Positions 1 to 64,000 of a stretch of DNA of 64,000 nt are shown here, piece after piece. The notes beneath the pieces were generated by a model. That model had not been told where the DNA came from. It saw only the letters and a program-made list of their open reading frames with translations, and ran no database searches. Where the stretch lies: positions 2,170,001-2,234,000 of the forward strand of contig NZ_CP041403.1 in the NCBI RefSeq assembly GCF_014844135.1, in the 5' to 3' direction. The position numbers and the translations under genes are program-made. The first letter of the stretch is position 1, and the number at the start of each line of letters is the position of its first letter. The stretch is from Arcobacter sp. FWKO B. Its GTDB lineage: Bacteria > Campylobacterota > Campylobacteria > Campylobacterales > Arcobacteraceae.

Positions 1-1
1 A

Positions 2-610
2 AAAGCTTTATTACAAATTGAGCTTAAAAAAGTACTTGCTTATTCTACAGTTTCTCAGGTTTCATATATACTTTTAGGTGTTTCACTTTTTGGACCCATA
101 GGTACTGTTGGTGGACTTGTGCATTTGGTTCATCAAGGTATTATGAAGATAACACTATTCTTTTGTGCGGGTGCATTTGCTAAAACATATGGTATAAAAG
201 AAGTATCTCAAATGAACGGATTAGGTAAAAAAATGCCATTAGTTTCATTTAGTTTTACTATTGCTTCTCTTGGTATGATAGGGATACCTCCTATTGCAGG
301 ATTTGTGACAAAGTGGTATTTGGCTTTGAGTGCAGTTGAAAATAACTTATGGTTTATTTTAGTAGTAATAGGGATTTCAGCACTTTTAAATGCAGCATAT
401 TTTTTGCCTATATTATACAGAATATGGTTTTTAGAACCTGAGAATGAAAAACAAAAGATAGTACCTACTAAATACTTTGAGAGTAGGGCTTTTTTGGTCA
501 TTCCTGCATTATTAACAGCTTTGATATCATTATTACTAGGGATATTCGCATTTAGTGATTGGAGTGCATTAAGTTGGGTAGAATATTTAGTGAAATTGGA
601 GTATAAATGA
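2..610 (+). CDS. Mrp/complex I-like proton-conducting membrane subunit, C-terminal part (5' cut by window edge)
   Basis: The open frame runs in from the window edge, so only about 202 C-terminal residues are visible; no start codon is assigned. The sequence carries hallmarks of the proton-conducting transporter family (PF00361; MrpD, NuoM/N, HyfB type): KKVLAYSTVSQVSYI, HLVHQGIMKITLFFCAGA with the transport His and Lys of the discontinuous helices, and the MrpD-like stretch GIPPIAGFVTKWYL. At least four hydrophobic helices are visible. It should sit in the inner membrane and couple cation or proton movement to redox chemistry or antiport. Its TGA overlaps the ATG of the next PF00361 gene by 4 bases, so the two are co-translated. 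MrpD-like is the closest description; whether the complex is an Mrp antiporter, a hydrogenase or another complex-I relative depends on genes upstream of the window. Confidence 0.85.
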   Translation, partial: KALLQIELKKVLAYSTVSQVSYILLGVSLFGPIGTVGGLVHLVHQGIMKITLFFCAGAFAKTYGIKEVSQMNGLGKKMPLVSFSFTIASLGMIGIPPIAGFVTKWYLALSAVENNLWFILVVIGISALLNAAYFLPILYRIWFLEPENEKQKIVPTKYFESRAFLVIPALLTALISLLLGIFAFSDWSALSWVEYLVKLEYK

Positions 611-2118
611 AAATGTTATTTGTACCACTATTTATAGCAGTTGCATTAATTTTTGCTATATTTGTCCCTTTAGAGTTTTCTTATAAAGTTGAATGGTTTT
701 TATTTGGTTTGTATTTTAAAGTAGATATTCTTTCAAAACAGTTTTTATTATTTAGTACTTTTATTTGGTTTATATCATCTATATATGCAATATTTTCTAT
801 TAAAACTAGACAAAAAGAGTTCTTTTTTTGGTTTTTAATGACATTCATTGGTAATTTTGGGCTTTGTGTTTCTTATGATGCATTTGGCTTTTATATGTTT
901 TTTTCTATTATGACATTTGGTGCATTTGGTATGATAATACATGATAAAACCCATGAAGCTAAAAAAGCAGGATTTACATATATTAAGTATGCAATTTTTG
1001 GTGAAATATTGATATTTTTGGGATTGATAAATAGTATTGAGAGTTATGGAAGTTTAAGTTTTGATAGTTTTTATTCTTCGTCTATTGGTACTTTTACTAT
1101 ATTGCTTTTGATTGGTGGATTTGGGATAAAAGCTGGTATGTTTTTTTTACATTCATGGCTCCCTTTTGCCCACTCACAAGCACCAGTTAGTGCAAGTGCA
1201 GTACTCTCTGGAGTAATGCTAAAAACTGGTGTTTTAGGTTGGATGAGATTTATGCCAAATATTCAAGATGATACTGCTGGATATATCTTGATAATTTGCG
1301 GAATATTAGGGATCTACGGAGGTATATATGGTATAACACAAAATAAAATTAAAGTTGTTTTAGCATATTCAAGTATATCTCAAATGGGCTATTTAGTTGT
1401 ATTATTTGGACTTTATTTACTTAATCCTATGGATCAAAATACAATTATTTATGCGATAATGTTTTGTATTTTTCATCATGCCATCAACAAATCGGCTCTA
1501 TTTTTGCTAAGTGGAGAGATACTACAAAATGGTTTTACAAAGTTTAATATATTGCTTGTCTTGATACCTATATTATCTTTGATAGGGTTACCACTTAGTA
1601 GTGGGATGGTAGCAAAAGAGTTTATCAAAAGTAGTACAGATATACCATTTTTGATTTTTTTGATAGGTCTTAGTTCATTTGTAACTGCGTTACTGATGGT
1701 AAGATTTTTTACTTTAAGTATGAAAATTACTCCTAAAACGAATATAAAAAGCTTGTTAATAATAGTTTTACCATTAGTTTTGGTTAGTATTTTATTACCT
1801 TTTACAATAACATTTGATTTTTCATTTGATATTATGCAAGTTTTACCATTGTTTTTTGCTGTTGTTGTATTTTTGTATTTGGAAAAGAAATCTATTAATA
1901 TCCCCTATTTGCCAACAGGCGATATGCTTTTATTGTTTGAAAAAATTAATATTAAACTAAATATAAAAAAAGAGTTTAACAAAATAGAATATACCCATGA
2001 CTATGAAAATAAAAGATTTAATATTTTTTTATTTATTGAGCACTATTTACAAAATCAAAAAGTTGTATTTTTAATCTTTCTTATTTTAATAGTTGTATTA
2101 TCTGGATTTTTATTGTAA
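607..2118 (+). CDS. Proton-conducting transporter family protein (complex I subunit 5/HyfB-like)
   Basis: A 503-residue polytopic protein of about 13-14 helices. The central PF00361 signature is clear: KAGMFFLHSWLPFAHSQAPV followed by SASAVLSGVMLKTGVLGWMRF, then IKVVLAYSSISQMGYLVVLFG and FHHAINKSALFLLSGEI. These hold the Lys and His residues used for ion translocation in NuoL/M/N, MrpA/D and HyfB. A cytoplasmic linker at about 435-475 (KEFNKIEYTHDYENKR) precedes a final helix. It overlaps the upstream paralogue by 4 bases (ATGA) and is the last gene of that operon, ending at a strong shared terminator. Two PF00361 proteins in tandem fit an Mrp-like or group 4 hydrogenase-like complex. Substrate ion and redox partner cannot be told from this window. 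Confidence 0.82.
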   Translation: MKMLFVPLFIAVALIFAIFVPLEFSYKVEWFLFGLYFKVDILSKQFLLFSTFIWFISSIYAIFSIKTRQKEFFFWFLMTFIGNFGLCVSYDAFGFYMFFSIMTFGAFGMIIHDKTHEAKKAGFTYIKYAIFGEILIFLGLINSIESYGSLSFDSFYSSSIGTFTILLLIGGFGIKAGMFFLHSWLPFAHSQAPVSASAVLSGVMLKTGVLGWMRFMPNIQDDTAGYILIICGILGIYGGIYGITQNKIKVVLAYSSISQMGYLVVLFGLYLLNPMDQNTIIYAIMFCIFHHAINKSALFLLSGEILQNGFTKFNILLVLIPILSLIGLPLSSGMVAKEFIKSSTDIPFLIFLIGLSSFVTALLMVRFFTLSMKITPKTNIKSLLIIVLPLVLVSILLPFTITFDFSFDIMQVLPLFFAVVVFLYLEKKSINIPYLPTGDMLLLFEKINIKLNIKKEFNKIEYTHDYENKRFNIFLFIEHYLQNQKVVFLIFLILIVVLSGFLL

Positions 2119-2127
2119 TTGTTATCT

Positions 2128-2154
2128 AAAAGTTAAGGCATAGCCTTAACTTTT
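2128..2154. terminator. Bidirectional terminator between the ion-pump operon and sorAB
   Basis: A perfect 12-bp inverted repeat (AAAAGTTAAGGC / GCCTTAACTTTT) with a 3-base loop sits between two convergent genes. It starts 10 bases after the plus-strand stop and overlaps the first base pair of the sorB stop codon. The A/T-rich outer arms give a U-tract in either direction. Confidence 0.85.
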
Positions 2155-2506
2155 ATTGATATGGATTTGTTGGAAGAAATTGTGGTTTTAAATTGTCTCT
2201 TCTTGATGAAGCACCTGGAGGATAGTTGGTTGCTAAATAAGTGAGTATTTTATCTTCAGTTTCTTTATCAAACTCCCATAAACCTTGAGTTTTTTGCATC
2301 CATACAATCATAGCATGCCAAGTATCACGATCACCTTTTTGGTGTATGATAAAAGCTGCACTATGGCACACTGTACAATTGTTCTTTACCTCTTCAAATC
2401 CTGTTGATAAGATAAGACCAGTTTCTTTATCTATCTCAGCACTATTTGCAAAAGTAACAAGTAATAATGCACTAAGTGGTATTTTTAGTTTATTTAGGAA
2501 TCTCAT
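2153..2506 (-). CDS. sorB: Monohaem cytochrome c subunit of sulfite oxidase (SorB)
   Basis: A 117-residue secreted c-type cytochrome. Residues 1-22 form a Sec signal peptide ending ANSA, and a single haem-attachment motif CTVCH lies at 44-48, with Met66 or Met70 as possible distal ligands. It lies 10 bases after the molybdoenzyme gene on the same strand, the same order as Cj0005c-Cj0004c in Campylobacter jejuni, which encode the periplasmic sulfite:cytochrome c oxidoreductase. By that comparison it takes electrons from SorA and passes them to a respiratory cytochrome. Family and partner are clear; the assignment to sulfite rests on context. Confidence 0.85.
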   Translation of the reverse strand: MRFLNKLKIPLSALLLVTFANSAEIDKETGLILSTGFEEVKNNCTVCHSAAFIIHQKGDRDTWHAMIVWMQKTQGLWEFDKETEDKILTYLATNYPPGASSRRDNLKPQFLPTNPYQ

Positions 2507-2516
2507 TTATGACTCC

Positions 2517-3836
2517 TTATACCACTTGTACAGCTATTCTATGGCATGCATTGTTTAAATAACCTCTTGGATTCCATCCTGGAAGTATAACAGGCTGTGA
2601 TATTCCATTTGCGTCAGTTGCTTTTGCCCATACTTCATAATACCCTTGTTGTGGAAATTTAACATCAGCACTCCAAGTTTGCCATGCAAGTTTATTGAGT
2701 GGTTTGTTTATTTTTGCTTTTTGCCAAGTTGCACCAAAATCTATAGAAACTTCCATTGATTTGACTGCAAGATCACCTGCCCATGCTTTACCTCTAAGGG
2801 ATAGTTTGTCACTAAGTTTATGTTCTATTCCAGAGATAGGATAAGTAACTATTGATTTTACAGGCATTGATTCTATTACACACATTTGATCATTAGGCAC
2901 TTTAGACCCAGGTGCAACAGGGCTACAGGGAACTCTATATGATTGTCCTGTCATTTTTTCACCATCGTGTTCTTTGTTTCTAATTACTATTTTTGTAAGC
3001 CACTTACCACTAACAGATGCTGGCCATCCACCAACTACCAGTCTTAAAGGAAAGCCATTTTGATAAGGTATATCTGCACCTTCGTATGCCCATGCTATTA
3101 AAGCTTCGTTTTCTAACGCTTTTTCAATAGTACATCCTCTGCTTATAACTACTTTTGTAGGGTCACCACTTAAGTGAACATCAGCCCCATAGTAGCCTAT
3201 ATATACAGCATCTTTTTTTATTCCACAAGATTTAAGTACATCTTTTAGCCTCACACCAGTCCATCTACCACATGCAACTGCACCTTGATTCCATTGGTTG
3301 CCTTTTGCTGGTGGGTTGAATTCACTTCTACCGTTACCTCCACACTCTAGTGTAAGAGCGTAAGTATGGTGTTTGAATTTTGATTTTAGTTCATCTATGG
3401 TAAATTTTGTAGGATTTTCACAGCTTTCTCCAGATATTTCCAAAGTCCAGTTTTTTACATCTATTGATTCTAAAGCTGGTGGGTTACCATTGTTTCTGAT
3501 AAAAAATCTATTTGCTGGGGTAAATTCATCATCAAGTAAATGAAGGGGTGTTTCAGCATTTATTGGTTTGTCATTAAGATAAATAAGACCATCTTTACCT
3601 TTTACACTAAAAGGCTCTGTTGTATTTGCAAGTGCAGCAGGTATCAAACCTGAAGGCATATTGCTTGCAAAAGGTATATTTGAACCAACCACCGCCATCA
3701 TAGCTAGTAATCCACTTTTATGTAAAAAACCTCTTCGACTATCATCTGTTACTCTTCCAAATATATCCAAGTCAGCTTTTATAGGATCTTTTTCATAAGC
3801 TTCAAAAAGTCCCATTTCTTTGTTTCTTTTTGCCAT
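2517..3836 (-). CDS. sorA: Periplasmic molybdopterin sulfite oxidase catalytic subunit (SorA)
   Basis: A 439-residue member of the sulfite oxidase family. A twin-arginine signal, SRRGFL at 33-38 followed by a hydrophobic stretch, shows export with cofactor already inserted. The molybdopterin domain (about 95-300) contains LECGGNGRSEF with Cys165 as the expected Mo ligand, then GAVACGRWTGVRLKDVL; the C-terminal 120 residues match the Mo-Co dimerisation domain. Length and the following sorB gene match Cj0005c/Cj0004c. The reaction expected is oxidation of sulfite to sulfate in the periplasm, feeding electrons to cytochrome c. The N-terminal 32 residues before the Tat motif are longer than usual. 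Its promoter must lie in the AT-rich 3837-4049 gap, shared with phrB in the other direction. Confidence 0.88.
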   Translation of the reverse strand: MAKRNKEMGLFEAYEKDPIKADLDIFGRVTDDSRRGFLHKSGLLAMMAVVGSNIPFASNMPSGLIPAALANTTEPFSVKGKDGLIYLNDKPINAETPLHLLDDEFTPANRFFIRNNGNPPALESIDVKNWTLEISGESCENPTKFTIDELKSKFKHHTYALTLECGGNGRSEFNPPAKGNQWNQGAVACGRWTGVRLKDVLKSCGIKKDAVYIGYYGADVHLSGDPTKVVISRGCTIEKALENEALIAWAYEGADIPYQNGFPLRLVVGGWPASVSGKWLTKIVIRNKEHDGEKMTGQSYRVPCSPVAPGSKVPNDQMCVIESMPVKSIVTYPISGIEHKLSDKLSLRGKAWAGDLAVKSMEVSIDFGATWQKAKINKPLNKLAWQTWSADVKFPQQGYYEVWAKATDANGISQPVILPGWNPRGYLNNACHRIAVQVV

Positions 3837-4025
3837 TTTTGTATCTCCTTATGTACTAAAATATCAACAAAATCATTATAACAATAAATTATATTAAATG
3901 TCAATAGTATTATAAGAAATATTTATTTATAATATATATAAACAAAACTAATAATAATCAAATAAAATTAATAAAAATAGCAATAAAATAGCATATTTAT
4001 TATATGAAAATTCATTAGCGTGATG

Positions 4026-4031
4026 TATAAT
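4026..4031 (+). promoter_or_regulatory. -10 element of phrB
   Basis: A perfect TATAAT preceded by TG at -2 spacing lies 18 bases before the photolyase ATG. The leader would be only about 12 bases and carries the Shine-Dalgarno TAGGAG. No -35 box is evident, which is usual for sigma-70 promoters in Campylobacterota. Confidence 0.6.
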
Positions 4032-4049
4032 ATAACTTTAGGAGTTAAG

Positions 4050-5402
4050 ATGGCATCAGTGTTATGGTTTAGAAGAGATTTAAGGATAAATGATAATCCA
4101 CTTTTAAGTGAGTTTAGGCAAGATATAGTATTGCCAGTTTTTATTTTTGATACACAAATACTTAATAAATTGTCAAAGGATGACAAAAGAGTAAGTTTTA
4201 TTTTTTATTCTGTTATGAAGCTCAAAAATGATTTAAAAGCTATAGGGCTTGATTTAGCAATATTTTATGGTGAACCATTAGAAGTATTTGAAAAAATTTC
4301 ATCCATTTGTCATATAGATGAGATATTAGCATGTGGTGATAATGATTTTTATGCAAAATCAAGAGATGAAAAAATATCACAATCTTATAAATTAATATCT
4401 TTTAATGATGCATTTTTATTGCCAGCAAGCTATGGGCTTAAAAAAGATGGTACACCATATAGGGTATTTACTCCATTTTACAAATCAGTTTTACCTTTTG
4501 TAGAAATATTATCTCAAAATCAATACAAAATAAAAAGTGCTAAATTAGTAGATTTTGATTATAAATCAATTCAATTAGAATCTTTTGGTTTTGAAAAAGC
4601 TGATATATCACATATTCCATATATAGATAAACCAATGGAGCTTTTAAACGATTTCAAACCTTATTTTGATATGTACAAAGATTTGCGTGATGATATAAGC
4701 AAAAAGCCATATACTAGTGGGCTTGGTATTCATTTGAGATTTGGGACTATAGGGATAAGAGAGTGTATAAGGGAGCTTATTTTGTATCAAAAAGAGGGTA
4801 TTGATACAAGTGAATTTATAAGAGAGCTTATATGGCGAGAGTTTTGGAATATGCTTTTGATTCATTTTCCAAAGAGTGAGTTTGATAATTTTTATGCCGT
4901 AGATATAAAATGGGAAAATGACAAGGATAAATTTCACTCATGGTGCGAAGGAAAAACTGGAGTACCTATCATAGATGCAGCGATGAGAGAACTAAACGCT
5001 ACAGGATTTATGCACAATAGATTGCGAATGATAGTAAGCAGTTTTTTGACAAAAGATTTACTTATTGATTGGAGATGGGGAGAGCGGTATTTTGCTATGA
5101 AACTTCTTGATTATGAAGCAAGCTCCAATATAGGCTCATGGCAATGGGCAAGTAGCACAGGAGCTGATGGAGTACCGTATTTTAGAGTTTTTAATCCATA
5201 CTTACAAACCAAAAAGTTTGATAAAGATGGAGTATATATCAAACGATGGGTAAGCGAATACAAAGATATACCATCAGGTAAACTATATGATGAAAACTAT
5301 TTGCTTATGTACGGCGATAGTTTTTACAAAAAGCCAATAGTAGTACATAAAGTTGCTAGTGAAAGGTTTGTAAGAGCTTATAAAGATGGAATGATTAAAT
5401 AA
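4050..5402 (+). CDS. phrB: Deoxyribodipyrimidine photolyase
   Basis: A 450-residue cryptochrome/photolyase family protein. The start is placed at 4050 because TAGGAG lies 5 bases upstream and the N-terminus MASVLWFRRDLRINDNPLL is the canonical beginning of the antenna-chromophore domain; an in-frame ATG 30 bases earlier has no ribosome site. The FAD-binding domain (about 200-450) shows TSGLGIHLRFGTIGIRE, EFIRELIWREFWNM, GVPIIDAAMRELNATGFMHNR and the Trp-rich segments DWRWGERYF and GSWQWASSTG that supply the electron-transfer tryptophans and the lesion pocket. This pattern is that of class I CPD photolyases, which use blue light to split cyclobutane pyrimidine dimers in DNA. It is transcribed alone, divergently from sorA. 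Confidence 0.93.
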   Translation: MASVLWFRRDLRINDNPLLSEFRQDIVLPVFIFDTQILNKLSKDDKRVSFIFYSVMKLKNDLKAIGLDLAIFYGEPLEVFEKISSICHIDEILACGDNDFYAKSRDEKISQSYKLISFNDAFLLPASYGLKKDGTPYRVFTPFYKSVLPFVEILSQNQYKIKSAKLVDFDYKSIQLESFGFEKADISHIPYIDKPMELLNDFKPYFDMYKDLRDDISKKPYTSGLGIHLRFGTIGIRECIRELILYQKEGIDTSEFIRELIWREFWNMLLIHFPKSEFDNFYAVDIKWENDKDKFHSWCEGKTGVPIIDAAMRELNATGFMHNRLRMIVSSFLTKDLLIDWRWGERYFAMKLLDYEASSNIGSWQWASSTGADGVPYFRVFNPYLQTKKFDKDGVYIKRWVSEYKDIPSGKLYDENYLLMYGDSFYKKPIVVHKVASERFVRAYKDGMIK

Positions 5403-5449
5403 TATATATTATGATATAATGATTGATAAATTTATACTAGAGGCACTAG

Positions 5450-6367
5450 ATGAATGAAATCACAATTATAAATGACACTATCTCAAATAAAATATACACC
5501 ATAAGAGGTCTTCAAGTGATGCTTGATAGGGACTTAGCTGAGCTTTATCAAGTGGAAGCCAAAAGACTTAATGAACAAGTAAAAAGAAATATAGAGAGAT
5601 TTCCTCAAAGTTTCCGTTTTCAACTTACTCAAGATGAATATGAACACCTAATGTCAAAATTTGACACTTCAAGTTCAAAAGAATCTTTAAGGTCGCATTT
5701 TGCGACCTTAGAAAATAGGCGTGGAAAACATAGAAAATATTTGCCTTATGTATTTACAGAGCAAGGTGTTTCTATGCTTTCTGCGGTTTTGAGGAGTGAT
5801 ATTGCCATCAAAGTAAGTATTCAAATCATAGAAGCTTTTGTAAATATGAGAAAATTTATCTCAAATAACGCCATTGTATTTCAAAGACTTGAGTTACTTG
5901 AACAAAAACAATTTCAAACAGATACCAAAATAGAACAAATATTAAACGCCCTAGAAGATAAAACAACCAAACCAAAAGAAGGAATTTTTTACGATGGACA
6001 AATATATGATGCCTATGCATTTGTAAATGACCTACTAAAAAATACAAAAAATGATATAGTACTTATAGATAACTATATAGATGACACAGTTTTTACATTA
6101 TTTAGCAAATACTCAAAACTAAATATAATAATATATATACAAACTATAACTAAACAGTTAAAATTAGACTATCAAAAATATAAAGCTCAATATAATAATA
6201 TAGAGCTTGTAGAGTTTAAGAAATCCCATGATAGATTTTTAATCATTGACCAAAAAGAGATTTACCATATCGGAGCTAGTCTAAAAGACTTAGGAAAAAA
6301 ATGGTTCGCATTTTCCAAGTTTGAGATGAGTAGTTTGGAGATTTTGGAGAGGTTGCAGATTAAGTAA
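5450..6367 (+). CDS. ORF6N-domain DNA-binding protein with a PLD-like C-terminal domain
   Basis: A 305-residue protein. Residues about 14-130 match the ORF6N/KilA-N type DNA-binding domain of phage antirepressors and many bacterial accessory genes: IRGLQVMLDRDLAELYQVEAKRLNEQVKRN, then FTEQGVSMLSAVLRSDIAIKVSIQIIEAFVNMR. A short coiled segment (about 140-170) links to a C-terminal domain with H260-D-R262-x4-D267 (SHDRFLIID), a variant of the HxK(x4)D phospholipase-D motif with Arg in place of Lys, followed by GASLKDLGKKWFAF. Only one such motif is seen, so an active site would need dimerisation, or the fold may be non-catalytic. It opens an accessory segment of about 5.4 kb between phrB and fbp. 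Role unknown; regulation of phage genes or stress response are both possible. Confidence 0.8.
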   Translation: MNEITIINDTISNKIYTIRGLQVMLDRDLAELYQVEAKRLNEQVKRNIERFPQSFRFQLTQDEYEHLMSKFDTSSSKESLRSHFATLENRRGKHRKYLPYVFTEQGVSMLSAVLRSDIAIKVSIQIIEAFVNMRKFISNNAIVFQRLELLEQKQFQTDTKIEQILNALEDKTTKPKEGIFYDGQIYDAYAFVNDLLKNTKNDIVLIDNYIDDTVFTLFSKYSKLNIIIYIQTITKQLKLDYQKYKAQYNNIELVEFKKSHDRFLIIDQKEIYHIGASLKDLGKKWFAFSKFEMSSLEILERLQIK

Positions 6368-6427
6368 ATAATTTAGTTTATTTTGATAGAATTAATTTTG
6401 TAAATAAAATATTATTAGGGTATTGAT

Positions 6428-6573
6428 ATGTATATAGTAGGAATGGAAAACAATCTTTATAATCTTATATCAAACTTTTACAATAAAGCTACTGCCCTAA
6501 ACCATTTGAAAATGATGAAGAAAGACTTGAATACCTCTTTAAGATGTATGAAGATATGACAGCAAAAGCATGA
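6428..6573 (+). pseudogene. Frameshifted remnant of a short gene
   Basis: An ATG at 6428 with weak ribosome site TAGGGT opens a frame reading MYIVGMENNLYNLISNFYNKA. Near 6487-6500 the sensible reading shifts to another frame that gives CPKPFENDEERLEYLFKMYEDMTAKA and stops at 6573. Taken as one unbroken frame neither half makes a good protein, but together they look like the two ends of a degraded coding sequence. The final codons overlap the ATG of the giant nuclease-NTPase gene as ATGA, so the lost gene was probably translationally coupled to it. The family was not recognised. It could instead be a genuine 42-residue peptide in the first frame. Confidence 0.4.
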
Positions 6574-9500
6574 GCAAGTATCAATTTCTACCTTTAAAAG
6601 ATGAAAAAGAATTTGAATCTTTAGTTAATGATTTATGTGTAGAAAAGTATGGTATTGAATTTCAAGTTTATGGCAGAAAAGGTCAAAAACAAAATGGTAT
6701 AGATGGACTCTCTTTTTCTAAAGACGAAAAACAAATAGTTTATCAGTGTAAAAACAAAGATATTACTAGAGCTGATGCCAAAATCAAGACTGAACTTTTA
6801 GGTGATATTGAAACTGAAGTAAAGTCAGCTAGTGCTGAATTCCCAAGTATTAATACATTTATTTTCGCAAATTCATATAAGCAAGACACTACTTTACAAG
6901 ACAAAGCAACAGACTTAAAGAAACAATACGGATTTACAGTTATTGTATGGAGTTGGGAAGAGATTGAAGGTTTGCTTGAAAAACACTTAAATGTAGCAAA
7001 ACAATATTACCCAGAGATATTTGATAAAAATATATTATCAGAAAGTGATATTAAATATAAGTTTCAAGAAAATTCTGTGACATTGCTTTCTTCAATAAAT
7101 TCTTATATTGAAAAAAGTTTTATTGATATGCCAGAAATCAATCAAATTACTGATTTTATAAATAGTGAAAACTTTGATGATAGATTATTAGTTTTAACAG
7201 GTAAAGCAGGTATCGGTAAAACAGCGATATTAAGTAAAATTCAAAGTACTCTTCTAGACAATAACACAGTTCACTTAAGTATCAAAAGTGATCAGTTTGA
7301 AATAGAGAGTAAAGAGTCATTATCGAGTTTTTTTGGAGTAGACAATATTTTACTTTCTATAAAAAAGCTAGCAAGAAAAGAGAAAGTCATTGTCATAATA
7401 GACCAGCTTGATGCTTTATCTTTAACTATGTCATCAAATAAAAAAGTCATCAATATAATCTTAGAATTCATAGAACAGTTAAAATATATTTCAAATGTGA
7501 AAGTAATTGTTTCTATTAGAGAGTATGATTTAAAAAATGACCCTTTATTTAAAAGTTTAGATGACGCAAATATTATAAACACACAGCTATTAGATTTTGA
7601 ATATGTTAGTAATAAATTAAAATCTTATGTCAAAGAATCTGCAAAATTAAGTAGCACTTTGGTCGAGCTACTAAGAACACCTTTACATTTTTCAATTTTT
7701 ATAGAGCTTTACCCTAACGATAACAGTTGTATATCTATTAAAACTTTACAGGATTTATACAGTAAATTTTGGGAACAAAAAATTCAAGATAGAAGTTTAG
7801 ATAAAACTTTGAGACAAAATACTGTTGAATTGTTAAAGTCAATAGTTCATAGGATGAATGAATTAAATAAAATAGAGCTTCCTAAATTATATTTTGAAGA
7901 TGAATTTGAGGATGAAATTACTCTTTTATTAAGTAGAGGTATTTTAAAAGAAGAAAATAAAAAAATATCCTTTTTCCATCAAACTTTTTATGATTATGTA
8001 TTTGCAAGGGATTTTGCACAAAAAGATATATCTCTATACGAATATATATTAACAACTACTCAAGACTTAAACATAAGGGAACAGTTTAAACAGATTATAC
8101 AATTTTTAAGAGGAACAGATGAGGATAAATACTTATCTGAACTAAAAAATATACTCTATTCAGATGAAATAAGATTCCATATAAAACTGTTATTAATCTC
8201 TTATCTTGGAAGTATAGAAAGTCCTACTGTTGAAGAATTCACTTTTATTCAACAACTTTTTAAAGATAAGGCAGACTATGAAAAGTACTTTATTGAAAGC
8301 TGGATATCTTCTGACTGGCTTATATATTTAAAGGAAGCAGGATTTTTTAATACTGAAAATTTTCAAAAATATAACCTACAAAATAGATTAGAAACTTTTG
8401 TAAATAAAGAAACAGATTTGATATTTGACATATTAGATAATTGCAAATGTGAAGAGAAAATAAAAAATGTTTCAATAATCAATAGTTTAAATAGATTAAA
8501 TAACTGGAGTGACACAAGTTTTGAAATATTGAGAAAATATAATAGTTTATTATATGAAGGTGACATTCATTACTATGACTTGAAAAAACTTTATCAAAAA
8601 ATATATCATTTTGACGAAGAGTTTGCAAAAAACATGTTTTTTGATTTTGTAAATACACGAATTGATATAGTTGAAGATCATGATAAAAAAGAGTTACTAG
8701 ACCATGATTGGTATGAGATATTTGAATTTTTATTGGAACAAAAAGAGATAGATATATTACAAAGGCTTTTAGAATCAATCCAAAAAATCAGTAATAAGTT
8801 TAAAAACGAATACTCTAAAAAAGAATTTTTAATTACAGATAAAGTTTTTGATTCAATAATGTGGCAATTTGATGATTTACATAATAGTTCCTGGGGACTC
8901 TATAAAAAAACACTAAAAAAAATTTCTCAGTTAGCTGTAGATGATAAAGACATCTTTTTAGAACTTGTAGAACCCTATCAAAATACTCATTATCTTTCAC
9001 TGATTACATTTTTAATATTTGGATACTCTAAAGATCACAAAGAATATAAAAATGAAATATTGAGCTTATTTACAAATGTAAAGCTTTTGGAAGAGTTGTC
9101 ATTTAGTCATGATGATGGATATGAGTTTGCAATGCTATTAAATAAATCATTTCAATTATTTGATGAAACGGAACAAGAACAAATTTTTAACTCTATAGTC
9201 CAAGTAAATCCGCAATGGCAAGATACTTATTATGTAGGCAAATGTCATGGAACATATAAAGGGTTACAAAAATATGAATTGTTATCTCAACTAGAGATAA
9301 ATGATATAAAAAAATTCGGTTATTTTAAAGAGTTTCAAGAACTACAAAGAAAATTCCCTTGGTATAAGTTTAAAAAACCTCATAAATCAAATGGTGGTTT
9401 TGTTGGGACACCATTAAGTAGTGATGTTTACTCAAAAATGAGTTTGAGTAATTTGCTTCAATCAATGAAGGTATTTGATGGTACCAAATCAAGAAATAGT

Positions 9501-10847
9501 ACAAACAGTTTTTTAAGAGGTAGTAAAACTGAACATCATAGGCAATTTGAAAAAGAAGTGACGGAAAATCCAGATAAGTTTTTTGATTTTTTATTACAGT
9601 TGAAATCTGAAAATATTCATCCAGATTATTTATCTGCTGGATTAAGCGGACTTATAGCATCAAATTATAACGAAGAAAAAGTATTACAAATAATTCATTT
9701 GTATTCAGATATTGATGATAAATGGTTAAAACGAACTATACTCAAAGCTATAGAATATTTGATTAGTAAAAATAAATTTGATGTGAGTTTATTAGATATT
9801 TTAGAATCTAATAAAGATATAAAATATGAAGGTTTAGTGAGGGATGCAACTAAGTTTCAAACTATACATGACCACATGTCTAGTTCAATAAATTCTTTTG
9901 AAGGCGATTTTGCAGAATTATTACCTTTAATTTATAAATATGTATTTGAAAATGAAAATGCAAAAAAAAGAGTTTTAAATCTTATTGATGAAGTTATTGA
10001 AAAAAATATTGACTTTGTAATATTTGGGTTACTAAGAACAATGGGTAAGATCGAACCTGTTGATAAATCCTTATTTGCAAAGCTCTTGGTTGATTTAATT
10101 GAAAAAGATGAAATAGGACAAGTTGCAATTTATTCTTTACAAAATTTTCATTATCTATATATGAATGAGTTTGTTTCTAAAGAAGAAGTGGTAGTTTATA
10201 TCAGAAAATGTATATATTTTGCAAAAGTTCTAAAAGATAGAGAGGATTCAAGTTACATAAATAATTTGGGAATGTATTTATATTTTTACTACTTAAATGA
10301 AGATGATGAGATTTTCGAGAAACTACTTAACGAAGCAATAGATTCAAACCTCCAAGTTATTCATGGGGTGTTACGTCAAATTTTTGAACAAGAAATACAT
10401 TCAAAAGACAAAGGAAAAGTTGAAAAATCAAAACAGTTTATTCTAAGATTTAAAAACCATGAAGAAAATGACTATTTTTATACATTAGATTTAGTCAAAA
10501 TGAATGGATTAAACTTTATTCAAGATGATTTTGAATTTGTAAAAAGTTTAGCATCGTCTATTCATATAAAGAAAGATGTAAAAAGTTTCATTGAGTATCT
10601 TCAAAATGAATATCTTGCAGATACAAATATTGCTGAAAAAATATTTGAACTTTTGGAAGAGCTTATACAAAAAATAGATTCTTCAAAAGAGACTGGATAT
10701 TATGATTCAAGACCATTAATTGAGTTTATTTTAGAACTTAACACAAGAACTAAATCTGATGAACAAAAAGTAAAGATTTTAGATTTAATTGATAGGTTTT
10801 TAATAAGTGACATACTTAGATTTAGTACTAAATCAGCGATAGATTAA
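6570..10847 (+). CDS. Mrr-like nuclease fused to a STAND/P-loop NTPase; candidate Avs-like defence protein
   Basis: A 1425-residue cytoplasmic protein without signal peptide or membrane segment. Residues 1-150 form a PD-(D/E)xK nuclease domain: Glu16 in EKEFESLVNDL, the GRKGQKQNGID signature ending at Asp45, and the Q59-C-K61 catalytic strand, as in Mrr-type restriction endonucleases. Residues about 190-430 form a P-loop NTPase: Walker A GKAGIGKT at 211-218, Walker B VIIDQLDAL with Asp278, and VSIREYDLKND as a sensor-like strand. The remaining 1000 residues are rich in helix-forming, Asn/Lys/Glu-rich sequence like an array of helical repeats. This three-part plan (effector, switch NTPase, long sensor) is that of STAND defence proteins; Avs4 proteins also pair an Mrr-like nuclease with such an NTPase. 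Membership in Avs4 is inferred, not shown. It is translationally coupled by ATGA to a broken upstream frame and flanked by housekeeping genes. Confidence 0.75.
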   Translation: MSKYQFLPLKDEKEFESLVNDLCVEKYGIEFQVYGRKGQKQNGIDGLSFSKDEKQIVYQCKNKDITRADAKIKTELLGDIETEVKSASAEFPSINTFIFANSYKQDTTLQDKATDLKKQYGFTVIVWSWEEIEGLLEKHLNVAKQYYPEIFDKNILSESDIKYKFQENSVTLLSSINSYIEKSFIDMPEINQITDFINSENFDDRLLVLTGKAGIGKTAILSKIQSTLLDNNTVHLSIKSDQFEIESKESLSSFFGVDNILLSIKKLARKEKVIVIIDQLDALSLTMSSNKKVINIILEFIEQLKYISNVKVIVSIREYDLKNDPLFKSLDDANIINTQLLDFEYVSNKLKSYVKESAKLSSTLVELLRTPLHFSIFIELYPNDNSCISIKTLQDLYSKFWEQKIQDRSLDKTLRQNTVELLKSIVHRMNELNKIELPKLYFEDEFEDEITLLLSRGILKEENKKISFFHQTFYDYVFARDFAQKDISLYEYILTTTQDLNIREQFKQIIQFLRGTDEDKYLSELKNILYSDEIRFHIKLLLISYLGSIESPTVEEFTFIQQLFKDKADYEKYFIESWISSDWLIYLKEAGFFNTENFQKYNLQNRLETFVNKETDLIFDILDNCKCEEKIKNVSIINSLNRLNNWSDTSFEILRKYNSLLYEGDIHYYDLKKLYQKIYHFDEEFAKNMFFDFVNTRIDIVEDHDKKELLDHDWYEIFEFLLEQKEIDILQRLLESIQKISNKFKNEYSKKEFLITDKVFDSIMWQFDDLHNSSWGLYKKTLKKISQLAVDDKDIFLELVEPYQNTHYLSLITFLIFGYSKDHKEYKNEILSLFTNVKLLEELSFSHDDGYEFAMLLNKSFQLFDETEQEQIFNSIVQVNPQWQDTYYVGKCHGTYKGLQKYELLSQLEINDIKKFGYFKEFQELQRKFPWYKFKKPHKSNGGFVGTPLSSDVYSKMSLSNLLQSMKVFDGTKSRNSTNSFLRGSKTEHHRQFEKEVTENPDKFFDFLLQLKSENIHPDYLSAGLSGLIASNYNEEKVLQIIHLYSDIDDKWLKRTILKAIEYLISKNKFDVSLLDILESNKDIKYEGLVRDATKFQTIHDHMSSSINSFEGDFAELLPLIYKYVFENENAKKRVLNLIDEVIEKNIDFVIFGLLRTMGKIEPVDKSLFAKLLVDLIEKDEIGQVAIYSLQNFHYLYMNEFVSKEEVVVYIRKCIYFAKVLKDREDSSYINNLGMYLYFYYLNEDDEIFEKLLNEAIDSNLQVIHGVLRQIFEQEIHSKDKGKVEKSKQFILRFKNHEENDYFYTLDLVKMNGLNFIQDDFEFVKSLASSIHIKKDVKSFIEYLQNEYLADTNIAEKIFELLEELIQKIDSSKETGYYDSRPLIEFILELNTRTKSDEQKVKILDLIDRFLISDILRFSTKSAID

Positions 10848-10864
10848 GATTCTATACAGAATCT
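10847..10864 (+). terminator. Weak hairpin after the nuclease-NTPase gene
   Basis: A 7-bp perfect stem (AGATTCT / AGAATCT) with a 4-base loop begins at the stop codon of the giant gene. It is followed by AAAATAAT rather than a run of T, so it is a poor intrinsic terminator. Confidence 0.35.
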
Positions 10865-10891
10865 AAAATAATCCCAAAAGCAAAATTAAGA

Positions 10892-10897
10892 TATAAT
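10892..10897 (+). promoter_or_regulatory. -10 element before the FBPase-like gene
   Basis: TATAAT in the context AAGATATAATTATCC, 46 bases before the ATG of the FBPase-like gene. It suggests that the fbp-like/DUF89 pair is transcribed separately from the giant upstream gene. Confidence 0.5.
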
Positions 10898-10942
10898 TAT
10901 CCAATAATAGAAGTCCAAAATGGTAAATTAGTGGAGTAGGGT

Positions 10943-11788
10943 ATGATAGAAATTTTTAATGCAGTATCAAATATAGCTGTAGATATAGAAAAAGATATTT
11001 TCAATGGCTTAAGTGATGAGTTTTTTGATGTTAAGATAGAAGATGATGAGCTTCACTCAAAAATATATACTAAATGTACACAGATTATTGAAACAGAGCT
11101 TGAGAAAGTTCGTAGTGTCAAAGGTGCTTTAAGTAAAGACAAAAAACAAATGTGTACTATCAATCCAAATGGTAAATATATAGTTGCTTATGTGAGTATT
11201 GATAATGTTGAGTTGTTGGATGTGGATTATTCTTTGGGGACTATTTTTTGTGTGTATGAAAATGAGATTTCACCAAAAAACATAAAAGCAAGTGCATATA
11301 TCACATATGGACCAACATTTCAAATGGTTTTTGCTACACAAAGCGAAGGTGTGAAGTTTTTTTCTTATGAAGATAGTCAATTTGTACAAAAAGAGTCTTT
11401 TAGACTAAGTTCTAGTGGCAAGATAAACTCTACTGGTGGTGATATAGCAGCGTGGACATCTGAACACAAAGATTTGATGCAAAGTTTTTTTGATAGTGGC
11501 TATAGACTTAGATTTAGTGACTCTTTAGTGCTTGATACTCATCAAATACTTTTTAAAAGAGGTGGTATATACTCAAACCCAGCAACAAAAAATGACCCAA
11601 ATGGAACAATGGAGTTAGTTTTTGAGTGTTATCCTATTAGTTTCATAGTAGAGCTTGCTGGTGGTATGGCAATAGATGGAAAATATAGAATACTAGATAT
11701 TGAGTCTTTAAATGTTCATCATAAATCACCATTTTATTTTGGTTCAACTAATGAAATACAAAAAGTAAAATTAGTATTTGGGGCATAA
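10943..11788 (+). CDS. Class 1 fructose-1,6-bisphosphatase family protein with degenerate metal site
   Basis: A 281-residue protein of the usual length for campylobacterial FBPases. Much of the C-terminal half is conserved: GKINSTGGDIAAW, YRLRFSDSLVLDTHQIL, GGIYSNPATKNDPNG and FECYPISFIVELAGG, which hold substrate-binding residues and one metal ligand Glu. The N-terminal metal centre is not: the near-invariant DPLDGSS of the family is replaced by SIDNVEL (just before DVDYSLGTIF), and the preceding acidic SEE-type segment reads SKDKKQ. Those residues bind the catalytic Mg ions in characterised FBPases, so normal phosphatase activity is doubtful. It starts after a good ribosome site (GGAGTAGGG) and is abutted, with no gap, by a DUF89 phosphatase gene. 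Either a non-catalytic FBPase-fold regulator or an enzyme with altered chemistry. Confidence 0.75.
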   Translation: MIEIFNAVSNIAVDIEKDIFNGLSDEFFDVKIEDDELHSKIYTKCTQIIETELEKVRSVKGALSKDKKQMCTINPNGKYIVAYVSIDNVELLDVDYSLGTIFCVYENEISPKNIKASAYITYGPTFQMVFATQSEGVKFFSYEDSQFVQKESFRLSSSGKINSTGGDIAAWTSEHKDLMQSFFDSGYRLRFSDSLVLDTHQILFKRGGIYSNPATKNDPNGTMELVFECYPISFIVELAGGMAIDGKYRILDIESLNVHHKSPFYFGSTNEIQKVKLVFGA

Positions 11789-12646
11789 GTGAATATTCAA
11801 AGTGATTGTGTAGGGTGCATTGTAGGACAAATTGATAAGGCACTAGATTTGCTAGAAGTTGAGGCAAACTTAGCACAAGAGATAAGAGCAGAGGTAAAAA
11901 AACGCTCACTTAGCTTTAGCTACTCTCATACACCACCTTTTATAGCAAAAGATGTATATGCTTATTTGGGTGATAGGCTAGGGCTTGATGATCCTTTGGA
12001 AAGTATCAAACAACAAAGTATCCAAAAAGCCACAGAACTTTTACCTTTTATTTATAAAAAACTACTTTTAAGCGATGATAAGCTTTTTACTGCAATAAAA
12101 GCAAGTGTAGCTGGAAATGTGATAGATTTTGGTGCAAAAGAGCAGTTTTGTGTGACCAATGAAGTACAAAATATATTTGATACAGATTTTGCAATCAATG
12201 ACTACGAAAAACTAAAAATACAAATAAAAAATACCGATAAAATACTAGTACTTGCTGATAATAGTGGGGAAAATGTTTTTGATAAGGTTTTATTAAAAAC
12301 TATAAAAGAGTTATACCCTTCAAAGGAGCTTTTTTATGCAACTAGAGGAAAACCTATAATCAATGATATTACCACAAAAGAAGCATATCAAATAGGTATC
12401 GATGAGGTCGCTACTATATTAGATAGTGGAGTGGATACTCCTGGACTTGACCTTAGTCGTGCAAGTAATGAATTTAAAGCTTTTTTTGATGATGTACCTT
12501 TGATTATATCCAAAGGTATGGGAAACTATGAGTGTTTGGAACAATTAAAAGATGATAGAATATTTTTCTTGTTTAAAGTAAAATGTAGTGTTGTAGCTTC
12601 AAGTATCCAAAAAAATGTAGGTGATATAGTTTTACTAAGAAACTAA
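11789..12646 (+). CDS. DUF89/ARMT1-like metal-dependent phosphatase
   Basis: A 285-residue DUF89 (PF01937) protein of the short AF1104-like group. An N-terminal CVGC motif (Cys8, Cys11 region) matches the CxxC subgroup; the metal and substrate site shows LADNSGENVFDKVLL, TRGKPIINDIT and ISKGMGNYECL. Characterised DUF89 proteins are metal-dependent damage-control phosphatases that remove phosphate from sugar phosphates or damaged pantetheine intermediates. The GTG start begins at the base after the fbp-like stop, with only a weak GGGG upstream, so translation is likely coupled to that gene. Co-translation with an FBPase homologue suggests a sugar-phosphate substrate; this is inference. It ends convergently, overlapping a small minus-strand gene by 4 bases. 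Confidence 0.8.
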   Translation: MNIQSDCVGCIVGQIDKALDLLEVEANLAQEIRAEVKKRSLSFSYSHTPPFIAKDVYAYLGDRLGLDDPLESIKQQSIQKATELLPFIYKKLLLSDDKLFTAIKASVAGNVIDFGAKEQFCVTNEVQNIFDTDFAINDYEKLKIQIKNTDKILVLADNSGENVFDKVLLKTIKELYPSKELFYATRGKPIINDITTKEAYQIGIDEVATILDSGVDTPGLDLSRASNEFKAFFDDVPLIISKGMGNYECLEQLKDDRIFFLFKVKCSVVASSIQKNVGDIVLLRN

Positions 12647-12789
12647 GGAAGCTCATCTTCTTTGAAATCTTTTGATTTTTTATCTTTTTTGTATTTGAGT
12701 ATAGCAAAAGTATGGCGAATTGTAACAATCCCCAAAACTACAAAAATTGCTATAAGAATAAGTTGAGCTACAAAAAATAAAGCTTCCAT
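12643..12789 (-). CDS. Small single-pass membrane protein (48 aa)
   Basis: A short frame starting MEALFFVAQLILIAIFVVLG and ending in a highly charged tail (KYKKDKKSKDFKEDELP). A strong ribosome site AAAGGAAT lies 5 bases before the ATG. Residues 4-24 form one membrane helix with a basic cytoplasmic tail. It overlaps the end of the DUF89 gene by 4 bases in convergent orientation and lies downstream of argG on the same strand, separated from it by two hairpins. Function unknown. The ribosome site and amphipathic layout argue for a real gene. Confidence 0.6.
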   Translation of the reverse strand: MEALFFVAQLILIAIFVVLGIVTIRHTFAILKYKKDKKSKDFKEDELP

Positions 12790-12808
12790 ATTATTCCTTT
12801 ATTGGAAC

Positions 12809-12824
12809 ACCAGTTTTAACTGGT
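12809..12824. terminator. Hairpin upstream of the 48-aa membrane protein gene
   Basis: Perfect 7-bp inverted repeat ACCAGTT / AACTGGT with a 2-base loop between argG and the small membrane protein gene. It lies close to a larger palindrome and may add to termination after argG, or form a structure in the leader of the small gene. Confidence 0.45.
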
Positions 12825-12829
12825 ATTAT

Positions 12830-12851
12830 AACGCCGACTTAAGTCGGCGTT
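12830..12851. terminator. GC-rich palindrome after argG
   Basis: A perfect 22-base palindrome built on ACGCCGACTT and its complement, strikingly GC-rich in this AT-rich DNA, 8 bases past the argG stop. It would form a stable hairpin in RNA from either strand. No long U-tract follows, but its position points to termination after argG. Confidence 0.6.
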
Positions 12852-12858
12852 TCATAAA

Positions 12859-14094
12859 CTACTTTCTAACTTGTCCAGCAATAACAAATCTAAGTGCATT
12901 TAATCTTATAAATCCACCAGCATCTTTTTGGTCATATACGCTATCAGCTTCAAATGTACAATGAGCTTCACTAAATAGTGTTTTTGGCGATGTTCTACCA
13001 ACTACTATAACATTTCCTTTGTATAGTTTTAGTCTTACAGTTCCTTCAACATTTTTTTGTGTTTCATCTATTGCAGCTTGTAGCATTTTTCTCTCTGGTG
13101 CAAACCAGTATCCATTATAAATAAGTTTTGCATATTTTGGCATTAACTCATCTTTTAGGTGAGCTTCTTCTCTATCTAAGCAGATTGATTCAATAGCTCT
13201 GTGAGCTTTTAGCATGATTGTTCCACCTGGAGTTTCATAACAACCACGAGATTTCATACCAACATATCTGTTTTCAACTATATCTATTCTTCCGATACCG
13301 TGTTTATTACCATAGTCGTTTAGAGTTTTAAGTAATGTTGCAGGACTCATAGGTGTGCCGTTGATTGCTATTGGGTCACCGTTTTTGTATTCTATTGTTA
13401 TATACTCAGGCTCATTAGGAGCATTTTCAGGTGAATTTGTCCATAGCCACATAGACTCTTCAGGCTCAGCATTTGGATCTTCTAGGTGAAGTCCCTCATA
13501 TGAGATATGAAGTAAGTTTGCATCCATAGAGTATGGGCTAATTTTTGGATTACCATTTTCATCTATATGTTTTTGAGATATTTCTATACCGTGTTCTTTT
13601 GCATAGTTTAGTAAGCTCTCTCTACTATTTAGCTCCCACTCTCTCCAAGGAGCTATTACAGTAACACCAGGCATTAGTGAAAGGTATCCAAGCTCAAATC
13701 TTACTTGATCGTTCCCTTTCCCTGTAGCTCCGTGACTTACAGCATCAGCACCCATTTTTTTAGCTATTTCGATTTGTTTTTTTGCTATTAGAGGTCTAGC
13801 TATTGAAGTACCTAGAAGATATTCACCTTCATAGATAGTATTTGCTCTAAACATAGGGAATACATAATCTTTCACAAATTCTTCTCTTAAGTCTTCAATA
13901 AAGATATTTTCAGGCTTAATTCCCATAGCAAGAGCTTTTGCACGAGCAGGCTCTACTTCTTCACCTTGACCAAGGTCAGCTGTAAATGTGATAACTTCAG
14001 CATTATAAACATCTTGTAACCATTTTAAAATAATACTTGTATCAAGCCCACCACTATAAGCAAGAACTACCTTTTTTACTTCTTTTTTACTCAT
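12859..14094 (-). CDS. argG: Argininosuccinate synthase
   Basis: A 411-residue enzyme joining citrulline and aspartate with ATP to make argininosuccinate, the penultimate step of arginine synthesis. The N-type ATP pyrophosphatase loop is [15 protein letters not shown] near residue 11, followed by [24 protein letters not shown] and [24 protein letters not shown], all diagnostic. The ATG follows TTGGAGT at good spacing. It is a single gene, divergent from the S4-domain gene with a 108-base shared promoter gap, and closed by the GC-rich palindrome downstream. Confidence 0.97.
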
Positions 14095-14202
14095 TCAAAA
14101 CTCCAAAAATTAAATTATGGTAACATTTTATCATAAAATTGCTATAATTATTGTTAATAAAATTGGTTCGTCCTACATCCTTCTACCTCAAAAAGGGTTA
14201 TT

Positions 14203-14448
14203 ATGAGAATAGATAAATTTTTAAGTACAGTAAATCTTGTGAAAAGAAGAGCTATTAGTGAAGATATGCTTGAACATAGCGTTGTATTTTTAAATGGCAA
14301 TCCAGTAAAAAAAGCAAAAGAAGTCAAAGTTGGTGATATTATTGAGCTTAGATATATTGAATATATTGATAAGTATGAGGTTTTAGTAATTCCTACAACA
14401 AAATCAACACCAAAAAGCAGACAAGATGAGTATGTAAGAAAGGTATAG
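14203..14448 (+). CDS. S4-domain RNA-binding protein (HslR/Hsp15-like)
   Basis: An 81-residue protein that is almost entirely one S4 RNA-binding domain: MRIDKFLSTVNLVKRRAISEDML, then VFLNGNPVKKAKEVKVGDIIEL, with a basic C-terminal tail. Stand-alone S4 proteins such as Hsp15 bind stalled 50S subunits carrying nascent chains; that role is inferred here by family. It is the first gene of a plus-strand run with trpD 2 bases downstream, then tsaE and lptB. Confidence 0.85.
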   Translation: MRIDKFLSTVNLVKRRAISEDMLEHSVVFLNGNPVKKAKEVKVGDIIELRYIEYIDKYEVLVIPTTKSTPKSRQDEYVRKV

Positions 14449-14450
14449 AG

Positions 14451-15434
14451 ATGTTTAATAAAACTAAACTAAAATTTGATGATATATTTGATGGTAAATT
14501 AAGTGACGAAGAGATAAGAAATTATCTTATAGAACTCCATGAAAGAGGTGAAACAGCTGCAGACATAGCTGCAGCTGCAAGTGCTATGAGAGAACATTCT
14601 ATTTTATTACCTATACCATATCATTTAGAACAAAAGCTTATAGACAACTGTGGAACTGGTGGAGATAAAAGTAATAGTTTTAATGTTTCTACTACTGTAT
14701 CTTTACTATTAGCAGCATGTGGATGTTATGTGGCAAAGCATGGTAATAGAAGTATTACAAGTAATAGTGGAAGTGCTGATATGCTTGAAGCTCTTGGAGT
14801 AAATCTTAGTGTAACACTTCACAAGCAAGCTGTTATGCTTGAAGATACTGGATTTATTTTTATGTTTGCAGTAAATCATCATCCAGCAATGAAAGATATA
14901 ATGCCTATTAGAAAATCAATTCCACATAGAACAATTTTCAATATACTAGGACCTCTTACAAACCCAGCTGGTGCTGTAAAACAACTTATTGGTGTATTTG
15001 ATAAAGATTATATTCATAAAATGGTTGAAGCACTACAACTTTTAGGTGCAGATAGAGCTATGGTAGTAAGTAGTGCAGATGGACTTGATGAAATAAGTAT
15101 CAGTGATGTTACATATGCTACAAAACTTGAAGATGGTTTGATTACAGATATGATAATTGACCCAAGAGATTATGGTTTTAAACTCTATCCAAAAACTGAG
15201 ATTGAAGGTGGTGACGCCAAAGTAAATGCTCAAATTACTAGAGATATATTAGAGGGTAAAGTAACAGGTGCAAAACTTGATATTGTACTTTTAAATGCTG
15301 CAGCTGCTTTAGAAGTAGATGGTATGGCAAAAGATATTACTGAAGGTATAGAAATAGCAAGAAATGCAATACTAAGTGGTAAAGCAAAAGCAAAACTTGA
15401 GCAAATAATTCAAGTATCTAATATATTAATGTAG
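14451..15434 (+). CDS. trpD: Anthranilate phosphoribosyltransferase
   Basis: A 327-residue TrpD that transfers phosphoribose from PRPP to anthranilate in tryptophan synthesis. The PRPP-binding loop NCGTGGDKSNSFNVST lies near residues 65-80, followed by AKHGNRSITSNSGSADMLEALG and the anthranilate-site segment PIRKSIPHRTIFNILGPLTNPAG. It is not with other trp genes: the neighbours are an S4 protein, tsaE and lptB. The N-terminal helical domain is complete, so this is a stand-alone enzyme, not the remnant of a TrpGD fusion. Confidence 0.93.
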   Translation: MFNKTKLKFDDIFDGKLSDEEIRNYLIELHERGETAADIAAAASAMREHSILLPIPYHLEQKLIDNCGTGGDKSNSFNVSTTVSLLLAACGCYVAKHGNRSITSNSGSADMLEALGVNLSVTLHKQAVMLEDTGFIFMFAVNHHPAMKDIMPIRKSIPHRTIFNILGPLTNPAGAVKQLIGVFDKDYIHKMVEALQLLGADRAMVVSSADGLDEISISDVTYATKLEDGLITDMIIDPRDYGFKLYPKTEIEGGDAKVNAQITRDILEGKVTGAKLDIVLLNAAAALEVDGMAKDITEGIEIARNAILSGKAKAKLEQIIQVSNILM

Positions 15435-15442
15435 AGGTTGTT

Positions 15443-15859
15443 TTGAAACTTAGGGCATCTTTAGATGAAATTTCAAAAATAGCTTCTCAAATAAAAGAAG
15501 AGATTGAAGGTAAGAATATTGTAGTTTTATTAAGGGGTGATTTAGCTGCTGGTAAGACTACATTCGTAAAAGAATTTATTAAATTAATAGATCCATCTTG
15601 TAATGTAAGTTCCCCAACTTTTAGTATCCAAATATGCTATGGACATAATCTATATCACTATGATTTGTACAACAAAACATTAAATGAATTTATATCTTTA
15701 GGACTTCTTGAAGAGTTTGAAAAAGATGGGATACATTTTGTTGAGTGGGGTGATGAATTATTGGAAGATTTATTACATTCTTATGGATTTGAAACAATGG
15801 TTATTAATATTAAGAAATTAGATAATGCTAGGGAATATGAATGGATATACATAAATTAG
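15443..15859 (+). CDS. tsaE: tRNA threonylcarbamoyladenosine synthesis ATPase TsaE
   Basis: A 138-residue P-loop ATPase that works with TsaB and TsaD to place the t6A modification at tRNA position 37. The Walker A is RGDLAAGKTTFVKEFI; the following SSPTFSIQICYG and YHYDLYN and the segment FVEWGDELLE are family signatures. Translation begins at TTG (15443) 8 bases after trpD with GAGG upstream. Its end overlaps the lptB start by 19 bases, so the two are tightly coupled. Confidence 0.92.
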   Translation: MKLRASLDEISKIASQIKEEIEGKNIVVLLRGDLAAGKTTFVKEFIKLIDPSCNVSSPTFSIQICYGHNLYHYDLYNKTLNEFISLGLLEEFEKDGIHFVEWGDELLEDLLHSYGFETMVINIKKLDNAREYEWIYIN

Positions 15860-16569
15860 AAATTAAAAATATTACAAAAAGAATTAAAAAAACAGATATA
15901 TTACATGGTATTAGTTTAGATATACAAAGTGGAGAAATTGTAGGGTTATTAGGACCAAATGGAGCTGGGAAAACAACAACTTTTTATACAATATGTGGGC
16001 TTGTAGAGCCTACAAGTGGGGAAGTCTTTTTTAATAATGAAGAAATAACATCACTCCCACTACACAAAAGAGCTTTAAAAGGTATTGGTTATTTGCCTCA
16101 AGAATCTTCTATTTTTAAAGATTTATCTGTTGAAGATAACCTAATGCTCGCAGCAGAGATAGTATATACAGATAAAGAAATACAAGAAAAAATGGTTGAA
16201 GAGATGTTATCTATTTTTAACATTGAGCCTATAAGACAAAGAAAAGGGATAAGTCTAAGTGGAGGAGAGAGAAGAAGAGCAGAGATAGCAAGAGCTTTGA
16301 TATCTAAACCTAAATTTTTATTACTTGATGAGCCTTTTGCAGGAGTTGATCCAATAGCAGTAAAAGATATCCAAGAAATAATTGCAGAGCTTAAAAAACT
16401 TGGCATCGGTGTACTTATAACTGACCACAATGTAAGAGAAACGCTAGCAATTTGCGATAGAGCATATGTTATGAAAGATGGCTCAGTACTAGCTAGTGGC
16501 AATAGTGATGAAATAAAAGCTGATAGTTCGGTTAGAGAGCATTATCTTGGAGAGTCGTTTAGTTTCTAA
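15841..16569 (+). CDS. lptB: LPS export ABC transporter ATP-binding protein
   Basis: A 242-residue ABC ATPase of the LptB type. Walker A GPNGAGKTTTFYTICG, Q-loop YLPQESSIFKDLSVEDN, signature LSGGERRRAEIARAL, Walker B FLLLDEPFAGVDPIAV and the switch His in LITDHNVRETL are all intact. LptB powers extraction of lipopolysaccharide from the inner membrane through LptFG to LptCA. In other Campylobacterota rpoN follows lptB; here the gene ends convergently, overlapping an EAL-domain gene by 4 bases, with no rpoN in the window. Confidence 0.93.
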   Translation: MDIHKLEIKNITKRIKKTDILHGISLDIQSGEIVGLLGPNGAGKTTTFYTICGLVEPTSGEVFFNNEEITSLPLHKRALKGIGYLPQESSIFKDLSVEDNLMLAAEIVYTDKEIQEKMVEEMLSIFNIEPIRQRKGISLSGGERRRAEIARALISKPKFLLLDEPFAGVDPIAVKDIQEIIAELKKLGIGVLITDHNVRETLAICDRAYVMKDGSVLASGNSDEIKADSSVREHYLGESFSF

Positions 16570-18110
16570 CAACTCTCAAGTTCAGGTGATGAAATAGGGG
16601 GGCTGAAATAGTATCCTTGTGAGTAATCAATTCCTAAATCTTTTGTGATATTAAAAATTTCTTCACTTTCTACATATTCTGCTATAGTTTTTAAGTTTAA
16701 GCTTTTTGCAAAATCTACTATTGTTTTTGTAACCTTATAACTATTTTCATCTTTTACTATGTTTTTAATTAAGGAAGCGTCAATTTTTAGGTAATCGACA
16801 TTCATTTTTATTATATGTTCAAAGTTTGAATATCCACTTCCAAAATCATCTATAGCTACCTTACATCCAAGTGCTTTTACTTCTTTTATAAAGTGTGATA
16901 ATATATCATAATTTTTAATACTTTGATCTTCTAAAATCTCAAAAACAACTCGTTTTGCTATATCATGAGCATTGTACTTTAAAATCATTTGTTTTATAAA
17001 GTCAATAAAGGTTTCATCTTCAATATCATCGTATGATACATTTACAGAAAAATCAAATGATAAATATTCAAATGCCATAAAAGCCTTTTGTATTACTACT
17101 TTTGTAAGTTTTGTATATTGATTTGTTTTTTTTGCAATATCCAAAAAGAAAAATGGTGAGATAATCTTATTTTCATCTATCATCCTAACTAAACACTCAT
17201 ATTTTGCAACTCTTAATGTTTTGTTATCAACAAGTGGTTGAAAATAGACAACAATTTTATCTTCAGCAAGTGCAGTTTTAAGTTTTTTAGTCCAAGTCAT
17301 ATTATTCTTGTATTCTTCAATATTATCAAGTTCGTCATAAAATACAAGATAATTTTTATTGCTTTTTTTAGCAGATTGTAATGCCAAATCAGCTGTTATT
17401 AGTTTATTGTTTTGAGATGAGAAAGAAATTCCAGCAATTGCTCTTGTATCTATCTCATACTGGTCATAATGAAAAACCTCTTCATCAATTTTTTCTAAAA
17501 TATATTGAACTAAAGAAGTGAATTCTTCTTGATTTAGCGTAGAGTTTGCAATACAGTATGTATCAGCATGAAACTTATAAAGACTTTGACCTTCGCCAAG
17601 CATTGATTGGATGAAGTTTGCAACACTTTTTAATATAAAGTCACCAATTTGATTTCCATAAAAATCATTTATTTCTTTAAAGTCTTTTAAATCAATAATA
17701 GCAAGAGACAAAATATGTAGTGCACTATTTTTTAAATCATTGATTAATTTAGAACGATTTGGTAATCCTGTTAAAGAATCAAGATGTAAAAACACATTTA
17801 ATAGCTTTTCTTGTTCAATCTCTTTTGAGATATCTTTGAGAATATAAATTGGTCTTCCATTATGAGTATTTGATGTATTTATGATTTTAAAAGTATGAGG
17901 CTCTTTGAGTCTATTGTATATAATATGTGTTTCATTGCTAAAATCAATATCTTCAATATCTACACCATAAAAGCTATTGTCAAAACTATAGTTATAATAT
18001 AGTATACTATTTGTATCTGTTAAAAAAACAGAGCAGTTAATAGCATCAATCATTAGTTTTGAAAAATCTCTTTCCTCGCTAATCGTCAGTAAGTTACTTT
18101 TTGCTAACAC
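16566..18110 (-). CDS. c-di-GMP phosphodiesterase with degenerate GGDEF (PAS-GGDEF-EAL)
   Basis: A 514-residue cytoplasmic protein. An N-terminal PAS-like region (about 1-95) precedes a GGDEF domain (DSLTGLPNRSKLINDL) in which the active-site loop reads KFHADTY where GGDEF is expected, so cyclase activity is not likely. The C-terminal EAL domain keeps the catalytic set: YECLVRM (Cys for Ala of EAL), NVSYDD, FEILEDQ, AIDDFGSGYSNF, YLKIDASLI, TIAEYVES and QGYYFSPP. It should hydrolyse c-di-GMP, with the dead GGDEF perhaps sensing GTP. It has no membrane segment and is transcribed alone, divergently from kdsB. Confidence 0.88.
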   Translation of the reverse strand: MLAKSNLLTISEERDFSKLMIDAINCSVFLTDTNSILYYNYSFDNSFYGVDIEDIDFSNETHIIYNRLKEPHTFKIINTSNTHNGRPIYILKDISKEIEQEKLLNVFLHLDSLTGLPNRSKLINDLKNSALHILSLAIIDLKDFKEINDFYGNQIGDFILKSVANFIQSMLGEGQSLYKFHADTYCIANSTLNQEEFTSLVQYILEKIDEEVFHYDQYEIDTRAIAGISFSSQNNKLITADLALQSAKKSNKNYLVFYDELDNIEEYKNNMTWTKKLKTALAEDKIVVYFQPLVDNKTLRVAKYECLVRMIDENKIISPFFFLDIAKKTNQYTKLTKVVIQKAFMAFEYLSFDFSVNVSYDDIEDETFIDFIKQMILKYNAHDIAKRVVFEILEDQSIKNYDILSHFIKEVKALGCKVAIDDFGSGYSNFEHIIKMNVDYLKIDASLIKNIVKDENSYKVTKTIVDFAKSLNLKTIAEYVESEEIFNITKDLGIDYSQGYYFSPPISSPELESC

Positions 18111-18211
18111 AACAACCCCAATAGAAAAATTTAAATTGATTTTATCATTATAAAACTTAATATTAGCATTTCTTTGTTAAACTTATATCAAATTTTATAT
18201 AGGTTAAAAAA

Positions 18212-18934
18212 ATGATAATTATACCAGCAAGAGTGGAAAGTTCAAGGTTTGCAAATAAGGTTTTAGCAGATGTTTTAGGGTTACCTATGGTTATAAGAAC
18301 AGCAAAACAAGTAATGGATTTAGATGATGTTGCAATTGCCACTGACTCACAGGATGTAATAGATATAGCTACAAGTTATGGTATCAAAGCTTTAATGACT
18401 TCAAATAAACATCAAAGTGGTACAGATAGGGTAAATGAGTGTGCAAATATACTAGGGCTTAGTGATAATGAAATAGTAATTAATGTTCAAGCCGATGAGC
18501 CTTTTATTGAAAAAGATGTTGTTGCAAGTGTTATAGAAAAAGTTAAGTTTGGTATAAATCAAAACCAAGATTTTACAATGGTAAGTTGTTTTAAACTAAT
18601 ATCATCTGAGCTTGCAGATGATCCAAATCATGTAAAAGTAGTATTAGATACTAACCAAAATGCAATATATTTTTCTAGAAGTAAAATGCCTTATCATAGA
18701 GATCATTATACACAAACATCTTATAATGGACACCTTGGAATTTATGGCTTTAGTAAAAAAAGTTTAAATACTTTTTGTTCTTTAGAAGTTGCACAGTTAG
18801 AAAGTATTGAAAAATTAGAACAATTAAGAGCTATTTATAATGGATTAAAAATAGGAATGGTGCAAGTTGAATCTAAATCCTTTGGTATTGATACCAAAGA
18901 AGATTTAGAAAATGCGTTAAGAATTTTTGGCTAA
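18212..18934 (+). CDS. kdsB: 3-deoxy-manno-octulosonate cytidylyltransferase
   Basis: A 240-residue CMP-KDO synthetase, activating KDO for the inner core of lipopolysaccharide. The nucleotide-binding start IIPARVESSRFANKVLADVLG, the acceptor region ATDSQDVIDIA, the HQSGTDRVNE motif and VINVQADEPFIE are all typical. A canonical HRDHYTQ-like loop follows KMPYHRDHY. The frame ends inside the 3' end of the convergent glucan synthase gene (18-base overlap). lptB, only 1.6 kb upstream, serves the same envelope pathway. Confidence 0.94.
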   Translation: MIIIPARVESSRFANKVLADVLGLPMVIRTAKQVMDLDDVAIATDSQDVIDIATSYGIKALMTSNKHQSGTDRVNECANILGLSDNEIVINVQADEPFIEKDVVASVIEKVKFGINQNQDFTMVSCFKLISSELADDPNHVKVVLDTNQNAIYFSRSKMPYHRDHYTQTSYNGHLGIYGFSKKSLNTFCSLEVAQLESIEKLEQLRAIYNGLKIGMVQVESKSFGIDTKEDLENALRIFG

Positions 18935-21457
18935 TTGTTGTTTATGAGAATATAACTCAAGTATTCTCATAACAATAGCTGAAATATAAGGGATACTTTG
19001 TATTAAAAGTGTAGTTGCAAAAATATAAATTTCTAAAATCCCACTTGTATTTGTAAAAACAAGTCCAAAAAATGATATAAGTAATAGCACTCCTAGTATT
19101 GTTTCATATTTTATAGGATTTGTATTTTCTTTTTTTGTATTACCACCTTTTTGAGTCCTTTTAAATGGAAGCCCATCTTTTACAAATCCATCATACACCG
19201 CTTTAAATATTATAAGTTGTAAACTCATTGACGCTATAGCACTTAAAAAGGTATTTTTTAGTGTTGTTTTTACTCTCATTCTATATAAAATAAAAGTATG
19301 CAAAATATTTACTAAAAAAGCTGTAATAATAGGTATAGTAAGTGGTATAGTTGGTATTGTAACACCAACAAATATGATAACTGGAACCCAAATAATATTC
19401 ATCATAGCCATAACTGGACCCATAGCATCACTTAGCCAAAAAAACCATCCAGTAATAAATTTGTGTTTTTGTCTTGGAGTCAAAGATTTTGATGATGGTT
19501 TGAATTCTCTCCAGTGTTTTTTCAAAATTTGAATAGCACCATATGCCCATCTATGTCTTTGAGTTTTAAAAGCTTCTATTGTATCAGGTAAAAGTCCATA
19601 ACCATATCTTCTATTTGTATAATGAGCAATATATCCAGCTTCAAATAATCTTAGTCCAAGCTCACTATCTTCAACTATAGTATCTGTTCCCCATCCTCCA
19701 ACTTCAAGCATTGCACTTAGTCGTACTAATACCATAGTACCATGAACAACTATAGCATTTTCTTCATTTCTATCTATCATACCAATATCAAAAAAACCTG
19801 CATATTCAGCATTCATAGCAGCTTTTACAATAGATTCATTGCCATCACGATGATCTTGAGGAGCTTGAACAATAGCAACTTTTGGGTCATCAAATAAAGG
19901 TACAAGATCTATTAGCCAAGGAGACTCTACTACATAGTCAGCATCAATTACAGCTATGATTTCAGCCTTTGGATTTGTATAGTTTAAAGCTTCATTTAGT
20001 GCACCTGCTTTAAAACCTGTACATTTGATATTTAAAAATACAAATTTTTCCCCTAGCTCAGAACATAATTTCTCAATTGGTTTCCAATAATATTCTTCAG
20101 GAGTATTATTGATTATTACAAGGACTTCAAAGTTTGGATATTTTAGATTTGAAAGTGCTCTTAGTGTTTCTTCTAATACATGAGGTTGCTCTTTATAAGC
20201 TGGCACATGTATAGACACAAAAGGGATATTTTCAGATTTTAAGTCAATAGGTATCATTCTTTGAGGAGGAATACCAATAGAACATTTAAAAAGTTCATTT
20301 GCTTTTGCAAGAGTAATTATAACAAGTGGTATCATAAGTAATGTACCCATACCCCACATTATCCACATACCAAAGTTCATATAATTTACAAATGGATAAG
20401 TAGCAGCCATAACAATACCAAATGCCATCCCTTGAGCTGCAATAGCATAAGCTAGGGCATGATTAATATTTAATCTTTGATTTTTTAGTCCAGAAATAGT
20501 AAGTAGTGCACCTATTATAATAGCAGCCACCATTTGGTAAAACCAGTTTTTATTTAGTTCAATTTCTTCTTCACTAAGGCTAAATTTTAGATTTCTTTGA
20601 GAATCAAAAATACCCCAATATTGCCCAACATTTCCCTCTTCATACCCTTTCCAAGGTTGATCAAATGCTTCTACAATATTATATGTCCAGTTGTTTTCTT
20701 TTGCAAGGTTTAAAAATCCTCTAATAGCGATAGCTTGATTTTTTAGACTAGGTATTGCTTGCTTGTTGTTATACCCATGGCTTGGCCAACCTGTTTCACC
20801 AATTGCTATTTTTTTATCTGGATATTGTGCTGAAATCTTTTCATATTTATCCACTATAAAATCATTGAAGTTGCTTATATGTGATTTTTCCCAGTAAGGT
20901 AGTATATGAACATTAATAAAATCAACATTTTCTGCTAATTCTGGATATTCCATCCAAGTGTGCCATACTTCAGCTGTTGTAACAGGTATCTTGGTTTGTT
21001 CTGAGATATAATTAATATATGCTATGAGCTCTTCAGGATTTAGTTCATTTCTAAGAAGAGTTTCGTTTCCAACAATAATTGAATTTATCATATTTGGGAA
21101 TGTTTCAAGAATATATAATGCTTTATATATTTCAGCATTATTTTCTTCATAATTTCCACCAATCCAAATACCTAAATCTAGAGTCATATTTGTTTGTGAT
21201 AAAATATCAACAATATGTAGTGCATCTTGACTTGAATATGTACGGATATTTCTTGTATATTTAGATAAAAGATCCAAATCTTTTTCAATTTCTTGAGCTG
21301 ATAAAACTTTTTTTTCATATCCCTTAAAAGGTGAATAGGAAAGTGATTGGATTTCATCAGTAGTACTATGTACTATAAACATCTTGTGATCATGGTTGAT
21401 CCAGAAAAATATTTGAAATAAAGCAGCTAAAATGAGACCAAAAATTATATATCTCAC
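18917..21457 (-). CDS. GH17-GT2 fusion, NdvB-like beta-(1,3)-glucan synthase
   Basis: An 846-residue membrane enzyme with two catalytic domains. After one N-terminal helix (4-20), residues 35-300 form a periplasmic GH17 domain: IRTYSSQDALHIV, the acid Glu132 in VGNETLLR and the nucleophile Glu221 in IGETGWPS. Several helices (about 310-400) lead to a processive GT2 domain: HVPAYKEQPHVLEETL, AVIDADYVVESPWL, TIVEDSELGLRLFEAGY and the QRHRW motif, followed by at least four more helices. NdvB of Bradyrhizobium and Pseudomonas shares this arrangement and makes cyclic beta-glucans, with the GH17 part acting as transglycosylase. The product here is inferred to be a periplasmic or secreted beta-1,3-glucan. 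Single gene, downstream of no obvious partner. Confidence 0.85.
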   Translation of the reverse strand: MRYIIFGLILAALFQIFFWINHDHKMFIVHSTTDEIQSLSYSPFKGYEKKVLSAQEIEKDLDLLSKYTRNIRTYSSQDALHIVDILSQTNMTLDLGIWIGGNYEENNAEIYKALYILETFPNMINSIIVGNETLLRNELNPEELIAYINYISEQTKIPVTTAEVWHTWMEYPELAENVDFINVHILPYWEKSHISNFNDFIVDKYEKISAQYPDKKIAIGETGWPSHGYNNKQAIPSLKNQAIAIRGFLNLAKENNWTYNIVEAFDQPWKGYEEGNVGQYWGIFDSQRNLKFSLSEEEIELNKNWFYQMVAAIIIGALLTISGLKNQRLNINHALAYAIAAQGMAFGIVMAATYPFVNYMNFGMWIMWGMGTLLMIPLVIITLAKANELFKCSIGIPPQRMIPIDLKSENIPFVSIHVPAYKEQPHVLEETLRALSNLKYPNFEVLVIINNTPEEYYWKPIEKLCSELGEKFVFLNIKCTGFKAGALNEALNYTNPKAEIIAVIDADYVVESPWLIDLVPLFDDPKVAIVQAPQDHRDGNESIVKAAMNAEYAGFFDIGMIDRNEENAIVVHGTMVLVRLSAMLEVGGWGTDTIVEDSELGLRLFEAGYIAHYTNRRYGYGLLPDTIEAFKTQRHRWAYGAIQILKKHWREFKPSSKSLTPRQKHKFITGWFFWLSDAMGPVMAMMNIIWVPVIIFVGVTIPTIPLTIPIITAFLVNILHTFILYRMRVKTTLKNTFLSAIASMSLQLIIFKAVYDGFVKDGLPFKRTQKGGNTKKENTNPIKYETILGVLLLISFFGLVFTNTSGILEIYIFATTLLIQSIPYISAIVMRILELYSHKQQLAKNS

Positions 21458-21523
21458 AGAACATTCCTTGTAGTGTTTTAAAAACGGAATATTAGCATAT
21501 TTTTTTGAATTTAGATGTAATTT

Positions 21524-23038
21524 TTACTCAATAGGTAAAGATATTTTTATTGTTGCCCCACTTGAGTGATTAAATGCTTCTATTTTACCATTTAAATGAG
21601 TTTCTACAATTATTTTACAAGCATAAAGACCAAGCCCAACTCCGTGCATTGAATCTTTTGTACTAAAGTAAGGCTCAAATATTTTATCAATGATATTTTC
21701 AGGAATTCCTCCCCCATTATCACTTATCTCAATAACCATATGGTCATTAATTAACTCTTCTTTAAGTTTGATTACACCATTTTTTGTATTATTTCTAATA
21801 ATAGCCTCTTTGGCATTTGTTAAGATATTTACCAAAATGGTAGAAAGTTCATTTGGATATGTTTCAAACTCTATATCTTTTTCTATATCTTTGATAAAAT
21901 CAATTTTTTGTGAATCAGGTGAATTTGAAAAAATTTCTACAGCTTTTGTGATTACTTGTTTTGGTGTAGTTTTGGTTTTATAGTCTTTTAACTCCACAAA
22001 GTTTTGAAAATCTTCTATAGTTTTAGAAAGTTCTTCAGCAGTTTGCTTTATTTCATCAAGGGAATGTACTATTTCATCAGGATTTATTTCATTGCCAAAA
22101 CTAAAATCAAGTTCCATTTTTTGAGCTTTTATTGATATGATATTAAGCGGTTGTCTCCACTGATGTGAAATCATTTGAAGAGTTTCAGCCATAATAGCTA
22201 ACTTTGTTTGTTCTACTAAAATTTTATCTTTTTGTTTTATTTCATCTTTTGCATTGGTTACTTCTTTTGATAAAGCTGTATTTTGATTTTTTAATGTTAA
22301 TTCATTTGTGATATCAAACATTAATGCTGTATAGCCAATGATATCTCCATATTTATTATGAACTGGTTGAGTCTTAATATCTACCCAAAAAGTGCTTTCG
22401 TCCTTTTTTAAAAAGTGCTCTTTTCCATTATAATATCCATTTTGTTCAATCGCAAGTTTAATTATTTCAAAAGAATCCTTATCTGTATCCTTTTTAATAT
22501 TCCAATAGTTTTTGGTTAAAAGTTCATCTTTTGAATAACCACTTATGTAATAAAATGCTTCACTTGCTTTAGTAAATTTCCCATCAATATCAAAATGTGC
22601 AGAGATTACATATTTATTTAAAATTTGTGCATCTGATTTTTGTCTTGTTATATCTTTCGCATTTATGACAAAGAATTTTTTATTTAACATAGGAGCTAGA
22701 GTAATTTGTAGATAAACGGTTTGTTTGTCTTTTCTTAAACAACTAACTTCCATTTCATTTTGGTATTGGTTGTGTAGTGTTTTTTCAATAAGTGACAAAA
22801 AAGTATTTTGTATCTCACTAGGCATAATTGTATGGAAATTTATAGTAAGCAACTCCTCTTTAGGATAGCCAAGGATTGGTGAAAAAGCATTATTGACATA
22901 TATAAATTTACTCTCTTTATCTATAATACCGATACCATCCCAAGAATTATTTACTATTTCTCTTAGTTCATTATTACTTTGTTGTAATTTTTGCATATCA
23001 ATACTCATATAGTGCCTTACAAACTTATTTTTATTCAT
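21524..23038 (-). CDS. Orphan cytoplasmic PAS-PAS sensor histidine kinase
   Basis: A 504-residue kinase without membrane helices. Two PAS domains (about 18-130 and 145-250; VNNAFSPILGYPKEELL and YYISGYSKDELLTKNYWN) are followed by a coiled coil and the phosphoacceptor H-box MISHQWRQPLNIIS, the form typical of Campylobacterota. The ATPase domain keeps the N-box ILTNAKEAIIRN, G1 ISDNGGGIPENI, F-box FEPYFSTK and G2 HGVGLGLYACKII. The second PAS is followed by DIIGYTALMFDIT, a PAC-like strand that could hold a small ligand or flavin/haem; the ligand is not evident. No response regulator is adjacent, so its partner is unknown. It is divergent from polA. Confidence 0.9.
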   Translation of the reverse strand: MNKNKFVRHYMSIDMQKLQQSNNELREIVNNSWDGIGIIDKESKFIYVNNAFSPILGYPKEELLTINFHTIMPSEIQNTFLSLIEKTLHNQYQNEMEVSCLRKDKQTVYLQITLAPMLNKKFFVINAKDITRQKSDAQILNKYVISAHFDIDGKFTKASEAFYYISGYSKDELLTKNYWNIKKDTDKDSFEIIKLAIEQNGYYNGKEHFLKKDESTFWVDIKTQPVHNKYGDIIGYTALMFDITNELTLKNQNTALSKEVTNAKDEIKQKDKILVEQTKLAIMAETLQMISHQWRQPLNIISIKAQKMELDFSFGNEINPDEIVHSLDEIKQTAEELSKTIEDFQNFVELKDYKTKTTPKQVITKAVEIFSNSPDSQKIDFIKDIEKDIEFETYPNELSTILVNILTNAKEAIIRNNTKNGVIKLKEELINDHMVIEISDNGGGIPENIIDKIFEPYFSTKDSMHGVGLGLYACKIIVETHLNGKIEAFNHSSGATIKISLPIE

Positions 23039-23045
23039 ATTATAG

Positions 23046-23051
23046 TATAAT
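23046..23051 (+). promoter_or_regulatory. -10 element of polA
   Basis: TATAAT inside the 48-base gap between the divergent kinase and polA, 36 bases before the polA ATG. A Shine-Dalgarno AAGGA follows at 23073-23077. Confidence 0.5.
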
Positions 23052-23086
23052 GAAGCTTATTAGCACTTTTGCAAGGATTATTTAAA

Positions 23087-25762
23087 ATGAAAAGTTTGAC
23101 AATTATTGATACATTTGGATTTTTGTTTAGAAGTTATTATGCTCTTCCACCACTAAAATCAAAAAAAGGTTTTCCAACTGGGCTTTTGACTGGGTTTATG
23201 AATTTTATTTCTAATATTGGAAAAGATTTCCAGACAGATTATTTAGTATTTGCTTTTGATAGTAAAGGGGATACTTTTAGAAATGAAATATATAAAGAGT
23301 ATAAAGCTCATCGTGCAGAGGTTCCTCAGGATCTACTAAGACAGCTTCCTATTGCTATAAATTGGGTAGAAAAAATGGGATTTAAAACAGCTGCAAAAGT
23401 AGGGTTTGAAGCAGATGATATAATAGCTTCTATAGCATATGCTGCTGCAAAAGAGGGGTATATTGTAAGAATTGTAAGTCATGATAAGGATTTGTACCAA
23501 TTAATTGATGATGATAAAATATTTTTATTTGATCCAATTAAAAAAACTGTAATCAATGAAGCTCAATGTATTGACAAGTATGGTATTGAGCCAAAATATT
23601 TTACTGAATATCAGTCTTTATTAGGTGATAGTACTGATAATATTCCAGGTGTAAAAGGTGTAGGTGAAAAAACAGCAAAAGAGCTTATTATGCAATATAA
23701 AACTATCGATAATGTATTTGCAAATATTGATACAATAGAAAAACCAAGGTGGAAAAAGCTTTTAGAAGAGGGTAAGGAGATGGCATATATAAGTAAAAAG
23801 CTTGTAACACTTGCAAAAGATGCCTATGATTTTGTAGATATACATGAATACTCTTTGCCATCAGAAAATCCAATACTAAAAATATCAGATGAATTGGAAG
23901 AATATGACTTAAATGCTATTATAAAAAGAGTTCATAATAATGGGTTGAATTTCAAGACGCAAACACCTGTTAGTAAGAATTCTGTTGATTATGAATATAT
24001 TCTATTAAACGATAAAGAGAGTTTATTTAAGGTTATTAGTTCAATTCCAAGCAATAGTGTTGTTTCACTAGATACAGAAACAACATCTCTTGATAGTCAA
24101 ACTGCAAAAATAGTTGGTTTTTCATTTTGTTTTAATTCCACAACAGCATATTATGTTCCAATAGCACATACCTATTTAGGAGCACCAGTTCAAATTAGTA
24201 TTGATGATGCAAAAGAGGCAGTAAATAGACTTTCTAATTTTAAACTAATATTTCAAAATTTTAAATATGACTATGAGATTATAAAAAACAACTTAGGAAT
24301 AAGTTTAAAGTTATATGCAGACACTATGGTAATGAGTTGGTTATTTAATCCTAGTGAATCATCTTCATTAGACTTTATGGCACAAAAACTTTTCAATCAT
24401 CAAATGATTACCTATTCTGATACCGTCAAAAAAGATGAAACCTTTGCAAATGTTGATATATTACAAGCTTGTAAGTATGCTTCAGAAGATGCTTTAATGA
24501 CATATAAACTTTATTATAAGTTGCTAGAACTTTTAAATGTTCAAGATCAAAAATTAATGGAACTTGCTTATAGTTTAGAATTCCCATTTATTTATATATT
24601 GCTAGAGATGGAAAAAAATGGTATAAAAATAGATACCAAATTTTTAAAAGAACTTGAAATAAAAAGTACTGCAAAACTAAAAGAGTTAACACAAGAGATA
24701 TATTTGAGTGCAGGAGTTGAATTTAATATTAACTCACCAAAACAGTTAGCAAATATTTTATTTGAACATTTACAATTAAAGTCACTAAAAAAAACAAAAA
24801 GTGGTTTTAGCACAAATGAGCAAGTATTGCATGAGTTGATAAATGAACATGAGATAATAGCGAAGATTCTTGAGTATAGGGAAGTACATAAACTTCACTC
24901 AACATATATTATCCCTCTTTATAATTATGCAATTCAAAATAAAGATAATAGAATTCATACAAGTTTTTTACAAACAGGTACAGCTACAGGAAGATTGAGT
25001 AGTAAAAATCCAAATTTACAAAATATTCCTGTAAGAAGTGAATTAGGACGAGAGATTAGGCAAGCATTTATTGCACAAGAAGGACATGTGCTTGTATCAA
25101 TAGATTATTCTCAAATTGAACTAAGACTTCTTGCTCATTTTAGTAAAGATGAATCTTTGGTAAATGCCTTTAATGAAGATAAAGATATCCATCTTCAAAC
25201 TGCTATAAAACTTTTTGGAACAGAAGATGCACATTCAAAAAGAGATATTGCAAAAACAATCAACTTTGGATTGATTTATGGAATGGGACCTAAAAAACTA
25301 TCTCAAACCCTAGAAATAGAATATAAAGTAGCAAAAAAATATATAGATGATTATTTTAAACTATTCCCTACAGTTAAAAATTATCTAAAATCTATTGAAG
25401 ATGAAGCTCAAAATAATCATTTTGTAAAAACTTTGTTAGAAAGAAGAAGATATTTTGATTTTAATAGTGCAAATCCAATGCAAAAGGCAGGCTACTTAAG
25501 AGAAGCAGTAAATTCAGTTTTTCAAGGGAGTGCAGCTGATTTAATAAAGCTTGCCATGGTAAAAATATATGATAAGTATAAGGATACTAAAGATTGTAAA
25601 ATGTTACTTCAAATACACGATGAATTGGTATTTGAAGTAAAAGAAGATATGGCTTTAGAAATATCACAAGATATAGTTTATATTATGGAAAACATTTATA
25701 AATTATCAATTCCATTGAAGGCAAAAATGCATATTAGTAAAAAATGGAGTGAACTAAAATAG
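23087..25762 (+). CDS. polA: DNA polymerase I
   Basis: An 891-residue three-domain polymerase. The start at 23087 (MKSLTIIDTFGFLFRSYYALPP) follows AAGGA at proper spacing; the in-frame TTG 18 bases earlier has none. The 5' nuclease domain (1-290) shows FEADDIIASIAY and LLGDSTDNIPGVKGVGEKTA. The 3'-5' exonuclease domain (about 310-490) is intact: LDTETTSLD with the DxE pair, FQNFKYDYEII and YASEDALMTY. The polymerase domain has TGRLSSKNPNLQNIP, SIDYSQIELRLLAHFS, INFGLIYGMGPKKLS and LLQIHDELVFEV. It therefore has proofreading, unlike the Taq-type enzymes. It acts in Okazaki fragment maturation and repair. Confidence 0.96.
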   Translation: MKSLTIIDTFGFLFRSYYALPPLKSKKGFPTGLLTGFMNFISNIGKDFQTDYLVFAFDSKGDTFRNEIYKEYKAHRAEVPQDLLRQLPIAINWVEKMGFKTAAKVGFEADDIIASIAYAAAKEGYIVRIVSHDKDLYQLIDDDKIFLFDPIKKTVINEAQCIDKYGIEPKYFTEYQSLLGDSTDNIPGVKGVGEKTAKELIMQYKTIDNVFANIDTIEKPRWKKLLEEGKEMAYISKKLVTLAKDAYDFVDIHEYSLPSENPILKISDELEEYDLNAIIKRVHNNGLNFKTQTPVSKNSVDYEYILLNDKESLFKVISSIPSNSVVSLDTETTSLDSQTAKIVGFSFCFNSTTAYYVPIAHTYLGAPVQISIDDAKEAVNRLSNFKLIFQNFKYDYEIIKNNLGISLKLYADTMVMSWLFNPSESSSLDFMAQKLFNHQMITYSDTVKKDETFANVDILQACKYASEDALMTYKLYYKLLELLNVQDQKLMELAYSLEFPFIYILLEMEKNGIKIDTKFLKELEIKSTAKLKELTQEIYLSAGVEFNINSPKQLANILFEHLQLKSLKKTKSGFSTNEQVLHELINEHEIIAKILEYREVHKLHSTYIIPLYNYAIQNKDNRIHTSFLQTGTATGRLSSKNPNLQNIPVRSELGREIRQAFIAQEGHVLVSIDYSQIELRLLAHFSKDESLVNAFNEDKDIHLQTAIKLFGTEDAHSKRDIAKTINFGLIYGMGPKKLSQTLEIEYKVAKKYIDDYFKLFPTVKNYLKSIEDEAQNNHFVKTLLERRRYFDFNSANPMQKAGYLREAVNSVFQGSAADLIKLAMVKIYDKYKDTKDCKMLLQIHDELVFEVKEDMALEISQDIVYIMENIYKLSIPLKAKMHISKKWSELK

Positions 25763-25814
25763 TTACATTTTTACTAAAAAGTTACTTAATAATAACAAAT
25801 AATAATAAATACAT

Positions 25815-25843
25815 TTGACAAATTAAATAATTTTTGCTAAGAT
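25815..25843 (+). promoter_or_regulatory. Sigma-70 promoter of the OmpR-type regulator gene
   Basis: A consensus TTGACA (25815-25820) and TAAGAT (25838-25843) are separated by exactly 17 bases, with TG-like TTGC just before the -10. The ATG follows 28 bases after the -10. A full -35 box is unusual in this AT-rich genome and suggests strong constitutive expression. Confidence 0.65.
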
Positions 25844-25871
25844 ACTAAAAAATTACTTTAAAGGATAAAAA

Positions 25872-26585
25872 ATGAATAGTAAAAATCTAAGAAAACTAAA
25901 AAATGCAAATTTATTAGTTGTTACTTCAGATGCAAATGATGATGTGGTATGTAATATTTGTAGTGACTTCAAAGATACTAAGACTGCTTCAAATCCAGTT
26001 GAAGCTATTGCAAAGTTAAACAATCCACATATTAATACAGATGGTTCTATTTCTCATATAGATATAATATTGATAGATACAAATGTACCTAACTATCAAG
26101 ATTTTGCAAAACAACTTAAGTCAGTAATGCCAACAATTCCAAAAATATTAATATCTGATAAACTTGATGATGATACAATCTTAAGTGCAGTAAATTGTGA
26201 GGCATATACACTATTATCAAAAAATGTATCACATGAAGAACTTAGAGTTGCGGTAATTATGTGTTTAAATCAAGCAAAAAGAGGCGATAAAGTTGAGTTT
26301 GCTAAAGGGATTTATTTTGATGAGTATAGACAACTATTCTTTAGAAAAAATGGTGAACCAATAGATTTAACAAAACTTGAGTTTGGTTTATTGAAACTTT
26401 TATTAGATAGAAGAGGTGATATTACTGATTATGATACAATTAAAGATCAGGTATGGAGAGGCAAAAAAATGTCTATTTTTACTATGAGAAATGTGATTAA
26501 TAAAATAAGACAAAAAACTTATTATGATATAATTAAGAACTTTTCTAATAAAGGTTACGCGATTGACGAACCTAAAAATAGATAA
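25872..26585 (+). CDS. OmpR-family response regulator with atypical receiver
   Basis: A 237-residue regulator. The receiver (about 12-130) keeps a candidate phosphoacceptor Asp69 (IDIILIDTNVP) and a Lys near 120, but the acidic pair usually found at the end of strand one is replaced by LLVVTSDANDD, and an insertion-like loop (NNPHINTDGSIS) is present, so phosphorylation may not work normally. The C-terminal winged helix (about 145-235) is clear: KLEFGLLKLLLDRRGDI, TIKDQVWRGKKMSIFTMRNVINKIRQK and NFSNKGYAI. No kinase is adjacent; it is monocistronic with a consensus promoter. It could be an orphan regulator like HsrA/CosR of this phylum, but sequence likeness to those is not evident. Confidence 0.85.
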   Translation: MNSKNLRKLKNANLLVVTSDANDDVVCNICSDFKDTKTASNPVEAIAKLNNPHINTDGSISHIDIILIDTNVPNYQDFAKQLKSVMPTIPKILISDKLDDDTILSAVNCEAYTLLSKNVSHEELRVAVIMCLNQAKRGDKVEFAKGIYFDEYRQLFFRKNGEPIDLTKLEFGLLKLLLDRRGDITDYDTIKDQVWRGKKMSIFTMRNVINKIRQKTYYDIIKNFSNKGYAIDEPKNR

Positions 26586-26628
26586 TTTTTAAAATTTTTC
26601 AATTAATTTAGCATAGGGGTTGATATTT

Positions 26629-26838
26629 TTGGAAGAAGAAGTTATAATTTCAAAAGAAGATTTGGTATCTTTATTTATCGATAAAAAAATAGTTGATACC
26701 AATCGTGGTTGGTATCTTAACGGTAGTGAGGTTGAAATTATAGCACTTCATGATATCGAACCTAAGTTTTTAAGAGATATTGCAAATGCAAAACTTTATA
26801 AACTTAAGAGAAAAGATGGCAAAAAAATAAACTTATAA
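26629..26838 (+). CDS. Small conserved-looking protein of unknown function (69 aa)
   Basis: The TTG at 26629 is preferred as start because AGGGGT lies 8 bases upstream; a TTG 9 bases earlier overlaps that site. The product (LEEEVIISKEDLVSLFIDKKIVDTNRGWYLNGSEVEIIALHDIEPKF and on) is acidic at the start and basic at the end, predicted soluble, with no motif that I recognise. It is 11 bases upstream of a zinc-ribbon protein gene and probably co-transcribed with it. Confidence 0.7.
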   Translation: MEEEVIISKEDLVSLFIDKKIVDTNRGWYLNGSEVEIIALHDIEPKFLRDIANAKLYKLKRKDGKKINL

Positions 26839-26849
26839 GGTGTAGTATA

Positions 26850-27128
26850 ATGTCACATTGTCCGTTTTGCGGTAAAAAGATAGCTATGAGTAAGGCTTTT
26901 TGTTCAAGAACATGTAAAGAAAATTACTTCCAATTGATAGCTATACAAATACCCAAACCTTTTTTGAAAAGAATTTATATTTTTTGTAATGATGAACAAA
27001 GAGAAGAAGAAATAGAAAATTTTGCAAAAAGACACAACTGGAGAGTTGATCTGCTTAAGACAAAAATAGAAGAAGTAGCCAAAGATAACGGATATATAAA
27101 AGGGATGTCCCCCTCAGCTAAAAAATAG
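26850..27128 (+). CDS. Small zinc-binding protein (92 aa)
   Basis: Two CxxC-type pairs at the N-terminus (CPFCGKKIAMSKAFCSRTC) would bind one zinc ion as a treble clef or ribbon. The rest is basic and helical (REEEIENFAKRHNWRVDLLKTKIEEVA). Family not recognised. It follows the 69-aa gene closely and ends 10 bases from the convergent HIT gene, in front of a long inverted repeat. Confidence 0.72.
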   Translation: MSHCPFCGKKIAMSKAFCSRTCKENYFQLIAIQIPKPFLKRIYIFCNDEQREEEIENFAKRHNWRVDLLKTKIEEVAKDNGYIKGMSPSAKK

Positions 27129-27137
27129 ATTTTAAGA

Positions 27138-27509
27138 TTATAGTAGTTTTGAAATATTTGCAAAAAATATTTCAAAACTACCAAGTTCTAACTTATTTTC
27201 TCTTTGCTTAATTCCCCACATACTTTCTGGAAAATAATCGTCGTTCTCAAATCTAGCCATAATATGAAAATGAACATGAGGTAGATAGTTGCCAAAAGAA
27301 GCTATGTTTATTTTAGTAGGTTTAAAATATTCAAGCATTTGTTTTTCTATAATTTCAAGGGCTCTTAAAATTTCTTGTTTGGTATTTGTGTCACATTCAC
27401 TAAATTCTTTATATGGTGTTGTAGTAAATATTTTTAGCCAAGGGATTTGGCTATGATGAATCTCTACATATATAAACTCATTTTTGTAAATTATATTATC
27501 ATCATACAT
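27138..27509 (-). CDS. HIT-family nucleotide hydrolase
   Basis: A 123-residue histidine-triad protein. The catalytic motif is HVHFHIM near residue 87, preceded by NYLP; the N-terminal part KNEFIYVEIHHSQIPWLKIFTTTPYKEF fits the HIT barrel. HIT proteins hydrolyse nucleoside phosphoramidates or dinucleotides. The ATG at 27509 is chosen because the family core begins there; an extended frame to 27560 lies within the upstream HAD gene. It overlaps that gene's end by 8 bases and belongs to the yggS-HAD-HIT operon. Confidence 0.88.
   Translation of the reverse strand: MYDDNIIYKNEFIYVEIHHSQIPWLKIFTTTPYKEFSECDTNTKQEILRALEIIEKQMLEYFKPTKINIASFGNYLPHVHFHIMARFENDDYFPESMWGIKQRENKLELGSFEIFFANISKLL
27143..27181. 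terminator. 17-bp inverted repeat overlapping the end of the HIT gene
   Basis: A perfect 17-bp stem (arms at 27143-27159 and 27165-27181, GTAGTTTTGAAATATTT and its complement) with a 5-base loop. It starts 15 bases after the zinc protein stop on the plus strand and, on the minus strand, lies inside the last 14 codons of the HIT gene. It probably works as a bidirectional terminator between the convergent genes even though it is coding on one strand. Confidence 0.65.
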
Positions 27510-28125
27510 TGTAAATCTTTTTAATAAGATCTTGAGTAGTATTAACTCCATTTTCACCATGGTATGAAAAACCCCAATTTACCAAAATTGAATTAATATT
27601 GGCATTTTGTGCAGCAAGAAAATCTTTATGACTATCGCCAATCAAAGTAGATTGATTAGAGTGATTTAACTCTTTTATAACTTTATGTATCATATCAGGT
27701 TGTGGCTTTGAGTTTTCAACCATATCTGCACCAACAATATAATTAAAGAAACTATTAATTTCTAAGTGTTTTAACATTTTTTTAGCAAAAATAGAGTTTG
27801 CATTTGTAGCAATGGTTAGTATAAAATCTTTTTGAGTTGTAACCAAAAGTTCTAAAACGCCATCATAAAGGATTAAGTCACTTATACAGTGTTCATGGTA
27901 ATATTCTTCAAATAGTTTTGTTTGTTCTTGTGTAAAAGTAGGGGTTCCATAAAAAAATTCTGCACTATTAATGTGGGGATTGTTTAGATTTTCTAATAGA
28001 TATGATTTTTCCAAAGGTTCTAAATCAAAATTTGCCCTTACATAGTTAATTGTATTTGATATTACATTTCCACTATCAATTAGTGTTCCATCCATATCAA
28101 AAATAAGTAAATCTTTTTTTCTCAT
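27502..28125 (-). CDS. HAD-family phosphatase (phosphoglycolate phosphatase-like)
   Basis: A 207-residue haloacid dehalogenase superfamily protein. Motif I FDMDGTLIDSGNVI, motif II TIATNANS, and motif III/IV KPQPDMIHKVIKEL with IGDSHKDFLAAQNA are all present, with an alpha-helical cap between (GPH-like C1 type). It most likely removes phosphate from phosphoglycolate or a small sugar phosphate. The ATG at 28125 lies 2 bases after the yggS stop; a TTG at 28131 is also possible. It sits between yggS and a HIT gene. Confidence 0.87.
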   Translation of the reverse strand: MRKKDLLIFDMDGTLIDSGNVISNTINYVRANFDLEPLEKSYLLENLNNPHINSAEFFYGTPTFTQEQTKLFEEYYHEHCISDLILYDGVLELLVTTQKDFILTIATNANSIFAKKMLKHLEINSFFNYIVGADMVENSKPQPDMIHKVIKELNHSNQSTLIGDSHKDFLAAQNANINSILVNWGFSYHGENGVNTTQDLIKKIYNV

Positions 28126-28127
28126 TT

Positions 28128-28808
28128 TCAATCTTTAAATAAGGAAGAACCAATTCTTACCATATTGCTACCAAGTTCAATAGCAAGTTCATAATCACTA
28201 CTCATTCCCATAGAACAAATAGTAGCACCATCATTTTTTAGGGTATCAAAGATATTTTTTGTTGTAATGAAGCTTTTTTTGATAAGTTCTTTATCGTCGC
28301 TATGAGCTCCAATGCTCATTACCCCGATAAGCTCTATATTTGTAAAGTCTTGTTTTATTTTTTTATATGTTTCTACCGCAACTTCAGGCATAACACCAGC
28401 TTTGCTTTCTTCTTTTGCACTATTTATCTGAAGTAAGCATTTCATTTTTTTATTTTTTATTTTTAATCTTTTATCAAGTTCATTTGCTAGGTCATAGTCT
28501 TCTAAAGAGTGCATTAAAACAGGAGCTAAATCTATAAGTTGATTTATCTTATTTGTTTGAAGTCTTCCAACAAAATGCCATGATATTGGATAGTCATTAA
28601 GTTGTGAAGATTTTTCTTTTAAATCTTGTACTTTGTTTTCACCAAATGCTCTTTGACCTGAAAGATATAGTGTTTTGATATCATCTGCTGTATTGTATTT
28701 ACTAATTCCAACTAATGACACAATATGATGTGCATTACATTTAAGTCTTGCACTTTCAATTTTTGTAATTATTTCATCAAGATTTTTAACAGATTGTTCT
28801 TTAGTCAT
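28128..28808 (-). CDS. yggS: YggS/PLPBP-family pyridoxal phosphate homeostasis protein
   Basis: A 226-residue single-domain TIM barrel related to alanine racemase N-domains. The PLP lysine is in LVGISKYNTADDI, followed by FGENKVQDLKEKS, WHFVGRLQTNKIN and SMGMSSDYELAIELGSNMVRIGSSLF, the family's end signature. The protein carries PLP and keeps vitamin B6 and amino-acid pools in balance. A strong AAGGAGAT ribosome site precedes the ATG. It lies 9 bases after rseP in the same operon. Confidence 0.93.
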   Translation of the reverse strand: MTKEQSVKNLDEIITKIESARLKCNAHHIVSLVGISKYNTADDIKTLYLSGQRAFGENKVQDLKEKSSQLNDYPISWHFVGRLQTNKINQLIDLAPVLMHSLEDYDLANELDKRLKIKNKKMKCLLQINSAKEESKAGVMPEVAVETYKKIKQDFTNIELIGVMSIGAHSDDKELIKKSFITTKNIFDTLKNDGATICSMGMSSDYELAIELGSNMVRIGSSLFKD

Positions 28809-28817
28809 ATTATCTCC

Positions 28818-29882
28818 TTATCCCCACCAGCCATTTAATATTCTATTTATATCATTATATAGACCTAGTCCCATTAAAAATATCAATATAACCCATCCAC
28901 CTATAGTTAGATTTAATAATACTTTTTCATTTGGTTTTTTTCTAGTTATCATTTCATATAAATTAAACATTATATGTCCTCCATCAAGTGCAGGGATAGG
29001 TAATAGGTTTAATACACCAAGATTAACAGATATTAATGCTGTAATACCCAAAAGTGCCACAAGTCCAACTTCACTTGCATCTGAAATGACTTTGCCAATA
29101 GTAATAACCCCTCCAATTTCACTACTTGGTACAATTCCTTGAATTAATTTCTGAACACCTAAAAAAATCATTTTGCTTGATTCTATAGTTTTTTCATATG
29201 CAAATGCTATAGCTTCAAGTGGTGAGTGTTCAACGGTGATAATTTTTGGTGCAGGAGAAATTCCTATCATTTTTTGTCTAATATCTTCACCAAACATATT
29301 TTTAGAATCCATCATTTGTGGATAAAGTGTTATAGCTCTTTGTTTATTCTCTCTTAAAACAATAAATCTTAGAGGTTCGTTTGATTTTTTGATTATTTTA
29401 CTTAAATCATCCCAGCTTTTGATATCTTTATCATTTATTTTTAAGATAACATCATCAGCCATCAAGCCAGCTTTTTGTGCTGGAGAGTTTTCTAAAACAG
29501 TACCGATTGTTGGAGATATATTATTACTTCCAAGTATTGCAATAAAAAAGAATAATATGGCTGCAAGAAAGAAGTTAGCAAAAGGTCCAGCAAAAAGTAT
29601 TACAATTCTTTGCCATGGTTTTTTTTGGTTATAGCTATCACTGCCACTATCTTGCAAAGTAGGGTGCATATCATCTTGACCTTTCATTTGTACATAACCA
29701 CCAAGTGGTATAGTTGCAACTTGCCAAAGTGTCCCTTTATAATATTTTTTATATATCGGTTTACCAAAACCTATAGAAAACTTATGTACTGTAACCCCAA
29801 AATATCTAGCAGCTAAAAAGTGTCCTAATTCATGTATAAATATAAGAAGTGACAATACCAATAAAAATGTAATCAAACCCAA
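28818..29882 (-). CDS. rseP: RseP-family site-2 zinc metalloprotease
   Basis: A 354-residue intramembrane protease. The zinc site is FIHELGHFLAARYFGV in the first helix and PALDGGHIMFNLYE (LDG motif) in the third; one PDZ domain lies between (about 110-200, SPAQKAGLMADDVILKINDKDIK). RseP enzymes cut anti-sigma factors and signal-peptide remnants in the inner membrane. Translation starts at TTG (29882) after GGGGG. No sigma-E or anti-sigma gene is nearby. Upstream lies a 106-base gap with a repeated AT-rich element, then pgsA. Confidence 0.92.
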   Translation of the reverse strand: MGLITFLLVLSLLIFIHELGHFLAARYFGVTVHKFSIGFGKPIYKKYYKGTLWQVATIPLGGYVQMKGQDDMHPTLQDSGSDSYNQKKPWQRIVILFAGPFANFFLAAILFFFIAILGSNNISPTIGTVLENSPAQKAGLMADDVILKINDKDIKSWDDLSKIIKKSNEPLRFIVLRENKQRAITLYPQMMDSKNMFGEDIRQKMIGISPAPKIITVEHSPLEAIAFAYEKTIESSKMIFLGVQKLIQGIVPSSEIGGVITIGKVISDASEVGLVALLGITALISVNLGVLNLLPIPALDGGHIMFNLYEMITRKKPNEKVLLNLTIGGWVILIFLMGLGLYNDINRILNGWWG

Positions 29883-29900
29883 TGAAAACCCCCAAACAAT

Positions 29901-29940
29901 ATATCTAAAATCTAAAAAGTAAAATCTAAAAAGTAAAATT
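29901..29940. repeat. Intergenic AT-rich repeat, copy 1 (with internal direct repeat)
   Basis: The stretch holds ATATCTAAAATCTAAAAAG, identical over 19 bases to the copies at 44538-44556 and 45354-45372, followed by a second AAAATCTAAAAAGTAAAAT unit. It lies between pgsA and rseP, in the orientation opposite to these genes. Confidence 0.6.
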
Positions 29941-29988
29941 TTTGCTTATTGAAATCTATCACTTATTTTTTTAGATAGCGGATTTTAC

Positions 29989-30516
29989 TTAATTAAAATA
30001 TTCTTTTATATACTCATATCCACTATATAGTGTAATAGCAACAGCAATCCATAATAAAGCAGTTGCAAATGGCCAATTCATTATTAAAAATCCAATAGCA
30101 ATCATTTGAATAACAGTTTTACTTTTTCCCCACATAGATGCAGCTATATTTTTACCTTCAGATATTGCAACGACTCTTAGTCCAGTAATAAAAAATTCTC
30201 TAGTAAGAATTAAAAATACAGCCCAAACATCAGCTCTATCTATAACCATAAGCCCTAAAAAACCTGCTAGCATCAACATTTTGTCAGCAAGTGGATCAAG
30301 TATGGCACCAAGTTTTGTCATTTGTTCCCATTGTCTTGCTATGTACCCATCAAAAAAATCTGTAATACTAGCTATAACAAACAAAAGTCCAGCTATATAG
30401 TCAAACCAGCTAAGGTGCCAACCGTCAAATAGTGGATTGTTTCTATCCACCAAAAACCATAGCATCAAAGGTGCTATGGCAATTCTAAGCATTGCTAAAG
30501 AGTTAGGTAAATTCAT
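29989..30516 (-). CDS. pgsA: CDP-diacylglycerol-glycerol-3-phosphate 3-phosphatidyltransferase
   Basis: A 175-residue membrane enzyme making phosphatidylglycerol phosphate. The CDP-alcohol phosphotransferase motif DGx2ARx8Gx3Dx3D is complete: DGYIARQWEQMTKLGAILDP and on to LADK. The start NLPNSLAMLRIAIAPLMLWFL is typical. Its ATG overlaps the stop of the upstream diguanylate cyclase by 1 base (TAATG), so they are coupled. Confidence 0.93.
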   Translation of the reverse strand: MNLPNSLAMLRIAIAPLMLWFLVDRNNPLFDGWHLSWFDYIAGLLFVIASITDFFDGYIARQWEQMTKLGAILDPLADKMLMLAGFLGLMVIDRADVWAVFLILTREFFITGLRVVAISEGKNIAASMWGKSKTVIQMIAIGFLIMNWPFATALLWIAVAITLYSGYEYIKEYFN

Positions 30517-32357
30517 TAGTAGTTTGTATCCATAGGACTTTCATCACTTAAGAGTGAAGAATCAAAAATAACAACTCTATCTCTACCACTTTCTTTTGCT
30601 TCATAAAGTGCCATATCTGCATATTTAATTGATTTCCAGAAAGTATCACCGTGTTCAGGATACATAGCACCACCAATACTTACTGTCTTATTAAAATAAC
30701 CATTTCCTGCTTTAATTTTTTTAGCAGCAAATGCAATTCTTATTTTTTCAGCTATATCTTTTATGTATGTTGAATCACAATTGTATAATAATACAATAAA
30801 CTCTTCTCCACCAAATCTTACTACAATATCAGATTCTCTAGTATTTTCAATAAGTGTTTGAGCTATAACTCTTATTGCTTCATCACCTACATCATGTCCA
30901 TAAGTATCATTTATCATTTTAAAATAATCTATATCAACCATCAAAATACCATAATTGATTTTACTTCTATTGGCTTGTTTTACCATTTTATCAATAGACT
31001 CTTCAAGATATTTTCTATTATATAGACCAGTTAATGGATCAGTTCTTGCTGATTTTTCAAGTTGTTGCATCAATTTTTTACCAACAATTTCTGGTTTTGC
31101 AGCATCAATATAGTCTTGGATCATAGGGAGTTTTTTTCTAACTCTTGCAGACTCAATTTCATCGTGTGTTACAATAGAAACTACAATATCTAAATCGTTA
31201 GAAATAGAATATGGCACACACATATATTGCTTGTCATTGAATTCAAATTTAGAACATATCTTTTTAAACTGACAAGAATCAACTAAAGAGTTTGTTCTAT
31301 CAGCTCTACAGTTACCATTTGCATTGCAATGTGAATTTTTTTCTATATGAACTTCTGTTGTGGTATGAAGTAGGTTATCTGCTTCAATTATTACAAAATC
31401 TTCTAATTCAACTTTATTCCTTAGAACTTCAGCAATTCTTTCATAAACAGTCTCTAGGTCTTCATCATGTTCTATAGTTTTTCTAAAATTATATATATCT
31501 GAAAGTCTTGAAACGGTATTATTTACCTCTACTAATGGATCTTTTTTCTCACAAAAATCTTGTTTTGTTAAAAAGACATGGATTTTATTTTCTATCTCAT
31601 TAAGCGTTGATTGAAGTTTTTCTAATAACCCATTGACCCAATTTGCAACTTCTTTACTTTCAGTTCTGTGTGAACCGATAACTCTTTTTGAATAATCACC
31701 ATTTTGTGCTGAACTCATAACTTCTTTGATTGAATCAAATAGCGTCATATATGGTCCAATTAGTCTGTTCACAAAAATCATGATAACAACCATCAAAGCA
31801 AATAAGATTAAGACAGCATAAGCAATCGATGAAACACCATAAGTTTTTAGGTCATCTATATTAACAACCATTGAAATAACACCAAGAGTGTCTCCAACTT
31901 TTGCATCATGACAGCTTAAACAATCAATTCTACCAGTTGTTGTTGCAATATATGGAATAGTTACTCTTAATGAACTTGAACCAAATATAGATTCATTTAG
32001 TTCATGTTTAAATTGACCGCTTTGTAAAACCTCTTTGTCAATATCATCCCTTGCGCCTTCATTAATAAAACCAATACCGTATTGTTCAGTAACATTTTGT
32101 CCACGCACAAGCCATAAGTTTTCTAATCCTTCAAGGTTTTCGATCTCTTTTAAAAATACTTCTCTATGATCCATTACACCATTTATCATATGTGCAGTAA
32201 GTCCATGTTTTACACTTTGGGCTATTGTTTCTGCTTTATTGATGGCAGTGTTTATTGAGTAATCTCTAAAGTTATAAACTAAGTTAGCTATCATTATTAC
32301 AAACATAACTACCATTATCATAAAAAGTGAAAAAGAAATACGAGACTGAGTATTCAT
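30516..32357 (-). CDS. Diguanylate cyclase with periplasmic haem-c sensor domain
   Basis: A 613-residue inner-membrane protein. Helix 1 (10-28) and helix 2 (about 175-197) enclose a periplasmic domain with a covalent haem motif CLSCH at 146-150, followed by DAKVGDTLGVISMVV, the pattern of DUF3365/Tll0287-like sensors. The cytoplasmic part has a HAMP-like linker, a GAF-like region with a cluster of five cysteines (344, 350, 362, 368, 380), and a GGDEF domain with active-site GGEEF at 516-520 and an I-site RESD at 507-510. It should make c-di-GMP in response to a redox signal or gas bound at the haem, with product inhibition. It is co-translated with pgsA. Confidence 0.88.
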   Translation of the reverse strand: MNTQSRISFSLFMIMVVMFVIMIANLVYNFRDYSINTAINKAETIAQSVKHGLTAHMINGVMDHREVFLKEIENLEGLENLWLVRGQNVTEQYGIGFINEGARDDIDKEVLQSGQFKHELNESIFGSSSLRVTIPYIATTTGRIDCLSCHDAKVGDTLGVISMVVNIDDLKTYGVSSIAYAVLILFALMVVIMIFVNRLIGPYMTLFDSIKEVMSSAQNGDYSKRVIGSHRTESKEVANWVNGLLEKLQSTLNEIENKIHVFLTKQDFCEKKDPLVEVNNTVSRLSDIYNFRKTIEHDEDLETVYERIAEVLRNKVELEDFVIIEADNLLHTTTEVHIEKNSHCNANGNCRADRTNSLVDSCQFKKICSKFEFNDKQYMCVPYSISNDLDIVVSIVTHDEIESARVRKKLPMIQDYIDAAKPEIVGKKLMQQLEKSARTDPLTGLYNRKYLEESIDKMVKQANRSKINYGILMVDIDYFKMINDTYGHDVGDEAIRVIAQTLIENTRESDIVVRFGGEEFIVLLYNCDSTYIKDIAEKIRIAFAAKKIKAGNGYFNKTVSIGGAMYPEHGDTFWKSIKYADMALYEAKESGRDRVVIFDSSLLSDESPMDTNY

Positions 32358-32381
32358 ATTAGATCCTTAATTGATATTATT

Positions 32382-33149
32382 TTAATTAAAAGTTGTTCCG
32401 CCATCTATTACTATTGTTTGTCCAGTTAACCAGCTACACTCATCTGTACATAAAAAATATGCCATACCAGATAAATCTTGTGCTTCACCCATTCTAGAAA
32501 GAGGGCTTCTTTTTACTACTTCAGCTTTTACTTCTTCGTAATTTGGGAATTTTTTAAGTGCATCAGTATCAATAGGTCCACCACTTACACAATTTACTCT
32601 TATATTATATTCTCCAAGTTCCGCTGCAGCGTATTTTACCATTGTTTCAACAGCATTTTTACTATTGCCATGTCCAGCGTAATTTGGTGTATATACTAAA
32701 TTTCCAGTTGAACTAAGGCTGATAATACTTCCACCACCAACTTTCATCATCCTTTTTGCTGCTTCTTGTGCACCAACAACAAATGCTAAAACTGTAGCTG
32801 TATAGATATTGTTTAGACCTTTTGTTTTAAGTCTCATAAAAGGTGCAAATCCACCAACAACAGAACGACCAGATATAATTGCATTTGAAATAAAATAATC
32901 AACTCTATCAAAATCTTTGTCGATTTCATTAAATAAATCTTTATATGTATCAGGCTCTAGAATATCAAATTTATATCCTTTAGCCTTAATCCCATAGGTA
33001 TTTTGAAGATCATTTTCTATCTCTTTTGCTATTTCTTCATTTGAATTATATGTAAATGCTATATCTATGCCAGCTTTTGCAAATCTATATGCGATAGCCT
33101 TTCCTATACCTTTTGTAGCACCACTAATTACTAAAACTTTATTACTCAT
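32382..33149 (-). CDS. fabL: FabL-type enoyl-ACP reductase (SDR family)
   Basis: A 255-residue short-chain dehydrogenase. The NAD(P) site is SGATKGIGKAIAYRFA, and the active site is Tyr157-x6-Lys164 (YAGHGNSK) in place of the usual SDR YxxxK. The Y-x6-K spacing marks enoyl-ACP reductases of the FabI/FabL group, and the long insert VVGGFAPFMRLKTKG fits FabL. It would reduce enoyl-ACP in the last step of fatty acid elongation. In Campylobacter the homologue after dapA is often labelled 7-alpha-hydroxysteroid dehydrogenase. It lies 10 bases after dapA. Confidence 0.82.
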   Translation of the reverse strand: MSNKVLVISGATKGIGKAIAYRFAKAGIDIAFTYNSNEEIAKEIENDLQNTYGIKAKGYKFDILEPDTYKDLFNEIDKDFDRVDYFISNAIISGRSVVGGFAPFMRLKTKGLNNIYTATVLAFVVGAQEAAKRMMKVGGGSIISLSSTGNLVYTPNYAGHGNSKNAVETMVKYAAAELGEYNIRVNCVSGGPIDTDALKKFPNYEEVKAEVVKRSPLSRMGEAQDLSGMAYFLCTDECSWLTGQTIVIDGGTTFN

Positions 33150-33159
33150 TCTTTAACCT

Positions 33160-34047
33160 TTAAGAAATTATATCATATTTTGTTATAATTTGTTCAATTT
33201 TTTTCAAATTATCAGCAGATGGTGGTGTTAATGGAAGTCTAAATTCTAATGTTTCAAGTAATCCAGCAATATACATTGCAGCTTTAATAGGTATTGGATT
33301 TGATTCACAAAATAGTATTTTATTTAATTCAAATAAATCATTGTTAATCTCTCTTGCATCTTGAATTTTACCATCTCTAGCCAAATGAATTAGTTTTGCC
33401 TTTAAATCAGGAACAAGATTTGCTGTAACTGATATACATCCACTTCCACCGATACACATCATAGGTAAATCTACAGCATCATCACCACTTACTACTTCAA
33501 GTCCAGGTGCTAGTTTTAGTAGTTCAATGGCTCTATCTAAGCTTCCTGTTGCTTCTTTGATTGCATAAATATTGCTAACATCATTATATAATCTAGCAAC
33601 TGTGGCTGGAAGAATGTCTACGCCAGTTCTTCCTGGTACATTATATAACATTACAGGAATTTCGACTGAACTTGCTATTGATTTATAATGTTGATAAAGT
33701 CCTTCTTGTGTAGGTTTGTTATAATATGGAGTTACTGACAATATTGCATCAGCACCTATTTTTTGTGCAAATTTAGCCATTTCAACAGCTTCATGAGTTG
33801 CATTACTTCCAGCACCTGCAATTACTTTTACATTTGTACCTTTACAAGCACTTACTGCTATTTCTATACATTGTCTATCTTCTTCGTATGTCAAAGTTGC
33901 ACTCTCTCCAGTTGTTCCTACAGGTACAATTGCATCTATGCCAGCTGAAATTTGTCTTTTTATTAATTTTTCATATGTATTTGTGTCTAGTTTTCCATTT
34001 TTAAATGGCGTTATAAGTGCTGTCATTGCACCGATAATGTTACTCAT
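33160..34047 (-). CDS. dapA: 4-hydroxy-tetrahydrodipicolinate synthase
   Basis: A 295-residue TIM-barrel lyase that condenses pyruvate and aspartate semialdehyde in lysine and diaminopimelate synthesis. Signatures: IGAMTALITPFKNGKLD, VPVGTTGESATL, the catalytic Tyr in MLYNVPGRTGVD and the Schiff-base Lys in AIKEATGSLDRA. Three in-frame ATG codons occur; the third (34047) is preferred because AAAAAGGA lies 7 bases upstream, whereas the first almost touches it. The start lies within the end of the M16 peptidase gene. The order pyrD-M16-dapA-SDR is the same as in Campylobacter jejuni. Confidence 0.95.
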   Translation of the reverse strand: MSNIIGAMTALITPFKNGKLDTNTYEKLIKRQISAGIDAIVPVGTTGESATLTYEEDRQCIEIAVSACKGTNVKVIAGAGSNATHEAVEMAKFAQKIGADAILSVTPYYNKPTQEGLYQHYKSIASSVEIPVMLYNVPGRTGVDILPATVARLYNDVSNIYAIKEATGSLDRAIELLKLAPGLEVVSGDDAVDLPMMCIGGSGCISVTANLVPDLKAKLIHLARDGKIQDAREINNDLFELNKILFCESNPIPIKAAMYIAGLLETLEFRLPLTPPSADNLKKIEQIITKYDIIS

Positions 34048-35392
34048 CATCATTTCCTTTTTTTAGTATTATTGTAGTTGAAGTTGACTCTTTAAAATAT
34101 TTTTTAGCAACATCTATAAGATTTTGTATAGTCAAATCTTGTATACTTTGCTCATAGTTTAATAGTGGATTAATATCACCTTTTGCAAAATAGCCACCAA
34201 ATAGATCTGCAACACTTGATGAATTATCAAGTGAAAATACAAAGTCAGCTTCAGTATTTATTTTTACTTTTTCAAGTTCTGCATCTGATATATTACCAGA
34301 TTTTAAATCTTCTAAAACTGCTAAAATTTCCTTTTCAACTGTAGTGGCTTCTATTCCACTATTACATACAGCAAGTATTAAAAACACTCCAGGATCTCTT
34401 AATTCCATATTATATGCATATATAGTATTTACAAGTCTTTTTTCATCTACTAGTGTCTTATGTAATTTACTACTTTTACCATTACTTAAAAGTTCACCAA
34501 TAGCACTAAGTGCAACCATATCTTTATCTAAAAAATCTCCGACTCTATAAGCAATAGCTATCATCTCTACTTGAGATTCTTTATGTACAGTAATTCTTCT
34601 TGCACCATTTTGTTTTGGTTCTTTAATATAAAGTGTTGGAATATCTTTAGTGTTTTTAATATCTTGAAAATGTTTTTTTGTTTTTTCAAAAACTGTATCT
34701 TTATCAATATCTCCTGCAACTAAAACTATTGCATTTTGAGGTTGATAGTATGTTTGATGAAAATCTTTTATATCATCTAATGACCAGTTTAAAATATCAT
34801 CCATAAAACCTATCGGAGTCCAATGATATGGATGGTGAACATAAATATGGTTAAATAGTGTAAAATACAAATACCCCATAGGGTTGTTGTCTGTTCTCCA
34901 TCTTCTTTCTTCAGCTACCACATCTCGTTCTGGCTGAAATTCTTCATCTTTAAGTGCAAGATTTTGCATAAGTTCTGAAAAAAGCTCAAGGGATTTATCT
35001 ATATTTGATGAGCTTGATTTAATGTAATATTTTGTATAGTCAAAACTGGTACTTGCATTATTTACACCACCAAATTTTTTGATAATTTCATCAAATTCTC
35101 CAGCTTTTAGGTTGTCTGTACTTTTAAAATTCATATGTTCAAGCATATGGGCAATTCCACTTTTACCCATTATTTCATCTCTACTTCCTACTTTGTAGAT
35201 TATATTTGTTGTAATTACATTTGAGCCATTATCCATTGGAATTGCAACAATTTTCAATCCATTGTCTAATGTAGTTTCATAATATTTTGGTAGGCTATTT
35301 GCCATTAACACCCCTTTTATAACTAATAATGAAAAACTAATAACTAATATCTTACGAATATTTTTTACAAAAATATGATTGTTTTCTATCAT
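34040..35392 (-). CDS. M16-family zinc peptidase
   Basis: A 450-residue pitrilysin-family peptidase. Residues 12-33 form a signal sequence or anchor, so it should act in the periplasm. The inverted zinc motif HMLEH is at 82-86, with the distal Glu in VVAEERRWRTDNNP about 75 residues on. The second, inactive M16 domain (about 190-440) includes PQNAIVLVAGDID and VEMIAIAYRVG. Its ATG follows AAAGGAC; an internal Met30 could start a cytoplasmic form. Neighbours are pyrD upstream and dapA downstream, as in Campylobacter. Substrate unknown. Confidence 0.9.
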   Translation of the reverse strand: MIENNHIFVKNIRKILVISFSLLVIKGVLMANSLPKYYETTLDNGLKIVAIPMDNGSNVITTNIIYKVGSRDEIMGKSGIAHMLEHMNFKSTDNLKAGEFDEIIKKFGGVNNASTSFDYTKYYIKSSSSNIDKSLELFSELMQNLALKDEEFQPERDVVAEERRWRTDNNPMGYLYFTLFNHIYVHHPYHWTPIGFMDDILNWSLDDIKDFHQTYYQPQNAIVLVAGDIDKDTVFEKTKKHFQDIKNTKDIPTLYIKEPKQNGARRITVHKESQVEMIAIAYRVGDFLDKDMVALSAIGELLSNGKSSKLHKTLVDEKRLVNTIYAYNMELRDPGVFLILAVCNSGIEATTVEKEILAVLEDLKSGNISDAELEKVKINTEADFVFSLDNSSSVADLFGGYFAKGDINPLLNYEQSIQDLTIQNLIDVAKKYFKESTSTTIILKKGNDDE

Positions 35393-35455
35393 TTTCTATT
35401 AAGTCCTTTTCTAATTTTATCGTGAAACGATACCATAGTTATTAACTATTCATTA

Positions 35456-36523
35456 TTAATTATTAGTTTTTAAGTCTATTCCTATTGCCTGTGAAATGTG
35501 GCTAAAGCCATCTTTTTTTAGAAGTTCTATTAAACCTCTATTTATATCTCCAACCATTGATGGACCTTTAAAAATAAGTCCAGAATAAACTTGAACTAAA
35601 CTTGCACCAACTTTTATTCTTTCATAAGCATCTTCAGCTGTACTTATACCACCTACTGAAATAAGAATTGTTTTTCCATACAATTCTTTTGCAATTTCTT
35701 TAAAAAGATTGAATGACTTTTCTTTTAATACTTCTCCACTAATTCCACCAAAATTTTGAGGATTTGGTAGTAGTGTATAATCAATTGTAGTATTTGTTGC
35801 AATAATTCCATCAGCACCATTTGAAATAGCACAATTACAAATATCAATTGCAACAGATGCTTCCATATCTGGAGCAATTTTTAAGAAAATAGGTTTTTTG
35901 GTAATGCTTTTTGCCATATAAAAAGTATTTTTAATAAACTCTTCATTTTGTAAATCTCTTAAATTAGGAGTATTAGGGCTAGATATATTTACAACAAGAT
36001 AATCACCTAGATGTTCAAAAGTTCTAATTAAAGTTTCATAATCTTTCATTGCATCTATTTCAGCAGTTGCTTTATTTTTTCCTATATTAATACCTACTGG
36101 TATGGAAAAAGGATAAACTTTTTTTACATTTTGTGAGATTACATATGCACCTAAATTATTAAAACCCATAGCATTTTGTATTGAGTTTTGTTCAGGATAT
36201 CTAAAAAGTCTTGGTTTTGGATTTCCACTTTGAGGTTTTGGTGTTACTGTACCTATTTCTGTAAAGCCAAAACCAAGTGCAGGCATTGCCTCTACCATAG
36301 TAGCATTTTTATCAAATCCAGCACCGAGTCCAACAGGGTTTTCAAAATGAATACCTAAAATATCTTGGCGTAAAGCACTACTTGTGATAAAATTTTTTTC
36401 AACAAAAAAGTTATTCAATAATGAACATTTTGGAAGTAATTTAAGTCCAAATTCACCTATTGTATGAGCAGTTTCAGGATCAAATTTAAACAAAACTTTT
36501 TTAACAGAGTTGTAGTCAAACAT
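35456..36523 (-). CDS. pyrD: Dihydroorotate dehydrogenase (quinone), class 2
   Basis: A 355-residue membrane-associated flavoenzyme that oxidises dihydroorotate to orotate with quinone as acceptor. The class 2 features are the N-terminal helical extension (KVLFKFDPETAHTIGEFGLKLL), FENPVGLGAGFDKNATMVEAMPALGFGFTEIGTVTP, the catalytic Ser region VNISSPNTPNLRDLQ and the FMN-binding IATNTTIDY and LISVGGISTAEDAYERI. It heads the minus-strand operon pyrD-M16-dapA-fabL. Confidence 0.95.
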   Translation of the reverse strand: MFDYNSVKKVLFKFDPETAHTIGEFGLKLLPKCSLLNNFFVEKNFITSSALRQDILGIHFENPVGLGAGFDKNATMVEAMPALGFGFTEIGTVTPKPQSGNPKPRLFRYPEQNSIQNAMGFNNLGAYVISQNVKKVYPFSIPVGINIGKNKATAEIDAMKDYETLIRTFEHLGDYLVVNISSPNTPNLRDLQNEEFIKNTFYMAKSITKKPIFLKIAPDMEASVAIDICNCAISNGADGIIATNTTIDYTLLPNPQNFGGISGEVLKEKSFNLFKEIAKELYGKTILISVGGISTAEDAYERIKVGASLVQVYSGLIFKGPSMVGDINRGLIELLKKDGFSHISQAIGIDLKTNN

Positions 36524-36662
36524 TTTTAGAGCCTTTTAAAATTTTAAGAGTTATTATAATCAAATTTAACTTAAAGTTAGTCCCAAAATATAGCGATATA
36601 TCTCTTATTAGCTATTAAGTTAAATTTTAATACAATAGCAAAAAATTAAAGGAAATTTTATT

Positions 36663-36818
36663 ATGAAAGAGATTCTTGATACAATAGTTTTTATACTATT
36701 TATTGCCATGTTGGCTTTTTTCATAATTGGATTTAATAAACAACAAATAAAAAAGCATACAGACAAGCTAGAAGAACTAAAGAGGAAAAAAGAAGATGAT
36801 AAAACCACTACTGATTGA
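36663..36818 (+). CDS. Small single-pass membrane protein (51 aa)
   Basis: A short frame with AAAGGAAA 7 bases before its ATG. Residues 4-23 (ILDTIVFILFIAMLAFFIIG) form one membrane helix; the rest is a charged, coiled-coil-like tail (HTDKLEELKRKKEDDKTT). Its end overlaps the glyS start by 23 bases, so the two are translationally linked. Function unknown. The ribosome site and clean helix-plus-tail design support it as a gene. Confidence 0.65.
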   Translation: MKEILDTIVFILFIAMLAFFIIGFNKQQIKKHTDKLEELKRKKEDDKTTTD

Positions 36819-38811
36819 AATACACACAGAAGAATTACCTGCAATCCCTTTTTTGAAAGAGTTGCCAAATATTGAAAAAAAATGGGCGGATATTCTTGAA
36901 AAAAACTCACTTTTGTGTGAATTTGAGTTTTTCTATACTCCAAGAAGAATTGTGTTTTGGCATAGAGAGTTTAAGACAAAGCAAGAGGATACTGTCAAAG
37001 AGCTTTTTGGAGCACCAGTGGCAATAGCATATAAAGATGGAGTAGCAACTCCAGCAGCTGTAGGTTTTGCTAATAAATGTGGCGTTAGTGTTGAAGAACT
37101 GAAAACAATTATGCAAAATGGGAAAGAAGTTTTATATTTTAACCAATCAGTTGAGGGTAAAGCATCAAGTGAAATATTAAATGAGATGGTTAATGAATTT
37201 ATTAAATCATTGAATTTCGGTAAGTCAATGAGATGGGGAAGCTTTAAAGAGAGTTTTATAAGACCAATAAAATCATTAAGTATTATGTTAGGTGAAGAGA
37301 TAATTGATGGTGAACTTTTTGGTATAAAGTCAAGCAATTTTACATATGGTCATAGGATGATAGGTTATGATAAAGTGAGTTTTGATTTTGCAGGTGATTA
37401 TTTTTGTAAAATTTCAAAAGCTGGTGTAATTTTAGATCAAGATGAAAGAAGGAAACAAATTCTTGAAACTATTGCAAAATTAGAAAGCTCTCAAAATATA
37501 AAAGTTGAAGTAGATGAAGATTTATTAGATGAAGTGGTTGCAATTACTGAGTATCCAACAGCATTATTAGGTACTTTTGATGAAGAGTTTTTGGTTCTTC
37601 CACCTGAGGTTATTATAACATCAATGAAAGAACATCAAAGATATTTTGCTGTTTATAAAGATGGTAAACTTTCAAATAATTTTTGTGTCGTTACAAATGC
37701 AAATACTGATAATTTTTCAAAAATTATTTCAGGAAATGAAAAGGTTTTAAAACCAAGACTTAGTGATGCAATGTTTTTTTATAAAAATGATTTACAAAGA
37801 GGTTTAGATACTTCAAAGCTTTCAACTGTCTTATTTGCTGATGGTCTTGGTAGTTTGCAAGACAAGAGTGATAAAGAGGTCAAAGTAGGGGTACTAATTG
37901 CTGATAAATTAAATTTTGAGCAAAAAGATAAAGTTATTGAAGCTATAAAGCTTGCAAAAGCTGACCTTATGAGTGAAATGGTATATGAATTTACAGAATT
38001 GCAGGGGCTTATGGGGTATTATTATGCTAAAGAGTTAGGACTTGATGATAATATTGCTTTAGCTTTAAAAGAGCAGTATCTTCCAGATGGTTTTGATAGT
38101 AAACTCCCATCAAATCTTTTTTGTGCAATAGTAGCGTTAAGTAATAAGATAGATACTATATTAGGATTGTTTAGTATTGGCAAAATCCCAACAGGTACAA
38201 AAGATCCTTATGCATTAAGAAGAGCGGCTTTTGGAGTTATTAAAATAATGATAGAATACAAACTCCCTTTGGATTTAGAAGATATTATTCATGAGTTGTC
38301 GTATTTATATAAAGGGTTGGATAAAAAACAAGTACTTGAGTTTTTTGAAGATAGATTATTGAATGTTTTAAATGTAAATCCTTCTATTTTAAAAGCAGTA
38401 TTAGCAACTAATGAGAAAAATATTTATAATATCTCTCAAAAAGTTAGTGCACTTGATATTATAGTAAATAGTAGTGACTTTAAAGATATTAGTTCTACTT
38501 TTAAAAGGGTTGCAAATATTATAAAAGATATAGACACTTCTTCGAGAGTAGAAGTTAATGAAGATTTATTTGAACAAGACGAAGAAAAAGAGTTATTTGT
38601 GAAGTATAATGATATTATTTCAAAAGAATATAGTAGCGTAGAAGAGCATTTAGATGCATTATTTAGTATAAAAACTGAGCTAGACAACTTTTTTGATAGA
38701 GTTTTTGTTAACCATGATAACCTAAATATTAGACAAAATAGGAAAAATTTGATTACATTAATTTATAATGCTTTCAAAAATATAGCTGATATTAAAGAAA
38801 TTACCATATAA
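36796..38811 (+). CDS. glyS: Glycyl-tRNA synthetase beta subunit
   Basis: A 671-residue beta subunit of the bacterial alpha2beta2 glycyl-tRNA synthetase. Signatures: LLIEIHTEELPAIPFLKEL at the start, FEFFYTPRRIVFW, MRWGSFKESFIRPIKSL, LPPEVIITSMKEHQRYFAVY, MFFYKNDLQ, LADKLNFE, GLMGYYYAKELG and PTGTKDPYALRRAAFGVIKI; the C-terminal anticodon-binding DALR-like domain is present. The alpha subunit gene glyQ is not in this window, as in Campylobacter, where the two are apart. Confidence 0.96.
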   Translation: MIKPLLIEIHTEELPAIPFLKELPNIEKKWADILEKNSLLCEFEFFYTPRRIVFWHREFKTKQEDTVKELFGAPVAIAYKDGVATPAAVGFANKCGVSVEELKTIMQNGKEVLYFNQSVEGKASSEILNEMVNEFIKSLNFGKSMRWGSFKESFIRPIKSLSIMLGEEIIDGELFGIKSSNFTYGHRMIGYDKVSFDFAGDYFCKISKAGVILDQDERRKQILETIAKLESSQNIKVEVDEDLLDEVVAITEYPTALLGTFDEEFLVLPPEVIITSMKEHQRYFAVYKDGKLSNNFCVVTNANTDNFSKIISGNEKVLKPRLSDAMFFYKNDLQRGLDTSKLSTVLFADGLGSLQDKSDKEVKVGVLIADKLNFEQKDKVIEAIKLAKADLMSEMVYEFTELQGLMGYYYAKELGLDDNIALALKEQYLPDGFDSKLPSNLFCAIVALSNKIDTILGLFSIGKIPTGTKDPYALRRAAFGVIKIMIEYKLPLDLEDIIHELSYLYKGLDKKQVLEFFEDRLLNVLNVNPSILKAVLATNEKNIYNISQKVSALDIIVNSSDFKDISSTFKRVANIIKDIDTSSRVEVNEDLFEQDEEKELFVKYNDIISKEYSSVEEHLDALFSIKTELDNFFDRVFVNHDNLNIRQNRKNLITLIYNAFKNIADIKEITI

Positions 38812-38888
38812 AAATCCCATTTTTAGGTATATTTAAGATAAATTGAAGAATTTTTTTATAAAAAAGTAAAAAACTTTAAAAATTCAGG

Positions 38889-38894
38889 TATAAT
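38889..38894 (+). promoter_or_regulatory. -10 element of the RRM protein gene
   Basis: TATAAT in the context CAGGTATAATTAGGG, 47 bases before the ATG. The leader contains a small hairpin GGTA-TATT-TACC and weak ribosome site AAGGGC, so translation could be controlled by structure or by the protein itself; this is inference. Confidence 0.5.
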
Positions 38895-38941
38895 TAGGGT
38901 ACTGGTATATTTACCAAGGCATTTTAAAATTAAGGGCGACG

Positions 38942-39250
38942 ATGAATATTTATGTTGGGAACTTGTCATACAATCTAACTGAGGCAGATTTTAAAGACTT
39001 GTTTGAACAATTTGGAGAAGTGGTATCTGCTAAGATGATCAAAGATAGAGAAACTGGTAGATCAAGAGGATTTGGTTTTGTTGAGATGAGTGCAAAAGAA
39101 GATGGTAAAAATGCTATCGAGCAACTTCATGGAAAAGAATTCCAAGGAAGAACATTAGTTGTTAATGAAGCTAGAGAAAAAGAGCAAAATAGCGGCGGTT
39201 TCAATAGAGATAACAGAAGAGACAACAATAGAGAAAGATCTTATAGATAA
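38942..39250 (+). CDS. RRM-type RNA-binding protein
   Basis: A 102-residue protein with a single RNA recognition motif: RNP2 IYVGNL at 3-8 and RNP1 RGFGFVEM around residues 42-49, with the aromatic residues needed for stacking on RNA. The C-terminal tail (NSGGFNRDNRRDNNRERSYR) is rich in Gly, Arg and Asn, as in cyanobacterial and campylobacterial cold-inducible Rbp proteins. It stands alone between its own promoter and a strong terminator. Target RNAs are unknown. Confidence 0.93.
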   Translation: MNIYVGNLSYNLTEADFKDLFEQFGEVVSAKMIKDRETGRSRGFGFVEMSAKEDGKNAIEQLHGKEFQGRTLVVNEAREKEQNSGGFNRDNRRDNNRERSYR

Positions 39251-39259
39251 TTCTAGTAG

Positions 39260-39276
39260 GTAGCCACTTTGGCTAC
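39260..39276 (+). terminator. Terminator after the RRM gene
   Basis: A 7-bp perfect stem GTAGCCA / TGGCTAC with a 3-base loop, followed by TTTCTTCT, 9 bases after the stop codon. Typical intrinsic terminator. Confidence 0.8.
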
Positions 39277-39319
39277 TTTCTTCTACTAATACGATAAATC
39301 CTACACTAAGTAAATCAAC

Positions 39320-40132
39320 TTATAAAATCAGTAAACTTATAGCCATTACTAACATACCTAAACTTACACCTAATATTGCTGTATGAGAATCCCCATAAAC
39401 TCTTGAAGATGGCAATAATTCATCCAAAGATATATATACCATTATACCTGCAACTACAGCAAAAGTAACTCCAAGTGCCATTTCTCCAAGGATTGGAAGA
39501 AGTATTAAGAAACCTAAAATTGCACCTAGTGGTTCAGCTAAACCAGAAGCTAGAGCATAATAAAATGCTTGTTTTTTATTTTGAGTTGCTTTATATATTG
39601 GAAGTGATATTGCCATACCTTCTGGAATATTATGTATTGCAACAGCTATTGCAATCGATATACCAAGAGTAAGATTTTCTGTACTAGCTACAAATGTGGC
39701 AAATCCTTCTGGGAAATTATGTATTGCTATTGCAATAGCAGTAAAAATACCTGCTCTTTTTAAGTGCTTGTGCTTTGACTCAGAAATTTTATCTTGAATA
39801 TCAGATTTTAATTCATGAGGATTTATATCAGTAGGTATCAATCTATCAATAAAAGCTGTCAGTGCGATTCCTAAAAAAAAGAAAACTACAACCAAAAAAT
39901 GACCAGTTTGGTCATTGTATAAAAGTGAGAAAGATTCTCTAGCCTTTGGAAAGATCTCTATAAAAGAGACATATATCATAACACCAGCACTAAATCCAAG
40001 TCCAATAGAAAATACTTTATCATTATTGAACTTGGAAAAAAATGCAATGGCCGCACCAATACCAGTACTAAGACCAGCAAGCAATGTCAAAAACAATGCT
40101 ATAAAAAATGTTTCTAGTGTAATATCTATCAT
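39320..40132 (-). CDS. zupT: ZIP-family metal transporter (ZupT-like)
   Basis: A 270-residue transporter with eight helices. The metal-binding helices carry AIHNFPEGFATFVA and AIHNIPEGMAISLP, the two HNxPEG motifs of the ZupT/GufA branch, and SGLAEPLGAILGF. A charged loop with histidines (DIQDKISESKHKHLK) lies between helices 3 and 4. It should import zinc and perhaps iron or manganese. The ATG follows no strong ribosome site. The desulforubrerythrin gene is upstream on the same strand, separated by an 86-base gap with an inverted repeat. Confidence 0.9.
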   Translation of the reverse strand: MIDITLETFFIALFLTLLAGLSTGIGAAIAFFSKFNNDKVFSIGLGFSAGVMIYVSFIEIFPKARESFSLLYNDQTGHFLVVVFFFLGIALTAFIDRLIPTDINPHELKSDIQDKISESKHKHLKRAGIFTAIAIAIHNFPEGFATFVASTENLTLGISIAIAVAIHNIPEGMAISLPIYKATQNKKQAFYYALASGLAEPLGAILGFLILLPILGEMALGVTFAVVAGIMVYISLDELLPSSRVYGDSHTAILGVSLGMLVMAISLLIL

Positions 40133-40151
40133 TGTGTGTGGTTGATAGTAG

Positions 40152-40211
40152 ATAGTTAATAGCTAATAGTTAAGATAATTCTAAAACCATCAGCCAACAA
40201 CTATTAACTAT
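40152..40211. repeat. Inverted repeat of TAACTATTAA type between rbr and zupT
   Basis: Arms ATAGTTAATAG (40152-40162) and CTATTAACTAT (40201-40211) are perfectly complementary over 11 bases with a 38-base loop; a third partial unit TAATAGTTAA lies inside. Related strings occur in the gap before pyrD (35436-35470). Function unknown. Confidence 0.5.
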
Positions 40212-40218
40212 AAACCAA

Positions 40219-40878
40219 TTATCCTATTGTAATATCTTTACTTTTTTTCTTAAAGTACTCTTTTTCAACACGACATAGTGGACAAGCACCTGGAGCTTTT
40301 TTACCTCTATGTATATGTCCACATACTTCACATACCCATTCCTCTTCTTCTTCACTATCAAAGAAACCTTCAGCCTCTAAAGCAGCTTTTAGTTCAAGAT
40401 ACTCTTTTTCATGCTCAACTTCAACTTTTCCTATAGCTTTAAGCATTCTAGCTATTTCTTTGTATCCTTCTTCTTTTGCTATTTCTTCAAACTCTGGGTA
40501 CATTACTTCATGTTCATATCTTTCACCATCAGCAGCATATACAAGATTTTTTACAGTTGAGTCTAGTTCAATATCTTTAACAAGCTTATTGTATGCTTTA
40601 TATTCTGCCATTGCGTGATACTTCTCATTATCAGCTGCTTCTTGAAAAAATCTAGCAATTCTATGATATCCCTCTTTGAAAGCTACTTCAGCAAAAAACT
40701 CATATTTATTTCTAGCTTGAGATTCACCAGCAAAAGCTTTCATTAAGTTTACAGCTGTTAGATTTGTTGTAATACACTCCATATTAGCACCACAACAAAC
40801 TAAAGTACCACCCCCTACATTTTGTACTTCAACTTCATTTCCACATTTGTTACATTTGTATGTTTCATATTTTCTCAT
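40219..40878 (-). CDS. rrc: Desulforubrerythrin (Rrc-like peroxide reductase)
   Basis: A 219-residue protein with three iron sites. The N-terminus (YKCNKCGNEVEVQNVGGGTLVCCG) is a desulforedoxin-like FeS4 site, residues about 40-175 are a rubrerythrin di-iron four-helix bundle with repeated ExxH/E pairs (AGESQARNKYEFFAE, EKYHAMAEY, DGERYEHEVMYPEFEE, VEVEHEKEY), and the C-terminus (WVCEVCGHIHRGKKAPGACPLC) is a rubredoxin-like FeS4 site. This matches desulforubrerythrin of Campylobacter jejuni, which reduces hydrogen peroxide. It is divergent from a PerR-like gene, which probably regulates it. Confidence 0.92.
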   Translation of the reverse strand: MRKYETYKCNKCGNEVEVQNVGGGTLVCCGANMECITTNLTAVNLMKAFAGESQARNKYEFFAEVAFKEGYHRIARFFQEAADNEKYHAMAEYKAYNKLVKDIELDSTVKNLVYAADGERYEHEVMYPEFEEIAKEEGYKEIARMLKAIGKVEVEHEKEYLELKAALEAEGFFDSEEEEEWVCEVCGHIHRGKKAPGACPLCRVEKEYFKKKSKDITIG

Positions 40879-40999
40879 ACGATATCCTTATAGTTATTTA
40901 TGGAAAAAAATTTTCCTTTAGCCAAAATTTTATACTCTTTATACTTAAACTATTGTTAAAAATAAAAGGTTTTTATACAAAATTGTGTTATTTATAGTA

Positions 41000-41014
41000 T
41001 TATAATAATATTTA
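41000..41014. promoter_or_regulatory. Possible PerR/Fur operator
   Basis: TTATAATAATATTTA lies in the divergent region between rrc and the PerR-like gene and matches most positions of the Per-box consensus TTATAATnATTATAA (12 of 15 counting the free base). The surrounding DNA is very AT-rich, so the match is only suggestive. Confidence 0.35.
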
Positions 41015-41115
41015 TTTATCAATAAAATTTTTTAATAAAAAGTTTAACTATATTTATGATATAATTAGGACAAAAATTGACCTATTTAAAAAAAAGGTTA
41101 AAAATAAGGGGGTGT

Positions 41116-41544
41116 ATGATGTTAGCAGTGGATCAAATGCTTAGACAAAGAAATATAAAAGTTACACCGCAAAGACTCGCATTAGTTTCAGAGTTAAGAG
41201 ATAAAGGGCACTTGAGTGTAGAAGAGCTTTTCTATAATTTAAAAAGTAAGTTCCCATCTATATCATTGGCTACTATATATAAAAACTTAAATGCTATGAT
41301 GGAAAACTGCTTTATTGAGGAAGTAAAAATACCTTATGCAAAATCAAAATATGAAATTGCAAAAGATTTACATTCACATGTAGTTTGTGAGGAATGTGGT
41401 AAGGTTTGTGATATTGATATTGATTTAAGTTCAGTTATTAAGTGTGATACTATTTCAAATAGTGGCTTTGAAGTACAAAAAAGTGCACTTATTATAAGTG
41501 GTACTTGTTGTGATTGTCAATCAAAAAAAGCTAAAGTTTCTTAA
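41116..41544 (+). CDS. perR: Fur-family regulator, PerR-like
   Basis: A 142-residue metalloregulator. The start at 41116 follows AAGGGGG; a longer frame from 41077 has no ribosome site. The winged helix (VTPQRLALVSELRDKGHLSVEEL, SLATIYKNLNAM) and the metal-binding domain (LHSHVVCEECGKVCDIDID, GTCCDCQ) with two CxxC pairs for structural zinc are complete. The regulatory site His/Asp residues (DLHSH, DID) fit PerR. The divergent partner, the peroxide-reducing desulforubrerythrin, supports a peroxide-sensing role, though a Fur or Zur function cannot be excluded. Confidence 0.85.
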   Translation: MMLAVDQMLRQRNIKVTPQRLALVSELRDKGHLSVEELFYNLKSKFPSISLATIYKNLNAMMENCFIEEVKIPYAKSKYEIAKDLHSHVVCEECGKVCDIDIDLSSVIKCDTISNSGFEVQKSALIISGTCCDCQSKKAKVS

Positions 41545-41547
41545 TTA

Positions 41548-41573
41548 AGAGTTGTCATTATATGACAACTCTT
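41548..41573. terminator. Terminator after perR
   Basis: A near-perfect hairpin, stem AGAGTTGTCA / TGACAACTCT with a 5-base loop, followed by TTTTTTCTTTT. It ends 8 bases from the convergent comEC gene and can act for both strands. Confidence 0.88.
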
Positions 41574-41580
41574 TTTTCTT

Positions 41581-42834
41581 TTATCTAATAATAGTCCCAA
41601 AAAGCCATAAATTAAATCCTATAAAACTTATTTCTGTTATTCTTAGTGCAATTTTTGACCAAATTGACATAATTGATACCACAATATATGGTAGCACAAA
41701 ATAAATTGAAGCAAATAATTCAATTGTAGGTATTTTAAAATCAAGCCAAGCTACTAAAAAACTATCAAAAATCCACCCAAGTTCTATAAAATGCAGTGCA
41801 AGTGAAATAGGATAAAAGGCTGTAAATATAAGACTAAAAAATGGAGACAAGAGTTGATATAATGAAACTGTTCCAAAAAAATATTGAGTTATTGGATTTA
41901 CTGCTAGGTATATCCAAAAGTTAAATAGAAAAAATAGTAAATATTTATTGATATTTTGGTAGTTATGCAAAAACAAAAATATATAAAATACCCCAGCAAT
42001 AGAAAACCATAATGAAATAGAAAGAATATATTCACTAAAAAAAGCTAGTATAAACAATACAGTAAGTAATAGTGTTTCAAAGGATAAAATTTTTATATTA
42101 CTTCTAAGTAGTATTACACCAAATACAAACATAACAAATGAACGCAAAAAAGAGGCAACTAAGTCTATCAAAATAAGATAACCAAATAGTAAAAAGATTG
42201 TTATAAGTAATATATCATATTTTTTATTTCTATATGGTAAATATTTTTGATGTAAGGGCTTGTATACTAGATTAAACATAAAGTAAAAGATTACGCTTAA
42301 AACTCCTAAATGAAATCCACTAATAGCTATCAAGTGTGATATTCCATATCCATTGAAAAATTCTCTTAATTCTTTAGTTGGAGGTGTGGCTAAATATAAA
42401 GCTTGATATATCATTGTGATAGTTGTATTATCATGTTGTGAAGAAATTTTTTGGGATAGATAATTTGATAAAGAAAAAGAATTGTTACTTGGAAGTTGTT
42501 CTATTCCAAAACTTTTAGTTAAAAATCCTCTTAAAAAATCTAAAAATGATATATCATCAGTTATAAGTGTTATTTTTATATTATCATTTTGTAGTAAGGT
42601 TTCTTTTGTAGATGTAAAAACCTCAAAATTTTGAGTTTTAAGTCTTATTATATTATGGTTTTGTTTTGGGTAAATATTTATAACTGTAGCTTTAGTATCA
42701 TATAAAATCTCTTTTTTAAATTCTAAATAGTTTTGGTATTTGATAAAAATATTAATAGAAAATATTATACCCAATATAATTATTAGATAAAGCCATTGAA
42801 GTCTACTATTTAACAAGTGCTGAGATTCTAGCAA
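41581..42834 (-). CDS. comEC: ComEC/Rec2-family DNA uptake channel, short form
   Basis: A 417-residue polytopic protein with the Competence domain signature HLIAISGFHLGVLSVIFYFM. The N-terminal OB-like region (about 40-100, ATVINIYPKQNHNIIRLKTQNFEVF) precedes about nine helices. It lacks the C-terminal metallo-beta-lactamase domain of the longer ComEC proteins; the short form is usual in Campylobacter. It should carry single-stranded DNA through the inner membrane in natural transformation. Translation starts at TTG (42834) after AAAGGAAAC. Single gene. Confidence 0.88.
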   Translation of the reverse strand: MLESQHLLNSRLQWLYLIIILGIIFSINIFIKYQNYLEFKKEILYDTKATVINIYPKQNHNIIRLKTQNFEVFTSTKETLLQNDNIKITLITDDISFLDFLRGFLTKSFGIEQLPSNNSFSLSNYLSQKISSQHDNTTITMIYQALYLATPPTKELREFFNGYGISHLIAISGFHLGVLSVIFYFMFNLVYKPLHQKYLPYRNKKYDILLITIFLLFGYLILIDLVASFLRSFVMFVFGVILLRSNIKILSFETLLLTVLFILAFFSEYILSISLWFSIAGVFYIFLFLHNYQNINKYLLFFLFNFWIYLAVNPITQYFFGTVSLYQLLSPFFSLIFTAFYPISLALHFIELGWIFDSFLVAWLDFKIPTIELFASIYFVLPYIVVSIMSIWSKIALRITEISFIGFNLWLFGTIIR

Positions 42835-42913
42835 TTAGTTTCCTTTTATTATAGAGGTTCAGGCTTCAGAAAATATCTAATCCTAATGCCTAAACCAAAT
42901 ATTCTTTATATCT

Positions 42914-43888
42914 TCAACCCTTTGACAAAAGCTTTGCCGCTTCTTTTGCATGATAAGTAATAATAATATCAGCCCCAGCTCTTTTAAAAGAGATTAGAGT
43001 TTCCATCATTACTTTTTCATAGTCGATAAGTCCTGCATTTCCAGCATTTTTTAGCATAGCATATTCACCGCTTACATTATAAACAGCTAGTGGAAGGTTT
43101 GTATTGTTTCTTATATCTCTTATGATGTCTAAATATGAAAGTGCTGGTTTTACCATAAGTATATCTGCACCTTGGGCTTCATCTTCCATTGACTCTTGTA
43201 TCGCTTCTAGGCGGTTTGCTGGGTTCATTTGGTATGTTTTTCTATCTCCAAAGCTTGGAGTGCTTTCAGCCACATCACGAAATGGTCCATAATAGCTACT
43301 TGCGAACTTTGTACTGTAGCTCATGATAGGTAAATTTTCAAATCCATTTGCATCTAGTGCGGTTCTTAAAGTTTGTATAATACCATCCATCATACCACTT
43401 GGTGCTATCATATCAGCTCCAGCTCTTGCGTGAACTAGTGCTTGTTTTGCTGAGATTTCTAGTGTTGCATCATTATTTACAGTGCCAGTTTTAGGATCAA
43501 GTATCCCACAATGCCCATGGTCAGTATATTCACAAAAGCATAGATCTGTTGCTACCATAAAATGTGGATAGTCTTTCTTGATAGCTTTAATTGTTCTGCT
43601 TATGATACTATGGTCACACAAACATTCACTTCCAATAGAATCTTTTACATCAGGTATACCAAATAATATAACAGAGTGAACTCCCAAAGAATCAAGCTCT
43701 TTACACTCTTTTACTATCTCATCAATACTCATTTGAAAAACACCAGGCATTGATGAAACTTCTTTTTTTATGCCATTGCCTTCTTTTACAAAAAGTGGGT
43801 ATATAAAATCATTGGTTGATAGGGTAGTTTCTTGTACTAATTTTCTTAAAGTTTGGTTAATTCTTAGTCTTCTAAATCTTTTAAACAT
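42914..43888 (-). CDS. hemB: Delta-aminolevulinic acid dehydratase (porphobilinogen synthase)
   Basis: A 324-residue TIM-barrel enzyme joining two 5-aminolevulinate molecules in haem synthesis. The N-terminal arm [21 protein letters not shown], the metal-binding [12 protein letters not shown] cysteines, the first catalytic Lys in [16 protein letters not shown] and the second in [15 protein letters not shown] are present. Haem supply fits the number of c-type haem proteins in the window. Single gene, divergent from ribA. Confidence 0.96.
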
Positions 43889-43948
43889 ATTATTTACCTT
43901 TTTTTGGTACCATTATACCTTATAAATATTTAAAGGTTAAAAAAATAG

Positions 43949-44524
43949 ATGAGTATTGAAGTATCGAATATAGCAAATCTTCCTACAAAACACGGTAAGT
44001 TTTTAATAAAAGCATATAAAGATGGATGTCAAGAACACTTAGCAATTATGAGCACAAATTTTAAAGAACTTGAAAACCCATATGTTAGGGTACACTCAGA
44101 GTGCCTTACTGGTGATACACTTGGAAGTATGAAGTGTGATTGTCAAAATCAACTTGATTTGGCACTTGATTTTATATCAAAAGAGGGTGGATTGATAATT
44201 TATCACAGACAAGAGGGAAGAAATATAGGTCTTGTAAATAAAATAAATGCTTATGCGTTGCAAGATAAAGGACGGAATACTATTGAAGCAAATTTAGAGC
44301 TTGGATTTGATGAAGATGAGAGAGATTATAGTATAGTTAAATTTATACTTGATGATTTGGGTGTAAAAAAAATGAGGTTAATTACGAATAATCCAAAAAA
44401 ATTAGACTATATTTCATCAATTGGGATTGAAATAACACAAAGAATACCAGCAATTACAAAGGTAAATGAGTATAATAAAGATTATCTTGATACTAAAAAG
44501 AGCTGTATGGGGCACCTTTTATAA
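43949..44524 (+). CDS. ribA: GTP cyclohydrolase II
   Basis: A 191-residue stand-alone enzyme that opens GTP to start riboflavin synthesis. The zinc site is SECLTGDTLGSMKCDCQ with three Cys, followed by IYHRQEGRNIGLVNKINAYALQD, and the catalytic Arg/Asn residues in LITNNPKKLDYISSIGI. It is not fused to RibB. Downstream comes rsmG after a 43-base gap that holds the 23-base intergenic repeat. Confidence 0.95.
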   Translation: MSIEVSNIANLPTKHGKFLIKAYKDGCQEHLAIMSTNFKELENPYVRVHSECLTGDTLGSMKCDCQNQLDLALDFISKEGGLIIYHRQEGRNIGLVNKINAYALQDKGRNTIEANLELGFDEDERDYSIVKFILDDLGVKKMRLITNNPKKLDYISSIGIEITQRIPAITKVNEYNKDYLDTKKSCMGHLL

Positions 44525-44533
44525 TATCTAAAA

Positions 44534-44556
44534 AGTAATATCTAAAATCTAAAAAG
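44534..44556. repeat. 23-base intergenic repeat, copy 2
   Basis: Begins AGTAATATCTAAAATCTAAA and is identical over 23 bases to 45350-45372. It sits just before the ribosome-binding region of rsmG and is preceded by a partial unit (TAATATCTAAAAAGTAATA), so it is a small tandem array. Confidence 0.65.
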
Positions 44557-44567
44557 TAAAGAGAACA

Positions 44568-45131
44568 ATGGAAGATTTACAACTTACTATTCACGATTCA
44601 CAATTTTTGGATAGATGTGAAACATTTATTAAACTTCTCCAGCAGTGGGGGAAGGTTCATAATCTTAGTGGCTCCTTGGATAGAGAGTCAATAATGGCAA
44701 ATATAGAAGACTCTATTTATCCTTTGGGATTTGTGGAGGATTTTGGGAGTTTCTTGGATGTTGGTACAGGGGCTGGGTTTCCTGGGTTAATAATTGCTAT
44801 GGCAAGACCAGAAGTTATAGGGTATTTGGTAGAGCCTCGTGCAAAAAGAGTAGCATTTTTGCATTTTGTAAAGTCTACGCTCAAGCTTGATAATCTAACA
44901 ATTTTACAAAAGCGTGTTGAAGATGTAAAACTTGAGAGTCCTATTGAGTTGATTACATCAAGAGCTGTTACAAATACTAAGCTTTTGCTTGATTTGACAG
45001 AACATATGAGTGGTGTGCATACAAAGTATCTTTTTTATAAAGGTAGTGTGTTAGATGATGAGTTAAATGGACTTAAGATTGAAGGAAAAAAAATAGTACA
45101 ACATGGAGATAGAAAATATCTCTATTTTTAA
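44568..45131 (+). CDS. rsmG: 16S rRNA (guanine527-N7)-methyltransferase
   Basis: A 187-residue methyltransferase (GidB). The SAM-binding motif FLDVGTGAGFPGLIIAMARPE, the motif YLVEPRAKRVAFLHFV and ITSRAVTNTKLLLDLTE are typical. The N-terminus WGKVHNLSGSLDRESIMANIEDS is the family's RNA-binding start. It methylates G527 of 16S rRNA. Followed closely by a small membrane protein gene with GTG start. Confidence 0.94.
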   Translation: MEDLQLTIHDSQFLDRCETFIKLLQQWGKVHNLSGSLDRESIMANIEDSIYPLGFVEDFGSFLDVGTGAGFPGLIIAMARPEVIGYLVEPRAKRVAFLHFVKSTLKLDNLTILQKRVEDVKLESPIELITSRAVTNTKLLLDLTEHMSGVHTKYLFYKGSVLDDELNGLKIEGKKIVQHGDRKYLYF

Positions 45132-45140
45132 GGAAAATAT

Positions 45141-45350
45141 GTGATTTGGAAATTATTGATATTTATAGTAATTTTGGTTTTGGTTTACCTTGTTTTTTTT
45201 AGAAAAAGAAGAGTAAAAAATGGTGACAAAAAAGATGAAATAGCTGATACATTAATAGAGTGCAAAACTTGTGGAACTTATATTACAAAAGATGAAGCAA
45301 TTTTGAGTAATGGAAAGCATTTTTGCTCTAAAGAATGCTTGAATAAATAA
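45141..45350 (+). CDS. PP0621-like small membrane zinc protein
   Basis: A 69-residue protein with one N-terminal helix (3-20), a basic linker and a zinc motif CKTCGTYITKDEAILSNGKHFCSKEC near the C-terminus. That layout is the PP0621 family, small membrane proteins of unknown role. Translation begins at GTG (45141) after AAGGA; an ATG two bases earlier is followed at once by TGA, so GTG is required. It follows rsmG with a 9-base gap. Confidence 0.8.
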   Translation: MIWKLLIFIVILVLVYLVFFRKRRVKNGDKKDEIADTLIECKTCGTYITKDEAILSNGKHFCSKECLNK

Positions 45351-45372
45351 GTAATATCTAAAATCTAAAAAG
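45350..45372. repeat. 23-base intergenic repeat, copy 3
   Basis: Identical to the copy at 44534-44556 over all 23 bases. It begins at the last base of the upstream stop codon and ends 8 bases before the ATG of the next gene. Confidence 0.65.
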
Positions 45373-45380
45373 GAAAAGAG

Positions 45381-45749
45381 ATGATATTAATTGGTGATGA
45401 GATTATTCCTTATGAGGCAATTTATAAAATATCTACAGTAGATGATATAAAAAATACTATGCCAAACTCTACTGTTATATTTGAATATAATAGTGATTTG
45501 ATGACATATTGTAAAAACAACAGTGTTAAATATGGGGTTATTGTATCATCTCTAAAAGAGGCTGTTTATGCAAATGCACTTGGGGCAAAGTATATTATTT
45601 CTGATATAAAACTTGCTTCCAAACTCCAAAAGATTGCTCAAAACTATATGTATGATGCTAGAATACTTGCGGTAATTAGTGATGATTCACAAATTGAAGA
45701 TATAGCTTTACAAGAGATAGATGGAGCTATTTATAGCTACCTTATATAA
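45381..45749 (+). CDS. Hypothetical cytosolic protein (122 aa)
   Basis: A 122-residue protein of alternating strands and helices with no membrane segment (VIFEYNSDLMTYCKNNSVKYGVIVS, EAVYANALGAKYIISDIKLASKLQKIAQNYMY). The repeated beta-alpha pattern suggests a Rossmann-like or half-barrel fold, but no catalytic motif was recognised. It ends convergently with the GGDEF-EAL gene, overlapping by 8 bases, and probably belongs to the ribA-rsmG transcript. Confidence 0.75.
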   Translation: MILIGDEIIPYEAIYKISTVDDIKNTMPNSTVIFEYNSDLMTYCKNNSVKYGVIVSSLKEAVYANALGAKYIISDIKLASKLQKIAQNYMYDARILAVISDDSQIEDIALQEIDGAIYSYLI

Positions 45750-48282
45750 AATCTCTTGAAGGTTTTCCAATATGGTAGCCTTGTAAATAATCAACACCCA
45801 ACTCTTTAAGTGTTGTTACTATATCTTCATCTTCAACAAATTCAGCTATAGTTTTAATATTAAGCTCTTTGGCTAAAGTAACTATGCTTTGCACAAAAGC
45901 TTTATCTTTTTTGTCTTTATTGATATTTACAATAAAATCTCCATCTATTTTTAGATAATCTATTGGAAATCTTTTAATATAGTGAAAACTAGAAAAACCT
46001 GAACCAAAATCATCTATTGCAAATTTAAACCCTTCAAATTTTAGATTTAGAACAAATTTTTCCAATAATGAAAAATTCTTCACAGTTTCTCTTTCTGTAA
46101 TTTCAAATACTATTTTTTCTTTATTGATTTTGTATTTTATAATAAGCTCTTCAATATTTTTTATATAGCTATCAATTACCAAAGATTTTGGTGATAGATT
46201 AATAAATAATAATCCATTATATTGATTTTTTGAGAGTTTAATAAATGCATTTTCTATTACCATCAAATCCATTCTATGGATTAAGCTCATCCCTTCAGCT
46301 ATTTCAATAAAATCTGCTGCTACACTAAGGTGTCCATCTATTTCAATTCTCATTAGTAGTTCATATATATTTATAGAATTATCTGATGAATCTTGAATAG
46401 GTTGGAAAAATGGTACTATGTTGTTATTTGATATTGCTTCTAAAAGCATTGATGATTTCTCTTTTTGCTCTTTTATAATTGAGAGAATATCATTTTCCGT
46501 TGGTATTTTTATTGTATTCTTCCCAAATTCCTTAGCCTTATACATCATATTGTCAGCTATCATAAATAACTCTTTTTGAGAAGAAGCATGATCTGGATAT
46601 ATAGCAATACCAATTGAAACTGTTATTTTGACAACAGTATTATCAGTAGTTGAAATCTCAAGGTTTTCTATTGCTTTGATTATTCTATTAGCTGATGTAA
46701 CGGCACCATTTAAGTCACATTCAGGAAGTAATATAGTAAATTCATCTCCACCATATCTTGCTAATATATCTTCATCTCTTTTTTCTTTTTGTAATAATGA
46801 AGCCAAACTTTGTAAAAAACTATCACCAAATGCATGTCCATATCTATCATTTACCAGTTTAAAATTATCACAATCAATAAACATTAATCCAAAAGCATAT
46901 TGGTGTCTTTGTGCTCTTTTGAATTCATATGTCAGCATATCATGAAAAACTCTTTGATTAAATAGATCTGTTAGTGGATCATGTGCAGCATAATATTCTA
47001 AATCATGTGTATATTTGTTTATCGCTTTTATAGAGCCAACCAGATTTGCTAGTGTTGTCAATATTGAATCAATTACGATATTTTTTATTGGATCAGTTAC
47101 AATGTCTGATTGAACGCTTATGCCTACAATACCACCTATTTTAGGAGTATCTAAAAAAAGTGTTTTTGTTTGGTGTTCTAAAGTTTTTACTATATTATAG
47201 GTTATACATCTATTGTGATCTGTTATATTGTGTTTTATTATAGGATCTATTATCTCACCAAGATAAATATTAGTATTAATTGAATGAAAAATATAATCTT
47301 CAATAGATTGCATCAATCTTTTATCAGGGATTCCATACCAAAAAATATCAACTTCAAATCTATCATCACCAATTCTAAAAATTGTCATCAAGGAGTAAGT
47401 TTCCATTACTTTGTTGATATCAACAAGTAGTTCACTAATATGAAGTTTCCAGTCTTTTATAATATCTGATGTGATGATGAATTTATCTAAAAGCTGTACT
47501 TCAAATTCTAATAACTCTTTATCAACCGCAATATTTTTTAGTTTTGCAGCTAAAGTATCAACATTATGTAAAATCATATTTAATTCATCAAAGCCTAAAT
47601 CTATCTCTTTTGTATTGAAACTTTTAAAGTCTTTCATAGTATTAATAGCAATAACTTTTGAATTAAATCTACCAAGTGATTTTGATATTCTTTTAATAGT
47701 ATATTTGGCACTAAAATAGGATATTAATACAAATAAAGGAACTATTATTAAAAAAAATAAAATATAATCTATAACCATTTTGAAAAGTTCTTCAGACATA
47801 TCTTGTGTTATATCTATAACTCCTAATGTATCACCAATATTTGCATTGGTATGACATTTAAGACATTCATTATTCGCTGTTATTGGTTTAATATTTCTTA
47901 AAATACCATTTTCATATAAAGTGATTTGCTCACCATCTATAAAAGCTTGAGATATGTATTTGTCTTTTGCAGATTCATTTATAAAGCCAAAAAGTTGGTT
48001 AACACCATCTCCTCTGTATATATTGATATCATAGTTTGTATCTGTAAAATTTTGTTTTAGAGAAAAAGTAAAATCATTTAACTCACTTCTACTCCATCCT
48101 CTTTTCATAACCTGATACATTGATGAAAAAACTTGGTTTGAGATAATATTTGCTTGTTTTACAGCCTCTTTTTGAGTAAATGTAGTATGAAGGTATGTCG
48201 CAAAAATAAATATAATGATAAATAAAATAGTTACCAACGCAACATTTATACTAAAGATAAAGTTTTTTAAAGTTCTAAACAT
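45742..48282 (-). CDS. Bifunctional GGDEF-EAL protein with periplasmic haem-c sensor domain
   Basis: An 846-residue inner-membrane protein. Helix 1 (about 12-31) and helix 2 (about 168-188) enclose a periplasmic domain with haem motif CLKCH at 140-144, followed by TNANIGDTLGVIDIT, like the sensor of the diguanylate cyclase at 30516. A cytoplasmic GAF-like region leads to a GGDEF domain with intact active site (ARYGGDEFTI), an I-site RDED five residues before it, and an EAL domain with YELLMRIE, INLSPKSL, FEITERE, AIDDFGSGFSSF, YLKIDGDFI, TIAEFVED and QGYHIGKP. Both activities look possible. It should tie c-di-GMP turnover to periplasmic redox state or a gas. Confidence 0.9.
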   Translation of the reverse strand: MFRTLKNFIFSINVALVTILFIIIFIFATYLHTTFTQKEAVKQANIISNQVFSSMYQVMKRGWSRSELNDFTFSLKQNFTDTNYDINIYRGDGVNQLFGFINESAKDKYISQAFIDGEQITLYENGILRNIKPITANNECLKCHTNANIGDTLGVIDITQDMSEELFKMVIDYILFFLIIVPLFVLISYFSAKYTIKRISKSLGRFNSKVIAINTMKDFKSFNTKEIDLGFDELNMILHNVDTLAAKLKNIAVDKELLEFEVQLLDKFIITSDIIKDWKLHISELLVDINKVMETYSLMTIFRIGDDRFEVDIFWYGIPDKRLMQSIEDYIFHSINTNIYLGEIIDPIIKHNITDHNRCITYNIVKTLEHQTKTLFLDTPKIGGIVGISVQSDIVTDPIKNIVIDSILTTLANLVGSIKAINKYTHDLEYYAAHDPLTDLFNQRVFHDMLTYEFKRAQRHQYAFGLMFIDCDNFKLVNDRYGHAFGDSFLQSLASLLQKEKRDEDILARYGGDEFTILLPECDLNGAVTSANRIIKAIENLEISTTDNTVVKITVSIGIAIYPDHASSQKELFMIADNMMYKAKEFGKNTIKIPTENDILSIIKEQKEKSSMLLEAISNNNIVPFFQPIQDSSDNSINIYELLMRIEIDGHLSVAADFIEIAEGMSLIHRMDLMVIENAFIKLSKNQYNGLLFINLSPKSLVIDSYIKNIEELIIKYKINKEKIVFEITERETVKNFSLLEKFVLNLKFEGFKFAIDDFGSGFSSFHYIKRFPIDYLKIDGDFIVNINKDKKDKAFVQSIVTLAKELNIKTIAEFVEDEDIVTTLKELGVDYLQGYHIGKPSRDFI

Positions 48283-48330
48283 TCTTTAGTGACCTTTTAT
48301 GAGAGTTTAAAAATATTATTATAATTAGAC

Positions 48331-50034
48331 TTAATTATAGTTTAATAGCTTGTTATATTCACCTGAATTAGATTTTAGTTCTTGATCTGTGCCATATCCA
48401 ACAATTTCTCCATTTTTAAATACAGCAATGCAATCAGCTGTTTTTATCGTTGATAATCTATGTGCGATTACAAATACAATTTTATCTTTACTTATTTCAT
48501 CCAATACATCAGTGATAATTGATTCACTTTCATTATCAAGTGCAGATGTTGCTTCATCAAAAATTATAATTTGAGGATTTTTATATAGTGCTCTTGCTAT
48601 TGCAATTCTTTGTCTTTGTCCACCAGAAAGATTTGTTCCAAACTCATCTAGTATGGTGTGGATTCCATTTTCAAGTTTCGTTACAAAGCTATCAGCATGG
48701 GCTAATTTTAATGCTTGTAAAACTTTTTCTTCATCATAAGGCATACCATATGCAACATTATTTGCTACAGTATCATTAAAAATATAAATTCTTTGGGTAA
48801 CTATTGATATGTTACTTCTTAAACTTTCTATATCAAATTCTTTAATATCAGTATCATTTATGAAGATTTGTCCATTTGATGTATCATAAAACCTAATAAT
48901 TAGATTTACAAGTGAACTTTTTCCGCCACCACTATCACCAATTAGTGCAATTTTTTCTCCTTTATGAACTTCTAGATTGATATTTTTAAGTGCTTCTTTT
49001 TCCCCATAATTTAAACTAGCGTTTTCAAATTTTATTCTATTTATAGTAGAGTTTAGTTGTAAAGTTCCGTTTTTTATAGTGTGAGTTTGATAAAAAATTT
49101 CATTTATTCTTTCATTAGCTGCGATAGCATCTTGCATTGCATTATATACTGATGCTATTTTTTTAATAGGGGTATAAAGCATAAAAAGTGCTGTCATAAA
49201 AGAAAAAAATGCTCCAACACTTAGTTTCCCTTCTATTACTTCATTACCTCCTACAATAATAACAACAGCAACAGCAATAGCACCAAGTGTTTCCATAAGA
49301 GGAGATGTAAGTTCGTTTGTTTTTACCCCTTTCATATTTATAGAAAAGAAGTTTTTATTGTGCTCTGCAAATTTTTTAGTTTCTACATTTTGAGTAGAGT
49401 TTGCTTTTATTATCTCAATATTATTGAATATTTCACTTAAATGAGTTGTAATGTCTGCTATTTTTTCTTGAGATCTAAAAGAGAGTTTTTTCATTTTTCT
49501 TGCAAGTAATGATAAAGGATATATAGCTAGTGGTAGTATTATAAGTCCAAAAAAAGCAAGCTTAGGACTTTGATAAATAACAACCCCAATAAGAGCTACT
49601 ATTGTTAAAGTTTCACGGATAAGTTCTGCAATATGGGTTGAAACTGCTACTTGAATACGATTTATATCATTTGTGAGTCTACTTATCAAGACACCACCAT
49701 GTCGAGAGTGGAAAAATGAGATATCAAGTGATAGGATATGTTTTAGAAGTTTGTCTCTTAATATTCTTATTATATCTTGACCTATATAAGATATGTAATA
49801 TACTTGTATATACTTACCAAAACCTTTTGCAAAGTATAGTGCTATTACAAAATATGGAAGGATATATAACATTGTTTGATCTTTATTTATAAAGATTTCA
49901 TCTAAAACAGGTTTGATAATATAAGCAGTTCCACTTGTACCAATAGCTACTAAAACAATACCAATAAAAGCAAAAATAAATTGTTTGATATAGTTTTTAT
50001 AATAAGGGATATATTGTTTAAAAAGTTGTTTCAA
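48331..50034 (-). CDS. msbA: Lipid A export ABC transporter MsbA
   Basis: A 567-residue half-transporter: six helices in about 15-300 and an ATPase domain in 330-567. Walker A GDSGGGKSSLVNLIIRFYD, Q-loop VTQRIYIFNDTV, signature LSGGQRQRIAIARALYK, Walker B IIIFDEATSALDNESE and the switch His in IAHRLSTI are intact. The sequence FFHSRHGGVLISRLTNDINRIQ is typical of MsbA-like exporters. It moves lipid A-core across the inner membrane and fits with murJ 44 bases upstream in an envelope operon. Confidence 0.88.
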   Translation of the reverse strand: MKQLFKQYIPYYKNYIKQFIFAFIGIVLVAIGTSGTAYIIKPVLDEIFINKDQTMLYILPYFVIALYFAKGFGKYIQVYYISYIGQDIIRILRDKLLKHILSLDISFFHSRHGGVLISRLTNDINRIQVAVSTHIAELIRETLTIVALIGVVIYQSPKLAFFGLIILPLAIYPLSLLARKMKKLSFRSQEKIADITTHLSEIFNNIEIIKANSTQNVETKKFAEHNKNFFSINMKGVKTNELTSPLMETLGAIAVAVVIIVGGNEVIEGKLSVGAFFSFMTALFMLYTPIKKIASVYNAMQDAIAANERINEIFYQTHTIKNGTLQLNSTINRIKFENASLNYGEKEALKNINLEVHKGEKIALIGDSGGGKSSLVNLIIRFYDTSNGQIFINDTDIKEFDIESLRSNISIVTQRIYIFNDTVANNVAYGMPYDEEKVLQALKLAHADSFVTKLENGIHTILDEFGTNLSGGQRQRIAIARALYKNPQIIIFDEATSALDNESESIITDVLDEISKDKIVFVIAHRLSTIKTADCIAVFKNGEIVGYGTDQELKSNSGEYNKLLNYN

Positions 50035-50078
50035 AAGTGCTCCAAAATTGGGTATTATGGTGTTATTTTACCTAAATA

Positions 50079-51407
50079 CTACTTAATAGGAGTTTTTATA
50101 ATATTGTCTATAAAAAGTCTAAATCCAAATTCTTTTATTGTAAGATAAAAAAGGATAAAACCACTCAAAGTAGAAGCAAGAGCCAATCCAAAAGCCCCTA
50201 ATGGATAGATTAAGATTAAAGAAAATATTATATTTGCAATTAGAGATTTAGCAGATATTTTAGCTGCAACAAGCTGTTTTTGATGAGAGTAAAGCCATAG
50301 AGAAAAAATTTTTGTAATTCCAAATGGTAATAACCCAATAAGGTATGCTATGAGCACCATTGATGTATTGTAGGTATCATCACTTCCAAATGCACCTCTT
50401 TCAAATAAAAGCCAAACTATTTCAGAAGCAAAACTTATTCCTATGATTGTAGCAATACTTAAAAGTCCAAGTAGTATCCAAAAAGATTTTTTTAACATTA
50501 TTAGTGCTAAAGTTCTGTTTTCATTTTTAATAGCTCGTGTAATAGATGGAAAAAGTGCTATTGAAAGTGCTATTGCAAAAAGAGCCAAAGGTAGCTGAAA
50601 AAGTCTATTTGCATAATACAAGTAGCTAATACTTCCACTTACTAAAAATGAAGCCAGCCAAGTATCTATAAAAGCAGATATTTGTGCAGTTGAAGAGCCA
50701 AGTGCAGAATGAAAGAATTTGTTATAAAACTCTTTAGTTCTATTTTTTGTATTTCTTTTTAATCGTTTATAGCTTAATACAAAGTTTTTTGTTAGTTTTT
50801 TATTTCTTAATGCAATTATATGTGAAATTACTTGCAAAATACCACCACATAATACACCATAGCTTAAATAGTAAACAATCTCACTTTGTTCTTCGCCTCT
50901 TGCAAGTAATAAAGCTATTATCATAGCAATATTTAATAATGCAGTAGAAAAAGCTGTTGTTGCAAAATGATTTTTATATTGAAGTAGGGCACCCATAAAA
51001 GTGACTATAAAAATCAAAGGTAGATAATAAAAATTAATTGCCACAAGAGGTGCAGCTAAATCAACTGTTACTTCATCAAAACCAATTGCAATAGCTTTTG
51101 TGACTAGTGTAGCAAATAGTGTAACAAAAATAGATAAGAGTATTAAAAAACCCATGAAATTTAAAAAAATTATGGTAGAAAATCGTGCTTTTTTAGTAGC
51201 TCTTGCATAAGCTGGTATAAATGCTTGCGTAAAGGCACCTTCTGCAAATATTGTACGAAATAGATTTGGAAGTTTAAATGCAACAAAGAAAATATCACTA
51301 TATATATTTGCTCCCAATATTGAAGCTGTAAGTAAATCTCTAATAAATCCTAGTACCCTTGAAACTAAAATTCCAAAACTATTTGTAAAAAAAGCTTTTA
51401 TTATCAT
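50079..51407 (-). CDS. murJ: Lipid II flippase MurJ
   Basis: A 442-residue MviN/MurJ of the MOP superfamily with about 12-14 helices. The start FTNSFGILVSRVLGFIRDLLTASILGAN, FRTIFAEGAFTQAFIPAYA and the charged helix FHSALGSSTAQISAFIDTWLASF are diagnostic. It flips the peptidoglycan precursor lipid II to the periplasm. Its ATG overlaps the stop of the EEP nuclease gene by 4 bases. Confidence 0.92.
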   Translation of the reverse strand: MIIKAFFTNSFGILVSRVLGFIRDLLTASILGANIYSDIFFVAFKLPNLFRTIFAEGAFTQAFIPAYARATKKARFSTIIFLNFMGFLILLSIFVTLFATLVTKAIAIGFDEVTVDLAAPLVAINFYYLPLIFIVTFMGALLQYKNHFATTAFSTALLNIAMIIALLLARGEEQSEIVYYLSYGVLCGGILQVISHIIALRNKKLTKNFVLSYKRLKRNTKNRTKEFYNKFFHSALGSSTAQISAFIDTWLASFLVSGSISYLYYANRLFQLPLALFAIALSIALFPSITRAIKNENRTLALIMLKKSFWILLGLLSIATIIGISFASEIVWLLFERGAFGSDDTYNTSMVLIAYLIGLLPFGITKIFSLWLYSHQKQLVAAKISAKSLIANIIFSLILIYPLGAFGLALASTLSGFILFYLTIKEFGFRLFIDNIIKTPIK

Positions 51408-52969
51408 TTGATTATCTCATAGTCATTTTTAGAGTATATTACTAATTGAGGTATATTATTGTATATACTTAAGTGGGCAGATTTGATTAATATTTTTGCA
51501 TTTTGTGGTGGTAAAATATCTTTATTTTTTGAATACACTCTTATTTTTTTATCACCATAGTGCAAATCTTTTTTAATATATTCACCTTTAAGATTTGTTA
51601 TTATTTCATTTTGAATTTTAAAATCTGTTAAATCAACTTTTGTCCCATCTATAAAAAGTTTTTTATATTCTTTATTGTTCCCATTTTGTATATGTGCTAA
51701 TATACCACTAATCTGTTTTTGTCCATTAAATGAAGATATTTTATCTATTGTCAAATCATAAATTTGTCCAACTTCTAACTCTTTTGCACTATTGTATATA
51801 AATATAGCTCTTTCATTTTCTTGCTTGATTATTGCGGAATGTGCAGTTTTATATAAAACAACTACATTTGGCAGTGTAATAGGTGATGCTAAAGATTCCA
51901 TATTATAAAGTGTTGAGATTTTATTCAAATCCAATTTTTGTTTTGGCTTTTTTGTTGTATATGATGTGCTAAAATAGGCAAAAATTGGTAAATGGTCAGA
52001 ATAACCTTGCTTTTTATGAAAACCTTTTTTATCCATTTGCCATCTTTGGATATGCCCTTTTTTATATAAATATTCAGGCTTAAATACACCAAAAGAGTCA
52101 TCTATATATGTAATATCGCTGTTATTATGTAGTAATCTTTGTGGTATTATTATTGAATCAGGTGTATTGGGACTACCTTTGAATTTATAGCTGTATCTTT
52201 CATAAAAAGGGAGTTCTAGCCATAAGTTATAGTGAACTAATTCTTGATAGTTTAAGATATTGTGTTTTGTGATAAAATGCCCTTTTATAGATGTTTTTAA
52301 GATGTCATTTATAGCAGTTATACCGTGTGTATCATTTAGTTTTTTATCGTATTTGAATGTTTCAAATTCATCATAGTTTGAGTTAAAGTCTCCAAGTAAA
52401 ATATAATTTGTATTTTTAGGAAGTGCTATAAGTCTGTTGTAAAGTGCTTTTGCATAAGGTATCCTTGAACTTTCACTTGCACTTTTTGATCTCCAATGAT
52501 TTACAAATATTTTTAGATTTTTATTATCTATTTTGATATCAGCTTCTAAGATAGGTCTTGAATAGTTATTTTTTGTATCAATATCTATTGCTTGTGTATT
52601 TGTTATTTCATATTTTGAAATAACAGCAACTCCAACAGCAGATTTTTGGTTTTTTATAAAAGTATAATATTTATATTGCTTTAGATTGGAAAGTAGCAAT
52701 TCAAGAGCTTTAATAGATTCTATCTCTTGAATTGCAAGAATGTCAGCATCTAAGTCATTGATAGCTTTTGAAATATTTTTTATTTTTATATCAAGTGTTT
52801 CTTGATTCCAGTTTGTTTTATTTGGAATAAATTCATTATATTCTGTACCGTCATAATTTAAATCAAAAAGATTTTCTATATTGTAAGAAGCTACTTTAAA
52901 ATCAAGCGCAAAAGCACTTGATAGTATAAGTATATATAAAAAAAAGTATTTATAAATTAGCTTTTTCAT
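51404..52969 (-). CDS. Secreted endonuclease/exonuclease/phosphatase-family nuclease
   Basis: A 521-residue exported protein. Residues 1-21 are a signal peptide ending SSAFA. The EEP domain (about 24-330) shows ASYNIENLFD, LAIQEIES, VNHWRSKSASESSR, LLGDFNSNYDEF and YSDHLPIFAYF, the metal and catalytic residues (Asn, Glu, His, Asp-Asn, Asp-His) of DNase I-like nucleases. The C-terminal 190 residues contain two beta-rich, probably OB-fold segments (VVVLYKTAHSAIIKQENERAIFIYN), so it may bind nucleic acid. It likely degrades extracellular or periplasmic DNA. It lies between a CaCA antiporter and murJ with 4-base overlaps on both sides. Confidence 0.88.
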   Translation of the reverse strand: MKKLIYKYFFLYILILSSAFALDFKVASYNIENLFDLNYDGTEYNEFIPNKTNWNQETLDIKIKNISKAINDLDADILAIQEIESIKALELLLSNLKQYKYYTFIKNQKSAVGVAVISKYEITNTQAIDIDTKNNYSRPILEADIKIDNKNLKIFVNHWRSKSASESSRIPYAKALYNRLIALPKNTNYILLGDFNSNYDEFETFKYDKKLNDTHGITAINDILKTSIKGHFITKHNILNYQELVHYNLWLELPFYERYSYKFKGSPNTPDSIIIPQRLLHNNSDITYIDDSFGVFKPEYLYKKGHIQRWQMDKKGFHKKQGYSDHLPIFAYFSTSYTTKKPKQKLDLNKISTLYNMESLASPITLPNVVVLYKTAHSAIIKQENERAIFIYNSAKELEVGQIYDLTIDKISSFNGQKQISGILAHIQNGNNKEYKKLFIDGTKVDLTDFKIQNEIITNLKGEYIKKDLHYGDKKIRVYSKNKDILPPQNAKILIKSAHLSIYNNIPQLVIYSKNDYEIIK

Positions 52970-53886
52970 ATTGAATTTGCTATTACAAGAGCTAGAACTG
53001 AAAGTAATACAACACCAGCACTTTTGTTATAAAGTTTGTTAGCAGTAATAAATACAAGCATTAAGCTCAAAATAAAAGCTGCTGATATATCAAAAAAGTA
53101 TGTTGAAAAATCAACACTTAGAGGATTTACAACTGAAGCAAGTCCTAAAACCATAGTAAAATTTGCCACATTGCTTCCTATTATATTGCCTATACTCATA
53201 TCAGCATTATTGGATAAAGCTGCTCTTATAGAAACTACCAGTTCAGGTAAACTTGTACCAATTGCTACTAAAAAAAGACCAATAATCCATTCACTAACTC
53301 CAAATTTTGAAGCAATACTAGAAGCACTTTCTATAGCAAAATCAGCACCACCAACAGTTAGGATAAAACCAGATATTAAAAGTGGTGCAGTTTTTATCCA
53401 AGTAAACTTTTCCTTTTTTATTTCATTTTCATCTGGAATTTCAACTTGGTTACTTTGGATTAAAAACAACAAGTATGCAACCATTAATATAAGAAATATT
53501 ATCCCGTCAAATAATGACAAAGTGCCATCAAGACCCATCAAAATAAAAACTAATATAGGAAATAAAGCCCACGCACTATCTTTTGCAAAGATATCACGAT
53601 CTGGCATAATTTTTTTTGCAAATAAAAATACAACTCCTAAAACCAAAGAGATATTAAATATAACACTTCCAATTACATTAGAAACTGCAATATCTGGAAC
53701 ACCTTTTGAAGATGCACTCATACTTGCAGCCATTTCAGGCAAGCTGGTACCAAAGGCAACAAGTGTAGCTCCTATTACAAAACCAGAAATATTGAAATGT
53801 AAAGCAATTCTTTCACTCTCTTGTATTACTAATCCTGCACCATAAATAAGTGCACTCATAGCAATAATAAATATAACAAAATCCAT
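52966..53886 (-). CDS. CaCA-family calcium/sodium antiporter (YrbG-like)
   Basis: A 306-residue antiporter with ten helices in two inverted halves. The alpha repeats are GATLVAFGTSLPEMAASM with SNVIGSVIFNISLVLG, and LVAIGTSLPELVVSIRAAL with GNIIGSNVANFTMVLG, the paired GTSLPE and NxxGSN motifs that form the ion site. A cytoplasmic loop near 140-155 is Glu-rich. It exchanges calcium for sodium or protons. ATG overlaps the ybeY stop by 1 base (TAATG). Confidence 0.92.
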   Translation of the reverse strand: MDFVIFIIAMSALIYGAGLVIQESERIALHFNISGFVIGATLVAFGTSLPEMAASMSASSKGVPDIAVSNVIGSVIFNISLVLGVVFLFAKKIMPDRDIFAKDSAWALFPILVFILMGLDGTLSLFDGIIFLILMVAYLLFLIQSNQVEIPDENEIKKEKFTWIKTAPLLISGFILTVGGADFAIESASSIASKFGVSEWIIGLFLVAIGTSLPELVVSIRAALSNNADMSIGNIIGSNVANFTMVLGLASVVNPLSVDFSTYFFDISAAFILSLMLVFITANKLYNKSAGVVLLSVLALVIANSI

Positions 53887-54329
53887 TAATCATCATTCCT
53901 AATTATAAGGCTTTTAGGTAGATTTAACTTTTCTATTATCTCTTTTTCTTTTGCTCTTTGTTCTCCATTATCTACTTCATGGTCATACCCTAAAAGGTGT
54001 AATAAACCATGAAGATATAAAAGAGCAAATTCTTCATCATTTGAGTGTCCATACTCTTTGGCTTTTGCTACGATATAATCAACACTAATTACAACGGTTC
54101 CAATTGGAGCATTAGGCATATTTTCTAATGGAAAACTAAGTACATCAGTTGCTTTGTCAATTTTTCTATACTCTTTATTTAGTTCTCTAATGGTAATATC
54201 ATCTGTGATGATTAACTCAATCTCCTGAGTTGTTAATTCATTTGTTATTTTGTTGATTAAAGTATAGTCAAACTCAAAATTTGTTTGATTATCTAAGTCA
54301 ATATTACTCACTACATTTATCAATGCCAA
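53886..54329 (-). CDS. ybeY: Endoribonuclease YbeY (rRNA maturation factor)
   Basis: A 147-residue zinc hydrolase. The metal motif HGLLHLLGYDHEVDNGE is complete, and ELNKEYRKIDKATDVLSFPLE is the other family signature. YbeY takes part in 16S rRNA 3' end processing and ribosome quality control. The ATG at 54329 lies within the 3' end of the upstream 91-residue gene (26-base overlap), so a slightly later start (GTG six codons in) is possible. Confidence 0.93.
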   Translation of the reverse strand: MALINVVSNIDLDNQTNFEFDYTLINKITNELTTQEIELIITDDITIRELNKEYRKIDKATDVLSFPLENMPNAPIGTVVISVDYIVAKAKEYGHSNDEEFALLYLHGLLHLLGYDHEVDNGEQRAKEKEIIEKLNLPKSLIIRNDD

Positions 54330-54579
54330 GTTCCCTCATTAGTTTTTCACAAAATTCACCAGCATCTCTATTTGAATCACTTGTATCAAATTCTATAGAA
54401 AAATTACCAGCATTTTCATCTATTGCTCTTCTTGTTACACTTGGAAACAATTTAGTTTCTTTTTCAATTCTTCCTATAGCTTCTTGAATTGCTTTTTTGA
54501 AATCATCATTGTCATAATCAACCACAAGTCTTAAATACATCTCTTCCATTTGTACTCTAGCACACTTATTTCTAGCCAT
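54304..54579 (-). CDS. Small conserved-looking hypothetical protein (91 aa)
   Basis: A 91-residue soluble protein beginning MARNKCARVQMEEMYLRLVV, with alternating strands and helices (DDFKKAIQEAIGRIEKETKLFPSVTRRAIDENAGNFSIEFD). Three cysteines at 6, 81 and near 88. No family recognised. It is the first gene of the minus-strand envelope operon (this gene, ybeY, CaCA antiporter, EEP nuclease, murJ, msbA), and its end overlaps ybeY, indicating translational coupling. Confidence 0.72.
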   Translation of the reverse strand: MARNKCARVQMEEMYLRLVVDYDNDDFKKAIQEAIGRIEKETKLFPSVTRRAIDENAGNFSIEFDTSDSNRDAGEFCEKLMRELGIDKCSE

Positions 54580-54695
54580 ATCAATAGTCCTTTTTATTAT
54601 GTAAAATATATCATTATTATAGCTTATTGATATTTAAAGCATGTTGAGTGACTTGATAGTTAATGTTGATAGTATTTTTTGTTTGTAAGAGGTAT

Positions 54696-54736
54696 AACAA
54701 AAGAATTCAAAGGGGTGTCATTTGAATTCTTTTGTT
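54696..54736 (-). terminator. Strong terminator after hcp
   Basis: A perfect 16-bp inverted repeat (arms 54696-54711 and 54721-54736, ending AAGAATTC / GAATTCTT centre) with a 9-base loop, 9 bases past the hcp stop. The outer arms are A/T-rich. It would stop transcription from the T6SS operon or from the separate hcp promoter. Confidence 0.85.
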
Positions 54737-54745
54737 AGAAGTAAT

Positions 54746-55270
54746 TTAAGCTTGTTTACCTACACCAATTCTCCAGTCGTCTTCTCCTGAAGTACTTGCT
54801 GTTTCATGTCTCCATGAAATTTTTCTGTATGCAAATGCTACTTTTTCTGCTGGTGCTACATCAGCCAATGAAGCACCAATTTCTGGTTCCATTAATGATT
54901 CAACATCAACAATAACAGCATCTTCTAAAAGTACAGTAAAATAATGCTCAGGCTTGCCAGCATAACTTGTTCTATACCATTTTAACTCTACTTCAGTTAA
55001 TGTTTCACCTTTTGTTAATGCATTATAGATCAATGGTGAGCTTTTATCAAACAGTTTTGTTATAACAAAAGGTTGATGTGACCTTTGACCTGATGGTTGA
55101 CCAGAGTTTGCATCTCTTGGTATTTTGATATTGTGTGAAAATGCTCTTACTAGCGTTTCATTTTCGTGTCCTTCTTGATAGCTATTTCCTACAGATTCAG
55201 GTGTGAATGCACCTTCTGTAATAAGTCCTTGCGTACTACCTTTAATCGACATAAAGACTGGGTTGTTCAT
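54746..55270 (-). CDS. hcp: Type VI secretion tube protein Hcp
   Basis: A 174-residue Hcp1-family protein that forms hexameric rings of the T6SS inner tube. Family marks: VFMSIKGSTQGLITEGAFT near the start, GQPSGQRSHQPFVITKLFDKSSPLIYNALTKGE, EVELKWYRTS and VAFAYRKISWRHE. Length fits the family (about 160-175). A very strong ribosome site GAGGAG lies 6 bases before the ATG, and a TATAAT lies 35 bases upstream, so it is probably made in excess over the rest of the locus. It is followed by a long terminator and is the last gene of the visible T6SS cluster. Confidence 0.95.
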   Translation of the reverse strand: MNNPVFMSIKGSTQGLITEGAFTPESVGNSYQEGHENETLVRAFSHNIKIPRDANSGQPSGQRSHQPFVITKLFDKSSPLIYNALTKGETLTEVELKWYRTSYAGKPEHYFTVLLEDAVIVDVESLMEPEIGASLADVAPAEKVAFAYRKISWRHETASTSGEDDWRIGVGKQA

Positions 55271-55303
55271 ATTTTCTCCTCGTGTTAATAAAATAACTTA
55301 TAA

Positions 55304-55309
55304 TTATAC
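55304..55309 (-). promoter_or_regulatory. -10 element of hcp
   Basis: TATAAT on the minus strand (context AGTATAATTATAAG) in the 68-base gap between the kinase and hcp genes, with a leader of about 27 bases carrying GAGGAG. It supports independent transcription of hcp. Confidence 0.55.
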
Positions 55310-55338
55310 TATAATAATATTAATTATAAATTAAAAAA

Positions 55339-56163
55339 TCAAAAATTTGGCAATAAAATTGATCTTTTTTTTTGATTATAGTTCAAAGCGTTCAATATCC
55401 AGAATCTGATACCTAATGGAATTTGTAAAAATGACATAAGGGATGGTTGCCTTTCATTTAACTCTAAAGATGATTTTTTATATGGCAAATAGCCATTATA
55501 TATTTCAAATATAATTACAGCTAGTGAAAAAATATCACTATGTTTTGTTGGTGCTTGACCCAGAATTACTTCAGGTGCTGCATATATTGGGTTATAAGCT
55601 TTGACTTTACTATAGTCGATTTGAAAATTTTTATTTCTTGAATTGTCAATGGAAATTCCAAAATCAAAAAGTTTAAAATCACCATTATTTAGGCACATTA
55701 TATTGGTTGGGTTTATGTCTGCATGTATGATTCCAAGCGAATGTATATATTTAATGGTTTCAAAAAGCATTTTAGTTAGCAACATTTTTTTTACCTTAGG
55801 TAGCTGATAAGAATTTTTTTGACTTAATAATTCACCATCTAAAAATTCCAATACTATATAAGGAATTTGGGTTGTTTGATCAATCCCAAAATCTATTGCT
55901 TTAACTATGTTTTTATGAGATAAAGAAATCAGGCTTGAGTATTCAGCATATAAAAAAGCATCAATATCTTCATTTCTTAAAAGTTGCTCATATGGGATTT
56001 TTATTGCAAGTTTTCTAAAATCATTGTAGTGCCTTGAGTAATTATCATAAGCATCAAATACTACGCTAAGACCACCTGTCCCTACTTGTTTACCAATAGT
56101 GTATCTATTGTTTAATACTAGAGTATTATTGTGCATTTGAGTATTCTTTATATCATTTATCAT
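55339..56163 (-). CDS. T6SS-associated Ser/Thr protein kinase, soluble PpkA-like
   Basis: A 274-residue Hanks-type kinase that is only a catalytic domain. Gly-rich loop GTGGLSVVFDA (28-38), Lys55 in AIKIP, Glu74 of helix C, catalytic loop HADINPTN (147-154) with Asp149 and Asn154, DFG at 167-169, APEVILG and the terminal Arg in ALNYNQKKRS are present. The catalytic loop is unusual: HAD in place of HRD and Asn151 where Lys is expected. There is no membrane helix and no periplasmic domain, unlike Pseudomonas PpkA. Next to PP2C, TssM and the FHA protein TagH, it should phosphorylate a T6SS component to switch the system on. It overlaps the phosphatase gene by 11 bases. Confidence 0.87.
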   Translation of the reverse strand: MINDIKNTQMHNNTLVLNNRYTIGKQVGTGGLSVVFDAYDNYSRHYNDFRKLAIKIPYEQLLRNEDIDAFLYAEYSSLISLSHKNIVKAIDFGIDQTTQIPYIVLEFLDGELLSQKNSYQLPKVKKMLLTKMLFETIKYIHSLGIIHADINPTNIMCLNNGDFKLFDFGISIDNSRNKNFQIDYSKVKAYNPIYAAPEVILGQAPTKHSDIFSLAVIIFEIYNGYLPYKKSSLELNERQPSLMSFLQIPLGIRFWILNALNYNQKKRSILLPNF

Positions 56164-56839
56164 TTGTTATTCTCACAATAACAGCTGTTAGGTTATCAGA
56201 TGCTAATCCACACAAAACTTTTTGTGACATAGTATCAAGTGCAGATTCAATAGAAACATTTTCTATGGTTTCTTTGATAAATGTATCGTTTAGTGTTTCG
56301 TACATACCATCAGTGCATAATAAATAGATATCATTTTCCATAATATCTATTTTTTGAATTTCCAAAGATAATTCTCCTGGAGCAGATAGTGCATTTGTAA
56401 GTACTTTTCTTTTACCATTGCTTGTATCTATTTCTTTGGCATGGTCATCTGTTAAAAGTTCTAGTATATTGTTTCTTAAAACATAACATCTACTATCACC
56501 TGCATGGATAATTGTACCTCGGTTATTTTGTATATACAATAAAACAATAGTAGTTCCAATTACAGAATTTTTGCCAGTTTTTTGAGCTTTATTTTTTAGT
56601 AAAAGATGAATATTATATATTTGTGATATGATTGATTCTATATTCTTCTCATAATGCAAAGAAAATTTCATATGTTCAAACATATCGCTAACGGCTCTAC
56701 TAGCAAAATTGCCCTCTTGATGTCCTCCCATGCCATCACACACTATCCAAAGTCCAAATTCATCATTGACAAAATATGAATCTTCATTGTTCTTTCTTAT
56801 TTTACCTGGGTGTGTGATGCAATAACTTTCAAAATTCAT
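56153..56839 (-). CDS. T6SS-associated PP2C-family protein phosphatase (PppA-like)
   Basis: A 228-residue PPM/PP2C phosphatase. All metal motifs are present: NEDSYFVND, VCDGMGGHQEGNFAS, HAGDSRCYVLRN, DDHAKE, CTDGMYETL and ASDNLTAVIV. By analogy with PppA/Stp1 it removes phosphate placed by the neighbouring kinase and shuts the T6SS down. Its ATG directly abuts the tssM stop (no gap) and its 3' end overlaps the kinase start by 11 bases, so both are co-translated with the structural genes. Confidence 0.92.
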   Translation of the reverse strand: MNFESYCITHPGKIRKNNEDSYFVNDEFGLWIVCDGMGGHQEGNFASRAVSDMFEHMKFSLHYEKNIESIISQIYNIHLLLKNKAQKTGKNSVIGTTIVLLYIQNNRGTIIHAGDSRCYVLRNNILELLTDDHAKEIDTSNGKRKVLTNALSAPGELSLEIQKIDIMENDIYLLCTDGMYETLNDTFIKETIENVSIESALDTMSQKVLCGLASDNLTAVIVRITNDK

Positions 56840-59800
56840 TTATATACTCTCTTTTAATTTAAATTTTGTCATTACATTATTTGGCATAAAACCTTGAACA
56901 GCTGAACCGTTAATTTCAAATGATGCTTTGTTGCCATCTTTATTATATTCTACAATCATAGAATTCGTTCCATTATTTGTAAATTTAAAGTTTGTAAATA
57001 TTTTAAATAATGACCAATCTCCGTCCACTCTTACTGATTCTTGTTGAGTTCTGTTTAGGTCAGATAGTATAAATACAGTATCAGTATTTCCACGATTGAC
57101 AGGCCAAGAAATTTTTCTTGTACGAAGTGGTCCATGTTCGTAAGTTAAAATATTATTATCGTAACTAAATAACATACCTGAATAATTCTTACTCAAAAAA
57201 GTTGGTTTTATGAAAAATACACTTTCTAGTTTGTCTCCTGAGCCTGTAAAAAATCTTCTTCTAATTTCTTGACTCAGAATAATTGCATTAATTATTTGGT
57301 TGTCGATTGGCATTGTAACACCATCAATTTTTCTTAGCTCATAAGAATTTGATTTAAAATCTATTTTGACAAAATAAGATAGATAATTCTCAAAAAATCT
57401 ATCCAAAATACCATTTTTCTTAAAAAATTCTTCAAAATCTGATAGTGTAACTTCAATTTTAGCTTTTGAATTCATTGGATATCTATTTATAAGATTATTG
57501 GCATAAAATGAGTAAACACTATTTGTATATTGTTCATTTATTTGTGATTTAGCTTTGGTCATTACCTTAATCCAATTATTGTGTAATGATTTTGTGAACC
57601 AAGAACTTACTGGACTTGGTAAAGGATTGAGTGCAAGTGACATAGGATCACTACTTCCTGAAACTCTAGATTTTATGCTATTGAGTGCATCTGCTCCAGA
57701 GCCAGAACTACTTAATGCAAAAGTTTGCATAGATACAGTTTCTAGTTTTTTTATTTCATTTGCTAATGTTGGGCTAGGTTGTCCAGTTTCTGTTAATAAC
57801 TGATGATAAACTTCAAAACTATCTCTTAAATATCTTGTACCTTTGGCCTCAATATCTTTGTCTATATCCATCAATTGCACATCTTTGTTTGAGCTTAGCA
57901 GTAATAGTTCACTATCAGAGTAAATCATAGTGTTGTCCCTCAGTGCTTGTAATATTTGAATTACAGGAGAGTTGGTTGATACAAAAGCTTTGAATTGTTC
58001 TTCTAGTTCAATTTCTGTTTTTACATCTGCAATTTTTAAATTATTTAGTGCATTCATCCATGCTAGTTTGTATTCTTCAAAATATAACATTTGCATGTTT
58101 TGGTATATGACATTAATTTCATCTTGAGAAAAATTGTTACTTTCTCCTAAAACCCAAGAGTACTGACTGAGCTGATTTAGTATATTTTTAGAATTAACAG
58201 ACATCACTTTGTGATATCCAACTTTAGTATAAAAACTTGGTATAATATAATCTGTTCCATTAAAAACTTGATTTTTTGTTGTTAATATTTCATTGAATTG
58301 GAAATCCTTAAGTTCCTCAGCTAATATTTTGTCTTTTAATTGTTTATAAAGCACTAATTCTTTACCAAATTCTGAAAGTTTTTTTCTTGCATCTGCAACA
58401 ATGTTATCATTCACATTAGATTCATTGAAACCATATTCAACTAGATTTTTCCAGTGTTCTTGCATTTGTTGTTTTTGTTGAGAATTATTAGTAGTTTCTT
58501 TATTTAAAATATTAGTAACCCAAGAAATCAAGAAAGCTTTTTCTCTGTTTTGTTTATTTTCTAGCATTAAATAAGCTTTTAAATTTTCCCAGGTTAAGTC
58601 ATAGTTATTTAGATTATTCATGGTATAAATTTCTAAAATCATCTTTATATCATTTAGTAAAAATTGCTCAACGAAATTGTGATATAGTTCATCAATTTTA
58701 TTGTTACGATCTTTAACTTTGTAAAAACTCAACTTCCAGAAATTATGTGATTTTGGGCTATCAATATTTTTTATTTCTAAAAGTCGATTTAGTAAAGCTA
58801 GTCTTTGTTCAAAATCAGATAAATGATTTGTTGTGCTGTATGCTGAAGAAAAATCATTTAGTTGTTTTGTTATATTTTCTATTGTTTTTTTATGCTCAAT
58901 GTAGTTAAATAACCAAATACCAATTGACAATACAATGATAAAAATAGCACTTGTAATAGCAAATATTTCTCTTCTTTTTTCTTTTGTTTTATGCCTAGAG
59001 TCCATTTTTATTAAATTTGATTCCACAAATACAATATCTTCTAGAACTTTTTTTGAAAACCAACCTTTAAGATTTATTTTATTTGTTGTTGATTCATCTA
59101 AAATATTTTCTTGGTATATTGGTAGTGAATATTGAGGTACACTTGTAAAATAAAGACCTCTTAATAGTAGTGGCGTTCTGTATCTTGTTTGTGCAAATCC
59201 AATTTCAACAAATTTCTTTAATTTATTAAATACTTCATTTAACTCATCACAAAAAAGTAAAATTTTTGTTCTGTTATCATTGTCCCATTGGGTATGAATT
59301 TTATCTATTATAGATGTATCTATTCGTTTTAGTAAATTTGTCATTTCTTGACTAAGGGTTTCTAGTGATATTTTTTCAGAAGCATCAAATGTAAATCCTA
59401 AAATCTCATTTTTTTCATTTTCTTCTATAGAATCGAAATACTCAACAAAGCCTTTTATTAAATCAGATTTGGTTATAAAAAGATAAATAGGTATATTTGA
59501 CATAAAAGTATCAGATAGTTGATCAAATTTTTCTCTAAGCTCTTTTGCATAACTTTCTATCTCTTTGTCAGTTTTTGCCATAAGTGTTTCTATGCTTATG
59601 GTTAATATTACTCCATTTATTGGTCTTTTCCATCTCTTTTTCTTAAATAAATTTAGAAAATATTTCCATACACCATCATCAATTCCTCCAATTTTAGCAT
59701 TTAAGTATTTGCCAGGAGTATCAATAAAAATAGCATTTTCTGCAAAATACCACTCAAAAGTTTTTGTGTTATCATTATTGTCTATATTTTTGTGTTGATA

Positions 59801-60280
59801 GTTTATGTTTAGTGGAAAATCAAGACCAGAATATTCTATCAATGAAGTTTTTCCTTCTTGTTCTTGACCCATAATCAAATACCATGGTAATTCATAGTGT
59901 GTATCAGATTTATTGCTGTATACACTTGAATTTTTGATTATCTTATTAGCCTGTAAGAACCTATTTCTGATATCTTTACCAATGGTTTCAACTGACTTAT
60001 TAATCTCTCGTTCTCTAATCTTCTTCTCTCTATCAATTCTTAGTAGTTCTGGGTCTTGATTACTTTGTGCATAAAGTTTAAGTAGTAATACTATAATCAG
60101 TGTAGAACCAAATATAATAAAACCAATAAGTAATCTGAGTGAAAACATATTTAAACTATCAGATAGATATTCTCCAAAGAATATAATAGCAAGTGATATA
60201 AATATTGATGCAAATAGTATTAAAACAAGTGGATTTTTGAAAGTATCCTTTTTGATAATATTTTTAATCTTGTGTATCAT
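56840..60280 (-). CDS. tssM: T6SS membrane complex protein TssM (IcmF)
   Basis: A 1146-residue protein. Two helices at 17-35 and 48-69, a cytoplasmic GTPase-like domain with Walker A GQEQEGKT (138-145) and FIDTPGKYLN, a third helix near 430-450, then a large periplasmic part of about 690 residues ending with the beta-rich C-terminal domain (WPVNRGNTDTVFILSDLNR, VDGDWSLFKIFTNF). The start at 60280 is chosen because AAAGGA lies 6 bases upstream; an in-frame ATG 15 bases earlier has none. It overlaps tssL by 17 bases. With TssL and TssJ it spans the envelope and anchors the baseplate. The ATP-binding loop is intact, which is not so in all TssM. Confidence 0.95.
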   Translation of the reverse strand: MIHKIKNIIKKDTFKNPLVLILFASIFISLAIIFFGEYLSDSLNMFSLRLLIGFIIFGSTLIIVLLLKLYAQSNQDPELLRIDREKKIREREINKSVETIGKDIRNRFLQANKIIKNSSVYSNKSDTHYELPWYLIMGQEQEGKTSLIEYSGLDFPLNINYQHKNIDNNDNTKTFEWYFAENAIFIDTPGKYLNAKIGGIDDGVWKYFLNLFKKKRWKRPINGVILTISIETLMAKTDKEIESYAKELREKFDQLSDTFMSNIPIYLFITKSDLIKGFVEYFDSIEENEKNEILGFTFDASEKISLETLSQEMTNLLKRIDTSIIDKIHTQWDNDNRTKILLFCDELNEVFNKLKKFVEIGFAQTRYRTPLLLRGLYFTSVPQYSLPIYQENILDESTTNKINLKGWFSKKVLEDIVFVESNLIKMDSRHKTKEKRREIFAITSAIFIIVLSIGIWLFNYIEHKKTIENITKQLNDFSSAYSTTNHLSDFEQRLALLNRLLEIKNIDSPKSHNFWKLSFYKVKDRNNKIDELYHNFVEQFLLNDIKMILEIYTMNNLNNYDLTWENLKAYLMLENKQNREKAFLISWVTNILNKETTNNSQQKQQMQEHWKNLVEYGFNESNVNDNIVADARKKLSEFGKELVLYKQLKDKILAEELKDFQFNEILTTKNQVFNGTDYIIPSFYTKVGYHKVMSVNSKNILNQLSQYSWVLGESNNFSQDEINVIYQNMQMLYFEEYKLAWMNALNNLKIADVKTEIELEEQFKAFVSTNSPVIQILQALRDNTMIYSDSELLLLSSNKDVQLMDIDKDIEAKGTRYLRDSFEVYHQLLTETGQPSPTLANEIKKLETVSMQTFALSSSGSGADALNSIKSRVSGSSDPMSLALNPLPSPVSSWFTKSLHNNWIKVMTKAKSQINEQYTNSVYSFYANNLINRYPMNSKAKIEVTLSDFEEFFKKNGILDRFFENYLSYFVKIDFKSNSYELRKIDGVTMPIDNQIINAIILSQEIRRRFFTGSGDKLESVFFIKPTFLSKNYSGMLFSYDNNILTYEHGPLRTRKISWPVNRGNTDTVFILSDLNRTQQESVRVDGDWSLFKIFTNFKFTNNGTNSMIVEYNKDGNKASFEINGSAVQGFMPNNVMTKFKLKESI

Positions 60281-61169
60281 GATTTTCCTTTGCATTTAGA
60301 ATGTTGTTTTCATTTGATTTTTGTGTTCTTGTTTGCATTAATTCAAGTTTTATTTTTTCTTTTTCAATCATAGCTAATAAATTATCTTCGTTATAATTTA
60401 AAGAGATGCTAAAAAGTGAATAAATTAGAATAAAACAAAGTGATGCAACTCCAGCAATTAGCCAATAAGATGCCTTATAAAAAAAACTTTCTTGATATTG
60501 TGCACCAGAGGCATTTGTATAAAATTTAGTGCTATTTTTAGATGTAGTCATTTTAATTTGTTTATATAAATTTTCTCTAATCAAGTCAAGTTCCATTTTG
60601 CCTTTTGATTGGATTCTGTATTTCCCTTCAAATCCTAATGAAATACATATATACATTAATTCTAATAAATGTATATTTTCAGCTGGAGCAACCAATAATT
60701 TTGAGAGTAATTGAAAAAATTTCTCACCACCATATGTTTCGTGGTAATAGTGGACAAGTAAGCTGTTATTTGACCATTCGTTGTTCTTACCCCAAAAGGT
60801 TGTGCTAATTAATTCATCCAAAAAAGTACAAAGTATATATCTAGCAATATATAGCTGGTTGTTATCAAGTCCAAAAGATGAAGTGTTTTTGGCAAAGTTA
60901 TCTATCAATTCAATAAATTCATAATAAATTTCTGTTGTATTATCCACATCATATTGGTGTAATAAAAAGTCTAGTTTTTGAAATATTGGTTTTGCAAATG
61001 AAATAATTATGTTATTGGCATAGTGTATTTCATTGTCATTAAGATTTTGAAAAAAATGTTTTTGCTTAGTTAAATTGGCAGTATCAACAACACTTTTTTG
61101 AATTGGTGTAAAACTTGTTAGTTTATTACCATTACTTGATACTGGAACTAAAACTGTTTTGTTATCCAT
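60264..61169 (-). CDS. tssL: T6SS membrane complex protein TssL (DotU)
   Basis: A 301-residue C-tail-anchored protein. The cytoplasmic hook domain (about 45-210; FLDELISTTFWGKNNEWSNNSLLVHYYHETYGGEKFFQLL and GFEGKYRI) is the DotU signature; a single membrane helix lies near 232-252 (YWLIAGVASLCFILIYSLFSI). A short charged periplasmic tail follows, with no OmpA-type peptidoglycan-binding domain. It contacts TssM and TssK. It starts 5 bases after tssK. Confidence 0.94.
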   Translation of the reverse strand: MDNKTVLVPVSSNGNKLTSFTPIQKSVVDTANLTKQKHFFQNLNDNEIHYANNIIISFAKPIFQKLDFLLHQYDVDNTTEIYYEFIELIDNFAKNTSSFGLDNNQLYIARYILCTFLDELISTTFWGKNNEWSNNSLLVHYYHETYGGEKFFQLLSKLLVAPAENIHLLELMYICISLGFEGKYRIQSKGKMELDLIRENLYKQIKMTTSKNSTKFYTNASGAQYQESFFYKASYWLIAGVASLCFILIYSLFSISLNYNEDNLLAMIEKEKIKLELMQTRTQKSNENNILNAKENHDTQD

Positions 61170-61173
61170 TTGA

Positions 61174-62520
61174 TTACCCTCTCTTTTTTAAGGTTTTATT
61201 TTTAATTACCCATAAGTCATACTCAATATTTTCTATCTCTGATGCAAGATGAAATGCAAGTCCACCAGATTTGTTTAGCGTCGTTTTGTCTTCAGTAGTA
61301 AATTCAATTTGAAAATATAAATTATTGACTTTATGTGGAATTTGTCTTGGCGATGTTGATAATGATTTTATTTTGTATCCAGCTAGGTGATAATTTACCA
61401 AGTCTCTAATTGTTTCAATTGTTCCTATTTTAAGATTGTCAATAAGAATTTTTTTGAGTTTGTCTTGAGAAATATTAGCAGATACACTAAATATAAAAGT
61501 TCCATCTTGCAGTAAAGATTTATCATCTATTTTGGCAACATATATGCCATATTTCCTTTTTTCAACATCAATTTGTACACTATTTTGCTCTAGTACCATG
61601 CTAAGCATATCTTTGATTTCATTAAAAAGATCTAGATAAGTAGACTTTAAATTAAGATGAGTATATGCGAATCTTTTGTTCAGCTTTCTCTCTTTTTTCA
61701 TAAATACAGATAGTTCTGATGCAAAAGTATACAATTCTAAAAAGATAATTTGTGGGTGAATTTTATACTGTGATATGTAAAACTCAAGTTTTGTATAATA
61801 TTTATTTAGTAGTTGCAATAATAAATAATCACTAAGTTCTGATATTTGAACAGACATATCTATAAGCTTATTGGATAACTTGTCTACCCTAAACTCAATT
61901 ATATTGTGTATTTCTTTAATTTGTGACATTAGGTATTGACTATTTCCAAAATGTAAATATATTGATAAAAAATCATTATCAAGTGAAATAATATTTGAAG
62001 ATGTAACATTTCCTATTTTTGCTATAGGAAGTTTGATATATCCATCATTAAGATCTTCACCTTTTACTAGTAAAAAATTATATTTAGAAACCAATAATTC
62101 ACATAGCGTATTTTCTCCAAAATTAGTATTTGGAATATCGTTTATTCTCGTGGCAATCATTCTTGTTGGTTTAGTATTGTTTGTTTCAAATGAAATATTG
62201 TCTATAAGTCCTATATTTTGAGCAATAGCTAAATAAATCATTTTTCCAGAATCTGATGGTGTGAGATTTATAGATAAATTGTATTCTTTTGTATCTAAAT
62301 AAAAAAATGTACCATCAGGCATAATACCATGTGCTTTGTTGATAGCAAATATCCCAGAATTTAAAAACTGCATATCTATTTGCAAATCGTAAAAACCGAA
62401 ATTATTAGCTTGAGCTTCTTGAGTTCTATTATTTAGTTGGTACTCTATAAACCTATCTGATTGTTGAAAATGTTGTGGTCTTAGAAAAAGTCCCTCAGTC
62501 CAAACTGTTTGATTTGTCAT
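61174..62520 (-). CDS. tssK: T6SS baseplate protein TssK
   Basis: A 448-residue TssK. The family start VWTEGLFLRPQHFQQSDRFIEYQL is nearly canonical, and the C-terminal neck/head region holds LVNYHLAGYKIKSLSTSPRQIPHK and the ending GGLAFHLASEIENIEYDLWVIK. TssK trimers connect the baseplate (TssEFG) to the membrane complex (TssJLM). Its ATG overlaps the tssJ stop by 1 base (TAATG). Confidence 0.96.
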   Translation of the reverse strand: MTNQTVWTEGLFLRPQHFQQSDRFIEYQLNNRTQEAQANNFGFYDLQIDMQFLNSGIFAINKAHGIMPDGTFFYLDTKEYNLSINLTPSDSGKMIYLAIAQNIGLIDNISFETNNTKPTRMIATRINDIPNTNFGENTLCELLVSKYNFLLVKGEDLNDGYIKLPIAKIGNVTSSNIISLDNDFLSIYLHFGNSQYLMSQIKEIHNIIEFRVDKLSNKLIDMSVQISELSDYLLLQLLNKYYTKLEFYISQYKIHPQIIFLELYTFASELSVFMKKERKLNKRFAYTHLNLKSTYLDLFNEIKDMLSMVLEQNSVQIDVEKRKYGIYVAKIDDKSLLQDGTFIFSVSANISQDKLKKILIDNLKIGTIETIRDLVNYHLAGYKIKSLSTSPRQIPHKVNNLYFQIEFTTEDKTTLNKSGGLAFHLASEIENIEYDLWVIKNKTLKKRG

Positions 62521-62981
62521 TATTTTATTTCCTTAAAGTCATTGTTTTCTATGAAAATCTCGATATAGTTATGAGAATTTTGTTTTATGTTTCTTATATA
62601 TCTCCAATTAGAATTTTTATTTGCATTTTTGAAATTTAATACAAGTCCCAAAACCTTACTATTATCATCAAGAAGGATTTTATATGTATGTTTTTCATCT
62701 GGAAGGATTATATGTTTAGCTTGGGAAACTAGGGAGTTACTTAGATTTTGTTGTGGATTGTCTGTTATTGCCCAATAGTCTAGTTTTGAAAACCTATCAG
62801 CATCTTTTAATTCATAAAAATCAATCATCAATGGTGCTAAATCTTCACCAAATCCTTTGTTTAATGAAGAACCAGTTTTGATTACCATTTCAACTTTTGT
62901 TTGTTGGGAGATACATCCACTAAAAGCTATTAAACTCAAGCCTGTAATTATGATATTGAGTGTTTTTTTTATTTGTTTCAT
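62520..62981 (-). CDS. tssJ: T6SS outer-membrane lipoprotein TssJ
   Basis: A 153-residue lipoprotein. The signal sequence ends in the lipobox IAFSGC with Cys22 as lipid site. The beta-sandwich core shows VKTG-like MVIKTGSSLNKGFGEDLAPLMIDFYELKDADRF, typical of TssJ, which binds the periplasmic part of TssM. Strong ribosome site AAGGAAAC precedes the ATG. It lies 9 bases after the FHA-protein gene. Confidence 0.92.
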   Translation of the reverse strand: MKQIKKTLNIIITGLSLIAFSGCISQQTKVEMVIKTGSSLNKGFGEDLAPLMIDFYELKDADRFSKLDYWAITDNPQQNLSNSLVSQAKHIILPDEKHTYKILLDDNSKVLGLVLNFKNANKNSNWRYIRNIKQNSHNYIEIFIENNDFKEIK

Positions 62982-62990
62982 AATGTTTCC

Positions 62991-64000
62991 TTATTTGTTT
63001 TGATTGTTGAGATTTAAAGAAAATGAAATATTTTCATATTCTTTGGCAAATTCTTTTTGTATTAGTTCATTTTCAAATGAGCCATCTTTACTGATTCTGT
63101 CAAACATTGAACAGTAACCTTGCCACATCATAAGAGTTTTTGGTAAGAATTTATACCTTATATATCCATTGGATTCTATTTTATGTTCTAGTTGCTTTGG
63201 TATAAACTGATTGACAGTAGTTTTCATGATGTTTTTTGCACTGCCATGTAATGCAATATTGTGACTATTGATTTCTTGAAAAGATTTTTTGATAGCATTT
63301 GGTAAATCCAACATACCAAGCTTTTGACTCATTTGCTGATCTTGGAGAAGTTGTGTCGCAGATTGTCCTAATTTAACTGGATTGTTTTGAGCTTTTGATA
63401 AATTTGTAGGTGTTATTTTTAAATCTTGTTTGATTTTATCTTGAATTTGCAGTGTATTATTTAGCTCATCTAAAGATATCCTTACTATATCGCTAAGCAT
63501 ATGCATTAAATCATCTCTTTTATTTTTTGGTAAGTTTATTACTTCAATATTTAGGCTTTTTTCAATAATTTTTATACTATCTATTAAATCATTATCTGTT
63601 ATATTTACAGATGGTTTATTTTGATGTGTAAGATGAGTTTTTGTAGAATACCTTGGCAAATCAATATTTTGATATATGAGTTCATCTTCTGTTTGCAAAT
63701 GATTTATATCGTTAGTATGCAAAAATGAATCTTCAAAATCAATATTTTTTGTATCATCAAGTAAATCTAAAATGTCTTCACTGTTGTCTTCTTTTTCAAC
63801 AGAACCTTTGAGTAAAGAATCATCATCTAACAAAAAGTCATCAGGGATAAGTTCATTTATAGTAGTAGGTTGTTCTGGAGTTTGTATGATGTTAGAAGTA
63901 TTTACTATGTACTCATCTGTATATTCACTATCATTAAACCTAGCTTGAATTTCATGGTCACCTATCACATATACTTCTGATACACCAATAAGATGTGAAA
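62991..64000 (-). CDS. tagH: T6SS FHA-domain protein TagH, C-terminal part (5' cut by window edge)
   Basis: The frame is open to the window edge, so the true start and most of the FHA domain lie beyond 64000. The first visible residues (GVSEVYVIGDHEIQARF) look like the last strands of an FHA domain, which binds phosphothreonine. A long acidic, low-complexity linker follows (LLDDDSLLKGSVEKEDNSEDILDLLDDTKN), then a helical domain of about 200 residues with FLPKTLMMWQGYCSMFDRIS near the end, as in T6SS TagH/ImpI proteins. A GTG at 63968 is not the start. Together with the kinase and phosphatase it completes a threonine-phosphorylation control module. It is the first visible gene of the operon. 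Confidence 0.85.
   Translation of the reverse strand, partial: SHLIGVSEVYVIGDHEIQARFNDSEYTDEYIVNTSNIIQTPEQPTTINELIPDDFLLDDDSLLKGSVEKEDNSEDILDLLDDTKNIDFEDSFLHTNDINHLQTEDELIYQNIDLPRYSTKTHLTHQNKPSVNITDNDLIDSIKIIEKSLNIEVINLPKNKRDDLMHMLSDIVRISLDELNNTLQIQDKIKQDLKITPTNLSKAQNNPVKLGQSATQLLQDQQMSQKLGMLDLPNAIKKSFQEINSHNIALHGSAKNIMKTTVNQFIPKQLEHKIESNGYIRYKFLPKTLMMWQGYCSMFDRISKDGSFENELIQKEFAKEYENISFSLNLNNQNK

Follow-up and report, generated by a model that had tools for sequence, protein, structure and literature searches.

Class 1 fructose-1,6-bisphosphatases (FBPases), such as E. coli Fbp and the pig and human enzymes FBP1 and FBP2 (Pfam families PF00316 and PF18913), are tetramers, and when phosphofructokinase (PFK) and FBPase run together ATP is burned. 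To our knowledge, there is still no settled account of how a lineage that lives by gluconeogenesis takes up glycolysis. The sedoheptulose-1,7-bisphosphatases (SBPases) of plants and algae need the same metal ligands as FBPases. According to a study of human muscle FBPase, the ligands of metal M1 are Asp118, Asp121 and Glu280, those of M2 are Glu97, Asp118 and the carbonyl of Leu120, Glu97 also serves M3, and metaphosphate binds to the main chain at Gly122 and Ser123 (PMC3785478). Work on yeast FBPase reports that alanine mutants at the positions equivalent to Asp68, Glu98, Asp121 and Ser123 had all lost the overexpressed activity (PMC5349122), and a structure legend in a further source mentions arginines contributed by adjacent FBPase chains (PMC5639204).

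Pseudoenzymes that regulate their catalytic paralogs are a known kind of protein. Arabidopsis PDX1.2 is described as a non-catalytic paralog that regulates vitamin B6 biosynthesis (PMC6829848). The protein described below resembles PDX1.2 in being a conserved pseudoenzyme that stands beside catalytic paralogs, but PDX1.2 is a plant protein and belongs to the vitamin B6 pathway. PDX1.2 reportedly assembles with its catalytic paralogs, and its fold is said to differ from that of FBPase. An inactive bacterial FBPase paralog with a tie to PFK appears to be new; a search of the open literature by titles and the beginnings of abstracts, a scope outside which most subscription journals lie, turned up no paper that describes an inactive FBPase paralog in bacteria.

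The window, a stretch of 64,000 nucleotides from Arcobacter sp. FWKO B, contains a gene at 10943..11788 on the forward strand that begins with ATG and encodes 281 residues, with the coordinates and strand given in the list of open reading frames. An earlier note on this DNA had called the product an FBPase homologue, and both the call and its coordinates proved exact: the protein scores 112.5 bits for FBPase_C PF18913 (cut-off 27) and 39.5 bits for the FBPase N-terminal domain PF00316 (cut-off 34.8). Its best NCBIfam class 1 FBPase match, NF006784, is full length at 264.6 bits and lies below the family cut-off of 395. The AlphaFold2 model (mean pLDDT 91.2, pTM 0.91) adopts the fold of FBPases from end to end, with Z of about 35 over most of the chain against solved FBPases, including E. 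coli FBPase 2owz at Z 34.8, rmsd 1.7 A and 265 residues (VIA-align). The SBPases 7b2o, 7zuv and 5iz3 share this fold and tie with the FBPases at Z 34.8, a likeness of fold alone. Chance, a frame error or a mis-called reading frame are ruled out by 26 full-length relatives that share the changes in three families. The product is an FBPase-fold paralog that has lost the metal site.

The active site was compared by aligning 26 distinct paralogs with E. coli Fbp and with 14 canonical FBPases of carrier genomes; the window protein was also aligned with the canonical FBPases of the order and with the second FBPase of its own genome. Residue numbers are what we take to be those of the pig enzyme, assigned to alignment columns through the E. 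coli sequence. The earlier note had held that the near-invariant DPLDGSS motif was lost and replaced by SIDNVEL. The loss stands, but the register was one residue off, as it is VSIDNVE (residues 84-90; 11192..11212, forward strand) that aligns with the motif. Here Asp118 has become Val84 and GSS has become NVE (Gly122 to Asn, Ser123 to Val and Ser124 to Glu), while the fourth residue of the motif, Asp121, is retained as Asp87, a ligand kept in 26/26 paralogs. The upstream acidic ligands are replaced, as the same reading had it, in SKDKKQ (residues 64-69; 11132..11149, forward strand), which occupies the place of the canonical SEE(K/E) block and has Lys65 for Glu97 and Asp66 for Glu98. Asp74 is replaced by Tyr42.

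These losses are shared by the whole set of paralogs. None of the 26 has Asp at position 74 (His, Tyr, Arg, Asn or Phe instead), Glu at position 97 or Asp at position 118, where 23 have Val and one each has Ile, Leu and Asn. At position 122, 25 paralogs have Asn and one has Ser, position 123 is changed in every case to a hydrophobic residue or Pro, and position 124 carries either Asp (17 paralogs) or Glu (9), which gives an acidic 1-phosphate loop. Glu280 is kept in 25/26. As for the thought that an alignment might yet find the metal ligands conserved at shifted positions, it recovered Asp121 and Glu280 but not Asp74, Glu97 or Asp118. The 14 canonical FBPases of carrier genomes keep all of these residues and those of the substrate-binding blocks described below, except that Arg243 is present in 13/14 and Asp68 is Glu in two.

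The C-terminal substrate-binding blocks, once thought to be retained, are so only in part. Arg190 (11510..11512, forward strand), the equivalent of Arg243, is kept in 26/26 paralogs; in FBPases this is presumably the trans-arginine that enters the active site of the neighbouring subunit. Tyr264, which we take to be a residue of the 6-phosphate site, is however gone from all 26 (21 have Ser, four have Asn and one has Thr) and is Asn212 in the window protein (11576..11578, forward strand). Arg276 has mostly become Glu, as in Glu224 of the window protein, which lies close to the kept Glu228, the equivalent of Glu280 (11612..11626, forward strand). At position 274 the window protein has Thr, and 15/26 paralogs have Lys. 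From the loss of these ligands, set against the published metal-binding (PMC3785478, PMC5639204) and yeast mutant data (PMC5349122), we strongly infer that the site is dead, that it should be unable to hold the catalytic metal cluster and that the paralog has no FBPase activity. With Asp121 and Glu280, two of the metal-1 ligands, in place, binding of one metal is still conceivable, and so is an activity of another kind. The conserved Arg243 equivalent may be structural.

It had been anticipated that an organism with such a protein would need a second FBPase, and one is present: a class 1 FBPase with intact ligands is encoded at G000:C1:176972-177790 in the window's genome, which is a single contig of 2.24 Mb. 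An ordinary FBPase with intact ligands was found in 14/14 carrier genomes checked. The alternative enzyme GlpX is ruled out as the true FBPase of the carriers, as glpX had no match in any of the same 14 genomes (0/14). In genus g57 of family f13 (G086, G099 and G227, for example) the genomes have single-copy FBPases whose profile scores (E about 1e-41 to 1e-52) fall far below those elsewhere in the order.

With the window protein as query, 12 of 398 genomes sampled from the order scored at least 317 bits and the rest at most 225. A profile of 14 paralogs separated the 104 genomes of the window's family equally well (23 genomes at 462 bits or more, the rest at 253 or less), and in a sample of 397 genomes from the phylum eight stood at 481 bits or more, with the other matches listed at 273 or less. 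All of the phylum-sample matches listed came from the same order, and no carrier outside the order was among them. The samples hold one genome per species and several genomes are incomplete (G438 at 61%), which makes absences soft. The 26 distinct paralogs with shared ligand losses come from genomes of three families; G398 and G454, and likewise G399 and G456, look like identical genomes under two handles and were each counted once. In a tree of 54 sequences the 26 paralogs lie on one side of a branch with support 100/99 and a stem of 1.31 changes per site, and they form one clade with a single origin. One paralog from family f6 (G367) falls among the paralogs of f1, and others occur in families f11 and f6, a pattern that suggests transfer of the gene between bacterial families. 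There were 221 plasmid records with matches to the paralog, all below 60% identity and about 30% in the best rows, which denotes similarity only.

The paralog evolves under purifying selection. For the window protein, dN/dS is 0.062 and 0.068 against its two nearest relatives and 0.136 against a third congener (Nei-Gojobori; rough values, with synonymous sites near saturation), and the canonical FBPase of the same genome gives 0.056 and 0.032 against two of these congeners. Across 13 distinct pairs tested the paralog ranges from 0.04 to 0.15. The frame is full length and open in all 26 carriers, a stop flagged in G436 being the end of its 278-residue frame. Loss of catalytic residues that is itself conserved under purifying selection lends good support to one of the roles first proposed for the protein, that of a pseudo-enzyme.

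Carriage of the paralog goes together with PFK (PF00365). This gene is present in 181/398 genomes of the order and in 12/12 paralog carriers of that sample. In the window's family it is found in 34/104 genomes, 23 with the paralog and 11 without, so that PFK does not require the paralog; all 23 carriers have PFK, and 0/70 genomes lacking PFK carry the paralog (Fisher 4e-15, relatedness ignored). One of the 11 genomes with PFK only, G416, has a degenerate PFK match with internal stops, and the Fisher result is equally strong without it. Within four mixed genera, 19 genomes have both genes, two have PFK only and nine have neither, and when carriage of the paralog is shuffled among the genomes of each genus, p is 2.2e-4. 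The two genes are also linked: PFK lies on the same contig and at most 24 kb from the paralog in 19/23 family carriers, and in 7/23 the two matches are 132-217 bases apart. At four loci (L003, L004, L039 and L040) PFK stands immediately upstream of the paralog and shares its strand, and at L003 and L004, with one PFK match per genome, it ends 3 bases before the paralog starts. A PFK tree, which covers the part of the PFK matches extracted as loci, places all 20 main carrier PFKs sampled in one clade (90/97) together with those of three non-carriers (G422, G423 and G024), while 6/8 PFKs from the family's sampled PFK-only genomes fall outside it. As the PFKs of carriers belong mostly to this one clade, the paralog and PFK have travelled together, and their co-occurrence could in part reflect co-transfer. 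In three genomes (G216, G431 and G426; loci L048, L127 and L128) there is an additional PFK copy, and these copies sit on a very long branch away from every other PFK in the tree; they are possibly another PFK type.

The window itself has lost the PFK gene from this position. At L003, which like L004 appears to come from a genome of the window's genus, the order is photolyase, PFK, paralog and a DUF89 gene, and in the window it is photolyase, an ORF6N gene, a gene for a 1425-residue nSTAND protein, paralog and DUF89 (photolyase assigned by eye in both). L003 5986-7692 aligns with window 10928-12634, and as the L003 PFK gene spans 5041-5997, what remains of it in the window is its last four codons, the 12 bases TTA GTG GAG TAG (10928..10939, forward strand) directly before the paralog start. 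The former PFK upstream region persists at 10847..10914 on the forward strand (blastn to L003 4962-5027, 84% identity) and is now the upstream region of the paralog. The only PFK match in the window's genome lies 383 kb away around the circle (circularity assumed) in a cluster of glycolysis and glycogen genes and is 66% identical to the L003 PFK. The paralog has outlived the deletion of the adjacent PFK, and another PFK serves the genome; its retention favours a pathway-level role over a tie to one particular PFK protein.

Two further genes lie upstream. The product of 6570-10847 is an nSTAND/NACHT/AAA-like NTPase of 1425 residues (PF20720 25.8 bits, PADLOC PDC-M54A 49.7 bits), a candidate defence gene that occupies the place of the PFK upstream region of L003; it is ruled out as a component of the system, being absent at that site in L003 and L004. 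The ORF6N-domain protein at 5450-6367 scores 398 bits for PDC-S05, a PADLOC candidate family. It has a relative ahead of PFK in L004, and what matches in L003 is a short 3' remnant.

The reading that we favour, at a probability of roughly 55%, is that a class 1 FBPase was duplicated, that one copy lost its catalytic metal site, and that this copy became a non-catalytic regulator of the step between fructose-6-phosphate and fructose-1,6-bisphosphate in those Campylobacterota that also carry an ATP-type PFK. How it would act is a guess, offered tentatively and more doubtful than credible: the paralog may join the oligomer of the ordinary FBPase, presumably a tetramer, with its arginine reaching into the neighbour's site, and the mixed oligomer would lower or gate FBPase activity while PFK runs, which would prevent a futile, ATP-burning cycle. 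An Arg243 kept in every paralog beside a dead site of its own is what one would look for in a subunit that helps or disables its neighbour, and a role needed only where PFK is present fits the prevention of a futile cycle. A fuller version, rather unlikely to hold in all its parts, is that the pseudo-FBPase spread with PFK between families as a safety catch, silencing FBPase by co-assembly and so letting a gluconeogenic lineage gain PFK without the futile cycle.

The paralog might instead regulate glycolysis without touching FBPase, by binding PFK or a glycogen enzyme or by sensing a sugar phosphate, which we consider unlikely. Binding to PFK itself is our second choice of mechanism after co-assembly with FBPase, with a similarly low chance, and finds its evidence in the four loci where PFK lies directly upstream on the same strand. 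The window speaks against it, having lost that neighbour and kept no specific partner. Glycogen enzymes come into question because 6/12 order-sample carriers have the paralog beside glycogen-type genes (GH57 branching enzyme, DUF4912, phosphoglucomutase, phosphorylase, glycogen synthase). Glycogen synthase is found in 16/23 family carriers, and the seven that lack it are exactly the seven with PFK as neighbour; as the main correlate of the paralog, glycogen synthesis is weaker than PFK. The role of sugar-phosphate sensor, which had been suggested earlier, draws no support from the site itself, with Ser124 changed to Asp or Glu in 26/26 and Tyr264 lost, and these changes in the 1-phosphate loop and at Tyr264 make it less likely that a ligand is sensed at the original site.

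That the paralog is an active phosphatase whose site has been remodelled, to act on another sugar phosphate, to work with one metal on Asp87 and Glu228 or to use Lys65 and Glu224 in place of metals, appears improbable. This reading could draw on the kept equivalents of Asp121 and Glu280, on the strong purifying selection and on the regularity of the replacements, as position 97 is Lys in 23/26 paralogs (Gln in 2, Arg in one) and position 276 is Glu in 21/26 (Asn in 2, Asp in 2, Phe in one). Asp118, the bridge between metals 1 and 2, and Asp74 of the water site are nevertheless missing from all 26, and position 98, whose Glu also belongs to the water site, varies (Asp in 16, Gln in 4, Tyr in 3, others in 3 with one Glu among them), unlike a catalytic residue. 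It is very improbable that the paralog lacks a function of its own, whether as a duplicate in decay or as a passenger carried along by PFK and glycogen genes: the single PFK lineage shared by carriers is consistent with co-transfer, and some genomes in carrier genera lack both genes, but the frame is intact in every carrier, dN/dS is low throughout, and the gene was kept after the adjacent PFK was deleted.

Hardly any credence goes to a metabolite-repair pair with the ARMT1-like (DUF89) damage-control phosphatase encoded at 11789..12646 on the forward strand (PF01937, 203.3 bits), which starts directly after the paralog stop and is also next to the paralog in L003 and L004 but in none of the other 11 of 14 neighbourhoods read, and which occurs in 230/398 genomes of the order, many without the paralog; the phosphatase is thus probably not a functional partner, and the partnership was dropped as the main clue. 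The DUF89 protein carries an N-terminal CxxC (CVGC).

Annotation by homology is likely to name the paralog a class 1 fructose-bisphosphatase, and metabolic models would be misled by it. A conserved FBPase copy, catalytically broken and paired with PFK in all carriers seen, suggests a regulator of the central switch between glycolysis and gluconeogenesis.
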